Below, in pieces: positions 1 through 64,000 of a stretch of 64,000 nucleotides of DNA. Each line of letters starts with the position of its first letter. Within the stretch, counting starts at the first letter, position 1. Origin of the DNA: Aldrovandia affinis (taxonomy: Eukaryota; Chordata; Actinopteri; Notacanthiformes; Halosauridae); NCBI GenBank assembly GCA_029706075.1, contig JAINUG010000049.1:124001-188000 (forward strand), given 5' to 3'. The notes under the pieces were generated by a model. The model had not been told where the DNA came from. It ran no database searches and saw nothing but the letters and a program-made list of their open reading frames with translations. The position numbers and the translations under genes are program-made.

Positions 1-668
1 ACATTGACCGTTGAGTTTGACACTGTTTCCATGTTTGTCGCGACAGTAACCACACTGTTGTCATTCCATAAATGTTCCTTTTTCAACAAGGAATTTAGAT
101 TCCCCTCTCTCCCTTCTCTTGAATCTCGGAGCTGGTGTCAGCGGAACACCAAAGAGACGGTTTTCACAGAGTGTGCCACAGCTTCCATAGCCCCTCTTGC
201 ACATCTCATCAATCAATGACAAACTTGTAAAGAGATTATCATGATAAAATTTGCATCCAGGTGGGACATTAGCTCTCTCAGCCAAGCCAAGAACAACACT
301 CGGTCCAGTTTCAGCCAGTCGTGTGTAGGTCCCTGCATATGGGTCAATCTGATAGACAAAGCCGGATGATGATGCAAGGCTCCATATCTTGTAGCCAAAG
401 CGTATTGGCTTTCCTTTGATAAACTGCTTGCATCCATGTCTGCCGAAGTACTCGATCATCATCTCATCCACAGACAGGTGTTCCACAACTGGCACTGCTT
501 TGTTGATTTTGTTGAGCTCCTCAAAAATTGGACATACCTTGAAGAAAGGGTCATCCGTACTTTTGGTCCACCACATGTACAGAAGCCATGATGTCATCGA
601 ACCTGTTTCTGCGCATGGCTGCTTTTATTCTGGCATTGGAGAGATCTTCATCTTCTGACCAGAGCTTA
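1..668 (-). mobile_element. piggyBac-family transposase remnant, cut by window edge
   Basis: Minus-strand translation from about 668 down to base 1 reads as a PGBD/DDE_Tnp_1_7 transposase core. Visible blocks are DEDLSNARIKAAMRRNRFDD, then TDDPFFKVCPIFEELNK, then LSVDEMMIEYFGRHGCKQFI (which carries a conserved catalytic Asp), then KFYHDNLFTSLSLIDEM. The frame changes near 555-565 and again near 75-90, so at least two frameshifts are present and the copy is dead. The C-terminal part continues off the left edge. No terminal TTAA is visible. It lies below prdx5 exon 5 in what should be prdx5 intron 5. Family assignment rests on recognised motifs only. Confidence 0.8.
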
Positions 669-1758
669 GAGCTATGCTAGCCTGCCACGTTACTAAACGA
701 GTGCGAGCAGTGGGAGCGGAGACGGGTCAATTCGTTTTTACGGGAATGCGTAGTAAAGTGCGAAATGTAGCTACACTAGACAGCTAAAATGAATTACACA
801 TTGCCTCGCAAATCGGCAAAAACATTTAAACTAATCAGTAAACACTACAGTACTAATGTACCATTGTCTTACTATAAGTCAGCATTTTGCAAGAGGGCGC
901 CTGGATGAAACAATAGGGCGCAGCGCCCTTGTTACGTTTAGAAAAAACCCTGCTAGACATTATACTGGATACTACTTTCATATGTATCCGTAACATTGAT
1001 GCAGATGTCATCCTTATACTGTTCTAATCAAGAAAATTATGTTGATAACCTAACCTAACCAATAACCTAAATTAGTTCATCCTTGATACAATATGCCTCA
1101 TTTACACCTTGACTATATACTTAAAAGGGATTTTCCCACCGGCCACTTTAGTTGCCGGGCGCATTTCCGAGTAAATATACAAAAACAAAAACGAACTTAC
1201 ATAAGATGTCTTTAGATTGGCTGTTACTAGAGACGTTGCTTAATAGGAAACTACAAAAACATCACCAAAAAATACTTGTTAAATACTTCAATTTTAGCTT
1301 TTATTTGAAAGCTTCGCCTCTGCCATCCCGCCCAGAAATCGTAGCAGGAAGTAAACGCCTCAACATGACCGGAAAGAAGTGAATTTTTCAGGAAGTTGTT
1401 TCAAGCTCTTCCTAAGGTTAACTACTTGCATGCCAGTTGTTTTTAAAGCATCTATAATCCTCCAAAAAATATTCACAGACGGAAAAAGAGAGGTAGAGAC
1501 TTCGGCAACTTTAGTTGCCGGTGGGATAAAACAGTGTGTATCAGTGGAGTGCTTATGCTTCAGCAGTGCTACCTATGCGACTGGCAGAGCAGTGAGAGTA
1601 GCACAGCACAACTGCCGATTCCAAATGGGAGAAAACGGGGACAAAAATATGTTTAGAAATACCTTTTTTGAACAGTAACAAAACTCTTTGTTCCAAAGCA
1701 GGGTGCAATATCATTGGTTATATGAATCAGGACCAAATGAATTGAAGAATGCCCTCAC
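669..1758. other. prdx5 intron 5 (part), no gene seen
   Basis: No coding exon was found here on either strand, and the expected last prdx5 exon (residues around TGLTCSL) is not present. The stretch holds a short inverted-repeat element (1131-1531). A GC-rich end near 895-955 finishes in ccctg after aaaaaa and looks like the terminus of another DNA transposon, but no partner end was found. Confidence 0.5.
1131..1531. repeat. MITE-like element with inverted ends
   Basis: The left end TTTTCCCACCGGCCACTTTA is mirrored by the right end, which on the minus strand starts TTTTATCCCACCGGCAACT. Inside each end lies a small palindrome (CGGCAACT-TT-AGTTGCCG at 1503-1520, one mismatch at 1140-1157). The interior has no coding capacity. 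I could not define a convincing target-site duplication, so the superfamily is open. Confidence 0.55.
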
Positions 1759-1823
1759 CTCTTGGACCTTTGGTTGCCCAGTGCTTGCACTATCTTATCA
1801 CTGTCCAGCAACAGGTCGACTGC
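1759..1823 (-). CDS. prdx5: prdx5 exon 5
   Basis: 65 bp between ..ctctcag and AG|gtgagg. Encodes [20 protein letters not shown] plus K and two bases of the next codon. It starts in phase 0, following the Lys that ends exon 4, and ends in phase 2. This is the beta-strand/helix segment before the final exon that carries the resolving cysteine. Confidence 0.9.
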
Positions 1824-4800
1824 CTGAGAGACACAAACAGTTGGGTTATGCCAAACACAAAGTGCTACAACACAAAAATTCACAATCAAGCATTGAAAAA
1901 AAGCATTTTTTAAAACAGGATGGCCAATACTGTACAGTCAAATTATGAACCATATGTAAGGGTTAAGTATCCTGAAAAAGAATTAAATATAATTTGAAAA
2001 TATATATTTGAAATATATATAACAGCATTCATATTTATATGTATCATGCAAAATATTGGCTGCATATGATTCATGGCCAATATTTCAAGACAGACGCTTA
2101 TCTCAACTATTGATAAACAAAGGCCACGACTTGTGGAAACGAGTATTGTTACAGTAAGTCTTCGATATTATGCGTCTTCCTGGCACAAAAGGATGTTGAT
2201 TTTTATCCCATTTTTATCCCAATTTGGTAGCCAATTAGACCCATTATTTCTATGTCAATCCCCCCCCAGTAAGGTGATTTTCGCTGCCGTAGTCCTGCGA
2301 CCGGTAGTGATGAAGGCGACCTGACGCCTCTTCCGAGACGGCACTCGCCAAGTGTCGACCGTAACCCAGTACTACAGGGCCACTCTTATGCGCAGCGAAC
2401 GTCATGTCGGCTTCCCTCCCCCTCCCTCCCCCCTTATAAGACATCAGGTTTTATGAGTGAATGTTTATTTAAAAATCTATTTCACGCAAAATCAATCTTT
2501 TATTAAGTGACCAATTTAATGAGCATACTTTGAGTAATCAAAAGGTTTTTTGGGGGTTTTTTTTTTCGTTTTTTTACACGAGCACTGATTTAATTTGCAT
2601 ACAGATCTCACCTCTATCCGGAGTTAAAGTTACATTTCTGGCAAACAGTAGATACAGATACAGTATTGACCTTTATTCGTAGAAGATTAAATCAAACAGC
2701 TAGGAGCAACTATACATATTTAATTTGTAATGCCTTTCAGGTTTTGGAAAACGGACTGAGCAAATAAAAATATGTCAGGAAGATAGATTAATGGGAATAT
2801 GACAGACAGCAGTAGAGATATTGAGGACTGACAAGTTGCTACAGTTGAACATTAAACAATGAACAATACAAATAGATTCAGACCTTGGTGAACGCTCCAG
2901 TAGCGTCAGCCAGCATCCGCACCTATGATGAAAAACATTTAGTGGAATAAATGCTAAACTATTTGTTCACATAAATAACATTCAATAAAAGAGCATATTG
3001 ATCTAGCTAGTGATTACAGTCATGCAATGAATAAGCAATGAAAATGGGCAAATCAGTTAAAATTACAGAATTATATTAATTTACCATCAGGGAAATATAT
3101 ACTGAGAGATATTCAAATGAAACTTATTTTAGCTCCAAATCTTCCACAGAAGTACATATTAACAAGTTATCAATAAAACAGTTTTCCTCTTAATTTTTGA
3201 ACAATTATTTAGCCAAACATTTTAAACTAGTATCAGTCACATGGATATCTATAACCTATATTAGACAGCACAGCAATAGTTTTCCTTATGTTATTGTGTT
3301 TTCCCATTTGTTTTCATGTTTTTTTTATAATGCATATCTTAATGTGTTTTATGATTTGTTTGTGCATTTCATGTTTGTTGCGTTTGGCACTTAAGGTCCA
3401 TTGTAATAAAGGTTTGCAGACATGCAAATGTGGATGTGATTAGGGAAACATGGCCACATTTCTGTACCTCTGACTGTGGACACCCCAACCAAGGTAAAAC
3501 ATTCAGAAATTATGGGTGAAAAATAAACATCAGGACTGCCACATAATCTTGGCATAATGACATATGAGTGTCTTTGACAATTTTTGGTGCAGGAATATGT
3601 GGATCCCAGAGATTGATCTCAATAAATCTCGCAAATATAATCAAGCTGAAAGAGCTTAAACTATCAGATTTTACCGCAACTGTTTATGTGATATTATCAA
3701 TCACTATACAACAAAGTCTTTGTAGAACACCAATCCTGAAAATGTCCAAGACATGTCCACAGTACTGCTATAATCATATTGTTCCATTAAAACCAAGGCA
3801 GAATGGACCCCTGTCCCCTGACCCAGTGGCAAACTGAACCCACCTTTCCATCTGCACCATGCTCCTTGCCCCAGGCGGCCATTACGAAGGCATCGTTGAC
3901 AGCAATGCAGGCCACCTCCTCCACCCCTTTGCTCCGTAGCTCCCCGGCCTGCTCCACAAACCCAGGCAGGTGTGTCTGAGCGGGGAGGGTGTAGTCACAG
4001 ACAACGGGAGAGATGGAGGGAGGTGGGGTGAAGGGAGGAAGGGGTGGCACAGCCAGAGATGGCAAGGGAGGGAGAAAGATGGAGTAGAGCAGAAAGGGGT
4101 GGATTCACAAGAGGTAGGGCACAAGAGTAAAGGAGGCACATTAAGGAAAGTGACAGAGAGAAAGTGTTCTAATTAACTGGAACTGGACAGCTCTCAGGTG
4201 TAGGTAGATGTGGGAAAAACCGAAGATGGCAGCAGTGGTTTGCTGATCTCTCAGGCTGCCAGCACACGATCAGCGCTTTAATGCTTTTACAACACTGCTA
4301 AAAACATCATGTCTTGGGCATTCGAGTTAGTGTGTAAGTCTCAGTGGAGTACTGTATGCAGATGTTGCATCATCAGCCACTCACATGACAGCTGTGCAAC
4401 TCCACTGCAAATTCAAATTATGTCAAAATACAGTGAGCAATACAGTGGGTTCGGAAAGTATTCAGACCCCCTTAAATTTTTCACTCTTTGTCATATTGCA
4501 GCCATTTGCTAAAATCAATTAATTTCATTGTTTTCCTTGTTCATGCACACACAGCACCCAATATTGTCAGAAAAACACAGACTTGTAGAAATTTTTGCAG
4601 ATTTATTACAAAAGAAACACTGAAATATCACATGGCCATAAGTATTCAGACCCTTTGCTGTGACACTTGTATATTTAACTCAGGTGCTGTCCAATTCTTC
4701 TGATCATCCTTGAGATGGGCCTACACCTTCATTGGAGTCCAGCTGTGCTTAATTATATTGATTGGACTTGATTTGGAAAGGCACACACCTGTCTATGTAA

Positions 4801-7800
4801 GGTCCCACAGTTGACAGTGCATGTCAGAGTAAAAACCAAGCCATGAAGTCCTAGGAACTCTCCATAGACCTCCGAGATAGAATTGTGTTGAGGCATAGAT
4901 CTGGGGAAGGGTATAAAAACATTGCTAAAGCATTGAAAGCACCCAGGAGAACAGTGGGCTCCATCATTGTGAAATGGAATAAGTTTGAAACCACCACAAC
5001 TCTTCTTAGAGCTGGCCGCCTGGCCAAACTAAGTAACCGGGCAAGAAGGGACATGGTCAGGGAGGTGACCAAGAACCCAATGGCCACTCTAAGAGAGCTT
5101 CAGAGTTCCTCTGCAGCGATGGGAGAACCTGGTAGAAGGACAAACATCTCTGCAGCACTCCCATCAATCAGACCTTTATGGTAGCACTTGGCATTCAGGC
5201 CAAAAATTTCAATTTGTGTCTCATCAGACCGGATAATCTTTTTCCTGATGCTCTTAGAGTCCTTTAATACCATTTGGCAAACTCCAGGTGGGCTGTCATA
5301 TGCCTTTCACTCAGAAGTAGCTTCCGTCTAGCCACTACCATAAAGGTCTGATTGATGGGAGTGCTGCAGAGATGTTTGTCCTTCTACCAGGTTCTCCCAT
5401 CGCTGCAGAGGAACTCTGAAGCTCTCTTAGAGTGGCCATTGGGTTCTTGGTCACCTCCTGACCATGTCCCTTCTTGCCCGGTTACTTAGTTTGGCCAGGC
5501 GGCCAGCTCTAAGAAGAGTTGTGGTGGTTTCAAACTTATTCCATTTCACAATGATGGAGCCCACTGTTCTCCTGGGTGCTTTCAATGCTTTAGCAATGTT
5601 TTTATACCCTTCCCCAGATCTATGCCTCAACACAATTCTATCTCGGAGGTCTATGGAGAGTTCCTAGGACTTCATGGCTTGGTTTTTACTCTGACATGCA
5701 CTGTCAACTGTGGACCTTACATAGACAGGTGTGTGCCTTTCCAAATCAAGTCCAATCAATATAATTAAGCACAGCTGGACTCCAATGAAGGTGTAGGCCC
5801 ATCTCAAGGATGATCAGAAGAATTGGACAGCACCTGAGCTAAATATACAAGTGTCACAGCAAAGGGTCTGAATACTTATGGCCATGTGATATTTCAGTGT
5901 TTCTTTTGTAATAAATCTGCAAAAATGTCTACAAGTCTGTGTTTTTCTGACAATATTGGGTGCTGTGTGTGCATGAACGAGGAAAAAAATGAAATTAATT
6001 GATTTTAGCAAATGGCTGCAATATGACAAAGAGTGAAAAATGTAAGGGGGTCTGAATACTTTCCGAACCCACTGTATATGCCATCATTGACTAATTTGGA
6101 TGGATGTACAGTTACACAGTGTTTTTTTTTTTACTTCTTTAATTACCGGGTTACAAATTGAGTACCTTTGAGCACCCAGGGGTAAAGGCTCCAGGCACAG
6201 CAAAAAGAATCCCCTTCTTCCCCTTGAAGAGCTGGTCCATAGACACCTTGTTCCCTGGGTTATCCTCCTGCACCTCAACAGCCGGCAGAGATTCTCCAAC
6301 CTGAGAGAAAGCCAGGAGAGCACACCTGTTACTACAAAATTTGACACGGTGAGAAAATAGAGCAACGAGACATTCAATGGGTTCTCCTGACAATTACTGC
6401 AATACATCTACAATACAGGACATTGATAGTAAGGGATTGAGTAGGGAGGTGGAGAAAATTCGGAATATTGGGAAGGAATAAATAGCAAGGCTTTTCTTAT
6501 ACTGAAGGGCTAAAATTCTGGGGTCCATGGAAGGCTCTTTTACAATGAGACCTCTGCTCTTCTGATTGTTGCAGGGATACATACATATATATACAGTTGC
6601 AAGAAATGTGAACCCTTTGGAATTACCTGGATTTCTGCATAAATTGGTCATAAAATGTGATCTGATCTTCATCTAAGTCACAACAATAGACAAACACAGT
6701 CTGCTTAAACTAATACCACATAAACAATTATATGTTTTCATGTTTTTATTGAACACAACATGTAAACATTCACAGTGCAGGGTGGAAAAAGTATGTGAAC
6801 CCCTAGGCTAATGACTTCTCAAAGAGCTAATTGGAGTCAGGAGTCAGCCAACCTGGAGTCTAATAAATGAGACGAGATTGGAGGTGTTGGTTAAAGCTGC
6901 CCTGCCCTATAAAAAACACACACCAGTTTTGATTTTGCTATTCTCAAGAAGCATTGCCTGATGTGAACCATGCCTCGCACAAAAGAGCTCTCAGAAGACC
7001 TACGATTAAGAATTGTTGACTTGCATAAAGCTGGAAGGGGTTACAAAAGTATCTCTAAAAGCCTTGATGTTCATCAGTCCACGGTAAGACAAGTTGTCTA
7101 TAAATGGAGAAAGTTCAGCACTGTTGCTACTCTCCCTAGGAGTGGCCGTCCTGTAAAGATGACTGCAAGAGCACAGCGCAGAATGCTCAATGAGGTGAAG
7201 AAGAATCCTAGACTGTCAGCTAAAGACTTACAGAAATCTCTGGCACATGCTAACATCTCTGTTGACGAATCTACGATACATAAAACACTAAACAAGAATG
7301 GAGTTCATGGGAGGACACCACAGAGGAAGCCACTGCTGTCCAAAAAAAACATTGCTGCATGTTTGAAGTTTGCAAAAGACCACCTGGATGTTCCACAGCA
7401 CTACTGGCAAAATATTCTGTGGACAGATGAAACCAAAGTTGAGTTGTTTGGAAGGAACACACAACACTATGTGTGGAGAAAAAAAGGCACAGCACACCAA
7501 CATCAAAACCTCATCCCAACTGTGAAGTATGGTGGAGGGGGCATCATGGTTTAGGGCTGCTTTGCTGCCTCAGGGCCTGGACAGATTGCTATCATCGACG
7601 GAAAAATGAATTCCCAAGTTTATCAAGACATTTTGCAGGAGAACATAAGGCCATCTGTCCACCAATTGAAGCTCAACAGAAGATGGGTGATGCAACAGGA
7701 CAACGACCCAAAGCACAGAAGTAAATCAACAACAGAATGGCTTCAACAGAAGAGTCCTGACCTCAACCCGATTGAGATGCTGTGGCATGACCTCAAGAGA

Positions 7801-10800
7801 ACGATTCACACCAGACATCCCAAGAATATTGCTGAACTGAAACAGTTTTGTAAAGAGGAATGGTCCAAAATTCCTCCTGACCGTTGTGCAGGTCTGATCT
7901 GCAACTACAGGAAACGTTTGGTTGAGGTTATTGCTGCCAAAGGAGGGTCAACCAGTTATTAAATCCAAGGGTTCACATACTTTTTCCACCCTGCACTGTG
8001 AATGTTTACATGTTGTGTTCAATAAAAACATGAAAACATAATTGTTTATGTGGTATTAGTTTAAGCAGACTGTGTTTGTCTATTGTTGTGACTTAGATGA
8101 AGATCAGATCACATTTTATGACCAATTTATGCAGAAATCCAGGTAATTCCAAAGGGTTCACATACTTTTTCTTGCAACTGTATATATACACACACACACA
8201 CACATTCAAGATGGTGTGATGATATCTTTCTCAGATGTCAGTCATGTGATACAAAAATACTAATAATTTTATCAAATATATTGTACACATTTCATAAAAT
8301 GAACACTACAAACAGTTATCTACTGATATGGTGAAAATAGACACACCAAATTCAAAATAAACACAAATAAATACATGACGATTCATACAGTCACACCACA
8401 ACGTGCACTCTCACCTATAGAATTCCACACAATGACGGCAGTGAATAGGAACATCCCTTATCTTTCATACAAGCTCTAACAGTTAAGTCAGCACTCTGTC
8501 AACCAACGCAGCAGCACAGCAAGCACCATATCCAGGGGTGTAGTTCACATTTCAGAAGTGGTAGGGACAATTTATGGGGGCGATCTAGGGGTCCTCCCCC
8601 CAGAAAGATTTTTGCTTACCAAATGCAATAACCTGCATTTTTACAATATTTAGCATGACTGCACCTTTAGTATTGAATATCTTTTTAGGGGTCCAAGAAG
8701 CTAAACTGCTGGAGCACAATTTTTTTATGGGATTATTATCATTATTTTCCAACACTGCACATGCCACTATCCTCTTATTAACTTGAAAATTGCTCAATAT
8801 TAGATGAGATCTTATAGCATGCCTCTGTATCACATTTGAATGGAAATTAATTTTTTAAAAGACATCTCCAACCTTCAATATGCCTTTGCCCGAAAAAAAA
8901 GCATATCAAATTCTCCTAATGACATAGATCCGAATGGCATGTCTGTATATTCTTCAGTTAAATTGTGAAGGGTAGCTTATTGAAATGAAATATTGAAAAC
9001 TTTCTGTTAATCATGCACGTTATTACTGCATATTGCCTTGAACCTCTAGATGGCAGTGTTGTACAAAGTTCCTGTAGTTATGGTGGCCCTGTATGCATTA
9101 CATTTTACATTTACATTTTAGGCATTTATCCAGAGCGACTTACACAATTTACATTTCTTTACATACAATCCATTTATACAGCTGGATATTTTACTGAAGC
9201 AATTCAGGTTAAGTACCTTGCTCAAGGGTACAACAGCAGTGTCCCCACCTGGGAATTGAACCTGCAACCTTTGCGTTACAAGCCCAGTTCCTCAACCATT
9301 ATGCTAACACTGCCGCCTTGACCCACTGAACTAAAAATAATAATAAGAGCACTCTTTTGATCTAGTAAAATAGCTGTTATCCAGACTTATTCATGAGCCC
9401 ATACAATATGCAGAGGGTATAAAAGTATTCACCTCCTTTCACATATTTTTCACATTTTATTTTATTGCCTCATGGAATCAAAATTGATTTTATTGGGGTT
9501 TCTTGCCACTGATCAACACAAAATACTCTACAATATCAAATTTAAAAAAAGACAACTCTAAAGCTTTTTCTTCATTTATTACAAATAAATCATGTATGAT
9601 GACATTAATAATTAGCAGATTTTCACACTATCCCTGTGATATTTTAAGGAGTTTACATAAAACAAAACATGGTCCTTTAAGTGAATTAGCTTACATGAAA
9701 TACATTTAAGATTCATAATTTGGAGCTGCTGCTTGGGCTCCTCCATTATTCTCACACAGTCCCTGGCACAGGTATTGGTGCACACATTTCCCATTAATAT
9801 GCAGTGAATTAGTAGTGAGTTATTAGCTGGATATCCAGACATGAGTGCCTGTTTTCTAACTTATATCGCTACAGTATATACTTGTATAGCTTTAGTTACA
9901 TAAATTAACTCAATTATCTAAATTAGCAAGCTGATATATTTCAGTCCATGGTTCATGAGCTGGATAGCTTGCGGCAGTTAAGCAAACAGCGGAGTTGAAA
10001 CATTCAACTGTGCTAAAGTTTGCTAATTAGTGGGGCAGATAACCACAACGATTGTGCATTTTGTGATAAAAGCATCAAATTTGGTACACATGTAGCCAAA
10101 GACATTCCAAAAAGATTTGGATGTGGAGCCATCATGAATTTTCAATGTGTCGCCCATGGCAACCATTTTTTCAAAATGGCCACCAGATGACCACAACAAT
10201 TGTGTTTTTTCTGATAAAAGCATCAAATTTGGTACACATGTAGCCAAAGACATTCCAAAAGATTTGGATATTGAGTCATCATGAATTTTCAATATGTCGC
10301 CCATGGCAACCATTTTTCCAAAATGGCCGCCAGTTAACCACAACGATTGTGCATTTTCTGATAAACGCACCAAATTTGGTACACATGTAGCCAAAGACAT
10401 TCCAAAAAGATTTGGATGTGGAGCCATCATGAATTTTCAATGTGTCGCCCATGGCAACCATTTTTTCAAAATGGCCACCAGATGACCACAACGATTGTGT
10501 TTTTTCTGATAAAAGCATCAAATTTGGTACACATGTAGCCAAAGACATTCCAAAAAGATTTGGATATTGAGTCATCATGAATTTTCAATATGTCGCCCAT
10601 GGCAACCATTTTTCCAAAATGGCCGCCAGTTAACCACAACGATTGTGCATTTTCTGATAAACGCATCAAATTTGGTACACATGTAGCCAAAGACATTCCA
10701 AAAAGATTTGGTTGTTGAGTCTTCATGAATTTTCAATATGTCACCCATGCAACCATTTTTTCAAAATGGCCGCCAGTGGGCACCAGTGACAACTGTTTTC

Positions 10801-13800
10801 TTATCAATTTTCTTCTTCTGTCGACGCTTTTAGACCTGCTGTTCGTTTGAGGTGAGCCAGGCTACTGTGTCATTGTCCAGGTCCGGCAATCTGTTTGATA
10901 ACATTGACCTTAGCAGCGTGAAGGCCTTCAATGTTGAGCTGCAGTAGCGCTAAACCAGCTTGGCTTTTTGCGGTCTGCAGATGTGTTAACGACATTAGTT
11001 TCACTTTTGTAGGCTTTTGGGCCTTTTAAGCTACTCGTAGGGAGGCCACGTGAGAGGCTGTCTTTGTCTCCCCGATTCTTTTTTTTATATTATTTTATTA
11101 TTTTTCTGTTATTTTTTTGTTATGAGGTCCAAGAAGAAAAAAATATATATATATATATATATTAAAAATAATAATAATAATAAAATAAAATAAAATAAAA
11201 AATAAAAAATAAAAAAATAAAAAAATAAAAATAGTGATTGCAATAAAGTTGTGTAGATTCGTCTGATATGGATGATCTTGGTGTCAAATCATACCTGTTT
11301 TATGATTCAGAACTTGAAAAGGGAAGGACACCCACAAAGCGTCTAAACTTGCTGAGTGCTGAACTTTAATACAAATTACACATGCTGAGAACAACGTTTT
11401 GGTCCTTGACCATCATCAGGATTTATGATTCAGAATTTGAATTTGGAAATTCAGAATTGCTCAGAAGCTACAATTTAAGACTCAAAATAAGTGATAACAA
11501 TGACCCGCCAAATATAGGGTCTATCACATCAAAGTCTATTTAGCACTCCCCTTCACAGCAACAGAGGGCTGTGCAGTCTAATGCAGCTTTTTTGCACTTG
11601 CACTGCCTAACACAACCCTTCTTACATTTGCAAGAGACAAGTTCATAGCTGGAATGGCCTGCATCTGGTAGGCATGTCCAGAAGGGTTCGTACCCCTCAG
11701 ATGTCTTTGACCATCCCCATCTACACAGTGAAGGTAGTTTTGGTGTGGACACTAGCATCTGACCCCACACATGGCCTCCTTTGATACACTGCTCTCTTCA
11801 CATGCTCCTCTAAGGCAGCCTTTGTTGGAGGGATTGACAGCACATTGTGCCTCTTCACAAACATCTTCCTCCGTGCCTTGTCTATTTCTTTGCATGTGCT
11901 GGTTCGGTCATAAAGAAGGATACGATTGTACAGACGTACTAGGCATTTGGTGTGATACTTTGCTTCAGTGGCCACCATGTCCCCGGCACTAAGTCGCTGT
12001 AGTAGTTCTGTGTCTTGAAGAAGGGTTGCACTTTGCGCACCCGTTGGTCCAACTTAAATGTTGCAGCTTCATGAAGGACATCATGGCCAGCAGGCTCTCC
12101 GCAGAAGAAGCAGGTGTCTTGTCTCATTTCAGAAGTACTTGATGATTGGGACCTTGTGCGCTTGCAGTCTGTCTGTGGGTCAGGACTTTCACTATCTGTT
12201 CCCAGTACTCTTTTGTGCTCTTTTGGAGCTTGGTTGCATTGTACTTGAGCTTACATGTTTTGTGGTATTGAGCTTTGTTTGCAACCATGGCTGCTTCAAT
12301 ACCATGGCCCTCATCTAGTCTTTCAAGTGTAAATGTTGAAGGGAGCTGGCCAAGTTCTTTGAACTGGATCAAATGCTCTGCAATTGAACTGTATCCACTC
12401 CCCTTGTCTGTTCGCGTGCACTGCAAAGAACATGTCAATGCCTCTGCTTTTGCTCTTGGCATATAATACAGAGCTTCCAGTCAGTCTTGTCTGGGCAAGA
12501 AGTTGATGGTCCTTGACCATCAAGTTCCACAAGTTTGAAATTCTTTGACATTTTCTTTGATAATGTCTTACAGTAAAGGCAGAAGGGATCTCCTTTTACC
12601 CTATTTTACCTTCTTCACTTTCCTTTCTTTTCTTTCTTAGAGAAACACATTCAGGTATGGGATACAACTAGGTTCGGATGTGAAAGTTAACCTACACCTA
12701 GCCCGATCGTTCATCCAATGCCATTTAATTCCTGTGCGATCTGTACACCATCTGGGTAACTATATGAAAGTCATGTAAAGCCCCGTTACCCTTGGCTCGG
12801 CTCTCCCACGCTGGCACATCCTGTCAATTCAGGTGCGGCTATCTAACTACATCTAAATATGCATAATATTAACTACTGTAGATGTGGGGCTAAAATTAGA
12901 TAGCATTTAGGAAACTAAACTACACTACTACTAAACGATCACAGCATGCAGATACAGAAAGCATAAAGTAGAGTGTATTTAGCTGACACTGAACCCCATG
13001 CTGAGTTTCACAGCAGTGGTGTCACCAGTGTGCCCTGGCTGTGCTTCGACATCCACTCTATTACTGTACTATTTTCTGTAAAACATAGCCACATGTACAG
13101 TAATTATTCTTCATTTTGCAGACTTGTGAGTTTATTGACTTTCGTGTTATTTTATTGGAATTACAATTTCTATGTTGGCCGCCACATAAAAAAGATCTTC
13201 TTGAATTATATGATAAAATGCAGCTTCTCTGTAATTCTATAGTTGCAAATTTGAAGTCTGAATCATAAAATTGTAGGCCTATGTATAATTTGACCCCGAG
13301 ATCATCCATATCAAAATAATCTATGCAACTTTATTGCAATTACAATTGTCATACCAGTCATGGCCGCCATTTTGAAAATTGTATTATCCAAATGTCAATT
13401 CATAAGAACTATGTATACTAGATAAATTGAGCTTATGTCCTCAATATCATTACATTTCCATCCCTGATAAGAACATTTATCAGAAAAAATTATCAATAGT
13501 GACCAATGGCGGCCATTTTGGTTGCCATAGGCGACATATTGAAAATTCATGATGGCTCCACATCTAAATCTTTTTGGAATGCCTTTAACTATATGTGTAC
13601 CAAATTTCATGCTTTTATCACAAAATGCACAATCCTTATGGAATTTCTAGCTAAGCTGCACCACTAAATGTTAGTAACTGGCTAGCCACTAGCAACTGTT
13701 GTGTCAGTAGCTAGTCAAGGATGTTTAAAATACTACAAAACATTTGAACGTTCTTGTAGCTATTACGCTTAGATACGCTAACAGTTGGTAGTGGCTAGTA

Positions 13801-14455
13801 ACAGGCTAGCTACATATATGTTCTGTGTGGCTCAGTAGGTAGAGCATGGCGCTGACAACGCTTAGGTTGTGGGTTCCATTGCCATTGTGACCACATACTG
13901 AAAAATGTATGCATTCACTACTGTAAGTCGCTCTGGATAAAAGCGTCTGCTAAATGTCATATATTATATTATTATATGGTTCTTCCTCATACTGCTTTCG
14001 GAGGACTTTCCCCCAGCTTCTCTTGCCTCTTGTGATGGTTCCCCAGCAGTCCTCAAGGTCTTTCATTGTCTGTCTTTTCAGGTGTTAACTTTCAACGTTA
14101 TTTTTGTTAACCTAAATTCAAACAATTTCCATGAGCCGCAGATAAGTACAGCGTCTGCCCCTCCATTCTCAGCAATGTAGCCTACATTCCACACAAGCCT
14201 AATTTAAAATGTTAAATACTGGGGTATCACCACATTAAAAAATGGTGGGATTGCTTAGAGAGGTTATCAAATATGAGATGTCATGTTTATCTTGATTTTC
14301 ATAAAATATGCGTTTTTTTCGTTGCATGGGCTCAATTATTATTCGTTAGAAGATTTTCAAAATGACATACATTCAGCACCTACATCAGCAAACAGAAAAT
14401 AATCAGAAAACAGAAAAAAAAGTAGTACAAATAAGTCAAACATACTTACACAAAC

Positions 14456-14486
<31 letters not shown>

Positions 14487-17327
14487 CAAGACTTGTTTAA
14501 GTCTATATGAAATGCATTAGCTTAACCAACTATAACATAACATGTAAAACCAGCTCGTTAACTTTTATTTTTACATCTAGCCAGCGGAAAAACCCCAAAT
14601 TCCTCATTGGCTAAATGCAGTCTACAATGTCGGCGTGTTACAGGCTTTCTGGTGGGTACATGTTGCCTATCGGCGAATTAAGTTGTTTACACTTGTCGGG
14701 CCTATCTGTATATTTCCTATGCTTGTGCTCCCCTGCTCTCACATAATGATACTGGCTATAGCACTGCTTTTTTCTGACTCCATGTTCTCTTCTCTGCCTC
14801 GGGGGCACCCGCCCCAGAGCCCTAAATCCTACGAGAAGTGTGAGCTGCCCCCATCAACCCTCGCCCCCACGCCTACCACAGTGCCTGGATCTGGACCCCC
14901 TTCATGTGGGGATACATTTTAAAAAAGCATTACTCATGGAGCAATGTGGCTCCGGATGGTTGGCACATAGAAGGAAGTAATTTACGTAAAACACTCACTA
15001 GCGGGGGTTCGGTATATGTGTGGCAACAGTAAAAAAAAAAAAAAGTAGACATCGGTTCGTGTGTTCATTCTTAGCGAGATCGCTACACTATTCTATTAAG
15101 CATTAGTAGGTTTAGTTAGATAGCTGGCTAGCCAGTTAGATAGACTGTCCAGAAAATTGCTCTCCTAGGGAAAAGTTAGCATGAAAGATCAGTCTCCAAG
15201 TTAAATTCAATTCTGACGTAGCTCCCGTTTTCGAATTAAGTAGACGCCTCGGTTTGCGTCGCCCACATCAACAAATCTCTGCCTTTTAGATCTACCTATC
15301 TGCATGCCTACAATTCAGACAAGTGGCGAGAGATTCCGCATGTTCCTCTCGGTTGAAAGTGGTATGGACAAAATCACATTTTCCAAAAAGTGATAGGGAC
15401 ACGTCCCTACGAGTTATATAGGAAACTACGCCCATGACCATATCCACAGAAACGCACATTTAATCTATTAGATTATATTAAATGATGTATCTACAATATC
15501 TAGCTACATTGTATTACTTTATATCAACCCAAATAATCGTATTAATCGACTAGATCAATATTAGAACTAGAATGCAACAAAATATACGTTCCCTATCACA
15601 AACGTAAAACAAAATAGAATAAAACCTTAATTTAATTGTATTGTGTAAGTGTCTACAGCCCTACGAGTGTGTAACGTGATACGACCCAAGCAATTTCCGA
15701 GAGGAAAATATACGCAAGCATCAAAATCTGTCTTTTCTAGAAATCTATGACGTCTGTAAATTGTGCCAAAGCAATGTGACTATGACCGCCCCGATCGTAA
15801 TAAAAAACGCATGGGTGTAATAGAGGCCAGGTGTCGTCTGATACTTAACGGCTGTTTATTCAAAACAGAGTTTGGTGGCCTGAGAAAAACACATCATTCC
15901 AAATGGTTGGAAAGTCTGTCTTTGACCATGCTAAACTCACACTCGTTATACTTTCGCTTATAAATGTCTCACATAATGGAATGTCCTACCTTGATGGGCA
16001 TATTGATGATGAATGTGTGTGGGTGTCCAATACACTGGTTTAGCTCCGGTCGCTCGGCTTGCGTTGCCCACGTCAACAAATCTCTGCCTTAGTTCCAATG
16101 AGAGTAGAGTAGGGATGGGCATGAGGCGTGATATCAGGAATCGCTTCTCATTTTTGGAACTGGGTAATAGAATCGGTTTTGTGTCCAAATCAACAAACAA
16201 ATCTACCCGCTTCAAACAATGTGGTTGCCGAGCGATTTCATTGCCGTTGCAGTTAACGTTACGTAATTTGCTCAATAAAAGCCAAAGAAACCGGTAAATG
16301 CAGTCTTCTTGCAGCTTGATGCAATACATTTTTTTATTTGGTTTTTCGCGTAGTCACGCTCACTTAACAAAAAATTGGCTCACGGCTTCTTCTGTTTCAC
16401 ATAGGCTACACACATAGTCCAGAGCCTTCTATTTACAGAGTTAAGTGAACTCCGAACAATGATCATGTTGACACTTTCAATATAATGGCATAGTTATACA
16501 ATGTCATACTACATCTCAGCTCGACTTAAAAGTCGCAATTAAAAACAGTGCAACTTAAAAACAAGACAACGCAGAATCGGAATCATTACGTTCTAAAAAT
16601 TGGAGCCGGTTCTACGGTTCCAAGCTTGGAACCGGAGACATCCCAAGAGTAGAGCATGTCTACAGTTCCGAGGCCAGAGGTCCGCATGTTCCTCTCGGTT
16701 GAAGTAGTCTACTTAATTTATCGTCAAAGTCGTAGGGACAAAATCACATTTTCAAAAAACGATGGGACACGTCCCTACTAGTTATAGGTAACTACGCCCA
16801 TGACCATATCCACAGACACGCACAATGACACGGTGCATCGTTGAGATGATAATGCGATACTATAGCTACGGTACTATTAAAAGTAATGTTAGAACTAGAA
16901 TGCACCAAAATATACGTTCACTATCAATTAAAAGAAAAACACTTTCATTTTATTGTGTAAGCGCCTACGGTGTGTAACGTTGTCGATGCTATAAATACGA
17001 CCCAACAATTTCCGAGAGGAAAATGCACACAAACATCTAAATATGTATTTTCTAGAAATCCACGACGTCTGGAAGTTGTGCTAAAGAGAGAAGACTACGA
17101 TCGCCCTGAACGTAATAAAAACGCATGGTGTACTAGAGGCCTAGCTGTCGCCTGATATTTATGAAGGCTGTTTATTTATAACGGAGTGACATGCCCGGGG
17201 AAAAACACAGAATTCCAAATGGTCAGAAAGTTTGTCTTTGACCACGCTAAACTCACACGGAAAAGTGTTCGTTATACCTTCACTTATAAATGCCACGCAT
17301 TGTGGAATGTCCTACCTTGATGGGCAT
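1759..17327 (-). CDS. prdx5: Peroxiredoxin 5 gene (prdx5), last exon off window
   Basis: Atypical 2-Cys peroxiredoxin, a thiol peroxidase for H2O2, alkyl hydroperoxides and peroxynitrite in cytosol, peroxisome and mitochondria. Five exons read in phase from high to low coordinates: 17316-17327 (or its duplicate 15990-16001), 6166-6300, 3844-3975, 2884-2922, 1759-1823. The product begins [14 protein letters not shown] and carries [10 protein letters not shown] with the peroxidatic Cys, [20 protein letters not shown] and [13 protein letters not shown]. About 34 residues, including the resolving Cys of the LTCSL motif, should lie in exon 6 to the left. The predicted total of about 162 aa equals the mammalian short form. 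No presequence is encoded in-frame before MPIK, because each copy has an upstream in-frame TAA. The divergent neighbour trmt112 and the order to esrra match human 11q13. Confidence 0.93.
2195..2440 (-). mobile_element. SINE, 5'-truncated, minus orientation
   Basis: Shares the body (..cgcctcttccgagacggcac.. on plus) and the 3' tail (aattggctaccaaattggg on minus) with the fuller SINE at 54431-54800, with scattered mismatches. The tRNA-like head is missing. It sits in prdx5 intron 4. Confidence 0.7.
2884..2922 (-). CDS. prdx5: prdx5 exon 4
   Basis: A 39-bp micro-exon, [13 protein letters not shown], between catcatag and AAG|gtctga. Both junctions are phase 0. The motif matches the family's RLLADPTGAF segment. 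Confidence 0.92.
2923..3843. other. prdx5: prdx5 intron 3
   Basis: AT-rich intron of about 0.9 kb. No exon, RNA gene or recognisable transposon was seen. Confidence 0.6.
3844..3975 (-). CDS. prdx5: prdx5 exon 3
   Basis: 132 bp, 44 codons, phase 0 at both ends (cccgctcag | ... GGAAAG|gtgggt). Encodes [20 protein letters not shown], then [20 protein letters not shown] and ADGK. It contains the family's extra cysteine in VACIAV. Confidence 0.95.
4443..6074. mobile_element. Tc1-like fold-back element with ~740-bp inverted arms
   Basis: TA-flanked element with ends CAGTGGGTTCGGAAAGTATT (left) and its complement (right). Bases 4443-5184 and 5335-6074 are near-identical inverted copies of the same 5' part of a Tc1 element, including the transposase N-terminal helix-turn-helix segment ([20 protein letters not shown], translatable from both arms). 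The 150-bp loop (5185-5334) is the next internal stretch in the orientation of the right arm. The catalytic half is absent, so the copy is non-autonomous. It lies entirely in prdx5 intron 2, so nascent prdx5 RNA should be able to form a long hairpin. Confidence 0.9.
6166..6300 (-). CDS. prdx5: prdx5 exon 2 (peroxidatic cysteine)
   Basis: 135 bp, 45 codons, phase 0 at both ends (ctctcag | ... TCAAAG|gtactc). Encodes [40 protein letters not shown] and PGCSK. The conserved P-x(3)-T-x(2)-C active site (PGAFTPGC) is intact. Confidence 0.96.
6594..8180 (+). mobile_element. Near-intact Tc1-like transposon
   Basis: TA-flanked 1587-bp element whose outer ends are CAGTTGCAAGAAA... and ...TTTCTTGCAACTG. 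Each ~200-bp inverted repeat holds an outer and an inner copy of the tATGTGAACCC direct repeat (IR/DR arrangement). The left outer copy has a short internal deletion. It encodes a full-length transposase and sits in prdx5 intron 1, opposite in orientation to prdx5. Confidence 0.93.
6970..7962 (+). pseudogene. Tc1 transposase with one premature stop
   Basis: Starts [20 protein letters not shown] and runs 331 codons, the usual Tc1 length. It has the paired HTH DNA-binding region ([20 protein letters not shown]), the [13 protein letters not shown] hook-like stretch and a DD34E catalytic domain with D in [11 protein letters not shown] in QQDNDPKH and E in NPIEMLW. One in-frame TAG at 7552-7554 replaces the Trp of the usual MVWGCF motif. 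The frame is otherwise open to TAA at 7960-7962. As read, the copy makes only a 194-aa N-terminal fragment, so it is a young, recently inactivated copy. Confidence 0.92.
8181..9091. other. prdx5: prdx5 intron 1 segment
   Basis: No exon seen. A short CA run follows the Tc1 end near 8190-8202. Around 8525-8600 there is a fragment (catatccaggggtgtagtt, ggtagggaca) that resembles, in opposite orientation, sequence at 15370-15440. It is probably a dispersed repeat that I cannot classify. Confidence 0.4.
9092..9318 (-). mobile_element. tRNA-derived SINE
   Basis: Read on the minus strand: a tRNA-like head (ggcggcagtgttagcataat), a perfect polymerase III B box GGTTCAATTCC (plus-strand 9252-9262), a body with gtacccttgagcaaggtact, and a tail with tgtaagtcgctctggataa. 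The tail matches the 3' end of the LINE fragment at 61.87 kb, as expected for a LINE-mobilised SINE. Confidence 0.8.
9410..9600 (+). mobile_element. Solo end of a Tc1-like element
   Basis: gagggtataaaagtattcac followed by ttttcacattttatt and tggaatcaaaattgatttta is the terminal signature of another fish Tc1 subfamily. No opposite end or transposase was found nearby, so this is a truncated remnant. Confidence 0.6.
10042..10780. repeat. 148-bp tandem repeat with alternating subtypes
   Basis: Units start accacaacgattgtg at 10042, 10190, 10337, 10485 and 10633 (spacing 147-148 bp). Units 1, 3 and 5 carry gtgcatttt; units 2 and 4 carry gtgtttttt and gatattgagtc. This makes a dimeric higher-order period of about 295 bp. 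Each unit includes aaatttggtacacatgtagc and ends with a catggcaaccattt stretch. Confidence 0.9.
11090..11240. repeat. AT-rich low-complexity tract
   Basis: A run of T-rich sequence, an (AT)n block near 11143-11162 and then aataaaataaaa-type simple sequence. No coding or RNA feature. Confidence 0.8.
11540..12551 (-). pseudogene. Element-encoded cysteine-rich protein, internally deleted
   Basis: Minus-strand blocks read in order [34 protein letters not shown], then [20 protein letters not shown], then [18 protein letters not shown], then directly [19 protein letters not shown] and a C-terminal cluster [21 protein letters not shown] recall similar uncharacterised fish and cnidarian proteins in which the N-terminal and C-terminal blocks are separated by several hundred residues, so the middle appears lost. 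Several interruptions are present. Function unknown; the paired C-x-C spacing suggests a zinc-binding DNA contact. Confidence 0.55.
13673..15235. other. prdx5: prdx5 intron 1 segment with SINE and CA repeat
   Basis: Contains the SINE at 13824-13960, a (CA)n run at about 14458-14482 and an unassigned 95-codon open frame at 14635-14922. No exon of a known gene was recognised. Confidence 0.45.
13824..13960 (+). mobile_element. tRNA-derived SINE with LINE-type tail
   Basis: Head tgtggctcagtaggtagagc fits a polymerase III A box. GGTTCCATTGCC is a one-base variant of a B box. The element ends with tgtaagtcgctctggataaa and agcgtctgctaaatg, the tail shared by salmonid-type HpaI SINEs and RSg-1-like LINEs. 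Confidence 0.82.
15990..16001 (-). CDS. prdx5: prdx5 exon 1, duplicate copy
   Basis: ATG CCC ATC AAG followed by gtagga, identical to the copy at 17316-17327, and it would splice in phase 0 to exon 2. An in-frame TAA lies 27 codons upstream with no other ATG between. Whether this copy is transcribed cannot be told from sequence. Confidence 0.65.
16110..16646. mobile_element. hAT-type non-autonomous element with 8-bp TSD
   Basis: A 537-bp element flanked by perfect 8-bp duplications GAGTAGAG (16102-16109 and 16647-16654). Ends TAGGGATGGGC and, on minus, TTGGGATGTCT are imperfect inverted repeats typical of hAT. The interior has no transposase. It inserted into the prdx5 exon-1 tandem duplication after that duplication formed, because no counterpart occurs at the copy-0/copy-1 junction. 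Confidence 0.88.
17316..17327 (-). CDS. prdx5: prdx5 exon 1, outer copy
   Basis: ATG CCC ATC AAG|gtagga, the first four codons (MPIK) joining in phase 0 to VGESLP in exon 2. This copy is closest to trmt112 and so best placed to use a shared divergent promoter. An in-frame TAA sits 21 codons upstream with no other ATG between. Confidence 0.75.
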
Positions 17328-17375
17328 ATTGGCGATGAATGTATGTAGGTAGGTACCGTGGTTTGCTCCGGTCGC

Positions 17376-18432
17376 TCTGATGCGGGGTTACAACAACTCA
17401 GTGCAGTTAGTGTGGATATTATGGAAGAAACCGGGCTGGACTACTACTGGCGGGGGTGTGTCTACATGCACGAAAATTAGAGGAAGACATAAGCGTTCGC
17501 GTATTCTAATGCATAGGTTGCTATGCCATGTTAACGTTATCCGTTATTTCCTCATACTGACCTGGTAATAATAAAATATGCGTTTAATAACTATAATTTG
17601 AATGATCTTTTAAAAAGTTGTATTTGCTAGCTTCATGGACGGAGAGACACTAAACTGGACATGTTTAAAAGGGATAACATGGTTTGCTCAACCTATGGTT
17701 TTAGAGCAAGCATAAATGTCTAGTCTTAAAACACATATTTCCACATTCCTGCAAGGGGGCATGCTGTTCTGTCAGACTGGGGTGATGTAACAAGTTCCGT
17801 TTAAAAATATAAGGGAAGGGCGACTTAAAATTGTGCGTGTGTGGGTAATTGCACGGGAGAAAGTAGGCTAAATTAAATTAAGTAATAAATTAAATACTGC
17901 AATTATATTTTAATTTGTAGTTTTATGTCACAACTAGTAGCCTACATCGGTTTTCCATCAATATGTTTGGGCTAACGTTAGCTAGCAATGACCAGGTTCC
18001 AGACCAAATACACGTTAGTCTAAACAGAGCTCGACTTCATAGGATATGTTAGAAATGTCAGATAAATCCTGAAATTTCAGATAAAATAGGCGTTTGAAAG
18101 GTAATCGTGCGAAAAAATTTTTATAATTTAAAGACAATTGTTTTTTGTTTTTTTTAAATAGGGGTGGCTACACCCGTTCTTGCGCCAAACACATATGTGC
18201 CCGGAACTTTGTTTAGAAGCATGTCTGAACTCGGGGGAGACACTTTCCGTTGCACTCATGTGACCGGCCCATGTGAGCGTGCGTCTGTTGTTACTGCGAC
18301 AACACGAATACAATTTATACAAAATAAGAAAGAATATCTAGCTGTTTTTAATATCAGATTATATATTAGATTAGTTGAATAACTTCACAATTGTTCCTTA
18401 CAACCGGTTTCTACTTTATACCAATAGTGAAG
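17376..18432. promoter_or_regulatory. Divergent prdx5/trmt112 intergenic region
   Basis: About 1.1 kb between the outer prdx5 exon 1 and the trmt112 start codon, transcribed away on both sides as at human 11q13. No exon seen. No TATA box or motif stands out, so the promoter role is inferred from position. Confidence 0.5.
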
Positions 18433-18507
18433 ATGAAATTACTTACGCACAACATGTTAACATCACACGTGAAGGGGGTTATGAAAGGCTATCCTCTCCT
18501 CATCAAG
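18433..18507 (+). CDS. trmt112: trmt112 exon 1
   Basis: 25 codons, [20 protein letters not shown] then PLLIK, ending AAG|gtaaga in phase 0. Confidence 0.96.
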
Positions 18508-21349
18508 GTAAGATAGTGAACAACAATATGCCGTTTGTTATGAATTAAAAATATATTTGTTTGTTCTGTCTCTTGCGCCTTTCAATCTTGAATCTAGCTA
18601 GGTAGCTGAATAGCAAGCTCGGGCTGTCACAATGCTTTGGTGTGGCATAGTGCTTAGCTAGTAGCTACCATGCCATATGCAATGTCTTAAATTGTTGTTA
18701 ATTATATTGCTAAACAACTCGTTTGTGATGTGAAGTTTGCGATCATTTCTTCACTCATTCCCGTGGACTGGTGTTCAAAGGCAACTGAGGTGAAAGTGAA
18801 CGAAGTCGAGTTCAACCCACAGTTCGTCAGCCGAATGATCCCCAAATTGGAATGGACAGCGTTTGTACAGGCGGCCGACGGGGTTAGTCACACTTATGCA
18901 CGGTGATATCTGGTTGTCATTATCCACAGTTATACAGTATTTTTTTGTGTTTTTTGTTTCTAAGCACCATTGCGTAATTGGTCCAATTAAATAATTACGA
19001 CTATACATTGACCAGGTATGGACTAAAAAATTTCTTGATGGTTTTGATTATGCATCATGTCATAATTTAATAACCGAGGTTATCAATGGTCTGCATCAGA
19101 AAGCACTGTTTCCTTCTCATCTCATTGTCATAAATGCTCTGACTACGAGGGGCTGATAAGTGACTATGATGATAATTCCTGTTTGTGTATTGTATACCAA
19201 TGTACTAATCTCATTTTTCAATTCTGTTCATACTTGTTCCCAGCTGGGTCAACTGAATGATCTGCCTAACGAACTCGTTCCAGACTATGAGAAAAACGAG
19301 GAGTTTTTGCGCAAAGTCCACCGCGTGCTGCTGGAGGTGCAGATCTCTTCTCTCTGCTGTACTATTCACTCTGATGTAATATGTCATTTGCAATAGAAAT
19401 ACAGTGGTGTCGCTAACTTTCAATCAAATACATGAGGTGGTAAGGGTTATAGGTAAAGTCACCCATATTTTCCTTCTTAAAAATGGTGGAGTGCATGTCT
19501 CTACTTGTCCCTAGCCAGATAATGCCTATTTACACTTTACAATGCAATGGAGTTTCCTTAGCAGTGTTGATGGTAACATTGTAATATGGGCCATGTACTA
19601 GACCATCAAATTTCAACATTCTTTCAATCCAGTAATCCAGATCCTTGCAATACAGTATTCCAAGTCATTTCAAATGTTCTGTAAACAGTGTTGTGTACTA
19701 AAGCAATGCATCAGTAAGTTACAGTCCAGCTGCGTGTTAACATAGTGTAATTTCTTGCTTGTAAAGAGTTTTGCTAAACATATTAGTTGTGCAAACACTT
19801 GAGAAAAATCACATGGCGGCCAGTATGCTTGATAGGTGATCTAGTTTGTATCAAGGTACAGTCCATTCGGAAAGTATTCAGACCCCTTAACCTTTTCCAC
19901 ATTTTGTTATGTTACAGCCTTATTTTAAAATGGATTAAATTAATGTTTCCCTCATCAATCTACACGCAATAACCCACAATGACAAAGCAAAAACAGGTTT
20001 TTACAAATTTATTAAAAATAAAAAACAGAAATATCACATTTACATAGTATTCAGACCCTTTGCTATGACACTTGAAATTGAGCTCAGATGCATCCTGTTC
20101 CCTTTGATCATCCTTGAGACGTCTCTGTAACTTGATTGTAGTCCACCTGTGGCAAATTCAATTGCTTTAGAAAGGCACACACCTGTCTATATAAGGCCCC
20201 ACAGTCCACCATGCATGTCAGAGCAAAAACCAAACCATGAAGTCCTAGGAACTCTCCATAGACCTCTGAGATAGAATTGTGTTGAGGCATATATCTGGGG
20301 AAGGGTATAAAAACATTGCTAAAGCATTGAAAGTCCCAGGAGCACAGTGTGGTTTGGAGGTTTGGAACCACCACAACTCTTAGAGCTGGCCGTCCGGCCA
20401 AACTCAGTAACCGGGCAAGAAGGGCCTTGGTCAGGGAGGTGACCAAGAACCCGATGGCCACTTTAAGAAGGGCAGCTTGAGTCAGAAGGTGACCAAGAAC
20501 CCGATGGCCACTTTAAGAGAGCTTCAAAGTTCCTCTGCAGCAATGGGAGAACCTGGCAGAAGGACAACCATCTCTGCAGCACTCCATCAATCAGGCCTTA
20601 TGGTAGCGCTTGGCATTCAGGCCAAAAGTTCAATTTGTGTCTCATCAGACCAGAGAATATTTTTCCTGATGCTCTTAGTCCTTTAAGTGCCGTTTGGCGA
20701 ACTCCAGATGGGCTGTCATATGCCTTTTACTCAAGAGTGGCTTCCGTCTAACCACTACCATAAAGGATGTCTAGTGCAAAAATGTCTAAAAACCTGTTTT
20801 TGCTTTGTCATTATGAGGTATTGTGTGTAGATTGATGAGGAAAAAAATGAATTTAATCCATTTTAGAATAAGGCTGTAACATAACAAAATGTGGAAAAAG
20901 TTAAGTGGTCTGAATACTTTCCGAATGCACTGTACATGGAGCCTCTGTTTACAGTGCTTAATTTTTAATGTTTGGGGAAATGTATAGCTTTCATGTATAT
21001 TGGACCAGTTAATTACAAGGAATTGGTTGGACCCAAAAAAAATGCAACTCATATATATAAAACTCTCCAGGAATCAAGTTTGTCATCTCAACCCAGCTTG
21101 CTGTGGACCAGGCTCCAAACCCTGACATAATAACACAATTGTCAGGGTTTGTATTAGGATTTTGTTATGGATAGTGGAGTTGCCTTGGAGCATTATCTAC
21201 CTGCGGCAGTGCTTTGTGTCACCATTTCCCCCTCTGTTCTTCAACAGGTAGAGGTGTTGGAGGGTTGCCTGCAGTGCCCAGAGTCAGGGCGAGAGTTCCC
21301 CATCTCCCGGGGGGTCCCCAACATGCTACTGAATGAGGATGAAACCTAG
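18433..21349 (+). CDS. trmt112: trmt112, methyltransferase activator subunit
   Basis: Small zinc-binding partner that stabilises several methyltransferases (ALKBH8, TRMT11, HEMK2/N6AMT1, BUD23, METTL5) acting on tRNA, eRF1 and rRNA. Four exons join in phase 0: 18433-18507, 18781-18882, 19244-19336, 21248-21349, giving 123 aa (human 125). Diagnostic blocks: start [48 protein letters not shown]; and [20 protein letters not shown] with the C-terminal Cys pair (human also has further zinc ligands). Start chosen because MKLLTHN is invariant in vertebrates. It converges on esrra and diverges from prdx5, as in human. Intron 3 carries a Tc1 derivative. Confidence 0.97.
18781..18882 (+). CDS. trmt112: trmt112 exon 2
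   Basis: 34 codons beginning [20 protein letters not shown] and ending AADG before gttagt. The acceptor is gttcaaag. Confidence 0.95.
19244..19336 (+). CDS. trmt112: trmt112 exon 3
   Basis: 31 codons, [20 protein letters not shown] then [11 protein letters not shown], between ttcccag and GAG|gtgcag. Confidence 0.95.
19859..20932. mobile_element. Tc1-like fold-back derivative, short right arm
   Basis: TA-flanked 1074-bp element with ends CAGTCCATTCGGAAAGTATT and ...ACTTTCCGAATGCACTG. The left ~740 bp is the Tc1 5' half. The next ~165 bp (about 20603-20768) is the downstream internal segment in inverted orientation, exactly as in the element at 4443-6074, but most of the inverted right arm is gone. 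A local 45-bp duplication (aaggtgaccaagaacccgat) lies at 20437-20515. It is in trmt112 intron 3. Confidence 0.85.
21248..21349 (+). CDS. trmt112: trmt112 exon 4
   Basis: 33 codons plus [36 protein letters not shown]. Acceptor cttcaacag. The CxxC zinc-ligand pair is intact. Confidence 0.96.
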
Positions 21350-24300
21350 AGAGATTACTTTCTGATTACTTGCATTGTTCAGATACATTTTTACCCAAAT
21401 GTTGATATTCAGGAAATAGTTTGTTTTGTTAAACGGTTACCCCTTCATATTAAGAAATAACTCACAAAACATTTAACTTTGATAACAATCAAAACACGTT
21501 TGATTCATCCATGATTAGTGGTCATTAGTCCTATGAATCCATTTTAAAACAGGGAAGGAAATCCTTGGCACACTGTCCTCTTTACCAGGGTACCCTACCA
21601 AGGTTTCCAGACTTTTGAGCCATCATTACAATCACATTATGTCAGTGGTCTGAAACTCAGTGCCACGGAGGGCCATGTGTATGCTGGTTTTTACTGCAGC
21701 CTCCGCTTTTGATTAGATAATTAGTTCCATTATTTGCTAAATTATCATGTTGGCTTGCACATAATGTATATAAAGTGAAATTAAATATTTTTGTTATCTA
21801 AATAATAATTGTTGAGTATATTCTGTGCTTTAACTTGAAGAATGCACAGAGGTGCATGCATATGGCTAAATTAGTAGGTTAGCCAATTAAGGCAGCAGTA
21901 ATTGGTTGGGAAAATGAAAACCTTTGTGGCACTGAGTTTGAGACACGTGAATCACTTGTGGCTTCCCTTCCCAGACTGAGTTTGAGACCACTGCATTATG
22001 TGAATCACTGAACCAGTTTGGCTTCCCTTCCCAGATCTGTAATGGTTTAAAGACTGCTGGGTGTCTTTTAGTCTTTCAGGATCGGTTTTAAGTGGTTCTG
22101 CATTGTCCTGCACAAATCTCTGAATTGTACTCCGTATATATTGATTATTGGTTGGTAGTATGATTATGATTTAATAAGTGTGCTCATTCTAGTGCAGGGG
22201 TTCCGAAATTCGGTCCTGGGGATCCACTGTGTATTCTGGTTTTTGTTATGGCCAATTGCTTGATTAATTAATGTTGAAGCCTATGTTACGTTATACCATC
22301 ATTTTTTCCTTGAATTTATTTGAACAAAATGCAGGTTTGGCTCTTTGCCGTTTGCTATGTCATTGAACTCTTATTTTCCACAAATGGTTTAGTTTCAGTG
22401 ACCAGGTGTCCATACATTCAACATTTAGAGTCAACTTATTTCACCTGCCAGTCTAAAATTAAATTAATTAAAAAAGGTAACATCTTTCTAAAGGAATCAT
22501 GTGTTATAAAGCACATTACAGAAAATGAGAGCATTAGGTGATCTGACTGATTAAAAGTTCTGGTATGTGACATAATATGTCTTAAGAGTAAGTCTTGCTT
22601 TAGTAGGAAGTGTCTAATTAAGAACAATTAACAGCTAATTCAAAGGTTGCAATTATGACTGGAATTAAAAGCAGAATGCACGGTACTGAGTTTGTGTGCC
22701 ACTGTTCCAGTGAATTATTCCTGGATTAACCCACAGTATGAAAATTCAGTCATGTTGGTATTAAATGAATCAATGTATAGTTTGATGTGCCCTATAGAGA
22801 ATCAGCTGTTGTACAATACAGTGACACCTTATACATAAAAAAATACTGTTATTTATACAAAGCAATATTGTTTCATACTCAGATTTGGTCTCTGAATAAA
22901 TACTCTATCTCTGATGCATTCCAATATATGCTTAATCATTCTTTTATTTCTGCTTTTGAATTTGGATTCCGAAAGAAAAGTTTCCCCTCATCAGATGATT
23001 AGAAAATTAAGATGTTTAATACACTGCGTTGCCAGGGAAATGAAGAGTAAGAATGGTTCAGAAGATCAACAAGTGCATATTAAGGAAAGATGCACATTAA
23101 ACTTGAAAGAGAAATGGAACTCCAGTTGCTAAATGCTTTTTGAAAACCAGATAATAAAGAGTGTACAGTCATAGATGGATAAGAGCCACTTCCCATCTCT
23201 GATCTTCATACCTGCTGTATGAAGAGAACATAGGATGCTTGTAGTCTGCCTGTGCCAACTGCATGCAAGTGTACGGCACAAATCACTTCGCAGCTCAGCT
23301 AGTGGACTGTGGAACGAACCCCAAAAAAGGCTAATTTCAATCAAAGATTAGTCATTAATATACATATAAAAATATGAATATTTTGAGCCACACTTGGCCA
23401 AGGCTGTAGTAAGCAAATGGATAATGTATAATGCACACCCATGCCTGTGAAATCAGCTTTGTGACCACCTCTCTAATCAATTTGTAGTCTATAGACAAAC
23501 TCAGTTGTCTAAAGGCAGAGACAGACTGGTATACAATGTCTATTCTTTCTATAGTGTTTGAATATGAACAGGACAAACACAAATGACAGATAGACAAATT
23601 TACATAGTGTGGTGGTGCCATTTTATTACAAAAACAACAAAAAGTAACTAATGGGTCAAAATAAATGTATCTTTTAGAAATTCTACAGTTGTTTTGAAGT
23701 GAGCAGCAAATGGTTCTGACAGTATGGTAAAAACCATTTGAGCCAACTGACCGTATATATACGCACAAACACACACACACACACACACAATAGGGATCGA
23801 CAACAAAACAACCTGAAATAACCATCCTCAGTATGTTAAATTATAATGAAAATAGAATTTAATTTACAATTGTTCAAATATAATTTCTTCCTCACCAATC
23901 ACCATTCTATATTATTACCATTATTCAAATATTAGTTAAGGTTGAATTTACATTACATGGCTGTACAGTTATCTTTTTAAATAAACATTGGTTTTGGTTA
24001 TTGCTCATATTGCTCATTAACACACACACGGACATTTTAAAAACAATGACAGACAAAAAGCTTTGTTGCCACCTTACATCCCTTATAAATGATGTGCGGA
24101 TATTGAGATCATCCCCAAAACACCACAATGGTTGACATGAACACTACAATGAATAAATTATTACCATTATTGTTAGTGATATAAAGTATGTAACAACCAC
24201 TTTTAAATGTACCCAGGATCTATTATGTACATTTCGATCCCAATGTGTCACTGATTTAGAATTACTTTGTACTGTTTATAAAAAAAATCACATTGTATCA

Positions 24301-27300
24301 GGCGCTTTCTAAAACACATCCGTTACATTCCATCAGGCTAGTACAGAAACCCAATGTCTACTGTAATCCAGCTCAACCTGATGCACTACAGTACAGCAAA
24401 ACCTATTGGCTAGACCACTAAAAATACAACTTTTACAGCATACTAAAACAAACCAATGCGCTGTTCTATTCTGTACAGGTTATTCCTATGTTATTAGTAC
24501 CTGAAGACTGCATATACAGTACAACTACTAGATGTGCTCATGTCAAACAGTTGTTCATATTGGTGAAAAATAATAAATTCACGGGTCGTAGATACACGGC
24601 CTAAATTAAAAAATTAAAAAAAATCAGTAGTAAAAAGATATAATTATAGCCTTGATTATTAGTCGTGAAAACAACATGAAAAATACAAGATGAACAATTA
24701 AAACAGTGAAATCGTTACATTCACGCCATTCTCGCACCCATTCAATTAACCAAACCCGAGGACTGGCCTGATAGTAAAACACACCTCAGGAAATGAGCAA
24801 AATAAATCTAAAAACCACACAAAAAACTTGTGTTTTGCCAGGCATGAATCAAGGATTCAGATATCTACAGTGGGGTCCAATCTTAGGTTCAGCTTAAACT
24901 TTTTTCCCTTTCAAAATGACAAAACATAGGGGTAGAATGTTGTTTTGCTTGTGATTAAAATACTCTGGAACTGATTTTGTTTCTAAAGTGCCTGTGATGC
25001 ATTGTGGGTAGAGGGGGGTCATTACTGTATGGCCTTGTTCTTCTACCATTCCCACAGTTCCTTGTTTTTTCTCTCCAATTCTAACAAACCTAGAGATCAG
25101 TGCTCTAGTGGTCTAAACTAAAGGTGTAAACTCCTAGCCTGTGTCAACTGGCCAATTGGGTTTGCCAAAATATGGACTGTGCCATAAATCAAGCTATGAA
25201 AGGAAGGCATCTGTGTGTGCACTGATAGAAACAGTTTAATTTCCCCGTAAATTAAGTGTCTTCAGCTCTGGTTTCATGACACCTGAGCCACAATTAAATC
25301 CATCCAATAATTAAAAGTAATTTTATTGATCCAAGTTCAGCCCTCTTCCTTGCTCAAGCAGTTTTAAATAGAGACCTGAAGACCTCAGCCCGAGTTAAAA
25401 TCAGATTCCTACAAAAAAAGTGATTTCACCAGTGTGATATACATTACAAAACATACGTTTATAAGCAAAAAATACTAAATCAGCAATCAAAAATCTTTCA
25501 ATCTGAGGAGACCCACCAACGGCCCCTCACACTCACTAACGCAATGCCTCTGTGTCCATCAGACTTTGGCTTTGTGTCCATTCATCTCAAGTACATTGTC
25601 CATCTACCTTCTCTATCAAAACAGGAGTGGAACAAGCACACCTTTAAAGAGTGCATTTTCCTTGTCTTTTCCTCATGGTGAGAACGTTTGTGTATTCATA
25701 GTTTGTGGTGAATACATACCCCTTACGATGCCAGTGTGTCCTTGCAAGAAATCAAGGAGTGCATCATCACAACGAGCAGGGTAACTTCGTCTCTGTAGAG
25801 AACCAAAGCTGGCAGATGGGAATTGTCTGTCTTCAGCCACCCATACAGTGAAGTAACTCAAATAACCCCTCAACCCCTCATAACCCCTTACACTCACTAT
25901 GTGTACAATTTATGTACTATATCTAAAAAAGGAACAATTAAGCTTTCATTTCATTTTCTTGGTCATTACCACCAGTTTCAACGGCACACACACCCTTAAA
26001 CAGACCCCAGTATAATTTGAATCACTCTACAGTATGAAGAAATACAACAGTCGCACCTTTTATGATATACGCCTGGTCTAAAATACTTTTTCAATGCCAG
26101 GATGCTATTTAGTCTCTCCTCCTGCGAGAAACTAAATCCAACAGTCTTAAAAGTCTGTCAGCAAATGAGAAGCACGTAATTACTTATTACACGAGTTCAT
26201 CATCTTGTCATTTCAGGGAAAAGCTATTCTTCATTTCCATGCGTCATTCCTCTCCAGCCCAGACTGCTTGTCTCCAGGGCTGTCTGTTGTCATTGCTATT
26301 ACTGTCGGATTTATTTTTCATCAAATATTGCTTTTTTTTTTTTTTTTTTATCTTGAAGAAAAAGAATACATGAACATGTCCCCCTCAATGTGATTTTGCA
26401 TTGCAAAGTGCGTGTCTGTCGGTATTCGTATCATATACGTGTACCTTACAGAATCTGAACTGGCTAGGAAATAAAAGTGGTGCCTGTGGGAAGAGAAGGA
26501 AGGGGGGGAATAATAAAAATAAAAATAAAAGAATAAATAAAGAATACCTGCAATTCTGCTACCAGACTTGAATGTCCACCCCTGCCCTGTGAGAATGCCC
26601 AGTGACAGCATGTACTTGTGCAGCTGTGTAATATGTGTGGTTGTGTGTTGCTGCAGAGCACTTGTTGGTTTCACTTCACAACAGAACATGAAGCAATCCA
26701 CACTGGGAGTCCTTCCACACACACATTTTCAGTTAAACTTGTTCAGTGTTCTTCCCTTTGGCTTCGGAGGAGTTCAAGGGGGGAGTGTTCCACTCCCTTC
26801 ACCCTTTTTAAAGGTTGGTTAATGTCCACTGTCTTTGTCATCCATTAACACTGCCGCTCCATCATCTTGTGCTACAACACTTCTTTGGCATAATGTAGCA
26901 CAGACTCAGCCCACGTGTCTTGCCGGCTTCATCTTGAGGCAGCAGCCCGCCTTGAACGTTGAGTTTGTTTAAATTAATTTTGACAAAGGGGAGAACAGAG
27001 GTGCCTTTCCTACGGGTTTTCGTGCTCCAAAGTGATGCGGTGGAGGTACCAGGGGAACATAGTCAAGGAGCAGGCAAGCTGTGAAGAGAAATGACCTCTG
27101 ACCTCTCCCTCATACCCATTCCTCTCTTCCACACTATCTTCCTTCTATCTTTCATCTAAACACACAGCTGTTCTCCAGTACACAACACAACCAGCTCCAA
27201 ATCTATGGTCAGATATGCATTTGAGAAAGAAAAAAACAATGTATCATTGCCAAAAACAGATTTACAACATTCCTTAAGAACAATTAAGCCATTTAAAAAA

Positions 27301-28002
27301 GAAATATCCTGAGATGAATTAAAACAGTATCAGCATTTTGGCTGCATGTTATCCTTGAATACTAACATGAAAAACCAAATCACCCTCCGTACACCATTAT
27401 GGTAATTAGGTTATAGCACTGTCGTGGCTATGTTACACATTAACAGTCAGGACAGAAAGGCTACCTAAATTCAAATATAAATTATGTGTACTCAGACTTT
27501 GGATATTTTTTGGTTTGAGCCCAAAAGGTAAATGAATACCATTACCACAGGATCCAAACAGGGACCAAAATACGTTAAAAAGCCTCAAACTCATCCCTAG
27601 TCAATCTGCGTTCATTGCACAAAAGCCTGGCTGTGGTTTCAGAGTATGGGCTTGCATCTACATCCATTTTATGCAAAAGTAAAAAAGGAAAGTACCAATG
27701 TCCCTATCTTGCCCTGCATCCATCTGCTCTGTTCTGTAAATGCTTTAAATACTCTCTACAGTTCCAGAGCTGAGCACAACCATCCCATTTCTCACTGCCC
27801 TTCTCCACTTTCTCTCAAATGCACAAAAAAGTATGAAAGTTATCCTGTATTACTTCGGCCCATCTCAACACCATGTCTGATGAAGACCTGTACCTCACCA
27901 TAGACCTTATTTCCCAAAACACAAAGCACAGTCCTACTGCCCTACCTGAATCAGCGCCACCCCTATCCCCCCTCCTCTACTTCCCATCCCTCTCTCCCTT
28001 TC
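21350..28002. other. trmt112-esrra convergent intergenic region and 3' UTRs
   Basis: About 6.7 kb with no recognised exon. It must contain both 3' UTRs, but I cannot place polyadenylation sites with confidence (ttttatt near 23617 is one minus-strand candidate). It holds a hAT MITE (21643-21993), a second partial MITE-like end (about 22196-22300, ggggttccgaaattcggtcc), a short (CA)n at about 23767-23789, a poly-T run near 26330-26350 and an A-rich simple tract near 26512-26545. Confidence 0.5.
21643..21993. mobile_element. hAT-type MITE with 8-bp TSD
   Basis: Flanked by CATTATGT at 21635-21642 and 21994-22001. Ends CAGTGGTCTGAAACTCAGT and, on minus, CAGTGGTCTCAAACTCAGT. A ~60-bp local duplication spans its right end: gtgaatcac and ttcccttcccaga occur both inside (21945-21977) and just outside (22001-22036). 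Confidence 0.85.
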
Positions 28003-28256
28003 CTAAGGCGAGTCCATCATGGCCTCCAGCATCTCCAGGAAGAGTTTGTGCATGGGCACGCCCCCGCGGGTCTTGATGCTGTAGAAGGTGGAGAGGGCGC
28101 GGCCCGCGGTCTGCCGGAGGAGGGGCAGGGTGAGCAGGAGCCGTCCCACTCGCCGAGGGTCCTCCGGCCGCCGCTGGCACTCCAGCTCCAGCAGGGCCTG
28201 GTGCAGGAGGTCCCGCAGCTTCTGGACACCCTCCACGTCCTCGATGTACACCGAAT
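28003..28256 (-). CDS. esrra: esrra last coding exon (LBD C-terminus, AF-2)
   Basis: 254 bp from ctctcccag to TAG. Encodes (D)[19 protein letters not shown] through [20 protein letters not shown] and [17 protein letters not shown]. High GC compared with flanks. Contains helices 9-12 including the coactivator-binding AF-2 helix. Confidence 0.96.
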
Positions 28257-31200
28257 CTGGGAGAGGAGGGCGAGAGGTCAGAGCCTGGATGTCTGGAGAA
28301 CAAACTTTTATGGATGCCAACTTCTGGTATTAACAAGACCTAAAATTTAAAAACGGCAATTATTCTCAACCTCTTTAGGGTTTTCTGGAAAAAATTTCAA
28401 AAAAAAGCCGACACCAACGTTACCATTTCTATTTGCGAATCACAGCATTTCTGCAAAAGCAATGTCACTCCAGGTCTTAATGGGTTGAGACCTTATGTAC
28501 AGCTGAAGCAATGCAATATGAGATAACGTGAGAGTGGACGGGCCTGGACAGTGCCTGGTCTGAACCTGCGTTGCACATAAAGGCTGGCGGTTGTCCCGGA
28601 TTCTGTGGTATGACAGGAGCTAGTCTCTGTAGCCCAGATGGCATTCACACCACGGTACCATTTATATTGCATTTATGCAGCTCATGTGAGGTGTGAACAC
28701 ACAGCCTTTCAGGGTAGTCATATTGACAAGAATGCCACCAAATTCTCTTACAGAAAAATACGGCAGTGACTGAAATGACATCGTCTTTGGGAATGGACCT
28801 GCGCATAACCAACAATTCTCTCTCTCAATTTAACCATTTCTAGAGTGTCAATGGTTGATTATGCATGACCACCTGGGGACAACAGTAGCTTAGTCTCAAA
28901 TGATTGGTTGTGAACTGTAATTGACGGGAGCATAGAACTATGGCCGATTAGTTACCTGAGTTGGTGAGAGCGATGGCTTTGAGCATGACAAACTCCTCGC
29001 GGTCCAACTGCAGGGCCCGGTACCGTCGGGCCAGCTGGCTGATGGCCGAATTGAGCTCGGTCAAGCCAGCCAGACTGGACAGCTCTTCGTCGAGGACAAA
29101 GTCCTCGGCGAAGACGATTTCGTCCTCGCAGCCCAGCGAGCGGAACGCCACGCCAAGCACCAGCACTTCCAGCCACACGGACTGCAGCACAGACATCTGG
29201 TCCGCCAGCGACAGTGAGAGGAAGCCTGTGGACGGAGAGGGGGCGTGGTCAGTGAGAGAAAGCCTGTAGAGGGAGAGGGCGTGGTCAGTGAGAGGAAGCC
29301 TGTGGAGGGAGAGGGCGTGGTCAGTGAGGAAGCCTGTGGAGGGAGAGGGCGTGGTCAATGAGAGGAAGCCTGTGGAGGGAGAGGGCGTGGTCAATGAGAG
29401 AAAGCCTGTGGAGGGAGAGGGCGTGGTCAGTGAGAGGAAGCCTGTGGAGGGAGAGGGCGTGGTCAGTGAGAGAAAGCCTGTGGAGGGAGAGGGCGTGGTC
29501 AATGAGAGAAAGCCTGTGGAGGGAGAGGGCGTGGTCAATGAGAGAAAGCCTGTGGACGAAGAGGGCGTGGTCAGTGAGAGGAAGCCTGTGGAGGGAGAGG
29601 GCGTGGTCAGTGAGAGAAAGCCTGTGGACGGAGAGGGTGTGGTCAGTGAGAGGAAGCCTGTGGAGGGAGAGGGCGTGGTCAGTGAGAGGAAGCCTGTGGA
29701 GGGAGAGGGGGGCGTGGTCAGTGAGAGGAAGCCTGTGGAGGGAGAGGGCGTGGTCAGTGCGAGGCAGCCAGTGAGAGGAAGCCTGTGGAGGGAGAGGGCG
29801 TGGTCAGTGAGAGGAAGCCTGTGGAGGGAGAGGGCGTGGTCAGTGAGAGGAAGCCTGTGGAGGGAGAGGGGGCGTGGTCAGTGAGAGGAAGCCTGTGGAG
29901 GGAGAGGGCGTGGTCAGTGAGAGGAAGCCTGTGGAGGGAGAGGGCGTGGTCAGTGAGAGGAAGCCTGTGGAGGGAGAGGGTGTGGTCAGTGAGAGGAAGC
30001 CTGTGGAGGGAGAGGGCGTGGTCAGTGAGAGGAAGCCTGTGGAGGGAGAGGGCGTGGTCAGTGAGAGGAAGCCTGTGGAGGGAGAGGGCGTGGTCAGTGA
30101 GAGGAAGCCTGTGGAGGGAGAGGGCGTGGTCAGTGCGGGCTGCCAGCGACAGTGAGAGGAAGCCTGTGGGCGGAGAGGGCGTGGTCAGCAACTGTGAGAG
30201 GAAGCCTGTGGGCGGAGAGGGTGTGGTCAGTGCGGGCTGCCAGGCGTGCTCCACAAAGTGTAAGAAAGCGCTACGCTGCCCCATGTCCTTCCATCCCAGG
30301 GTTTCCCGCAGCCTGAGATGGAAGGACAAGCAATTTGGTGAAAATCTGAAAAATGTCTACATTTAATATGCCAAGAATCCATTTTAAAGTCAATTGAAGG
30401 GCTCAAAAAAAGATTAAATAGTGAAATGTGTAGTATTAATAGAGTAGTACGAACAGAGGTCAGCTGGCTAATAATGTGTATAATGGGTATATGAACTGAA
30501 AACAACAATCCTGATCTGTGCTTACACAGTAACTGATAACCGGGGTTAGCTTGTTAATTATACATTGCCATAAACAACAGATGAAGGCATCAAAGATTTC
30601 CTTGAATAATCAATAGTGAGCCAGCTTGAGTGAGCCACCTACAGGAAACCCTACATCCCTTTCACACTCTAGCCTCCTTCCCACCCTCCCATCCACCCCC
30701 CCCATCTCACCAGGGATGTGCTTGGCCCAGCCAATGATGACGACGAGCTCGCGGTCGGCCAGGTCGCACAGCGTGGTGAGGGTGCGCAGCACCGTGTCCG
30801 GCTGCAGGGGGTCGGGCATGGCGAAGAGCTTCTCCGGCTCGGCCATCACCAGGTGAGACACGATGATGTTCGAGGAGCCTGGGGCAGGCAGGCAGGCAGG
30901 CAGGCAGAGTGTCGGTTACATTTTCTTTCAGTAAGCATTAACCAGTAACGCAGGAGGCTGGGCTGGCTTTTATAGCAGTAAACTGCCGATTCCCCCCCCA
31001 CATATTTTCCCTCAAATCGAAATGCCCAATTTGTGTGTTCATACCCAACACTGCAACCTGTCAATTCGAGAGAGCGCAGACAGGCACGCGCTCTCCTCCG
31101 ACACGTGATGCACACTCTCAATTCAGCAGCCAGAAAAGTATTTATTCAAATAAATAAAATACGGGGATTGTTCCAGGTGAACATGTTGACACCAAATCCA

Positions 31201-33929
31201 ATAGTTATACAACAACTTACCATATAGCGGTGTGTGCAAGTAAATCACTAACTGGCTAGCCACTACCATAGCCATAACTCAATTAAACTAGCTAGCTAAA
31301 GTTTTTTCTTCAAGCATCTACCAACGCTACTCCCAGGTGGAATATTACAGCGTTTTACTTACATTACAAAGCGGCTTACTGAAATGTGACTTTTGGTTTC
31401 AATCACGTACATTTGCAGTTCAAACTCTCAAAATGACTCCTTTCTCAGTAGCTGAAGTAGCTTTTTTAAATTATTTTTTAAATTACAGTTGGAGTTAATT
31501 CTGTAATTAATATAACCAGAGACTTCAAACTTAGCCCTGAGGTCAGGTGGGGGTGCTTTTCATGCCACTAGGCTTATTCTTGAAGAAAAATCTTCTTTCA
31601 TTCGTCGATCTATTTAGGCCAGCCTTACATTGCTTTCCGTCACTGCATCCTGAGCAATAAACCAATTAGATTTTTTGCTAACCAGCTGCTCTTGCAAATT
31701 CTAATTCAAAAGGCCTCATTCCTCACCTCTCTCACCCTCTTTCCTCTGGGGCACAGAAGGTGGACTCTGGTATGTTGCGCTCTCCATCTCCGGCCGCCTC
31801 TTGTACTTCTGTCTCCCCCCCCTCACACGGTCCAGACGTACCCCTGTGGAGGATGAACGGTGTTTTTAGCATGTTTAACAATAAAAGGTGCCAAAGGTGT
31901 TAAAATGACCAGGCATTTGTGCATTTTGAAATATGCAGACACATTTTTTTTAAAGAGCCAATAATGACATGATTGAGTATATATTATGGGTATTTTGAGT
32001 CTATGGACACACATTGAGGACATCAAGCTGCCTTCGAAACCTATGAACTCAGAACTAACAGTGATTAATGGGCTGTAGACATGAGCGTGCCAAGTGAAAC
32101 TTAAATGATGCAGATGTGGCCACGGTGTGACCGGTCTGAACATGTGGTTACTTTAGGGCAACGCAGTGTGCGGACTCTCACCCTCTTTCAGCATGCCCAC
32201 TTTGAGGCACTTGGTGAAACGGCAGGCCTGACAGGCCTTTCTGCGCCTCTTGGTGATCTCGCACTCGTTGGATGCTGGGCAGCTGTAGTCAATGTTACCT
32301 GAGAGAAGGAGAAGGGAAAGAGGAAGATGAGAAATAAAATTTAAAAAAGAAGCGGGCCAAGGTGAGTCAAGAGGCTGGCTTTTGTTTGGCTTCCCTCTGC
32401 TACATGGCTTCCAGTGTCATTCTAAGTGTCACCAGCATTCTCCCATTGTATAAACACTGTCACCAGTCATGACAGTATACAGAAATTTCATCCAAGAAAC
32501 GTCTCTTGACTGTGTAAATATACAGTACCAACTACTATTGCAAACGGGTGGAAAGCTTCGAATACATTTTCATTGGAACTTTGGTTTGGGAATTTTGCCC
32601 ACCAATAAAAGCATATAAAATGTTTATTTTATTTTATTTATTTTATTTCTACAGGTCATGTTTTACTAACAATCATGAAATACTAACAAAGTGTTATTTC
32701 ATATATATTTTAAAATATATAATTTAGTAATATAATTTAGGATGTAATTATTGTATTCCCTATATCTTTATTCCTTCAGGCTTGGTTTGTTTTTATTATC
32801 AGAAGTTCTGTGTGTCTGAAAGACCTTGTCCTCCTGAGGTGGATGAGAGGATGAGCGGTTGGCTCCCCCTATTGGTGATGCAGTGTTGTGCATGCACAGC
32901 TCATGCTTCCATCATATGATCTTCAAGAAAATATTTAGTCAGAGCATACTACCTGCTACAATCGGATCGATCAACCGCAATTCGACAGAGACATGTTTTA
33001 TGCCAAAAGTTTTAGAACACCCCCATTTTTACAGTTTTTACTGAAATGTAAGCAGTTCAAGTCCAGTGAATAACCTGAAATGGTACAAAGGTAAGCGGTA
33101 AACTGCCAGTGGGAAAAATAATGTGGACTGGACTTGAACTGCTTAAACTTCCAGAAAATGGGGGTATTCTAAAACGTTTTACCATTGTTCAAAGACTAGC
33201 TAGCTAGCTAACACTTGCCATTTCAACAGAGGCTGAAAAGATGATTTAATCTGTTGATTCTGTTAAACAGACTACAACAAAATGTAAAAGCCCAATTAAA
33301 TCCATACTTCCAACTGTTGGAATTTGAATATGGATAGTAATGTCCCCCTTTATTTAAACACATAGTACATAGACTATTTTTTTATATACATTTCTTTTTT
33401 TGGGGGTGTTGGTGATTTTGATTTTGTTAAAAGAACATTAGTTGGATGTTACATAATAAGTTCAAAATAATCAAAAAGCCTTTTTTCCCATTTGTATAGA
33501 ACAGCATGATGTGTCCGACGCTGAAAAGAGGGGTGCAGCTGACTCACCCTGGATGGTCCTCTTAAAGAAGGCTTTGCAGGCCTCACACGATGCTACGCCA
33601 TAGTGGTACCCCGACGCCACGTCCCCGCACACCAGGCACAGTCGTTTGGGGAGCGTGCTCAGGGTGTACTTGCACCGTCCACCCCCGCTCCCCGTTGAGC
33701 CCTCTTCTACCGCGTCGATGCCCTCGTCTTTGAAATGGCAGCGCAGGGGTGGGGTGTAAAGGGGTGGAGAATAGCGCCCGGCGCCCCCACCTCGGTTTCC
33801 TCTGCCGCCGCTTTGGGATGAATCCGAGGACGCCCCCCCGGGGCTGACCCGACCCCCACCTCCTCCCCCCTCTGGACTGCTGGGCTCTGCCTTGATGTGC
33901 AGGTCGGAACGCCTCTCCCTGGAGGACAT
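28003..33929 (-). CDS. esrra: Estrogen-related receptor alpha (esrra)
   Basis: Orphan nuclear receptor that activates mitochondrial and oxidative-metabolism genes through TNAAGGTCA sites with PGC-1 coactivators. Coding exons: 33548-33929, 32182-32298, 31736-31843, 30711-30878, 28956-29225, 28003-28256; all junctions are phase 1 and the product is 432 aa (human 423). N-terminus: IKAEPSSP (residues 12-19), a phospho-dependent sumoylation motif, then a Gly/Ser-rich stretch. DNA-binding domain: C98, C101, C115, C118 (P-box CEACKA) and C134, C140, C150, C153. Ligand-binding domain from about 203 with the [16 protein letters not shown] signature and a C-terminal AF-2 helix [13 protein letters not shown]. 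The ATG is preceded by a splice acceptor 4 bases upstream, so the 5' UTR is spliced on. Downstream trmt112 converges on it. Confidence 0.97.
28956..29225 (-). CDS. esrra: esrra exon 5 (LBD helices 4-8)
   Basis: 270 bp, phase 1 at both ends. Encodes [40 protein letters not shown] and [15 protein letters not shown]. Its acceptor (ccctccacag at 29226-29235 on minus: ...ccgtccacag) borders a minisatellite that repeats this same acceptor and the first bases of the exon. Confidence 0.95.
29226..30240. repeat. 36-bp minisatellite of esrra 3' splice sites
   Basis: About 26 tandem units of gtcagtgagaggaagcctgt + ggagggagagggcgtg lie beside exon 5. On the transcribed strand each unit is a pyrimidine tract ccctctccctccacag followed by GCTTCCTCTCACT, the first 13 nt of exon 5. 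Units are 36 bp (a few 34-38). Variants include gac/gag and c/t changes. Edge units near 29757-29775 and 30137-30160 also carry extra exon-derived bases (gccagcgacagtgagag), pointing to exon 5 as the source. Confidence 0.95.
30711..30878 (-). CDS. esrra: esrra exon 4 (LBD helices 1-3)
   Basis: 168 bp between tgccccag and CCTG|gtgaga. Encodes (G)[40 protein letters not shown] and IP, with the first part of the nuclear receptor LBD signature. Confidence 0.95.
30884..30905. repeat. (CAGG)n microsatellite
   Basis: About five ggca/cagg units next to the exon 4 acceptor of esrra. Confidence 0.85.
31736..31843 (-). CDS. esrra: esrra exon 3 (hinge)
   Basis: 108 bp. Encodes (G)[20 protein letters not shown] then [31 protein letters not shown] is the C-terminal extension of the DNA-binding domain that contacts bases 5' of the half-site in ERR monomer and dimer binding. 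Confidence 0.95.
32182..32298 (-). CDS. esrra: esrra exon 2 (second zinc finger)
   Basis: 117 bp, phase 1 at both ends. Encodes (G)[19 protein letters not shown] then [19 protein letters not shown] with the four second-finger cysteines. Confidence 0.96.
33003..33183. repeat. Mariner/Tc1-like MITE
   Basis: Inverted ends aaagttttagaacaccccca and (minus) aaaacgttttagaatacccc, with a nearly symmetric interior (agcagttcaagtccag / ctggacttgaactgctt). No coding capacity. It is in an esrra intron. Confidence 0.75.
33548..33929 (-). CDS. esrra: esrra exon 1 coding (N-terminus, first zinc finger)
   Basis: 382 bp, starting ATG TCC TCC AGG and ending CAGG|gtgagt. Encodes the IKAEPSSPE motif, a Gly-rich segment (about residues 20-55), [20 protein letters not shown] and [16 protein letters not shown]. 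The exon extends 4 bases upstream of the ATG to an acceptor (tcctctgcag). Confidence 0.95.
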
Positions 33930-36762
33930 GGTCACTGCAGAGGAAGACACAAGACGGGGGTGGCGGTCAAACATGAAGGTGTGCAAATAGGGGGGGAAGA
34001 AATAGAGAAAAGATCGTTTATTTTTACGGTTTATCAATGTTCATGGATCACAACTGCACAACAGAAAGCGGAGGGCCGCAAACCTCCCTGTCGGTTCGGA
34101 CAATCGGACATGGACTGAGTAAATAAGACCAGCGTGGCTTCATTTCCATACACATTAATCTGTGTTGAATTACCATTAACTGTACAGTTCCTAACGTAAC
34201 TGTAATGTTTGATGTGGTCAGGGGACATACCCACAAAAGACATGACTTTATTCATGATATAGCACGGCCTCTTGTGCCGTATTGCTTAAATATAGCACGT
34301 GACTTTTAAAATATCAAATATCAATTAAATATGCAGAACATTTCATAAAAATTGGAGTATAACAATATTTGATATCAGGATATTAGGTTAAGCAGCAACT
34401 ACCCCACCTGACCAGCTTGCCTAAAAAAATGTTTTTTGTGCCACCCCTATATTCCTCAAAAAAGTGCAGTGGTGCTGGCACCAATCGAAAATTCCTATAA
34501 CCAAAATGCTCTCTAGCGAATTACCTTCAGTTATTATTATTATTATTATTAGTTAAAAGGAGAAAAGTCCTCTGACAAAAATCAGAGTCTGATTCCTCTG
34601 GTTTGAACACCGATGATGTATGACTGATTCCCTGAATTATACTATCAGTCATTAGTAAATATTAAAAATAGGCTAGAATTTAAGTTTAAGAATCAGCATG
34701 ACTGGTTTCAAACTGTCCAAAATTGTCTTCCCCCTTAAACTATTGGTAACAACTGTGGCAAAGGACTATGCTGTTTCCTGCCATGCAAAACAGTCAAATG
34801 GAAAAAACTAAAAGCATTACAAATCCAATGCTTTAACCCATTAAGTAAGAAAACAGCAACCCGACATCGACTTTCTTAACAGCCTTTTGCCTGTTCATGT
34901 CTGCCTTCTGCCAACTGTAATAGGCCTTTCCCTTCTTCACACTTTAAGTACATCAAATTTGTTTATCTCTAATCTGCCCACCCAAACCATCTGAAGCAGG
35001 GCATGATTATCAATAAACTCCTGCAATGATCCAAACCGTTGAGTACACATTTCAGAAAAAACTGCAGCTAAGTGGAAATGTAAGAATACAAAGTGAACGC
35101 ACATACAACTTAAAGATCTCAATCAGGCACACTGTACACCTGATCAATGCGAACTTAATAATGAACAAACAAAATGTGAAAATCAACGTCTTCAGAATGG
35201 TACTACATACATACATACAGTAGGTTGGCTGTGTCAGTTATCCAGTGCACCGCCAGAAAGGGAAAAATACAATGTAACAGAGAAATGCTGCATGCATCTT
35301 TCAGATGAGAGCAGATTAGAAGGGGCACAGGAGAGGGTGTGTGGAGGGAAGTAAGAGCTGGGCTGTAACCTCTGTGAATGAGTCGGTAATCTCCACGCAC
35401 CAGCCATGCTCCGGATTAGGATCATTAATCCAGGAGAAAAGGGGCTAGCTGTCAATACTTTCATTAAACCATCATTAGGCACCTAGGGACCGGCTGGCAG
35501 GGCATGGCCTTATGGAGGCGTTCTTCCAGTTGCCTGTCATTACCACAGCCTGGGCCATGGGTGGGCAACTCCAATTTTCTAGAGCTGCAGGGACTGACCA
35601 TTTTTATTCCATGGCAGCTATGAATTGCTGAATTGACTATTTGAATAGGAATAAACTTAGTTGGTCTTCCAGGTGTTAATCAACAGTTAATTGAAAAATG
35701 CTGTATTCTCCTGTTCACATTCGCGAAATTAGCAGTTCGGTCAAATGGTCTGCAACCAGAACAAAGTAGGTGAGAAATCAAACATATTTTCATGTGGGTC
35801 TTCCATGGCTCTTGTGTCTCAAGACGGCTGGTTCAGATTGCATCCTCTGGTCTGCTTGAGGCCTCTCAAAAGACCATTGTCATACTTCCTTCCCCGGTTG
35901 CATCACAATTTCTTTCCTTGTTCACCAAAGAGCAACATGACATTCTCTGCTTTGGTCGCATTTGTGGGTAACATCAGAGTTCAAACCATCTGCCTCACTG
36001 TCTGTGGGGCAAGAGTCACTCGGGTCCTTTACCAGGCAGGTTTACCACTGTTCCAGTGGGTTTAAACATCATAATTGTTGACCTAATAGTGGAAAGTAGC
36101 ATCTTTACTTCTTATTTATTTATTTGTAATATTCTCCTGAATTGAGAAGGTCGCCAACCCTTTGTCTTGATTGCTCTGAGAGCTCTTTGCCTCTCCCCAG
36201 GGTGACAGATGACCAATGGATTTTTCCATTGGTGTGTTACCTCATTTTTACACCCCAGTGAAACATGGGTGCTCATGGGTGTCTCAGAATAAGATAGTCA
36301 TGCCAAACTTATACATAGCAAAATATTAACCTCAATATGGACAGTGACCACTCAAAAAATATTTTTTCATATCTTCAGTGGAGAAAAATCACATGTGGGC
36401 ATATTAGTTCAACCTCAGGATGTTCACATTTTGAGGCTGCTGGTACATACTTAACATGTGGAAAATGTAATCTTCCTTATGAAACTCCATGGTAAAATCA
36501 ATTGTTCAAAAAATCTTTTAATGAAATATACACATTGGACACCAGGGGGAACTGGTTTTAGTCAGTGTTCCAAGAGACTTAAGTTTAATTATTTATTTTA
36601 TTTAAGGAACAATCATGAAGATAATGGTGATTTAATGTGGTGAGATGGAGACATACATTTTTGAGTGATTTTAAAAATCATGTAAAACCAGCTAAAGTGA
36701 AACAGTTCCTCACCTCCAAGCACTAAAACTCCTGGTTGAATCCAAAGATACAAAGTCAGTAC

Positions 36763-36854
36763 CTGTGAGTGTTTAGCCGTCTCCCTGTAGTCTCGTTGTT
36801 TCTTTCTTTAAGCTTGCTCTCACAGTCTTTCAGCACAGCTCTCCATCAGGAAAC
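36763..36854 (-). other. esrra: Probable esrra untranslated exon
   Basis: 92 bp on minus between cctttctag and cacag|gtactg, with a good acceptor and donor and no long open frame. The start-codon exon has an acceptor 4 bases before ATG, so at least one upstream untranslated exon is required. Position fits but is unproven. Confidence 0.45.
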
Positions 36855-37105
36855 CTAGAAAGGACACATAGAATTTGATGAAGGGTAAGAAAACATTTTG
36901 CCTGATGGTTTCAGGTTTACAATTAAGGGAAAGAAACACATAATTATCACCTTAAATGAGACACTGACTTAAAGATCATGAAAGAGAAAGATTACAAGGT
37001 TCCCAGCTTTAGTCCTATCTATAGATATGATAAATCCCTAATCTGCAATCTCTGTCAACGTAATGTCACACAATGCAATCTCACACAAATACGATCCAAT
37101 AAACA

Positions 37106-37143
<38 letters not shown>
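37106..37143. repeat. (CA)n microsatellite
   Basis: Pure CA dinucleotide run of about 38 bp in an esrra intron. Confidence 0.95.
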
Positions 37144-37145
<2 letters not shown>

Positions 37146-38725
37146 TGTTGCAGAGTAGGCCGACTGTTGACTGGGGGGAAAAAGAAAAAAATTGCACTTC
37201 TGCTCAAGAACATAAACAAATGCATGCATACAAAATCTCTTACACACAGGGCATATCAGTAACCTCTACAAGAACAGACAGACATACTCAGGCTGACTCA
37301 AAAACGAAAAAGTGCCAAATAACTTAAGCAGGGCTTATAGGCAATCACTAAAGAATCACAGACAGAGAATGATTGCAAGGGGCCTTTTATTCCGGCTGTA
37401 TGAATGAACACGCAGTTAAATGAACATACAGTCTATATTCTTTCTCTCCTACTTTCCTCACTGCCTAAGTGGCTTTCTTTCCCTCTATGCAGTACGGTCA
37501 TGTCTTCTTCTGCCTGTCTGTCAGTTTCTGCCTTCATCTCAAACAAGAAATCGCTGACAGAAGGGAAACATCTTTCCCATGCACGCATCTAGGTTCTCTT
37601 ACTCCCTCTCTCACACACGCGTGCACACACACACACACATTTTTAACAAAAGCACACGCACAACACATTCGCACGTACGCTCTCTCTGCATCAGTGACGC
37701 CTTCCAAAGGTCAAAGACAAAGGAGAGCTTGAAGGACAAACACACACCAACTACAACACCCCTCCCCTCTTTATCTGAGAATAATGTGCTTTCTCCTATT
37801 TCCCCACAAACACTGCAATGGTTTGCAGATGAATGAGCACTGAAAGAATGGACATACTAACTAAGCTTCAGTTAGCCAATAATTTACAAGGTAGGCAACA
37901 GTGACAGGGATGTGAAAGGGGTAGCAAACAGAAAGATAAGGTGAATTATAGAAAGAAGAGATGATAAAAATAGAACAAGAAAAGTGTCACTAAATATTTG
38001 GATATTGAATTTGGATAGAAAATAGAAAGTGGACAGAACTAGTATTAGAACTAGTATTATAATACTGAATTTAATCAAAATCGGCCAGCACATATTAAGA
38101 CAAAGAAATAAGAATATGATAAATTAATTGAAAAATAAAAAGGCAAGAATTAAAACAATTTAAGAATAGAACATCCACATTCAAATTACACTTTGCTCTC
38201 TTTATCACTCTTTTCAAACATTTTGAGATAGACTGTATGCTCAATACAAAGGCAACCATTTATCTTCATTACCTTCTACCAGGGTCTGACAAAGGTGATG
38301 TTTGAGGTCCAAATACTACCCAAATCTCTTATTTATGTTTATATTTGTTTGTTATCTCTCCAACAGGGCTTTGAGTCTATGCCCCGGAGGGTGGAGAAAC
38401 AGTTGACAAAAGAGGACAGCAGTGTTCATACAACATAAAATGTAGGCTAATGAAATAAGAGTGAAAGACAGCCACATATCAGCCCAGCTTGGTTTCAGTT
38501 TATGACCAATTCACAACGTACAATGCTTCCATTTTTTGGTACCCATATATAGTACAATAGTTTACACAGTAAACACAAACTTACAAGTAAAAAATATATA
38601 TATATTTATATAACAAGACCCCTGCATCACTTCCAGTTATTCTCAGGAAACCAAGCACATGTTTGATCCCCTGTAGCTATAACCAATAGAATGTATATTA
38701 CAACTACCTTGAATCTCAGCTATAA

Positions 38726-38828
<103 letters not shown>

Positions 38829-39216
38829 AGACTGAAATAATGGCAGTACTGCTGATGGTGTGCATGGGACTCAATACAGTACATCTTCTCCTACTTGAAT
38901 AAAAATTGTGAACATGTTGTGCTGTTCTTATTATAGGCTATTCTATGAAAGATTGCCACTGAATAAGTTAGTGTGACTAATACATATTTTTTGCTGAACT
39001 GGTTTCTTCAGGAACCAGTCTGGATGGTTAAAGTGACATTTAGGACTCAGTGTTAAGTGGATCCAATGAAGCACATTTTAAACTCAAAACATTCAGTTTA
39101 TGTTTTCAATTTCACTTTGTTTAAAAGATCTTAACACTAAGACATAAAATATGACATACAATGCAGCACAGATCTGAACTAAAATATGACGAGTACTCAC
39201 TAGATTCATGCGTGTG

Positions 39217-39241
39217 TGACCTTTGATCTCTTTTAAGGTCA
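39217..39241. promoter_or_regulatory. Candidate ERR response element pair
   Basis: TTAAGGTCA at 39233-39241 fits the ERR consensus TNAAGGTCA exactly. An opposite-strand half-site TGACCT lies at 39217-39222 (reads aaaggtca on minus). It is about 1.4 kb downstream of the presumed first exon of esrra. Mammalian ESRRA is known to autoregulate through AGGTCA repeats near its promoter; the parallel is inference. Confidence 0.35.
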
Positions 39242-40667
39242 ACCCCAAATCTGGATTTCAGCTCCTTAGGAGGGAGGTTGTAACCAAACGATACAAACCT
39301 ATGCATGCTCAACACTAAGTGGCCGCACGCATGAACTCTGACCTGTTCTAAAGGCTAATAGCAAAACCGGATTACAACTTCTTAGAGCAAGGTTTACAAA
39401 TCAGGCAGCATAACAGCAGGTTTTCGAATTCGCAGTGAATCGCTAACACTGGTTAAGAAGACACGGTGTTAAATTGGTTCACTATTATGTGAATAAATTA
39501 GGTATTTATGAAATATGTAATTATAAATAATGATCTCTAAAAATAAACACAAATTAATGCTATCGGAAACTGTAGTGGAATACAGTCTGCGTTGGTTGCA
39601 ACTACTTATTCGTACTACTGTGACAATAACACTGCAAACGTCTCGAGCAATATTACTTGCATTATGAGCTACGGTATATGTGAAGAGTGCTGTCTTCTGA
39701 CTAGGCCCATGTACGTACAACAGAATGTTAAACACTTAAGAAAACACATATATGAAGAAGTATTCAAGTGCTCATACTATGAAGCAAGCAAATATGGCCG
39801 TGCGCCTAAATAGAGCGAGAGGGTGAGAATTAATGCAAGTGACGTTAGTTAAACTAGCTACTGATTTCATCTACCATAAACTGCCTAATGTCATAACTAT
39901 AAGATGACATCGAATACTCGGACATTGATATCTTCAATTTATCCGCCCATTTCGGGCGCCTGCAGTGTATGAGCAATGTATTTATAACTCGGACACAACA
40001 CTCGTGGAAAGAATACCACCAAATTAACTTGCGAGATACAACGCCAGGAACACCGTGGCCAGGCGGAAGGAATACAGATTACGTTACATTAGTGTAGCTA
40101 GCGCCACTAACTCGGTTGCTGACTTTCCAAAGTAGTGGTAGCTACTAGCTAATGTTAATCATCAGTAACGGGATGCACGGAAACCGGTAGGTTAGCTAAC
40201 GTCGGCAAGCAGCGGGCGAATGCCTCGGTTGAGCTAACCGTACAAATTTACAACAGTAACTACAGTTACTAGCTAGCCTAGTGTTATAGCTACCCAACTA
40301 GCTGCTCGTATATAGGTAACCGTAGATGCCGCTAGCTAACACTAGCAATTTAGCTACTAAAATATATCATAATGCTAGCTAGCGATCTTAGTGACAACTC
40401 TCAACTCGACCATTAACTAACATGCTTTCGGATGAGCAAGGGCAAGCAGCCTGTCGACTATGCGTTAACGTTAACTATAAGTTACAGCACAAAATCAGAA
40501 GCTATACACCAGTAACTTAACTTACACATTAGCTCGCGATACTAGTTCTTGTAACATTCAACCTGATATCTCTCTCTTTCTCACACACACGTTAGCTACA
40601 CAGCATAGCTAACTTCATGCAAGCCTAAGCAAACGCCATGTAACAATCCATATCCTTCCACACTTAC

Positions 40668-40790
40668 CAGTCTTTGCAAAATCATCTCCGCCTGACAGTC
40701 CTCTTGGCTACAGAGCTTTCAACGCAAACCGGCGTCACCAAGGGAGGACTAGGCGCCCCAATGCAATGTCAATGATGGCTATAGCTAGCA
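40668..40790 (-). other. esrra: Probable esrra first exon (5' UTR) and promoter
   Basis: The minus strand reads ..gccaagaggactgtcaggcg..gcaaagactg|gtaagtgt, with a consensus donor at 40666-40667. The upstream end is not defined (set near 40.79 kb). Sequence around 40.7 kb is locally richer in CpG than flanks. No other exon candidate with a better donor was seen before the head-to-head neighbour. Confidence 0.4.
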
Positions 40791-43055
40791 TACGTTATGT
40801 AGCGCTAGCTAGCTAACGTTAAGCAACACAACGGTGCTTCAAGCTAGGTAACAACAACGCCGTTATTCTGGTTAAGTAAAGTAAAGTTATAATGTTAGAA
40901 GTAAGAATCACCGAGAGTTTGAGAAGCACAGTGTGAAGATGACCGGTAGCGAAGGTTAGCTAGCTAACGTTACATGTTGAAAACAACTGAATGAGTATCG
41001 ATAGCATTAGCCAGCTATTCTAAAACAGAACAATCCAGTCGAGAAAAAAAATCCAAATTTAGAGATTCGTCTTGGAAACCCTATATCTTGTTTTGTCTGG
41101 CTCGCTATGTAGCTTAAGTCATTTCTCGTCTCCTGTTATTACTAACGTTACTCGCTATATATTCAGCGTGCGCGTAACCAGCTTCATCTCTCCCCCCACC
41201 CTCTTATTTTGCTACAGGTTATCCTAATGCCTCCCCCAAACCAATGTTCTCGCTGTCATCGTAGAACAAATACTTAGCGGTCGGTAATCCATTAATCGTT
41301 ACAGTATGTGGATGTGTCGTTCCGATGATCGGTGTGTACCATCGGCCCATACCTATGAAATAACTACCAGTAAATCTGCGCTGCGTCTCTCCACTGGTAC
41401 CCGTGAACAGACAGAACATGTAGGCTATGATTTAATTCAGTGTCCCACTCACGCAGGTAAATCAAATAAGACACTGTTGCGGTCACATAGCCTATGTTAT
41501 TTCACAAACGCCTGTTATTAGTATTTTCAATTCGACATATATAGATTTAATCAAATAAGGGATATAGATATGCCACTATAAACGTTATATGTAGCCTATC
41601 GGTAGTGTAACACTTTTGCACGCTGTCTTCAACAGTGATGAAAAAACAATCAGCGCACCATAAAACAAGTGAGTTAAAGCAATATACTTTGATAAAACAC
41701 CATTTGAAAATTATTTATATATTTAGAAACACAGTAAATAGATAACAGTAGGGTTGGTTATAATTTAAACATCTTAATTTATATCCCAGCACTTTGCCAA
41801 TGTAGGCATAGGCCTCCTCTTTAATGTTCATTTAACGTCCCGTACCTGCATAACGTATTTGTAACAAGCATCTTGTTTTACTGAACCTCTGAGTTCTTTA
41901 TTAGTATACATTTATGATAGTATATCTCAATGAGGTTGATATCTATATCTTCGAATTGCTTTGAGAAATAGGACACTTGTTATTTTCATGCACATGTATA
42001 TCTCCCATTACCCACCGGTCTCCTGGCATGGGAAATGCAGTGGAAGAATGCACTAACCGCCTTCAGAAAGCTGGGGATAGAAAGAGGAGTAATTGGAGAT
42101 CTCCATTGAGGGTGTAAGCCTAGCTCCAGAACCAGATTTGTCTGATGTGGTTGAACCGGCTGAGGAGAGCTTAAGCGCATTTTGAATTAATACATAAAAG
42201 TAATAAATAAAAACTCCGTTTTTGTTTAGAACAAACGCCAAACACATACAATATAATTCTATGGCAAGTTTTATTGATGATTCCAATTTAATGCAGAACA
42301 ACAATGAATCAAGAGCGCGAAAGTACAAGGCATCCAGTCCTTCTCAGGAAAGAGGGGAGGGGTTAGAAGATGCGATCTGTTGTCAGCCAGCATCGTATAT
42401 AAAGCTGGCATATACAAGCACGATGTCATTCAGAGTCCTTGATTCAAGGTCATACATAAAGCCGCATTGCATTCAGTGCTGCATTGCGCGTTGTTCTCCA
42501 GGTACATATAAGAATTTAAACAAAAATGACATTCTAAGTAGCTAATGTAGTGTTTTTATGCATATTCGGTTATAGCTATCATTAACCGCAGCAATAAAAA
42601 AAATCACATCGTTAATCAGTTGTTTGTTTTCATGTTTAATTTAGCCTATTTAATAGGTAGCTATATTGCATATAGGCATATTTAGGATCATTTTGACTAA
42701 GCACCGGACTCTGAAGGAGCCTATAAATCAATAGTCTCTTCAATTAAATCGTAAGCTCACAGTAGGGAAAATAGATATTTGAGTGCTGGAAATAAATCTG
42801 TGCCTTGTGAAAATTAAGTTAAATTGCCCCTTCTGAATATTAGGCTGCTCTCGTCAGGCCGGCGTGTGTGTGTGTGTGTGTGACGGGTTCTGTAATGTTG
42901 TGTGGTCATAACCCTGAGGCTGGTGTGGACAATAACATATGGTCATATTCTGGCATTCTGGGATACTGAAAACCAGCGACACTAATACACTGACAAAGAC
43001 TGTAGAGGCCTAACTGAAACCAAGCTCTCTCTTCACCAGATTTTACAGTAAGCTA

Positions 43056-43572
43056 CAGTTAACTGTCAAAATAGAGGAAACACCAGCATAAAGTGTCTTA
43101 ATAGGATGTTGGGCCACCACAAGCCACCAGAACAGCTTCAATGTGCCTTGGCATATATTCTACAAGTGTCTAGAACTCTATTGTGGGGATGCAACACCAT
43201 TCTCCCACAAGAAATTGTATTGTTTGGCGCTTTGTTGATGGTGGTGGAAAACATTGTCCGATGCGCAACTCCAGAATCTTCTATAAGTCGGTTGAGATCT
43301 GGTGGGTGAGATGACCATGGCATAGGGTTTATATCATTTTCATGCTAATCAAACCATTCAGTGACCACTCGTGCCCTGTGGATGGGGGCATTGTCATCCT
43401 GGATGAGACCACTCCCATCAGGAGAGAAGAATGTTTCACCATAGGATTAAGGTAATCACTCAGAATGGCTTTGTATTTGTTGGTTGACCTAAACCATGTC
43501 CGGAAAATGCACCTCACCATAACAGAGCTGCCAAAAAACCTTAAGTGTTTACTTTATTTTAGCAGTTACCTG
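43056..43572 (-). mobile_element. Tc1-like transposon remnant, internally deleted
   Basis: TA-flanked; ends CAGTTAACTGTCAAAATAGA and (minus) CAGGTAACTGCTAAAATAAA. The minus strand encodes the degraded C-terminal third of a Tc1 transposase: [17 protein letters not shown], a broken QDDNAP catalytic block and a broken SPDLNP block near 43300. The N-terminal two thirds are missing and several frame breaks are present. Confidence 0.85.
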
Positions 43573-45391
43573 TATGTTTTAATTAAAGGTGTCATTTTAA
43601 CTTCACTTTCGAGTCTGTGGTACTCGGAGTGAGGGTCGTATTTACGTACAGTTATACACCTAGAAGGGAGCAATGTCCAGCTAGTAGCCTCCAAAATATT
43701 ATTGCAACTTTTTAGAAACTCAAATGTGCAGATTTACTTGGGGCAAATAACAACATTGTAGCAATGTTTGTATTACATTTTTTACTACCCCCAAATGACA
43801 AATTTCCAGCTACATTGTAAGTAGATCCAGATTGCACATACACTTTTTCTGCAGGAAAACATTTTAGGGACATGCTTGCGACTACAAAATCATAAGGACA
43901 CAATGTTTTCACACTTTTCCACAACCTAAACAGATGTTTTAAAAGCATTATTTGGCTAGCTGAGTGGTTACTATTGGTTACCAACGTCTTGTGGAGGGAA
44001 ATTGAGAAAGCTACTTTGCTTCAAAAGGGCATTCACCATTCAAATGTTAGACTTCACATCCATGACTGGAAGTGTTTCCCCTCTCCTCCAATAAGTAGCA
44101 GCAACACTCTGACTCTGATGACTACTGTATAAGGTTGCTGTTAGCAACACTACTAAAATGGAAATAAATTATAATTCTATACCATAAGCTCTTGTGTAAC
44201 TCAGTGTATATCGAGTAGAATAGGCCTGTTTCGGTTGGGGCACCCATAATTATATGTGCAGGAATAACTGGTGGTATGTGGATCTATGCCTCTGTGAGGA
44301 GACACAGTTCAGTGTCTGCTCAGTTCAAATGTATCACTCTTTTTTTTAAACTGGAGTTGAGTTTGTGCTAATTAACAATGTGGGCCAAAAGGTCACACTT
44401 TAGCTTTGCCTTCAAAATCTGAAGACAGACCCTAAATGAGATGGCAAGGAAGTAAAATGCTGAGGATTGGACCAGTTTTACATTACTGTTCCATTTGTGT
44501 TTTGTTTGGAAGGTGGGAAAGGAACTGCTTGATATTATTAATTAGTTTTATCATGAACTATGCAGAACTGTTAGTATATCATACACGTACACACACACCC
44601 AATACTATTAAAGAACAGAAATGTGAATATTAATATGTTTTTTAAAATAACTTTTAAACTCAAATACACTCTTGCTATTGTTATAAAGCTATTTGGATTT
44701 AACACATTTCCAGAGAGGCTGAAGACATTACATTTAAATGTATGACATGTAGCAGAGAGAACAGAGAAAGAATGGAAGGGGAGAATCTGATGATTAAATA
44801 TTTTTGAATTCAGCAGCCCTGCTTTCCAAGCCTCCACAATTTTCAATGAACAATAAGTGAAAAACATCAAATAATCAGTACAGCCTTAACATGGCTTTAA
44901 TGTCCACATTGGCACTCAGTTTAAACAATTTGCACAGATGTTTACACATATTCATGTGAAATGTTAACAACTACTCTGTATCAGATTAAGCATAATTGTT
45001 TACTTCTACTCTTATATTGAAGATATATTCATTGACTCAAAAAATCACATATTCATGAAATCTTTCAGCAAAAATAGCAGGTACAAAAATAACTCAGAAG
45101 CAGAAAAATAGATGTAGCCTAGTATCTAGTTTTGTACAAATTGTGCATTTTTCACTATTACAATTGGCATTCTCATTTGTAGGCTTCTGGCCAACAATTC
45201 ACATTTTAAGAGTAGGCTACAGCGATTAAACAGATGCATTCATGATAGGTAGGCTACTATATCTACAACCTTACTTTCTGGTACTACTCGTGTCTGACTA
45301 TGGCCATTTGTACGGCAGTGCTTCACCCCCCTCTCGTGGGTATTCGGTTGTACGGCTACGAGGTGGAAGATTTGCGCAAATCTGGCATCAG

Positions 45392-45399
45392 TGACGTCA
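45392..45399. promoter_or_regulatory. Perfect CRE (TGACGTCA)
   Basis: Palindromic cAMP-response element in cagtgacgtcagtggtca. It is 3.4 kb upstream of the TGF-beta start codon and 4.6 kb upstream of the presumed esrra first exon. Mammalian TGFB2 is known to use a CRE/ATF site close to its transcription start; equivalence is not shown here. Confidence 0.35.
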
Positions 45400-46966
45400 G
45401 TGGTCACGATCTGTCCTCGAATACAAGGTCACAGTCTCGGTCAACGGACAGACAGCCAGTTCAATAAATAACCTAGGCTACTACTAATAATCAACCACAG
45501 AACCAATTGTAACGATAAACAAAAAAATGACACATTAATACAATAGCACAATGATAATGCATTAATAATGCACGCGAAATATATCAACATACGATATAGT
45601 TTACTATTGTATTTGTTTTTGTTAATACATTTAGATTAAGTACATAATTCACATTACCTTACATTACCTAAATGGATAAATATAACGTGACCACAACAAA
45701 TACAATAACCAACTGTGTAATGCATACACATTTTTGTACAGAATGCAATGCTTTAAAAAACATTAGGCTACTTATATGTAATTTACCTATATATTTCACC
45801 TGTTTTCACGCGGAGTTAAATTATATTTACAAAACGGAAATACAGTGTTTCCTATTACCAAACTGATTGTGCCCGCGCACGAGCGTACATGCACGCGCGT
45901 GTGTTGAATTTGCACTAAAACTGAACGCAGTGAGATGACGTGGCGGAACTCTGTCTATATTTAGATTAAATTAAGTCTACAGGAAAAAAAGGAAAAGAAA
46001 AAAATCGCTCTAAAGCAAAGTTATTTTTACCGAGAAAGAGAAGGTTGCAATATCGCAACCAACCGGCAGAGTGGTGTAATGGCTTTGATATTTATGCCCA
46101 CAAATTGACACATAATCTGCAAAATGCCGTATTCGAGTTGAAACAAGAAGAATACTTTTGCAATGCAATCACTTGAACATTCTTAATACATTCACCATTA
46201 TTTGTACGAAACAATTCATGCCCTTAAGTGTTCCTGAGGGGGAAAATACAACCTATATTTTTCTTGAACGTCCCCTTCTTTTTCCCTCTCCCTAGTACTT
46301 AAAGCAACACTTAAATTTTTGTGCAATTACAGCATTGCAGCCAAAACCATAATAATGGTATAATGGGAAAGGGAGAGAGGACGGCAATAAACCCTCTTTG
46401 AAAGATTAACGATCCAGTAGTTCTGAACTGTAATTAGCAATGACACTATAAAGAGGGGGAACAGGAGAATAGGGTGGAGAAAACTGGCGAGGGAAAAGGA
46501 TGAAAAGAGCTGCATTAAAGTATGGGAATTAAAAGACTAGAATGAACATGTTCCAGAGAAAGAGGGGTATGAACAGGGTGAACTCAACAAAATTAAATTA
46601 AAACTGGAAGGTAAACCATTACTTAGCTAAGTTCAACGGTAGTGGAAATGTAGTGTTTTTTGACAATACATGTTGGTACACTAACTGCTCAACAATTAAT
46701 ACTTGGGTACACCCCCACACACACAAGCACCCTTTCATCTCAAAGAATGTTAACTGTGTGATGTTGAGTGTTTACTGACTTTCCTAAGGCAGACGGGGTG
46801 GGGCAAACAATTTGGTTGTGAGACATGCTGACAATTATTCAACAGTATGTTAGGGCTATGATTTCCAAATGTATAAACGTCTTTATGACAGAAGGTGTTT
46901 GTCAGATAGATAGACAGATAGATTCTTCGTCTAGGCTTTATGTAAAATATATGTAGGCCTGCTGTA

Positions 46967-47052
46967 TGCGCGCGAGAGAGTGTGGTTATTATTGGACTGA
47001 CTGAGCCACCCACACGCTCGGGCATAGTAAATGTGTGTAACGCCAGTAAAGA

Positions 47053-47084
<32 letters not shown>

Positions 47085-47120
47085 ACACACAAGCGCGTAT
47101 ACACACACATCTCTCTCTTT

Positions 47121-47173
<53 letters not shown>

Positions 47174-47274
47174 GCACTACCACACACTGTTCAAGCTACT
47201 GCGAACCGTGTGCTCATTCCGATCTGGAACACTTTCTCCCCTGACAAAACCTGAATGATGACAAAATAAAGATA
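46967..47274. repeat. Tandem duplication upstream of TGF-beta gene, copy 1
   Basis: Starts tgcgcgcgagagagtgtg, contains acacgctcgggcatagtaaa and two CA arrays (47056-47080, 47123-47171), and ends with acaaaataaagat. It matches copy 2 with few substitutions outside the CA arrays. Confidence 0.92.
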
Positions 47275-47397
47275 TGCGCGAGAGAGTGTGATGCATGTTA
47301 TTATTGGGAAGACAGAGACACGCACACGCTCGGGCATAGTAAATGTGTGTAACTCCAGTAAAGAACACACAGACCGCACAGAATACAAACGCGCGCA

Positions 47398-47429
<32 letters not shown>

Positions 47430-47535
47430 ACTCGCTCTACCACACACTGTTCAAGCTACTGCGAACCGTGTGCTCATTCGGATCTGGAACACTTTCTCCC
47501 CTGACAAAACCTGAACGATGACAAAATAAAGATAT
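47275..47535. repeat. Tandem duplication upstream of TGF-beta gene, copy 2
   Basis: 261-bp second copy. The block cacacactgttcaagctact..ctgacaaaacctgaa differs at only one or two positions from copy 1. Shorter because the CA array is reduced and partly replaced by (CT)n at 47408-47429. Confidence 0.92.
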
Positions 47536-48791
47536 TACTTTTGTTGCTTGGACGCAGCATTCCTGATGAGAAAGAAGCGGATCGTTTCTTTTTTTTCATA
47601 TTTTGTTTAATTTAACTACAAGGATGATATTCAACCTCGACTGAATAAAAATCCGTCCGCTTTCTGTTCCTTTCTTTTTGCAAATTTCCAGAAGCATATT
47701 TTTTTCACCCGGTAAAGTTGTTTCTCTACTCGAAAGTTGAGTATTTCTTTCATCTTAAGTTTTTGTAGTATGTGTATACTGCTATATGAAACATATCGCG
47801 ATCATTATCTTCTATAACTACTAATGATACATATCTTTGAATCTATCGCCTAAACCTTTTCTTTTAAATACTTCACGATCATATATTATGTAACTTCACC
47901 GTATAGTAATTCATAGTAGCGTCTAAATGAACGAAAACGCAGCGTAACTTCCGTTATAGAAATGTTGCTCGCTAAACTCTAGATTAATGGAAATTTATGG
48001 AGAAAATGTATTGTATTGACAATGAGACTCTTTGTCACAAAGCTGCTGCATATGCGACGATAAAATAATAAGTAGACAATAGGCTAGGCTACTATAGATC
48101 CAGAAAATGCAATCATCTTTTCCATTCGCTTTTGTCTTAACCTAATGTGAGCGATGAATGATACAGCTCGTAACTCAAACCTGTAGTCCTTTCTGTAACA
48201 GTATGTATTTACAGGTTAGACTTAGATGTCACATACGAGCTTTACCTTCGAACTAGAGTAATAATTGTATTTGACTAACATACAAACCTATTTTAAGCTA
48301 AATAAACAATGATAAAACACATAGGCCTACACTTAACTAGCTATATTTAAAGCACGTAAAACTTTTATGGGAAGTATATAATATAATCTGCGTTCATTGT
48401 TTTAAACCCGAACCTAACACAAGTCTTTAAGATATATTTTTAAAGAAGTGCTTCAAGTAGGTCTTACATGTGGGCATTTCCAAATCAAGTGGAGCCTATT
48501 GGTAGTGAAGTGACTCAACACAAATAACTGCAGCTCAGTGGTTCTTTCCAGTAGACTACTCCTAAAGTAAACAAAAAACTTCATATTAAATAAATGGTGC
48601 AGATCTGTATCTCCGGAGAAACGGAGAAATACAGTGGATAGCACTTCGGGGAGAGGCGGACAAGGTTGGAACAATTTTTTTCTCTTCTAATTTTAGAGAC
48701 AACTGCATAGTAAATCATTTGAGTGTTATCTTACCACTTAGTCACACTCAATCAACCTATAATTTGAAAGACTTAATAAGTAAAAGGAGAA

Positions 48792-49164
48792 ATGCCTGCC
48801 TCAAAACCGCGGACAGTGTGGTTCACGCACCTGGCGGTGCTCCTGCTCGAGCTGGTTGGCACCACGCAAGGTTTCTCCACGTGCCAGTCTTTCGACTTGG
48901 ACGATTACAAGTCTAAGCGCATAGAGGCTGTGAGGGGACAGATCCTCAGCAAGCTCCGCATTCGGGGGACACCCGAGCCCGACACGAGCACGCCACCCGA
49001 AGATGTGCCCCTAGAGGTGATGTTGCTCTATAACAGCACCCGAGAGCTGATGAAGGAGCGCGCGCAACAGGCAGAATCGGCCTGCGAGCGCGAGAGCAGC
49101 GAGGAGGATTACTACGCTAAGGAAGTGCAGCGCGTGGACATGCAGCCACCTAGGATTGATACCA
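48792..49164 (+). CDS. TGF-beta exon 1
   Basis: Signal peptide and start of the latency-associated peptide, 124 codons plus one base (ACC A|gtgagt). Contains [11 protein letters not shown] and [11 protein letters not shown], the straitjacket region that wraps the mature dimer. Confidence 0.95.
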
Positions 49165-52100
49165 GTGAGTCGAGGTTATGCGACGGGTGCATTTTAACCT
49201 ACTGCAAGGCTCCCCCCCTGTAGACTTAAGTGTGAGGAAGACTGTCCATGGAGCATTCAACAGAATTGTGATGTGTTCCTATTTTTCCTTGTTCATATGC
49301 TTCAATCATCCACTGTAGGATAGGCTCCAGGTTGTTACTCGTCGTCCTAGTAATCCAGTAAACAATTTAGCATGTTCTGTAACAATATAATTGCTGTTCA
49401 AATGTTTAACTAGTGGATGACACAATTTACAAAAATTGGCCTGGCACTCAAGAAGGGCTAAACTTAGGTGTTAGTGTGAAGAAGACAAAATTGAACCCAT
49501 TGCAATTCAATTGGATTGAATGTTCCCAGCACCATCATCTTTACTTGTTGCATGCGATTAGCATATTTGCTACTTGCTATAATTTATTTTATTTAGAAAA
49601 ATACTAAACTGATGTCACTTTGGTGTGCAGATAGCTAGGAGGAATTCATTAAATATTAGACTGAGATAATGTATTTCTGTCTCACTGTGTACTATCTATC
49701 TCTCATATACAGATGTGATCAGCAGTGGCCCCCCTAGCCCATATTTTCGGGTGTTGGGGTTTGATGTCACTCGGGTGGAGAGGAACTCTACTACACTTGT
49801 CAAGGCAGAGTTCAGGATCTACCGTGCACCAAACCCTCGGGCCCGTGCTTTAGAACAGAGGGTAGAGATATACCAGGTACACAACATGCAGTTGTGCACA
49901 AAACAACACAGAACTGAAGTGCTTTAGGCCTGACATTGCAGGAATTTCAGTTTTTTTGATATTATAAAACCTTTTGAATAAAAATGCACTGAAGTTTTGC
50001 TTTGCATGATATATAATCATTTTGGTAGCTTTTTTCTTTCTATGAAGATAGAGCTGTATCCCCTTTTCACTTTCATTTCCATGTTTTCATACTTTTCATA
50101 GCTATTGGAATTGTAGAAATAACATATACTGTCAACAAAATTATTCAAACCCTTGATAAAGATGACCAAAAAAAGGTTGTATAAAATACATGCTCATTTT
50201 GTATGCTCAAAAAATGAGAAATATATATTATTTATACTAATACTATTGCTCAGAGAAAAGTATTTTTTAACAAGTAATATTTATTATTTTATATATATAA
50301 AAGATATGTGTCATAAATATTCACATCCCTAATAATTATTTTAAATAAAATCCAACAAAAATAAATCAGCATTAACATTTCACCCTCTATAGTGTTTTAT
50401 GAGATGTGTGAATATATTGTGGGGATCTTTGACCATTCCTCCATACAGAATCTTTGAAGATCCTTCAGATTATTTTGTCTGCCCTTGTGGACTGCCCTCT
50501 TCAATTCAAACTACACATTTTCATTCGGGTTCAAGACTAGAGACTGAGATGGCCATTGCAAAACAGTAATTTTGTGGTCCATTAACCATTTCTTGGTTGA
50601 TTTTGAGGTATGCTTGGCCAGAAATTGATCTTTCAGCAAGACATTGATGAGGCTAAAATCTTTATCAAAGGTGTGAATAATTGGAGTTGACTGTATGCCC
50701 TAAGTGTATTAATGTATTAATACACATATTGTAAGTTGCTCTGGATAAGAGCGTCTGCTAAATGCTTAAAATGTCAATGTAAAATGTGTCTGCTTGTGTT
50801 TGGCTCTCCAGGACCAAGTTGTGTTGAACATCAGACACACAACTTTCCACATTTGACCAGTCACTAAGCAGAGTGCCTTGATGCACCATGTTTAAATAAT
50901 ATTGTAATGTATTTGCACAACTTTGTGTCTTTGTCTCCGTCTCCCTTTGCAAGCTGTTGAAGTCCCGTGATGCAACAGCCCCATCACAACGCTACATCGA
51001 CTCCCGAACTGTGCGTCCACGTGCCAAGGGGGCATGGCTATCTGTCGACATCACTGACACTGTCAAGGAATGGCTGACACACAGAGGTCAGGCACTGAGG
51101 TTTCAGAGCCAAGTGAACTTTCCCTGGTCGGGCCTGACATCTCAATAATCAGACAAGATGACATCACATTATTTTAAATGATGTTAAATGTTCATCAATT
51201 ATGAATATGTAACTTAAATTTGTTTTAATCATTACTCTTTTGTTTGGCAGGTATCCTTACCCAGGCTGACTGAAAAGCTTTAACATGCCTTATCTCACCC
51301 ATTTACACAGCATGATATTGTACTGAGGCAGTGCAAGTGAAATACATTGTTTGTTGGTTCATCAGCAGTGTCCCACAAATGATCAGAACCCACAATGCTG
51401 TAGTTCCAAGCAGGGCCATATCCAGGAGTTAAGAAATTGCCGAGGTCATGAGGCCTTGCCCCTCTAGGGGGGTTCATTACGAGAAATGTCACAAATAAAT
51501 ATTTTATGTAATCAGTCTACCCTTGTAGCTAATTCACTACAAGAGCAGTAGACTGTCATGATTTTATGAATGGCCACTGGAAATGTGCACTAAAATGTAG
51601 CTAGCTTTGTGCCTATCACCACTGTCAATGTATGCTACGTATACAACACGGAGGTCATGTCCTCAATGGTAGATACGGCAATGGTTTCAAGACAAGTTAT
51701 TTTACGACTATAACATACTGCTATACAAGTGAAAGTGAATGTCCTGTGTTCATTTCCCCCCCTTTTCTTCTCTTCCACATGCTCTTCCACATCTCTCTTA
51801 CTTGCTCCTTTTCCCCCTCACTTTTTCCTCACTCTTGCACTCTGATTTAATCAGATAGGAACCTGGGGCTGAAGCTGAGTGTCCACTGTCCTTGCTGCAC
51901 CTTTGTCCCTTCTACCAACAACATTGTGCCCAACAAGAGTGAAGAGCTGGATGCCCGCTTTGCAGGTTGGTGTGTGGTCAAGGTGATAAGGTTCAATGGT
52001 TCACAATCCCTACAAGAGTTGAAAAGTGCTGTTACAGTGCTCTCTAAGTTAAGCCATATATTATATGAAGGTTGCCAGTTTTTTCTTCTGACTGTGTGGC

Positions 52101-55100
52101 ACAGTATGATGGACTGGCTTTGTGGCCTCACTAGCAGCACGGGTCATATTGAAATAAGGATGATGGTGGGGGTGACATCAAAGATGGATACAGTTTAATA
52201 CTGTGTCGAGGTGTAACCCCTGTGTTACTAGTGTATTCCTGTTCACTCTCCCTCACAGGTATCGATGATGATTTAATCAAGCAGTTCAAGAAGCCAGGGG
52301 TGGTGAAAGGTCAGATAGAATTTAGCACCAAGACGCCACATCTTATTCTCACTCTACTGCCAAGTGACAGGCTGGAGAACCCTGCCAAGAAGAACCGCAA
52401 GAAGAGGGCAGCAGCTGACACCCCCACATGCTCCCGGTAAAATAATCTTAGTGTGTGAACATGATCAACTTTCTGTTATTAATATTCATATAGCCATTGA
52501 CCCGGTTTTATTTTTTATTTGTAAAATTTATTTCAGATTTTTTCCCCGTTTTTCACCCAGTTTGGTGGCCAATTGTACTCTCTATTTTTCTTCAATTCCC
52601 CCTCCCCCATGAGCCCAGCGCCTGCATCAATGGGACAAGCCGCTACCCCAGGGCCAGCAATGAACTGCTTCCTCTGAAACAGACCTCACCTATTTATTTT
52701 GCCCACAGGGAAGCCCTCCATGTTTCTCTGTGAGCTCGTGCTGGCTTCCCTCTCCCCTTCGCCAGGGGCAGACAGCCAATTGCTGCCTCTGAGCGGACCT
52801 CCCAGCCAAAGCCAGACTGGGCAAGCTGCACTCTGGGCGAGTGCCTTTACCAGTTGTGCTACCTGGGGGCAGCTAACTTTCTGTTATTAATATTCATATA
52901 CCCATTGACCAATGGTTATACCCTTGTTGGACTGATGTTTCACCAGAATGCCCTCAAGCTTATCTTGAATAAAAAAACGGCCCCTGTGACACCACCAGTG
53001 TATATAAATAAAACAAATGTATGTGTTTATGGGCAGCTTGTAAGTCATGGAGTATATGACACTGAAGGGATATCTCTGTACGTTTTTACAAGGGCTGTAC
53101 AAGTGTGTCTTTGTGATCATTTGTTCCTTCCATTTAGTAATGCCGATCAGGGTTGCTGTCTTCGATCCTTGTACATTGATTTCCGCCGCGACCTGAATTG
53201 GAAGTGGATTCACGAGCCCAAAGGCTACAAGGCCAATTTCTGTGCCGGAACCTGCCCCTACTTGTGGAGTGCAGACAATCATTACAACATGGTCAGTACA
53301 TCCCCACTCAAGTTAGTTTTTTGTACTCTATTGGGTCTGAGGATAGTGTATTAGGAAGGGACTTTCTTAATTTGCAATTTGGCAATGAAATATGTTTGCA
53401 CTTTAAATTACATTTAATAATTCCCCCCCAAGAATAAAACTATGAGATGTAATTGTTGACCTTTCTTTTGTGGGCCATGATTAGCTTGATCTTTTCTGGG
53501 TTAATGCACATAAAAAGACTGCTTCTTTTACATCAGCACAGGATTTCAGTTCAGATCCAGATTTCAACCTACTGGATAAAGATTTTATACATTCTTGGAC
53601 ATAGCTGACTAGATGTAGACTAAACCTATACCTTTTAAAAAAAATGTTTTTTTGTTGTTTTTTTTACAAAGAAGCAGTCTTCCATTTTTCACTGGGTTAG
53701 ATACATATTACAAGTTAGATAGAAGTCCAGCATATTTGACCTCTCAATGACACAATTGGGATATTGGGATATTTTTAAACAACACTACAGTAGCAATATG
53801 GCTTGTGATATGGACTACCAAACAAATAATTTCCAACATTATTTTATAGAAATTTGCATGATAATTGAAACATCTTTCAATTCCTCTTATTTATACATTT
53901 CTTTGTTTTAGTTACTGTCAACGTAAACTGAAACTTGAGTTCACACATTGACTTAGTGGTTAAGAGGGTTAACTACCACCGTTGCCCCCATTTGCAAACG
54001 GAAACGTTTGTCTCTCAAATTTTTATGACTAGGTTAGCAGTCGTCTTTACAAAAGTGATCCATTTTAGCCAGCAGTAGTAACCTACCTTGGCTAAATTGC
54101 TTGATTGGACACTTTCATAGTTTACAGTTTGCTGGTTTATGGCAATCTTTTCTAGCATCAAAAATAATTCCAACTTAATAACCGTTCCCATTGTGCAGCC
54201 CCTGAAAACGAAGGCAGAAGCTAATGGATTTTTGAGTACCATTTGCACCATACTTGGTGTCAGTTCTCTTGAAGCCAAAATACCCCCAAATGACCAAAGA
54301 ATAATCTTATCTTTTTTGTCAATTCTATTTTCTTCTTCTACACTCCTTTTGATTTCGAAACAAATGCTAATGCTACCTGAGCAACATTTACCTTGGTATG
54401 TTGTGATTGGCTGTAGTAAAAATTAATTTACTGCCTCCCGCGTGGCCCAGTAGTTACAACGTCCGACGCTGGCCACGGAGACCGGGGTTCAATTCCCCGT
54501 CTCGCCAGAGTTGGCTCTGGCGGCTGGGAGCGCCACCGGGGGCGGCGATTGGCTGTCCGCCCCAGGGAGGGGAGAGGGAAGCCGACATGAGATTCGCTGC
54601 ACATAAGAGTGGCCCTGCAGTATACTGGGTTACGGTTGATACTTGGGCGAGTGCCGTCTCGGAAGAGGCGTCCGGTCGCGTGTCGCTACTGGTTGCAGGA
54701 CTACAGCAGTGAACTCACATTACTAGGGGGGGATTGACTTAAATAGCAGGTATAATTGGCTACCAAATTGGGAGAAAATGGGAGAAAAATCAGAAACAAA
54801 AATGTTAAAAAATGAATTTACTGTGCATGTATAGAGTGTGTGTAACAATCACAAACTCTTGCCATTCAGACATCACGGATGTCCATATTGCAGTAACAAT
54901 AGCTTTGCGATATGTATCAATACAGTGAACTGCCTCTTCTCACAGCCCTGCCTGTCCCCTTGCTCTCTCCCCCACAGATCTTGCCTCTTTACAACAAGCT
55001 GAATCCTGAGGCCTCGGCCTCTCCATGTTGCGTTCCTCAGGACCTGGAGCCCCTCACCATTGTGTACTATATGGGCCGCACTCCTCGCGTCGAGCAGCTC

Positions 55101-55136
55101 TCCAACATGGTGGTCAAGTCCTGCAAATGCCGCTGA
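48792..55136 (+). CDS. TGF-beta ligand, TGFB2-like
   Basis: Secreted latent growth factor. Seven exons: 48792-49164, 49713-49876, 50954-51086, 51855-51965, 52259-52436, 53138-53291, 54978-55136; 423 aa. Signal peptide about 1-27 ([14 protein letters not shown]). Latency peptide begins [18 protein letters not shown] with the LTBP-bonding Cys31. N-glycosylation sites N81 and N149. [10 protein letters not shown] at 234-243 is shared with TGFB2, and there is no RGD, unlike TGFB1/3. A furin site RKKR ends near 310, releasing a 113-aa domain with all nine cysteines (two CC pairs, NFCAGTC, C-terminal CKC). It lies head-to-head with esrra. Closest in motifs to TGFB2, but the location next to esrra suggests a separate ohnolog, so I give no symbol. 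Confidence 0.95.
49713..49876 (+). CDS. TGF-beta exon 2
   Basis: 164 bp, acceptor atatacag, donor CAG|gtacac. Encodes (N)[34 protein letters not shown] and EQRVEIYQ. Confidence 0.94.
50129..50693 (-). mobile_element. Tc1-like remnant in TGF-beta intron 2
   Basis: TA-flanked, ends ctgtcaacaaaattattcaa and (minus) cagtcaactccaattattca. The minus strand retains a degraded Tc1 C-terminus: [20 protein letters not shown], and [10 protein letters not shown] further on. Catalytic Asp blocks are missing. Confidence 0.8.
50705..50790 (+). mobile_element. SINE/LINE 3' tail fragment
   Basis: ttgtaagttgctctggataa then gagcgtctgctaaatgctta, the same tail as the SINE at 13824-13960 and the LINE at 61.87 kb. 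No tRNA-like head remains. Confidence 0.65.
50954..51086 (+). CDS. TGF-beta exon 3
   Basis: 133 bp, acceptor cctttgcaag, donor AGAG|gtcagg. Encodes [40 protein letters not shown] and LTHR. Confidence 0.94.
51855..51965 (+). CDS. TGF-beta exon 4
   Basis: 111 bp, acceptor ttaatcag, donor GCAG|gttggt. Encodes (D)[19 protein letters not shown] and [17 protein letters not shown]. The CPCC motif is TGFB2-type. Confidence 0.95.
52259..52436 (+). CDS. TGF-beta exon 5 (furin site)
   Basis: 178 bp, acceptor ccctcacag, donor TCCCG|gtaaaa. Encodes (G)[46 protein letters not shown] and the mature N-terminus [10 protein letters not shown]. Confidence 0.95.
52516..52868 (-). mobile_element. SINE in TGF-beta intron 5
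   Basis: On minus it begins cccccaggtagcacaactgg, has cagcaattggctgtctgccc in the body and ends aattggccaccaaactgggt. The body and tail match the SINE at 54431-54800 (attggctgtccgcccc, attggctaccaaattggg), but the head differs and the B box is not recognisable. Confidence 0.75.
53138..53291 (+). CDS. TGF-beta exon 6 (mature domain)
   Basis: 154 bp, acceptor tccatttag, donor AACATG|gtcagt. Encodes [40 protein letters not shown] and [11 protein letters not shown]. Confidence 0.96.
53292..54430. other. TGF-beta intron 6, first part
   Basis: No exon or recognised repeat apart from a short T-rich stretch near 53645-53665. Confidence 0.5.
54431..54800 (+). mobile_element. tRNA-derived SINE, full length
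   Basis: Head ctgcctcccgcgtggcccag has an A-box-like segment. A perfect B box GGTTCAATTCC is at 54486-54496. Long body with gattggctgtccgcccc and ggcgagtgccgtctcggaa, tail ttggctaccaaattgggaga then an A-rich end. It lies in TGF-beta intron 6. Confidence 0.85.
54978..55136 (+). CDS. TGF-beta exon 7 (mature C-terminus)
   Basis: 52 codons plus TGA, acceptor tcccccacag. Encodes [40 protein letters not shown] and [12 protein letters not shown], the receptor-binding finger and the last four knot cysteines. The final residue is Arg where mammalian TGF-betas have Ser. Confidence 0.97.
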
Positions 55137-56225
55137 TGCAGGGCAGGAGGGCTAGAAGAAGTGGGGAAGGGTGTGTGTATGTATGTGTAGGAGGGTGGAG
55201 AGAGACATTGAGTCTGAGGAGAGGAGCGAGTGAGGTAAGGGGAGGGAGAGGGTGGGGAGATGCAACAGTTCTGGCTCACATTTTGACCGAGCTTTTTCCC
55301 GAGCTCTTTTAAAAAGAGAGAATATGGAGGTTTGGCTGACCTGGGAGGTAGGGACTTTTTTTTGTGTGCTGCCAGTGTATGTTGACGCCGTAAGATATTT
55401 ACAAGCAACTTAACTGGCTTCAATCCTAATTCAAGTGAACACAAGTTTCTCATTTCAAAACATTTAGTTAGCTTTGAACAGAACAGTAATATCTGGTCAA
55501 CTTGAGATCAATATTCCTACAATAATCATGTAGTACTGTAGCATAAGTCAGCTTTGGTCATGGTACAATTCCCTGTACGATGCGGTCATGGTTGTAGCAG
55601 CAATTTTACACTGTTATCATAATTACATTGTAATATATTGTTTTCTATGTTTTCTATGAAATCAGTATTTCATACTTAACTAGACACACCAAGGATAGGA
55701 GCATTACTGGCATTGTGTTTGGCTCCAGTTAAGAGCAGATACACCAGGTTTAAAAAAAAAAAAAACTGTTCCCAGAACTGTACACCTTCAAGCACAAACA
55801 CATTCAAGCACATTACATTGTTTAGTCCATGCTCTGAAGAAAGCTTCAGAATTAAACATAGAACAGTGCAGAGTACACGACAACAATAACTTACCATTTA
55901 AATAAACTGCTCACAGCTGCGTGGTAGATACTTATTTCTTAAAACACATTTATAACTATGAAAAAGCAATGGGTGAATTTACTTGCCAGACAGAAGGGGA
56001 CAGTGTGTTCACCTTTCTGAATACTGTATACACTCTCTGAAACTGTAAATAGTGTAGCCAGTCAAAATAAAGTGGTATTTATATGTTTAAGAAACAACAA
56101 GTGTCATTTTCTATATTGTACATCAGTGTGTGTATAGTGGTAGTGGAGGTTGGAGGGGTAACTTTACCCTAGGCCTAGCAGTATAAACTGCATGTTATAA
56201 ATAAAGTTTCAGTATTTGGAAATTC
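55137..56225 (+). other. Probable TGF-beta 3' UTR
   Basis: No open frame of note. Two AATAAA signals are present at 56066-56071 and 56200-56205, each about 1 kb after the stop codon; either could end the transcript. Confidence 0.6.
56066..56071 (+). promoter_or_regulatory. Candidate polyadenylation signal
   Basis: AATAAA in gtcaaaataaagtgg, the first canonical plus-strand hexamer found in the last kilobase after the TGF-beta stop. Confidence 0.5.
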
Positions 56226-59200
56226 AGAAGGTTACTATTGTGAAGTCCTGTTACATAACGTAGCTATAGACTGAACTGAGCATAAGGGAGCATAAAGACC
56301 CGGCAAGTGAGTGAGTTCAGCTCTTAATGGCTTGAGGTTATGTGACCAAAGAGACAGAGAAAAAACGACAGTAATGTAAAAATAAACACAGAAAGAATGG
56401 CCCAGCCAGTGCAGTGATTGAGACTGAGCCAGCAAAAAAAAAAGGACAGAAGAAAACTGCTGAAGTAATTTTTAGATAATATATTTGTTAGTGAAACACA
56501 CATACTTTTAAACCATGAAGCATAACATCTAATAACTGAAGTATAATATAATATATTCTCTGAATATATACTACTAAATATAGTAAATAATGTAACATCT
56601 AAGAGAGATCCATTCAAGAGATTTGAACTGTATAAATGGAATGCTTGTCAATTGATTAAATGAATAAATGTTGATTGATGAAAAGTTCCTAGAAATAGGA
56701 CAACAGCAAGTTAGCTAATTATTCTGTATTACACTTGCAAGTTAGCTAATTATTCTGTATTACACTTGAGTGCAAGTTTTGAAACAAGATTTTAGGTTTC
56801 CTTACAAGGGTGTTATCTCTTTCTTGCATGTCTGTGGCAAGAAAATAATAGGACTTGATAACGTATCCATTGAAGCAAGTTGTTACCAACATTGAATTTC
56901 AGGTTCTCCCAGTATAAAGAGAATATTTTACCCCGATGGGAACTCGAGTCCAGCGGAGACGGGTGGATTCTAGAGCGTGGCTTAAAGACAGGGCCTTGCC
57001 AGCTCGCTGTGGTCGGGGGTTCGAAGATTTTCGGCGTAAACAGGATGTGAGCGATTCCCAGACACCGACCGCTCACGGAAAGCCAGATTTATACGTTTGG
57101 GCTGCAGGGTTTGTGGTATGGAAAGAGAGAAAGAGAAAGAGAGAGGGAGAGAGTTAGTGAGTCAGACAACATTGTGGGTTAGTTGCCATTTATGGATGTC
57201 AGAATGTTTACATATGCATCTGTACAATATCAACCAACGGTGTACTATAGTCAAAGGAGGTATATGTGCGATTTTGTGCACGCTCGCTAACCATAAGGTC
57301 TGTATTATTTTGGGAGTCCAGCCTATGGTAACGTTATATCATGGAGACAATGTGCTGAACTTATTCAATGCGTGCAAATTTACATTTTTCACCCTCATAC
57401 AGTTATGTTTTGATAGGGCCAATTTAGGTAGCAGATATTTCTCTTATTTTAGGACACCCGGAGAACTTACCTTCGATTCAACCTCCATCACTCTCCAGTG
57501 CATTAACCACTACACCATGTATGAGTGTCTGCATTTTTGTTCTGCATCTTTCAGTGCTAGAGGTGTTCACATGTGTCAGTGTATTTATGTCTGCTTGGTG
57601 AATGTGCACTTCTCTGCCTGCATGTTTATCTTTGTGTGATGCTGTGTCTGGCTCCACTGTGGTTCAGAGAGTGGGTTCCTGTGTGCGGCTAACAGAGGAG
57701 AATTCATGCTGACGAACGCCCCCCCCAACCCCCTTCACTCATGCCCTCTGAAAACAACCTGACTGTTTACAAGACAGGAAGGTGGGAAGGTGAGGTGGGA
57801 GAGAGTTTGGGGAGGAGAAAGGTAGGGGGGTGGGAAGCATGTCGCTTTGATGAGTTGTCCTTGGTAAAAAGCTGTGAATGGGTTGGGGCCAGACTTTGTG
57901 GTTTGCATCAAGGGTGTGGTGTGTGTGTGTGTTTGGGGAGGGGGGGTGGAGTTGGATGGTGTACGTTGTACACCAAGAATGGTCAACGCTGAAATACACT
58001 GCACTGTGTTGTTCCAGTTAACATACTGATGAGGTGTTTGATGCTAAAGGAGCAAATCCAGGGCTTCTAGTCATCTCTAGAAGAAACAAGGGTATGTGTT
58101 AATATTAGGAAAGGATGCAGAGGGTGTGGCATAGTTTAGCTTTCATCTGAGAATATGAGTGTGACAGTGAATATAGACAGTACAGGGAAGGAGAGAGTTG
58201 TATGGGATTGGGAAGTGCTTGGGGTGCATGCTATATAATCAGTGTTTTTGTTGCACTATATATTTGTTTTCATTAAGTATTTCAAGTGCTTACACTAGGC
58301 AGTGAAAACCCGCAGACCTGTTTGGAAAGGGAGGAAGAGTGGCTAGACGAACAGATGCCAGACAAGGAATTGTAGGAGGGGCAAAAAGTCCTGGAAGACT
58401 GGGCCAGGTGGAAAGTGGCAGGAATATGTAAAAAAGGCAGGGAAAAACAGACCGTAACCTGATGATAGAGCACTGTCACTCTGCAGCCCAAATGTAGCTT
58501 GTCTGATACAGAAGTATATGTAAGTGGGTCCAGGTAAAACTACAGTTCAATTTACTGATGTTACTCATTTAATATGTATTTTTCAACATAATTTTTAATA
58601 TTTATGCTGAAATGCTTGCACCGATGGCTGATGGTTCAATGGTGTATAAATTATTTTATGGTTGTGTTTTTTTTTTTTTTTTTTTGCTGTTAATGTGAGA
58701 ATGACTCTTTTTTTGCTTTGCCAGCTGGGCTTCATTGGTTATGTCTTTACTGTGCTGTGGGAACACGTCTCCCCCCTGCTTTTTGGATGTGGCTGTCCTC
58801 CCAGTCCCGGGCTCTCCTCCGGGCAGGCATGCATATACTGTAGGTTCCCTTCTCTCTTCCTTTTGTGAAGGAAATGTATTGCATCCAGGTCTCCGGCCTG
58901 CCTTTAAATTACGTATACGAAAGAATGTATTTTATCATTTAAAAAAAAAAGTTAATGTATGGTCAAAACAAAAAACCTAGTCGTTACGATAAAGGTATAA
59001 ATATCCAGCAGGACTTGCAGTGCCACATGGCATAATAAATTTACTCTTGCTATCTTCAAAATTACTATTATCTAAAATAATGACTAGCCATTTGGGGTAA
59101 ATACATGTTATGTTGATTATTAAGGGATGCCAAATTCATGGGTTTGACTAACCCTGTTTTATTGTTTCATGTCTTTGCATCCTTAGGAATCACAAAAGAG

Positions 59201-59703
59201 CCCTTAGTCAGAGGTTTGGTTTAGCCCTTCCAAAAATATAGGAATAATCACTAATTTATACACAACTTTAATACAATTAAAAATACACTTTTCAAGAGAA
59301 AAATAAGACATTTGGTTATTTTAATGTCAGCAACATAAATAGAATGTTTCATACACTAAAATAATCAGGCTAATTTAATTAAAATACATTATATTGATAA
59401 GTATACTATAAATCAGACTCAAATGGATTTAGACAATCACATAGTTTACAAAGAAAATAAAAAACAAAAACAATCAGCTACTGTTGTATGAGTATATGTT
59501 TAATATGCTGGCATAATTGTTACTGTGTTCATGTAGTACAAGTAAAATCTAATATTTATATTATTTAATTGCCTTGACCGTGACTAGTTAAATCGGGTGT
59601 TTTAGTGCTGAACTAGATAAAAAATCTGTACCCACACCAGCCATTTTCAGATGAGATCTGACACCCCCGCATTAGTATATGTAATATAACCTATCCGTTG
59701 CAT
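56226..59703. other. Intergenic region downstream of the TGF-beta gene
   Basis: No recognised gene. A 34-bp tandem duplication (gcaagttagctaattattct...) lies at 56706-56768. A GC-richer block at 56936-57160 keeps a 73-codon open frame. The remainder is AT-rich with short GT and poly-T runs (57917-57931, 58666-58685). Confidence 0.45.
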
Positions 59704-59715
59704 CCAGTCAAATAT

Positions 59716-60075
59716 CTCATCTCATCTCATCTTCAGCCGCTTATTCCTAGTCAGGGTCGCGGGGGGGCTGGAGCCTATCCCAGCATACATTGGGGCGAGA
59801 GGCAGGAATACACCCTGGACAGGTCGCCAATCCATCGCAGGGCACTACATACACCATTCATTCACACACTCATACCTACGGGCAATTTAGACTCTCCAAT
59901 TAGCCTAACGTGCATGTCTTTGGACTGTGGGAAGAAACCGGAGTACCCAGAGGAAACCCACGCGGACACGGGGAGAACATACAAACTCCACACAGAAAGG
60001 CCCCCGGCCTGGATTCGAACCCGAGACCTTCTTGCTGTGAGGCGACAGTGCTATCCACTGCACCACCGTGCCGCC
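59716..60075 (-). mobile_element. tRNA-derived SINE with 12-bp target duplication
   Basis: Flanked by perfect CCAGTCAAATAT copies (59704-59715 and 60076-60087). On minus: head gcggcacggtggtgcagtgg, B box GGTTCGAATCC, a body with catgttctccccgtgtccgc and cacagtccaaagacatgcac, tail gggataggctccagc..aataagcgg and an (atgag)n end. Intact duplications indicate a fairly recent insertion. Confidence 0.88.
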
Positions 60076-60362
60076 CCAGTCAAATATGACAGTATATTAT
60101 TAAAACAATGTATTTATTTAGAATCTAGAATAGATTTCACAAAAATATGATGGTTTATGTGTATCCCTTGGGCAGAGCAAGTCCATCAAGTCCATGTTTA
60201 CTGCAGTTTTTCTTCTTACTCCATTAGTGTGCCCGTTATTGACATTTCAGGATATATAGGCTACATAACTTCTCATGACTGTCGTGTCATTCTCATTATT
60301 TTATTCCATTCTTTCAATTCATACCACAGTAAACTTGTAGGTGTAAAGAACACTATCACTAT

Positions 60363-60877
60363 CAAGATGGCGCTGGACGCACGATAGACGGGCTATTTGG
60401 CATTTAGTTTTATTTGTTTGTTTGCGTATGCTATGTTTGTCCACGCTAGTTACGTTTGGCTTAAGTTATTAAGCAACAAAGACACACATAATGTTGGATC
60501 ACAGAAAGAAAGATTATGGCTGGTGACAGTCTTTTGTATCTTACTGATACTACAACACACCTGGAGTTAATTACACATGACAGAACGTCGGTACCGACAG
60601 TGGCACAAACTCATGTGGACCTAATAGGGTATGATTGCAGTGCCCTACTTTAACTGTGGATCTTCGCTAACCAGGGCAGATTTCCACCGGATCTCCCCAG
60701 GGAGTGTTCCAGAAAGAGAAAAAGGGGTAAGATAGGAGGGATAAGGCAGCGCATTTATGCTAGGAAAACCCGACCTTCCCTCCTGACAATCTAGCGAACA
60801 CACGCTCACTGCCTAAACAATTCACTAAACTGGTATAAATACAGTCGCCTGCTCTGTTTTATGGAGACCTGGCTTAA
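60363..60877 (+). mobile_element. L2/CR1-like LINE, 5' segment
   Basis: Begins with atcaagatggcgctgga, a typical 5' UTR start. It ends in the apurinic endonuclease N-terminus NWYKYSRLLCFMETWLN (60826-60877). It is interrupted by a piggyBac element at its TTAA and resumes at 63257. In the UTR and early ORF no intact frame is seen. Confidence 0.75.
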
Positions 60878-63256
60878 CCCTCTTAATATGTTGAAATTAA
60901 CTTACGTCTTTTATATTTGGGGTAAAATTGACCCCATCAATTTAAACCGACAGGAAAGGATTGTAATTGAAAGTGTTACACAATTTTATGTCTCAGGTAC
61001 TCTGTCTCTGCTGCCCATCTTAATAGCCCTGTAAATAAAACATGGCTCCCCCACCCTCCGCTTATACATCAAGTATTCATATTACGTGACTCGAAAAATA
61101 CGCAAATCACCAAAAACCTCATTGATTGACCTAAAATGAAAAAAGAAAATCTTTTTTTGGTGTTTGGAGGGCTTTAGATTTTTGTTTTTTATAACATTTG
61201 GAAAGAAACACTTGTTGAATACATTCTAGCCTTTGTCTACACGATTGTGGGCATGATTTGCAGAGAGTGTGTGCTTCTTGCAGATGTTCTTCTTGAATTT
61301 GTGTGTCGGTCTTAGAGCCATTTCTGTTGGGACAGACTTGGCACCTGTCATGTTTTCTGTCTGTTGATGGAACCACTGGAGGAGTTGGAGTGTGTGTCTC
61401 CTTTTGAAAACTCCTTTTGAACAGATGCAGCTATTGATGCATTTGGAAGGAACCGTCTTCTCTCATTTGTCCCATACATCCCATATAGCTGCAAGTTTGT
61501 CATGCTCCTGTCTTGTCCCAACCCTACCTTGTTTCTCTGTCATCAAAGCATATGATGTGGGAGTCACATGGAATGTCTCCAAAGACATTGTGGCTGGAAA
61601 TATTGCCCTACCAGTGTCAGCATTCCAAAGGTAACAACAAAGGCTTGTTGTTGCTTTGCCTTTTGACTTGCAAGTGGGTCACATCCAAGTCTTTCCAATT
61701 GCCACCAGACACCTGCCTCCCCTCTAGGTTTGTCATCTCAAGAATATCATTTTACACTGATGGTGATATGAAGAGTTTAAATGCAGATTTTATGTCATGG
61801 ACATGGCTGATAGTGTGGTGGGGATCTGGTGGGGTCTGGAACCATTTTGATTACATTAGCAGCACTAAGTACATTTACATTTACATTTGACATTTTAAGC
61901 ATTTAGCAGACGGTCTTATCCAGAGCGACTTACAAGATGTGCATTAATACACGGGAGGAACACTCATAGTTAGCGCACTAGATCAGTGCAGTAATACAGC
62001 AATAGACATCATTGCAGGCATCTGCGTACCATACCTGTAACACTGGGAAGGAAAAGGTTAGTGTTTTTTTTTTTTTGGAGTATAGTGTTGTATAGTGTAG
62101 AACAAGTAAACAGTGGTGACGACAAATTAGCTAGATGGACAGAGTTCAGTGGTAGTGGAGTCTGAAGATTGCAAGTGATTCCGCGGTCCTGACCGATTGC
62201 GGAAGGTCGTTCCACCAGCGAGGGACCAGGACAGAGAAGAGGCGAGACCGCGAGGAAGGGCTGCCAGGCGCCCGGAGGGATGGGGCAGCCAGTTTGCCAG
62301 AGGAGGTGGAGCGGAGGGGTCTGGGAGGGGTGTAGGGAGTGATGAGAGACTGGAGGTATGGGGGAGCAGTACCTCTGGCCGCTTGAAAAGCAAGCACCAG
62401 TGACTTAAATCTGATGCATGCTGCGATGGGGAGCCACTGCAGAGAGTAGAGTAGAGGGGTGATGTGGGTGAACTTCGGCTGGTTGAACACCAGGCGACTG
62501 GCAGCATTCTGGACTAGTTGCAGTGGCTTGATGGCACAGGCCGGAAGGCCTGCCATCAAGGAATTGCTTAAGTCTCCCCTGTCTTTCAAGTGGGGAGAGG
62601 GACCATAACAAGTTTTCATTTTTGGAAGTGAACATGTCCACATTTGGTGGCTGAGAGACAGCAGATTCTCTTGGTGGTTGAGAGACCCCAGGAGGGTCAA
62701 CCCCAAGGGACTCATTCTCATATGAGGAGGATTTCTCATAATCAGGGTCCTTCTCAACATTATCCTCAGTCTCAGACACATTCTCCTGTAAATCATTTTC
62801 ACTGCCAAAGAGCTGTGACAGAACCTCATTGGCAGAAAATCTATCAGAGTTCTCACACTACTTACAGGTGTAGTTCCCAGGGAAGCTGTGGCAAATGTCT
62901 TATGTTAGGGCCCTAAAACATGGAAAAGTTTTTTGAAGATCATACAATTGCATGGGAAAGTGCCCTCAATATGAGCCAAAATAACAAAAAACTATATAAA
63001 AACAAACAGATTAAAAAAAGGTGTGTAAAACGTTTATATTTCCTCAGGTTTTATATAGCTACAGAGCTTGGGGTCAAAATGGCCTCAAACAACACATATG
63101 TTGCATAACATGTTGCACAAAGTGCAGGACATTTTATGTTTTCCAAGTTTTCCCAATGAAATTAGGAAAAGTCATGAAGGATCAAGCTGAAAAAAATATG
63201 TTAATCATGCTTTTAGAGACGTTAAACATTGAATGGGGTCAAACATAATAGGAGGG
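60878..63256 (-). mobile_element. piggyBac-like transposon, deleted core, TTAA target
   Basis: Flanked by TTAA (60874-60877 and 63257-63260); ends CCCTCTTAATATGTT and (minus) CCCTCCTATTATGTT. The minus strand keeps the transposase N-terminus (FSANEVLSQLFGSENDLQEN, SPLERQGRL, then SAANVIKMVPDPTR) and the cysteine-rich C-terminus (DRKHDRCQVCPNRNGSKTD, CKSCP). Most of the DDE domain between about 61560 and 61380 is deleted, stops and frameshifts are scattered, and a LINE fragment splits the N-terminal part. It is a different family from the piggyBac at 1-668. Confidence 0.88.
61871..62567 (-). mobile_element. 5'-truncated L2/RSg-1-like LINE fragment
   Basis: The minus strand encodes the end of a LINE reverse-transcriptase ORF: NSLMAGLPACAIKPLQLVQN, AASRLVFNQPKFTHITPLLY, FSVLVPRWWNDLPQSVRTAE. 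It is followed by a 3' UTR ending tgtaagtcgctctggataag and (aaatgt)n. It inserted into the piggyBac N-terminal coding part between GRL and SAANVIK; short taagt sequences on both sides may be the target duplication. The frame through the retained part is nearly unbroken. Confidence 0.85.
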
Positions 63257-63365
63257 TTAAATTCAGTAGAAAACAACTGACTGTACCTTCAGGACTGTAT
63301 CATCCAGTGAGAGTGGATAGAAATGAGCAAGCTACTGGGAAGATAGTGGGAGGGGGCATCAGTGG
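63257..63365 (+). mobile_element. L2/CR1-like LINE, continuation after piggyBac
   Basis: After the right TTAA the frame reads LTVPSGLYHPVRVDRNEQAT then GKIVGGGI, which is the segment that follows ETWLN in L2/CR1 endonuclease domains (..FRADR..TGKSRGGG). It is therefore the other half of the LINE at 60363-60877. Confidence 0.75.
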
Positions 63366-64000
63366 CGTCATTTCAGCAAAAGCCAAGGTATGGCAAGGGA
63401 TGGGGTGGGGGGGTGAAGGGGGGGTGTCCCCCTCCTTGGTGGACATTTTTTGTCAAATCAGTCAATTTTGGTGAGTTGTTTCTATACAATTTACTTATAT
63501 ATTTAGGTAACATTAATAAACAAAGGAGACAACTACAGTATGTAACTAGTAAACCTATTTTACTAGATTCTGAGATCTAATAACCTTGACATACGTAAAT
63601 TATTACCCAATTATTACCCGATTATTATGCGATTGTACCCGTTAACGTTAGCTAGCTAGCTTGTTAGCTTCACAATCGCGGGTGATGTTAAGTCCGGTTT
63701 TTAACTAAAATAACATATAGAATGTGTTCGTATTGACACAACATGACATGGACTTGTTCATGAATATGTTACATTTGAATCAACAGTATTATGGCGTTTA
63801 TACCATTTGTTTAACCCACCTGAATGAATGAGAATAACGGACAAGGTTTTAATGTTAACGCTAGTCTGTGGCTTGTTTATTCTGAGGAACTGTAACGTTA
63901 CTAGCCAGAGCAGCAACCTTTATCTCCCGTTCAACTACATTGCCATCTATAGGCTGGGTGGTGGGGTGTACTAAAAGTGAGGAGGAGCCGGGAGGATTTT
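63366..64000. other. No feature recognised at right edge
   Basis: G-rich stretch at 63397-63430, then AT-rich DNA with a gttaacgttagctagctagc stretch near 63640. No exon, RNA gene or transposon end seen. Confidence 0.5.

Follow-up and report, generated by a model that had tools for sequence, protein, structure and literature searches.

Intron 4 of esrra in the deep-sea halosaur Aldrovandia affinis (Elopomorpha) holds a tandem array in which the acceptor of exon 5, together with the start of that exon, is repeated 26 times upstream of the canonical site. With a probability of about 0.7, we regard this array as a neutral minisatellite of the kind termed mirage in amphioxus, placed at the intron 4/exon 5 boundary of a gene whose product is a receptor controlling metabolism; the canonical acceptor would dominate, and leakage through the other copies would be removed by NMD. 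All coordinates given below refer to the window, that is the entire stretch of 64,000 nucleotides analysed, and the esrra features lie on its minus strand.

Gene model and architecture of the array

The gene model comprises six coding exons (33929-33548, 32298-32182, 31843-31727, 30878-30711, 29225-28956 and 28256-28003) separated by five introns, all of phase 1. Exon 4 (30711..30878, 168 nt) ends in CACATCCCTG, intron 4 (29226..30710, 1485 nt, phase 1) runs from a GT at 30710 to an AG at 29227-29226, and exon 5 (28956..29225, 270 nt) begins with GCTTCCTCTCACTG, the same 14 nt as in the 36-bp consensus of the array. The model confirmed the intron/exon boundary at 29226|29225 that a preliminary description of this DNA had assigned. 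A protein search with the model recovered the annotated A. affinis protein P0001 (435 aa), named hypothetical in one source and estrogen-related receptor alpha in another, which equals the gene model with exon 3 ending at 31727; the insertion point given earlier, residue 259, is correct for the 432-aa model. At the exon 4-exon 5 junction P0001 follows the canonical acceptor 29225, although the annotation may be homology-guided and thus weak evidence on splicing.

The array, counted so as to take in the intronic portion of the canonical acceptor, occupies 29226..30228 and between these bounds covers about 1003 of the 1485 nt of the intron (the upper bound, 30228, is our choice; TRF ends at 30230 or 30243). 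At period 36, TRF scored 933 for 29212-29778 and 709 for 29769-30135, with match rates of 92% and 98%, far above chance and at the place where the acceptor copies had been announced. A search in which ACAGGCTT was required returned 27 ACAG|GCTT acceptors that end with the canonical one at 29225, and the spacings reveal no skipped unit; the 26 upstream sites agree with the approximate number first estimated. The repeat unit crosses the exon-intron boundary, holding the intron end with its AG plus exon-5 sequence, and the whole is minisatellite-like, with many near-identical units set head to tail.

The unit had been defined as an acceptor plus 13 nt of exon, of which the composition stands and the length does not: identity to exon 5 extends over 14 nt in the 36-bp consensus and over 22 nt in a 55-bp unit, and exactly these 14 nt open 17 of the 26 units. 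The 26 units comprise 15 distinct sequences, with nine units equal to the consensus. The acceptor spacing is 36 in 19 of 26 cases and 42, 55, 38, 50, 39, 34 and 38 in the rest; five of these seven differ from 36 by a number that is not a multiple of three and hence break the frame. Between 30230 and 29226 there are 29 AG dinucleotides, 27 of them acceptors, and five GT. The 36-bp consensus contains no GT, on which ground the creation of new exons or introns by the array was rejected.

Splice signals, reading frame and predicted products

Every one of the 27 acceptors has the parts of a 3' splice site at normal spacing: a branch-point-like YTGAC whose A lies 22 to 25 nt before the exon start, a C-rich tract with 12 to 14 pyrimidines among the 15 positions from -20 to -6, and then CAG. 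The YTGAC is the putative branch point. The canonical acceptor resembles most copies in having 13 of 15 pyrimidines, with a run of 10, and the common unit has 13 of 15 with a run of 12; judged by its letters, the canonical acceptor is ordinary and not the best of the set, and no clear weakness sets the upstream ones apart from it. Folding of 281 nt of the proximal array revealed no RNA structure beyond that of shuffles (z +0.87).

Products were predicted by joining exons 1-4 to each acceptor, followed by exon 5 and exon 6, and translating the result. Twelve of the 26 upstream acceptors (29333..29732, exon starts 29732 to 29333), at offsets of 108 to 507, would leave the frame intact and lengthen the protein by 36 to 169 residues. 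The other 14 would yield premature stops: the two acceptors nearest to the exon (29226..29299, exon starts 29299 and 29263) are out of frame, at offsets of 74 and 38, and run into a stop codon that precedes the exon 5-6 junction by 105 nt, while for the 12 distal ones (29782..30205, exon starts 30205 to 29782) translation would end within the array, 798 or 884 nt short of that junction. The rule of thumb for NMD is 50-55 nt. With 105 nt or more between each of the 14 stops and the exon 5-6 junction, the corresponding products are expected NMD targets, and by this prediction the exon-nearest copies are the harmful ones.

These products bear on two further statements of the preliminary description. 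The copies had been called in-frame, which is borne out insofar as the exon-5 frame stays open through the nearby units, with a 309-codon ORF crossing the array into exon 5, and fails for the 14 acceptors with premature stops. It had also been anticipated that upstream acceptors would add blocks of 12 residues. Pure blocks appear only beyond the shortest in-frame product, whose 36 extra residues are mostly another peptide because indels of -2 and +2 flank it and set most of it in another frame of the unit. In a coding repeat or a source of regulated isoforms, unit length and indels would keep the frame, and this is contradicted by the five odd spacings and the 14 acceptors.

The exon 4-5 junction falls inside the ligand-binding domain (LBD; Pfam PF00104, residues 238-404 of P0001, 100 bits, profile 12-202), presumably between helices 3 and 4, where the preliminary description had placed it, in agreement with ERR structures. 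In the hypothetical +36 form the PF00104 match has 85 bits and begins at profile position 35, past the insert, and the zinc finger is practically unchanged (108.1 vs 108.2 bits). Such an insert would interrupt the conserved LBD core, with the domain still recognised, and would probably damage it. The full +36 form was used here; a Pfam scan of the array ORF, which is without exons 4 and 6, was dropped as evidence of damage.

Searched against 5.77 billion proteins, with 7993 candidates scored, the array peptide had no match at E 0.001, a weak piece of evidence, since clustering at 90% may conceal an isoform as short as +36 aa and many of the database entries are predicted proteins. In a local control at the same database size, matches were obtained for the ten in-frame isoforms scored out of 12 hypothetical ones, with E from 1.4e-9 (+36) to 2.8e-82 (+169), and the canonical form had no match to the array peptide. 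Among the 120 ERR homologues listed, none carried an array-like insert at the junction; the usual junction spacing was found in 117 (116 by a fixed pattern, plus P0120), and P0025, P0034 and P0037 are models lacking or altering residues there.

Origin of the unit and readings of acceptor use

The 55-bp unit (30109..30163) appears closest to the ancestral duplication. Its first 22 nt are exon 5 (GCTTCCTCTCACTGTCGCTGGC), followed by the intron end, which from CTGGC on matches the intron just upstream of the array; the exon-5 piece and the intron end meet at this 5-bp CTGGC match. Taking away exactly 19 bp between two CACTG copies converts the unit, letter for letter, into the 36-bp consensus. 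We infer that a 55-bp duplication was followed by the 19-bp loss to give the 36-bp unit, which would then have expanded by slippage or unequal exchange without frame selection. The 42-bp unit (30164..30205) is probably a separately shortened 55-bp form, reduced by deletion, and the 50-bp unit in mid-array (29733..29782) is probably a relict of the same form.

Signs of selection on the array were sought in its spacings and its motifs. About two thirds of the odd spacings would be expected to break the frame in the absence of frame selection, and five of seven do. Across nineteen 36-bp units no change fell in the seven splice-motif sites, which in this weak test is no sign of motif retention (P 0.24 with six variable sites, 0.19 if seven). 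A dispersed-repeat origin of the unit was rejected: all 13 genome matches lie inside the array, in a search that skips common words and scores the best candidates only. Elsewhere on this contig, beyond the window, 210 kb sampled as 21 stretches contain six TRF loci of period 15-100 with at least four copies, one of them longer than 300 bp. Minisatellites thus seem common, so that some should hit exon boundaries by chance, a rough reckoning from one contig.

A genome search with the protein located a second esrra copy on another contig (C69, around 484028-487263), whose intron 4, covered as a whole, has 128 nt and is without tandem acceptor copies. Over exons 4-5 the two copies differ by dN 0.029 and dS 0.403 (NG86) or 0.024 and 0.853 (YN00); these values point to few amino-acid changes and, being pairwise, are silent on which copy is constrained. 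Tandem acceptor copies were found in none of the six other ESRR loci in the 399 to 633 nt covered upstream of exon 5. Five of these loci (on C1767, C2322, C25, C1867 and C224) are labelled ESRR-like from 49-60% identity over exon 5, and the 429 to 633 nt covered in them may not be whole introns. Ancestry of the array shared with other ESRR genes is not supported by this count of zero in six within the stretch covered. As to size, the 128 nt of the C69 intron 4 (485500-486250 region) stand against 1485 nt here, 482 nt of which are outside the array; the difference between the copies goes beyond the array alone.

If the array is a neutral mirage, each copy would be a self-contained acceptor, and cross-exon recognition, full-exon enhancers and the distance to the exon-5 donor would favour the 3'-most one. 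Occasional use of other copies would lead mostly to NMD targets and, in a minority, to receptors whose LBD carries an insert between helices 3 and 4; enough normal mRNA would be made for the gene to survive, and the second esrra copy may buffer it. Counted against dominance of the canonical acceptor are its shorter pyrimidine run (10, where the common unit has 12), the human ABCA7 isoform with a retained unit, and the duplicated-acceptor experiments of Lang and Spritz from 1983, which reportedly favoured the upstream copy. The neutral reading gains from the unit structure and its two-step origin, the five frame-breaking spacings of seven, the 14 stops among 26 acceptors, the lack of a sign of motif retention, the canonical junction of P0001, the few amino-acid changes between the two esrra copies, the homologues and protein search with no array-like peptide, the uniqueness of the unit in the genome and the zero count at the six other loci. 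It also gains from amphioxus, where mirages are reported to have no effect on regular splicing (PMC3087553, PMC3902484).

A leaky acceptor cluster could instead measurably lower Esrra output, many transcripts entering at upstream copies and being lost to NMD, with copy number tuning dosage and the second esrra compensating. Three features suit such a cluster, which we nonetheless consider unlikely: 14 of the 26 acceptors, the two nearest included, lead to a stop 105 nt or more ahead of the last junction; the branch-point-like YTGAC recurs in 27 of 27, with upstream sites not clearly weaker than the canonical one; and a second esrra is present on C69. The amphioxus mirages, reported in PMC3087553 not to disturb splicing, weigh against it. 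Similarly doubtful is a ladder of 27 near-identical, self-contained sites in competition, where copy number and phase would set the Esrra dose or yield LBD-broken forms and the second esrra would free this copy to drift. Purposeful length isoforms, lengthened by 36 to 169 residues at the site between LBD helices 3 and 4, are highly improbable, as is their proposed example of receptor forms that bind DNA with a broken ligand domain. The 12 upstream acceptors that are in frame and open, the 309-codon ORF through the array into exon 5 and the zinc-finger match kept by the +36 form (108.1 vs 108.2 bits) would accommodate them, but five of the seven odd spacings break the frame, the pair of acceptors next to the exon misses it, an array-bearing protein was not found among the 7993 candidates scored, and the LBD match of the +36 form falls from 100 to 85 bits as its profile start moves from 12 to 35.

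The preliminary description had offered tolerated splice noise and length isoforms side by side. Tolerated noise fits better, given the five frame-breaking spacings of seven, the 14 stops among 26, P0001 with its canonical junction and the lack of a protein match to the array at E 0.001; copy-number polymorphism of the array is likely. An assembly artefact, affecting either the number of repeats or their very existence, we judge very unlikely. Assembly of repeats is difficult, one of the amphioxus mirages appeared aberrantly assembled in its draft genome (PMC3087553), and the copy number in the present assembly may be off. The 15 distinct units among 26, the odd-length relicts that fit a stepwise origin and the location of the array in a 5.86-Mb contig argue against such an artefact.

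Comparable systems and neighbouring features

In NAGNAG and other tandem acceptors, as in the esrra array, several acceptors compete for one exon. Acceptors of the NAGNAG type lie a few nt apart and usually share one branch point, whereas each esrra acceptor has a branch-point-like motif of its own, and the usual distance from one to the next is 36 nt. Introns gained from tandem duplications or arrays are said to have been described by Zhuo in 2007 and by Gao and Lynch in 2009. There too a tandem duplication carries splice signals; the esrra array differs in supplying acceptors with very few donors, and is thus ill suited to making new introns or exons.

Amphioxus mirages are, in PMC3087553, minisatellite-like tandem repeats over exon-intron boundaries, exemplified by Adh3, the globins BflGb6 and BflGb9, TnC and PGBD5, the last two added by PMC3902484. 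Many of the units carry splice signals (PMC3087553, PMC3902484), and RT-PCR suggested that regular splicing is undisturbed (PMC3087553); somatic instability was reported for the Adh3 mirage, and one mirage seemed aberrantly assembled in the draft genome (PMC3087553). The BflGb6 mirage, like the esrra array, repeats an intron 3' end plus the exon start, with units of 150-160 bp numbering six and three on two haplotypes (PMC3087553). The esrra array is set apart by its location in a teleost nuclear receptor, its 36-bp units and its 26 extra copies, and is known from the sequence of one haplotype, whereas the amphioxus mirages were characterised by RNA and length polymorphism.

Another vertebrate repeat whose unit includes a real splice site is the VNTR in intron 18 of human ABCA7. 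According to PMC5954066, its 25-bp unit contains the exon 18 donor, the reference genome has 23.7 repetitions, and a frame-shifted isoform retaining one VNTR unit was observed. ABCA7 represents the donor side, with population and RNA data, and esrra the acceptor side, with sequence data. Tandem repeats altering gene structure in human segmental duplications are treated in PMC2812944. Within the titles and abstract starts of the open-licence literature, no nearer case of repeats over splice sites, including fish or nuclear receptors, was found. The structure type is already known; within that literature, acceptor-side mirages appear to be extended from amphioxus to a vertebrate.

The esrra array offers an unusually clean natural test of the choice among near-identical splice sites. 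Exclusive use of the canonical acceptor would mean that 26 near-identical rivals are passed over in vivo, and would strongly favour cross-exon recognition over a first-come or a 5'-to-3' rule. Use of upstream copies would make a repeat that may differ among individuals a regulator of a metabolic receptor, acting by way of NMD. Junctions would reveal whether position, transcription order or exon proximity decides. Muscle RNA-seq of A. affinis has been reported (SRR5306085, TSA GFJD00000000; PMC5968573), and acceptor use is readable from it if coverage allows, which makes an old splicing question directly testable.

Upstream of the array, about 55 nt away, intron 4 contains a hairpin (30284..30328, minus strand) with a 17-bp stem (TGTCCTTCCATC...GATGGAAGGACA); the 84 nt of 30345-30262 fold as RNA at -35.1 kcal/mol (z -3.56). 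The hairpin is possibly a mobile-element remnant. In intron 1, the minus-strand stretch 33001-33188 has matching inverted ends (around AAACGTTTTAGAATACCCCCATTTT and AAAATGGGGGTGTTCTAAAACTTTT) and looks MITE-like by eye. A further tandem repeat at 10036-10776 consists of five copies of 148 bp with 91% matches or, alternatively, has a 295-bp period at 96% (TRF). About 15 kb from the esrra start codon begin plus-strand ORFs (48792-53354, start 48792) that we take to resemble a TGF-beta precursor, with a mature-domain-like piece in the ORF 52854-53354. Presumed transposase remains are located at 6970-7962 on the plus strand, where ORFs resemble the Tc1 type in two pieces, and at 61-597 on the minus strand, where an ORF resembles a fragment of the piggyBac type.
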